From the NCBI GenBank assembly GCA_016932965.1, contig JAFGBW010000215.1, positions 1 through 6,317 of the forward strand: a stretch of 6,317 bases of DNA, given 5' to 3'. Below, in pieces: positions 1 through 6,317 of this stretch. A program made the translations under genes and the position numbers. The stretch is from Candidatus Auribacterota bacterium. GTDB lineage: Bacteria; Auribacterota; JAFGBW01. A model generated the notes under the pieces. That model was not told where the DNA came from. It ran no database searches and saw only the letters and a list, made by a program, of their open reading frames with translations. How positions within the stretch are numbered: the stretch's first letter is position 1; each line of letters opens with the position of its first letter.

Positions 1-8
1 ATTGATTA

Positions 9-401
9 TTACCAGATGGAACAGAGCCATTCTCCGCCCAAACCAGCCTTACCGGCTTCCCTGTTGGTCATGATCCCTTTGGACGTGGAAAGGATATTGA
101 TCCCAAGCCCGCCCTTAAATGGCTTGACTTCATTTTGTTTAACGTAAACCCTTCGTCCAGGTTTACTGATCCGTTTTATTTCATGAAAAATCTTTGAGCC
201 AGAAGAAGGGTATTTTAACGTGACTTCAAGTTTTCTTTCGTCTGTCTTTTTGATATAATCCGAAATATAGCCTTCCTTCCGCAATACATCCAAAATGGCT
301 TCTTTTATCCTGGAAAGAGGAATATCTACTTTTAGATGTTTTGTGGAATAGGCATTCCGTATTCTTGTCAGCATATCCGCTATTGGATCACTCATTCCCA
401 T
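9..401 (-). CDS. rpsH: 30S ribosomal protein S8
   Basis: S8 binds 16S rRNA helices 20-22 in the platform; in E. coli it is also the translational repressor of the spc operon, acting on mRNA near rplE. The 130-residue product is full length, with DPIADMLTRIRNA at 5-17, the central ISKPGRRVYV (78-87) and the C-terminal signature GINILSTSKGIMTNREAGKAGLGGE (100-124), ending LCSIW. The first ATG has AGGAG 9 nt upstream, overlapping the rpsN stop; the ATG at residue 3 is 15 nt from it and less likely. No E. coli-like S8 repressor site was identified by eye at the rplX–rplE junction. Only 8 bases remain downstream, with no feature. Confidence 0.98.
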   Translation of the reverse strand: MGMSDPIADMLTRIRNAYSTKHLKVDIPLSRIKEAILDVLRKEGYISDYIKKTDERKLEVTLKYPSSGSKIFHEIKRISKPGRRVYVKQNEVKPFKGGLGINILSTSKGIMTNREAGKAGLGGEWLCSIW

Positions 402-413
402 TTGTTCACTCTC

Positions 414-599
414 CTACCAACTTGATTTGATGACACCGGGGATCATCCCTTTTAAAGCCAATTCACGAAAGCAAATACGGCATAAACCGAATTTTCTTAG
501 ATGCGCTCTGGAGCGGCCACAGTTCTGACAACGATTATAGGCTCGTGAACTGAATTTGGGCTTTTTAAGCTGCTTGAGTCTTAAACATTTTTTTGCCAC
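414..599 (-). CDS. rpsN: 30S ribosomal protein S14, zinc-binding short (type Z, C+) form
   Basis: S14 is a 30S head protein needed for late assembly, next to S3 and S10. The 61-residue length is that of the short zinc-binding form, unlike the roughly 101-residue zinc-free form of E. coli. Zinc ligands are two CxxC pairs, C24/C27 and C40/C43, in [26 protein letters not shown], followed by the conserved end [11 protein letters not shown]. There is an extra Cys at position 5. The start is GTG with a good SD. The TAG stop overlaps the AGGAG SD of rpsH, which implies coupling. Confidence 0.98.
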
Positions 600-607
600 T
601 GGTAACT

Positions 608-613
608 CTCCTC
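608..613 (-). promoter_or_regulatory. Shine-Dalgarno deciding the GTG start of rpsN
   Basis: GAGGAG lies 8 nt upstream of GTG at 599 in the rplE–rpsN gap. No in-frame ATG exists near the beginning of the S14 frame, and the GTG reads straight into [10 protein letters not shown], the expected S14 N-terminus. Confidence 0.75.
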
Positions 614-616
614 GTC

Positions 617-1156
617 TTAATTTTTTCTAAAAGGCATACCCAATGCTTCAAGCAGAGCATATCCTTCTTCATCTGATTTTGCCGTGGTGATAAAAGATAT
701 ATCCATACCATAATTATTTTTAACGCTATCCAGATTGATTTCCGGAAACAGAGTGATATCCGGCCATCCAAGGGTATAATTTCCACGGCCATCCAACTTT
801 TTTGGCATTCCCCGAAAGTCCCTCATCAGGGGAATCACTATACTGAACAGCCTGTCCATGAATTCATACATTCTTTTCCCTCGAAGGGTAACCTTGCATC
901 CGATGGACTGATATTCCTTCAGTTTGAAGCCCGCAATCGCTTTCCTGGCCGAACAAATCACAGGTTTTTGACCTGCAATCAATGTCAAATGCATCACAGC
1001 CTCTTCCAAGAGGGATTTATCCTGAGTCGCCCGTCCTACCCCCATATTCAAAATCACTTTCTCAAGCCTCGGAACCTGCATGATGTTTTTATATTGGAAC
1101 TTATTTTTTAATTCATTCCTCACTTCTTTCACATATTTGATATATAATCTGGACAT
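617..1156 (-). CDS. rplE: 50S ribosomal protein L5
   Basis: L5 binds 5S rRNA in the central protuberance and contacts P-site tRNA and S13. The 179-residue length equals that of E. coli L5. Landmarks are the L5 signature [14 protein letters not shown] (28-41), [19 protein letters not shown] (62-80), [19 protein letters not shown] (85-103), RDFRG (112-116) and GRGNYTLG (123-130), and the C-terminal [25 protein letters not shown]. The ATG is preceded by AAGG with a 6-nt spacer in the 11-nt gap after rplX. It is an ordinary, intact gene; rpsN follows after 17 nt. Confidence 0.98.
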
Positions 1157-1167
1157 GCCTAACCTTC

Positions 1168-1485
1168 TTATAAATCCGCGTTACACATTTTGCAGAAACG
1201 AATCTTCTCTCCGCTCTCCATGAACTTTCTGCCGACCCGGGTAGGCTTCTTGCAGGAAGAACAAAGCAACATCACTTTGGAAAGATGAATCGGCCTTTCC
1301 TCTTGCACAATCCCTCCCTGACGGTCATTTTGAGTGGGCTTCTTATGTTTTTTAATGAAATTGATTCCCTGGACAAGAACCCGGTTTGTCTCCTTAAAAA
1401 TTTTAAGGATCTTTCCGGTCTTACCCTTATCCTTTCCGGCAATCACTCGTATCTCGTCATTTTTTTTCAATTTGGTAACAACCAT
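1168..1485 (-). CDS. rplX: 50S ribosomal protein L24, zinc-ribbon (C+) form
   Basis: L24 is an early-assembly protein that binds the 5' domain of 23S rRNA and initiates 50S assembly. The 105-residue product has a KOW domain at about 9-36 (DEIRVIAGKDKGKTGKIL), followed by GINFIKKHKKPTQND and GGIVQEERPIHLSKVML. The C-terminal region retains two CxxC pairs, C75/C78 and C98/C101, so this is the zinc-binding form; E. coli L24 lacks these cysteines. The ATG is preceded by GAGGA (6-nt spacer) overlapping the rplN stop, with 10 nt between the genes. rplE follows after 11 nt. Confidence 0.97.
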   Translation of the reverse strand: MVVTKLKKNDEIRVIAGKDKGKTGKILKIFKETNRVLVQGINFIKKHKKPTQNDRQGGIVQEERPIHLSKVMLLCSSCKKPTRVGRKFMESGEKIRFCKMCNADL

Positions 1486-1495
1486 GGTTCTTTCC

Positions 1496-1864
1496 TCATA
1501 ATACTTCTGGAGCTAATGAAATGATCTTCATAAAATTTTTTTCACGTAATTCCCTGGCAATAGGGCCGAAAATACGGGTGCCTCTCGGATTATTACTTGG
1601 ATCAATCAGCACCACAGCGTTATCATTGAATCTCAAGACACTTCCATCTAGTCTTCTGATCTCCCTCTTAGTCCGGACAACCACAGCCTTTACGACTTCC
1701 TTTTTCTTGACCGATGCTCCGGGAATCGCGTCTCTGACACTGCAGACAATGATATCCCCTATATGAGCATATCTTTTACCGGCAATTCCGATCACCTTAA
1801 TGCAATTGACCATTTTTGCGCCTGAATTATCCGCAACCGTTATAACTGACTGCATCTGTATCAT
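1496..1864 (-). CDS. rplN: 50S ribosomal protein L14
   Basis: L14 is a five-stranded beta-barrel protein at the subunit interface that contacts 16S rRNA helix 14 in the bridge and is the binding site of the silencing factor RsfS. The 122-residue length is exactly canonical. Motifs seen are [17 protein letters not shown] (10-26), the L14 signature [19 protein letters not shown] (61-79), DNAVVLI (81-87) and the C-terminus [15 protein letters not shown] to [11 protein letters not shown] has AGGTG about 4 nt upstream. The stop is TGA and overlaps the GAGGA SD of rplX. In many bacteria this gene opens the spc operon, but no promoter is evident here. Confidence 0.98.
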
Positions 1865-1892
1865 GTTTCACCTGCTTTCCCGCACCGGTTTT

Positions 1893-2162
1893 TCACCTGG
1901 CGGTCTCTATCCCTTCCAAAATCCATCTTTTCTTCCGGCTTAAAGGACGAGAAGATACGACCCTAACCACATCTCCTGGTTTTGCCTGTTCTTTTTCATC
2001 ATGAACCAAATAAGTCTTTTTTGCCTTCACAGTCTTTTTAAAAACCGGATGCATATAGAGCCGCTGCACCTCTACGACGATGGTTTTATCCATCTTATCG
2101 CTCACCACCGTTCCTGTCATTCTCATCTTTTTTCCGTGCCTGCCCTCATTCTTCTCAGTCAT
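1893..2162 (-). CDS. rpsQ: 30S ribosomal protein S17
   Basis: S17 is a primary-binding OB-fold protein of the 30S body that contacts 16S rRNA helices 7 and 11. The 89-residue product has TGTVVSDKMDKTIVVEVQR (residues 16-34), a basic hairpin KKTVKAKKTYLVHDE, and the S17 signature GDVVRVVSSRPLSRKKRWIL (63-82). The N-terminus is about 5-7 residues longer than E. coli S17 and rich in Lys/Arg; the ATGs at residues 13 and 15 would give a shorter protein, but the SD (AAGGA, 8-nt spacer) favours the first ATG. It lies 22 nt after rpmC and 28 nt before rplN, the usual S10/spc boundary. Confidence 0.97.
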   Translation of the reverse strand: MTEKNEGRHGKKMRMTGTVVSDKMDKTIVVEVQRLYMHPVFKKTVKAKKTYLVHDEKEQAKPGDVVRVVSSRPLSRKKRWILEGIETAR

Positions 2163-2184
2163 ATGAACCGTCCTTTAAAAATTC

Positions 2185-2397
2185 TCATTTCGCTTTTTCC
2201 GGTCTGGAACGGAGTTCCGTTAAAATTCTTGCTATTTCCTTCTTCTTTTTCCGGATATCAGCTGATTTTTCCATTTGACCTGTCTTGGACTTCACGCGCA
2301 TCTCATATAACTCATTGCGCGCATCCTCCACTCTTTTTAAAAGATCCGGAACAGGCAATTCCCGTATTTCCTTTTTAAATGTCAACGTTTTATCCAT
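2185..2397 (-). CDS. rpmC: 50S ribosomal protein L29
   Basis: L29 is a small two-helix protein next to L23 at the peptide exit site, part of the docking surface for trigger factor and SRP. The 70-residue product contains the family pattern: KEIREL at 9-14, then NELYEMRVKSKTGQMEKS, and a basic second helix with KKEIARILTELR at 52-63. It carries about 6 extra N-terminal residues (MDKTLT) and a short Lys-rich tail relative to E. coli L29 (63 residues). The ATG has only a weak SD-like GCGGA about 10 nt upstream. The 39-nt gap to rplP is AT-rich and shows no convincing promoter. Confidence 0.95.
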   Translation of the reverse strand: MDKTLTFKKEIRELPVPDLLKRVEDARNELYEMRVKSKTGQMEKSADIRKKKKEIARILTELRSRPEKAK

Positions 2398-2436
2398 AGA
2401 TGGTTTTTCCGCTCATTATCCGTTTAAATGTTATTG

Positions 2437-2850
2437 TTAATAATGCCTCGTAATCAAGCGAACCCGGATAGGCAACTTGGCAGACGCCCTTCGAAACGCT
2501 TCCTTAGCTGTTGTTAAATTCACGCCTTCCAGTTCAAACAATATTTTTCCAGGTTTGATGACCGAAGCCCAAAATTCCACGTTTCCTTTACCCTTTCCCT
2601 GTCTGGTTTCGGGCGGTTTTTTAGAAATGGGCTTATCTGGGAAAACCCGGATCCACACCTTTCCGTATTTTTTTATAAAACGGTTGATCGCAACACGTGC
2701 CGCTTCGATCTGAATGCCTTTCAACCAGCACTCTTCCAAAGCCTGAAGTCCGTATTCTCCAAAACTGACATGGTTCCCTCTTGTCGCTACGCCTTTGATT
2801 CTATCACGCTGAGAAGTCCGGTACGTCGTCTTTTTAGGCATGAGCGCCAT
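2437..2850 (-). CDS. rplP: 50S ribosomal protein L16
   Basis: L16 binds 23S rRNA near the A site and is needed for correct tRNA placement. From the chosen ATG the product is 137 residues, matching the usual 136-140, and starts [11 protein letters not shown] as expected for L16. Conserved blocks are [12 protein letters not shown] (28-39), [12 protein letters not shown] (49-60), [17 protein letters not shown] (63-79), the [14 protein letters not shown] loop (81-94) and [11 protein letters not shown] (100-110). The Arg in ETRQGKGKG sits where E. coli L16 has its hydroxylated Arg. The frame extends 6 codons further to a TTG, but those residues are not part of the family. It overlaps rpsC by 17 nt; rpmC follows after 39 nt. 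Confidence 0.96.
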
Positions 2851-3502
2851 GAGGAACCTCGCTTTCAATCCGTTTGACTGTCCGCTCTCCCAGACATATC
2901 CATACCTTACAGCCGATCAAACCATACGTGGTTCTGGCTTCGGCAAAACCATAATCAATATCCGCTCTTAAAGTCTGTAAAGGAACCCGCCCCTGACTGT
3001 ATCCTTCCTGTCTGGCTATTTCCGCCCCGCCGATCCGTCCGCTGATTTTGACCTTGATCCCTTCTGCTCCGTTTTGCATGGCCACCTGAATGGCCCGTTT
3101 CAAAGCGCGTCTAAAAGAAACCCGGCGTTCAAGTTGCAACGCGATATTTTCAGCAACCAATTGAGCATTGACATCCGGATTCTTTATCTCAACAATATCT
3201 ATGGCAACTTCTTTTTTTGTTTTTGTTGAAATTTCTTCCTTCAATTTGTCAATTTCGCTTCCACGCCTGCCGATCACCACTCCCGGTCTGGATGTGTAAA
3301 GAATCATCCGGATACGATCAGACGCACGCTCTATATCAATGACAGGAATGCCGCCGAATTCCAATTTTTTCAATATGAATTTCCGTAAATCCAAATCCTC
3401 TTTCAGAGTTTTGGCAAACAAACCTTTGTCTAGAAACCACCTGGATGACCAATCCTTGTTGTATCCCAGCCTGAAACCAATGGGGTGTGTCTTCTGTCCC
3501 AC
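2834..3502 (-). CDS. rpsC: 30S ribosomal protein S3
   Basis: S3 sits in the 30S head at the mRNA entry channel and contributes to mRNA helicase activity with S4 and S5. The 222-residue length is normal. The N-terminus [12 protein letters not shown] is canonical. A KH type-2 domain carries the GxxG loop at residues 78-81 (VIGRRGSEI). The C-terminal S3 signature is complete, from [17 protein letters not shown] (from residue 148) through [12 protein letters not shown] to [12 protein letters not shown]. The start is GTG, supported by a strong SD overlapping the rplV stop. The 3' end overlaps the rplP start by 17 nt, and the rplP SD lies inside this gene. Confidence 0.98.
2857..2860 (-). promoter_or_regulatory. 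Shine-Dalgarno of rplP inside rpsC, deciding the rplP start
   Basis: GAGG lies 6 nt upstream of ATG at 2850. It supports this ATG (MALMPKK) over the upstream TTG at 2868 and over the ATG at 2841, which has no good SD. The site lies within the last codons of rpsC, so ribosomes finishing rpsC can reinitiate here. Confidence 0.6.
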
Positions 3503-3506
3503 TCTT

Positions 3507-3513
3507 CCTCCTT
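3507..3513 (-). promoter_or_regulatory. Strong Shine-Dalgarno deciding the GTG start of rpsC
   Basis: AAGGAGG lies 4 nt before GTG at 3502 and overlaps the TAA stop of rplV. The near-perfect SD, together with the conserved S3 N-terminus [12 protein letters not shown] immediately downstream, fixes the non-ATG start and suggests coupling of rplV and rpsC translation. Confidence 0.8.
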
Positions 3514-4075
3514 ATTGATTCTTCTCTTTGCCTTTTTTAGGCTTTTTAACGGTTTTTTTATGTTCTTCTTTATCGATTTTTTTCTTAAACTCTTTTGACT
3601 TTTTTACGCCTGCCTCGAGATGAGCCCCTGACTTACCTGTCTTTTTTTTCAACGATTTTCTTCCTTTCCCCTCTTCCTGCTCCTGTTGTCCCTCAATCAA
3701 AGGTTTTTCCCCTGCCGGTTCTTCCTGAGTTTTAACAGGCCGCGGACGATCCTCGAGCATCAAATCAATATGACAGAATCGTTTCAAAATAGGAGTTGCT
3801 CTCCCCTGTGCCCTGGGAATAAAACGCTTCATCACAGGACCTTCATTCACAATCACTTTTGAAATGAAGAGCGTTTCAGTATCCATGCCATCCTTGTTAC
3901 CCGCATTGGCTGCTGCAGAACGCAGTAATGTTTCCATCGCCCTGGCCCCCTTCTTAGGTAAAAAGGAAAGAATCCTCACTGCTTCATCCAGTTTCTTGCC
4001 GCGAACGAGGTCCGCCACTAACCGGACTTTCTTTGGAGACATCTTAAAATATCTTAATTTTGCCGTTGCATGCAT
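3512..4075 (-). CDS. rplV: 50S ribosomal protein L22 with long basic C-terminal extension
   Basis: L22 binds 23S rRNA and lines the nascent-peptide exit tunnel. Residues 1-108 are a typical L22 core: YFKMSPKKVRLVADLVRGK near the N-terminus, then the signature region around residues 79-102 (GPVMKRFIPRAQGRATPILKR, HID), which includes the tunnel hairpin. The usual length is about 110 residues, but this protein has 187. The extra 75 or so residues are first Glu/Gln/Pro-rich and then strongly Lys-rich (KKKTGKSG, KKPKKGKEKNQ), and are likely disordered and RNA-binding. The ATG is preceded by GGTG about 5 nt away, a weaker SD than most neighbours have. The gene follows the inserted POTRA gene by 29 nt, and its stop overlaps the rpsC SD. 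Confidence 0.97.
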   Translation of the reverse strand: MHATAKLRYFKMSPKKVRLVADLVRGKKLDEAVRILSFLPKKGARAMETLLRSAAANAGNKDGMDTETLFISKVIVNEGPVMKRFIPRAQGRATPILKRFCHIDLMLEDRPRPVKTQEEPAGEKPLIEGQQEQEEGKGRKSLKKKTGKSGAHLEAGVKKSKEFKKKIDKEEHKKTVKKPKKGKEKNQ

Positions 4076-4104
4076 GCTTTCACCGATACTCTTTCAAAAA
4101 AAAC

Positions 4105-5808
4105 TTATTCACCGTACTCCCTGACTTCATCTCCCACTTTCACATCATTGGCGTTCCCTTCCTCAATATCAGAAGCGCAAATATTTCGTCTAACTTCAAT
4201 GACTCTGGTGATGGCAACCCGTTTCTCGCCTCTTGAAATTTCCATCCTCATATCCTTATAAACGCCCTTGTTGGCGCCTATATTCAACACGATAAAATTC
4301 AATGTCGGATTCACCACCAGCACCTGGCCCGTCAATTTTTCCTTCTCGATATAAGCTGTTTCTTTTTTCCGCGGAATTTGTTCGCCTTTGATCGTATCAC
4401 GCTCTGATTTTTCCTGCGGTACAGCGATCGGAGCCAATTCTATTCTGTCCAGTTCTCTGGCAATCTCACTCCGGGTTTCAGAAAGAACCTTGTTTAAATG
4501 ATCTCTGACTTTTTCCAGCTCAGAGAGCTTGCTGCCGACCAAATCAGACAATACCTGAACCCTTTTAACAGCTGAATCCCTTTCTGCCGCTATCTGCCTC
4601 TCCATCTTTCTGTTTCTGGAAACGTTCTGCTGCAGCTTTTCAAGTTCTGCCCTGTTGATGTCCAACCTGTTTTGAAGCGAACGCACCTCTTCTTTTAGAG
4701 AACCGATTTGTCTCTTCAAGTCCCTGTTTTCTATTTTTGCCTTGGCCAATAAACCGGACAGCAACGATTCAACCTCTTCTTTCTCCCGAAGAAGAGACCT
4801 CAACGTTTCCGCGTCTGTTGGCAAGGACGTTTTTTCCTGCTTCATTGAGGAAACGGGATTGTCTGTTGAAGACACCGGATCACTGCCTATCGGCTGATCT
4901 GCCGATATCATTGAACCTTCTCTCTCAGGTGGCAGTGCGGATTCCTCTTCTTGCTGTTCTTGTAGGTCCGTTTTTCCATCCAAAACAGCAGGGGGCATGA
5001 GAGAGGATTCATGTGGCCATTTCTGTATGGGTGAAGATTCCTCTTGGGACGATTCCGATCCAGGAAGTATCTGGCTTCCTATCACCGGAGGAGTCTCAAT
5101 AGAAGTGGTTTCTTGGAATCTTTCCCTATCCTCTTTTTCTAACTCGCCGCCCGTTGTAGCATCTCCGTAAAATAAAGGCTGTACTTCTGGACTTTCTTCA
5201 ATAATGAAAGTCAAATCCACGGAATCCCCGTCTTCTGAAAATTTTTTCTTTATTTGTTTGACACGACAGTCTCCCAGACCTTCAAATTGGTAATGGTTCT
5301 CAATGGCCAAGGAATCTTCCTGCAGAACTTTTTCCTGGAGATAATTTCTTCTAAAAAGGACCCCGGGTTTTGTCTGCACAAGTTTTTTCAACCTGTTTTC
5401 CTTGACTTTAGTATTGCCTATAAACTGGACTTCTCTCACTTTGACCCTGTTACCTTCATCGATGTGATAATTCAATTCTATTTCTTCTGCTGAGGTCCTG
5501 TTTCTGGAAACATCCACCTCCACAAAGAAAAACCCTTCTGATTTATACTTTTCTTTTATTTTCTGAAGAGACTCTTCCACCTGGTTTTGACTGATGGCCT
5601 CTCCTTTTATCAATCCAAGCACCTGATTCAGATTTTTTTCTGAAAAATACCTGTTTCCGGTGAATCTCCAGCATCCTAAAACATATCCTTCTCCACTATC
5701 TCCGCTTGCGAAAAAACTATACCCCATAAAAAGGGTGATAGTGGTAGCTATTTTATTATACATGGCAAGCTTTTTTTTATGTAAAGCACGCATTTCTTTC
5801 ATGTCCAA
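4105..5808 (-). CDS. POTRA-domain, coiled-coil envelope protein inserted in the ribosomal operon
   Basis: This is a 567-residue protein of no recognised named family. Residues 10-35 are a Lys-rich n-region followed by a hydrophobic stretch (ATTITLFMGYSFFASG), a likely signal peptide or membrane anchor. Residues about 45-119 and 120-207 each look like a POTRA domain: a FTGN or FIGNT strand start, a helix pair, GFFFVEVDV in the first, and ends reading IDEG and IIEES. Residues about 208-333 are a Ser/Pro/Glu-rich disordered linker, about 334-456 a heptad-like coiled coil, and about 493-567 a beta-rich domain (LNIGANKGVYKDMRMEISR, then VKVGDEV) resembling FlgT C-terminal-type domains. The Omp85 barrel is missing. 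The inferred role is a periplasmic or envelope scaffold or assembly factor, with unknown substrate. TTG is chosen by SD; ATGs at residues 3, 6 and 16 are alternatives. The frame is intact, with 29 nt to rplV. Domain calls are by eye. Confidence 0.8.
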   Translation of the reverse strand: MDMKEMRALHKKKLAMYNKIATTITLFMGYSFFASGDSGEGYVLGCWRFTGNRYFSEKNLNQVLGLIKGEAISQNQVEESLQKIKEKYKSEGFFFVEVDVSRNRTSAEEIELNYHIDEGNRVKVREVQFIGNTKVKENRLKKLVQTKPGVLFRRNYLQEKVLQEDSLAIENHYQFEGLGDCRVKQIKKKFSEDGDSVDLTFIIEESPEVQPLFYGDATTGGELEKEDRERFQETTSIETPPVIGSQILPGSESSQEESSPIQKWPHESSLMPPAVLDGKTDLQEQQEEESALPPEREGSMISADQPIGSDPVSSTDNPVSSMKQEKTSLPTDAETLRSLLREKEEVESLLSGLLAKAKIENRDLKRQIGSLKEEVRSLQNRLDINRAELEKLQQNVSRNRKMERQIAAERDSAVKRVQVLSDLVGSKLSELEKVRDHLNKVLSETRSEIARELDRIELAPIAVPQEKSERDTIKGEQIPRKKETAYIEKEKLTGQVLVVNPTLNFIVLNIGANKGVYKDMRMEISRGEKRVAITRVIEVRRNICASDIEEGNANDVKVGDEVREYGE

Positions 5809-5816
5809 AACAGGTT

Positions 5817-5820
5817 ACCT
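5817..5820 (-). promoter_or_regulatory. Shine-Dalgarno of the inserted gene, supporting a TTG start
   Basis: AGGT lies 8 nt upstream of TTG at 5808 (9 nt if counted from AGG). The next in-frame ATG (5802) would be about 15 nt from this AGG, which is too far, so the SD favours the rare TTG start. The SD is half of a perfect odd palindrome, AGGT-A-ACCT (5812-5820). The stem is too short to be a strong hairpin, but the arrangement could mildly reduce ribosome access. Confidence 0.5.
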
Positions 5821-5847
5821 ACAAATATTTAATTATCCTTCTTTCTA

Positions 5848-5862
5848 TTCCTAACTCAGGAA
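5848..5862. repeat. Small perfect inverted repeat in the rpsS–inserted gene spacer
   Basis: On the transcribed strand TTCCT and AGGAA are separated by the 5-nt loop GAGTT. The stem is only 5 bp and is not followed by a T-run, so it is not a terminator. It lies about 40 nt upstream of the TTG start of the inserted gene, in the largest non-coding gap of the window (82 nt, 5809-5890). It could be a minor mRNA hairpin that separates translation of the new gene from S19, or it could be chance. Confidence 0.3.
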
Positions 5863-5890
5863 GCTTGACTATTAAAAAAGAGCCGGGCAA

Positions 5891-6175
5891 TTAAGCAGAT
5901 TTTTTAACCAATCCTTTATCCGAACTGTGCTTTTTAAAAGTACGCGTATGGGAAAATTCACCGAGTTTATGTCCGACCATATTCTCGGAAACAAACACAT
6001 TGATGAATTTACGCCCATTATATATGGAAAAATTATGGCCGACAAAATCCGGCGTGATGGTGGACCTTCTTGACCAGGTCTTGATCAGACTTCTTTCCTT
6101 GATCTGATTCAGCTTCTCTACCTTTTCCATCAAATGCGGATCAATAAAAGGCCCTTTTTTCAATGATCTTGCCAT
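5891..6175 (-). CDS. rpsS: 30S ribosomal protein S19
   Basis: S19 is a small-subunit head protein that contacts 16S rRNA with S13 near the A-site tRNA. The 94-residue product has the usual family length and begins [10 protein letters not shown]. The S19 signature is complete at residues 65-83 ([20 protein letters not shown]). The ATG start is preceded by AGGAG with a 7-nt spacer, and the gene lies 19 nt after the rplB stop. rplV would normally follow immediately, but here an 82-nt spacer and an unrelated gene of about 1.7 kb follow. Nothing in S19 itself looks altered, and its stop codon is at the normal place, so the insertion did not disrupt it. Confidence 0.98.
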
Positions 6176-6194
6176 CGGTTTTCTCCTGAAATGC

Positions 6195-6317
6195 TCAACT
6201 GTTTCTTCGTTTAATGATGTCTTTATTGATTTTACTGACCGGTCTGGTTTTAAACCCCTTGGAAGGAAGGCCGCTGGGAGAACAACCTGATCTGCCTCCG
6301 GAAGTTTTGCCCTGACC
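6195..6317 (-). CDS. rplB: 50S ribosomal protein L2, C-terminal 40 residues (partial, 5' end outside window)
   Basis: This is the 3' end of rplB; the open frame runs in from the window edge and stops at TGA. L2 binds 23S rRNA near the peptidyl-transferase centre and helps subunit association. The visible tail starts GQGKTSGGR, continues SKGFKTRP and ends IIKRRNS. It aligns with the L2 C-terminus (GGEG-x-SGGR, then TKG-x-KTR, then a terminal IVRRR-like run). The stretch that is usually HPV[ST]PWG reads SGCSPSG, so the conserved Trp-Gly and His-Pro pairs are absent. The catalytic-centre histidine lies upstream, outside the window. It sits 19 nt before rpsS in the expected order, which supports the call despite the short fragment. 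Confidence 0.9.

Follow-up and report, generated by a model that had tools for sequence, protein, structure and literature searches.

In one class of Candidatus Auribacterota, rpsS and rplV flank a settled gene for a POTRA-containing envelope-type protein

Introduction

The locus studied here raises the question of why a large gene for an envelope-type protein should be kept between rpsS and rplV, inside the S10 operon of ribosomal protein genes. The original prediction, made from the letters of the DNA, took this pair to be highly conserved, and the comparison with other genomes agrees with it. The two genes are adjacent in 37/37 other genomes of this little-known phylum that have both on one contig (gaps of 14–179 nt in a first measurement, and of 2–182 nt in a second one made on the loci) and in 14/14 bacteria outside the phylum (gaps of 32–163 nt). 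With the pair unbroken in all 51 comparison genomes, the retention of a large gene at this site in two families hints strongly at natural selection for co-production.

Non-ribosomal genes are known in ribosomal operons, such as secY, rpoA and priB (PMC10931766). The inserted gene resembles them in being non-ribosomal and co-oriented within a ribosomal protein operon, and secY too serves protein export. However, those genes are widespread and belong mostly to information processing, whereas the inserted gene encodes an exported envelope protein, at the rpsS–rplV site and in one class. A search of the literature on insertions between rpsS and rplV, and on the class itself, returned nothing relevant, and an exported POTRA protein at this place was not found in the searchable literature. 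The locus combines known domains, a new architecture and a surprising place.

The inserted gene and its junctions

The window, that is, the whole stretch of DNA analysed, is a contig of 6317 bases (G000:C296) with both ends inside the S10/spc ribosomal protein operon. Read 5' to 3' on the minus strand, it carries rpsS, the inserted gene, rplV, rpsC, rplP, rpmC, rpsQ, rplN, rplX, rplE, rpsN and rpsH, the ribosomal names having been assigned from the sequences. The genes at the junctions are the following.

5891..6175, minus strand: rpsS (S19), intact, upstream neighbour
4105..5808, minus strand: inserted gene, encoding POTRA–POTRA–coiled coil–beta-barrel; start TTG at 5808 or ATG at 5802, stop at 4105
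3512..4075, minus strand: rplV (L22), intact, downstream neighbour, with a GGTGA Shine-Dalgarno-like motif before its ATG

The open reading frame coordinates confirm the description from which the study started, of a 567-codon gene on the same strand between intact rpsS and rplV, 29 nt from the latter (4076–4104). The gene was indeed present in the span then given for it, 4105–5890, but this span includes a leader of 82 nt, which is the gap between rpsS and the inserted gene in the window copy, where the two genes do not overlap. The length is 565–567 codons, the larger value being counted from the TTG as in the list of open reading frames. The choice between this TTG and the in-frame ATG is uncertain, with an AGGT 8 nt upstream favouring the former.

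The full-length gene is single-copy in its own genome and its base composition is native, with a GC3 of 0.44 against 0.41–0.51 in the ribosomal genes. Moreover, it has the features of a member of the S10 operon: same strand, short gaps and a matching place in relatives. High expression is not visible, because its codon adaptation (0.73) is not distinctly above that of ordinary genes (0.67–0.74).

Conservation and age of the insertion

Besides the window genome, the sample of the class consisted of two genomes, both Candidatus Auribacterota MAGs and belonging to two genera of another family than the window. The rpsS–rplV interval of these close relatives, whose inspection had been proposed, has an ortholog directly after rpsS in 2/2 cases. 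G001 (JAGLFH010000028.1, Candidatus Auribacterota RS_1_24) shows the complete order, rpsJ-rplD-rplW-rplB-rpsS-X-rplV-rpsC, where X is the ortholog; in G002 (JAFGJP010000132.1, Zod_Metabat.284) X follows rpsS and the contig stops within X. In both, the rpsS stop and the ortholog start overlap by 4 nt as ATGA.

The window protein is 29% identical to the orthologs, which are 54% identical to each other, while S19 of the window has 70–73% identity to that of the two relatives. Between the G001 and G002 orthologs, the differences at codon positions 1, 2 and 3 are 0.32, 0.22 and 0.56, a pattern which shows that selection acts on the protein level in this family.

Within one class of Candidatus Auribacterota, the inserted gene belongs stably to the rpsS–rplV string and has been kept at one site in two families and three genera. 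Orthologs at the same site, together with the otherwise unbroken pair, indicate that the insertion was gained once and then kept, and the gain is probably to be placed in the ancestor of this class. The suggestion that the gene is settled rather than mobile has held well, since two further genera, which belong to another family, have orthologs there; a recent mobile insertion was rejected in view of the native composition and the old orthologs. A chimeric contig, produced by assembly or binning, might be feared for a contig of just 6317 bases with both ends within the operon. Nevertheless, separately named MAG records repeat the junctions, both of them in G001 and the rpsS junction in G002, so that this explanation was rejected and is extremely improbable.

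Domain architecture

The protein can be divided into the following segments, with residues counted from the ATG in the first of them.

5692..5802, minus strand: signal-like N-terminal segment, ~residues 1–37 from ATG; basic n-region, weak hydrophobic stretch and FFASG, from hydropathy
5188..5691, minus strand: two tandem POTRA domains, ~residues 38–205; Pfam PF07244 at 3.3e-24 and BamA PDB profile matches
4825..5187, minus strand: disordered P/S/E/Q-rich linker, ~residues 206–326; pLDDT <50 at 205–327 and composition
4444..4824, minus strand: coiled coil, a continuous 127-residue helix, residues 327–453; AlphaFold2 pLDDT ~80–93 over most
4108..4341, minus strand: C-terminal beta-barrel, residues 488–565; nine-member profile, E 1.3e-28

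Export is supported largely by the relatives, in which the signal-like segment is clearer, and by the domain type; in the window protein, the 15-residue hydropathy maximum lies outside the N-terminus. The POTRAs are clearly BamA-type, in sequence as in fold. The E-values for PF07244 are 3.3e-24 in the window protein and 6.8e-9 and 1.4e-19 in the two orthologs, and the significant matches of a three-protein profile against solved structures are BamA only, plus one BamA fusion or chimera each. In the AlphaFold2 model of an ortholog, residues 46–198 align with POTRA2-3 of BamA over ~150 residues with Z ~10–12. The models are moderate overall (mean pLDDT 57, from an alignment of 3 sequences), the POTRAs being usable in the ortholog model only and the barrel in the window model only.

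The linker is mostly missing from the ortholog in the alignment. The helix that follows spans 127 residues in the window protein and 153 in the ortholog, with a clear hydrophobic periodicity of 3.5 residues, as in heptads. The C-terminal barrel is compact and occupies the last 75–78 residues, with pLDDT ~75–89 in the window model. In fold it matches the barrel at the N-terminus of F1-ATPase subunits (Z ~10, 1.6–2.4 A for most rows); an F1/V1-ATPase-like function was rejected, and the match is read as a shared small-barrel fold.

The protein is thus an exported non-barrel chimera, in the sense that it has no outer-membrane barrel of its own, its export being supported as described above. No family in Pfam or NCBIfam describes such a soluble POTRA–coiled coil–barrel architecture. 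In the original prediction the envelope-type character and the POTRA-like domains were seen correctly, as was the settled state of the gene, but the larger part of the protein, formed by the coiled coil and the C-terminal beta-barrel, was missed.

Relation to BamA and origin

Like BamA and other Omp85 proteins (PF07244, TIGR03303), the inserted protein has two POTRAs in tandem, which score significantly in Pfam, and a fold match to the POTRA pairs of BamA. In contrast to BamA, the 16-stranded C-terminal outer-membrane barrel is missing, and the POTRAs are followed by the linker, the long helix and a 75-residue barrel. The NCBIfam model of BamA, TIGR03303, reaches 98 bits where its cut-off is 297, with only positions 76–239 of 741 matched. 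The window genome also has a normal BamA of 791 residues, adjoining an OmpH/Skp-like gene, lpxD and lpxC. Because this separate, complete BamA is present, the inserted protein is not the BamA of the genome but an additional protein. A truncated BamA copy was also rejected, as there is no barrel left and the full BamA lies elsewhere in the genome.

The C-terminal part leads to another family, hitherto undescribed, which occurs in most families of Auribacterota. Its members (L065, L066, L067, L069, L071, L085 and L086) have one membrane anchor at the N-terminus, then a coiled coil, and end in a barrel of 75 residues. The copies that were read have no POTRAs, measure ~265–370 aa and lie outside the S10 operon; several adjoin GHL10 glycoside hydrolase and DUF4416 genes. 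The inserted protein shares with them the coiled coil and a homologous C-terminal barrel, and differs by its POTRAs. Single-sequence searches with the C-terminal part, before any profile, gave family matches at E 9e-10 to 6e-5; in the value of 1.3e-28 for the nine-member barrel profile, the window row is itself inside the profile. The window genome has its own paralog at G000:C74:454-1248 (L084; profile E 2.6e-21), and this second copy led us to reject the idea of a C-terminal domain present only once in the genome. From the copies without POTRAs across the phylum and the normal BamA of the window genome, we infer that the inserted gene arose when POTRAs of the Omp85 type were fused to the membrane-anchored coiled-coil-barrel protein of the phylum.

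Co-expression with the S10 operon

Promoter-like sites in the window show no excess (8, against 9.9 expected from shuffled sequence), and terminator-like sites are somewhat commoner than expected (10 against 5.9, sd 2.8). A scan of the window found no terminator-like sites at the junctions of the inserted gene with rpsS and with rplV. Since the ortholog start overlaps the rpsS stop as ATGA in both relatives, co-translation of the ortholog with rpsS is likely in G001 and G002. The same overlap, the lack of promoter excess and the junctions free of terminators support indirectly that the inserted gene is co-transcribed with rpsS and rplV.

Possible functions

As the best explanation we tentatively prefer a lineage-specific periplasmic tether or chaperone associated with BamA and co-produced with the S10 operon, although the chances that we give it stay short of even; the partners, the role and the growth coupling are what we infer here, while the place of the gene, its conservation and native composition, the domains and the heptad helix are established, and export and co-transcription have support. 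Such a protein would be an accessory of BAM in the periplasm, its POTRAs pairing either with those of BamA or with outer-membrane proteins that are still unfolded. With a length of ~19–23 nm if fully helical (0.15 nm per residue), the coiled coil would, together with the barrel, either keep the POTRA site at a distance from some partner at the cell wall or inner membrane, or anchor it to that partner. Translation in tandem with S19 would hold the amount of the protein proportional to ribosome production. The bolder version, in which the S10 operon holds a dedicated outer-membrane assembly factor whose translation is coupled to that of S19, making the capacity for envelope assembly follow ribosome synthesis directly, seems to us quite unlikely. 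If true, it would mean a hard-wired link of surface growth to ribosome growth in a diderm lineage. Should the inserted protein serve BAM, it would offer a simple and testable case of outer-membrane biogenesis coupled to ribosome synthesis.

POTRA-like domains are also present in proteins that have no part in assembling outer-membrane proteins. This fact counts against the preferred explanation, and so do the weak N-terminal hydrophobic stretch, the ordinary codon adaptation and the 82-nt gap. A passive passenger and a different envelope machine are serious rivals. In the former case, a gene for a protein with a generic envelope role would have entered a highly expressed operon a single time, in the ancestor of the class, and its place there would have no regulatory meaning. 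This somewhat unlikely account agrees with the gene being carried by one class only, with the unremarkable codon usage and with protein identity falling to 29% while S19 stays at 70–73%; rplC, too, has left the operon, both here and in other families, a sign that changes are tolerated in it. Nevertheless, a place without meaning fits poorly with the same site being kept across two families and three genera, and with the 4-nt overlap with rpsS in two genera.

The different machine would be an exported scaffold of the envelope with no relation to BAM, such as an element of an appendage, a secretin or flagellar-type ring element, or a cell-wall organiser, in which a FlgT_C/TsaP-like barrel sets the function and the POTRAs bind other proteins. 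We hold this to be unlikely. The barrel profile weakly matches TsaP of type IV pili (3jc8, E 3.6e-4), and in another genome a member of the family gives a FlgT_C match below threshold (1.2e-4), but the FlgT_C matches fall under the gathering score and span 26 residues. The weak profile similarity to the C-terminal domain of FlgT and to TsaP concerns the barrel core only: a Pfam search gave no FlgT_C match in the window protein (a relative reaches 22.9 bits against a gathering score of 27), and neither the N and M domains of FlgT nor the LysM of TsaP were found in the inserted protein and its orthologs. Two POTRA-less relatives (L071 and L086) lie near apparent flagellin and other flagellar genes, as judged from their sequences, whereas no secretin or flagellar genes adjoin the inserted gene in the window. 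Moreover, the BamA type of the POTRAs speaks against the scaffold.

Other features of the operon

The gene rplC (L3) is absent between rpsJ and rplD in G001 and G002 (loci L062, 11255–11352, and L063, 2865–3033), and it is encoded elsewhere in the window genome (C64:9958-10200, L079) and in G001 (C36:136251-136499, L080). It is also missing from this place in genome G006 (L082), and in several other families of the phylum it is found on another contig than rpsS. Finally, L22 of the window is extended at its C-terminus by roughly 70 residues rich in Lys and Glu (3512–3720), and a long L22 is also found in G001 and G006.
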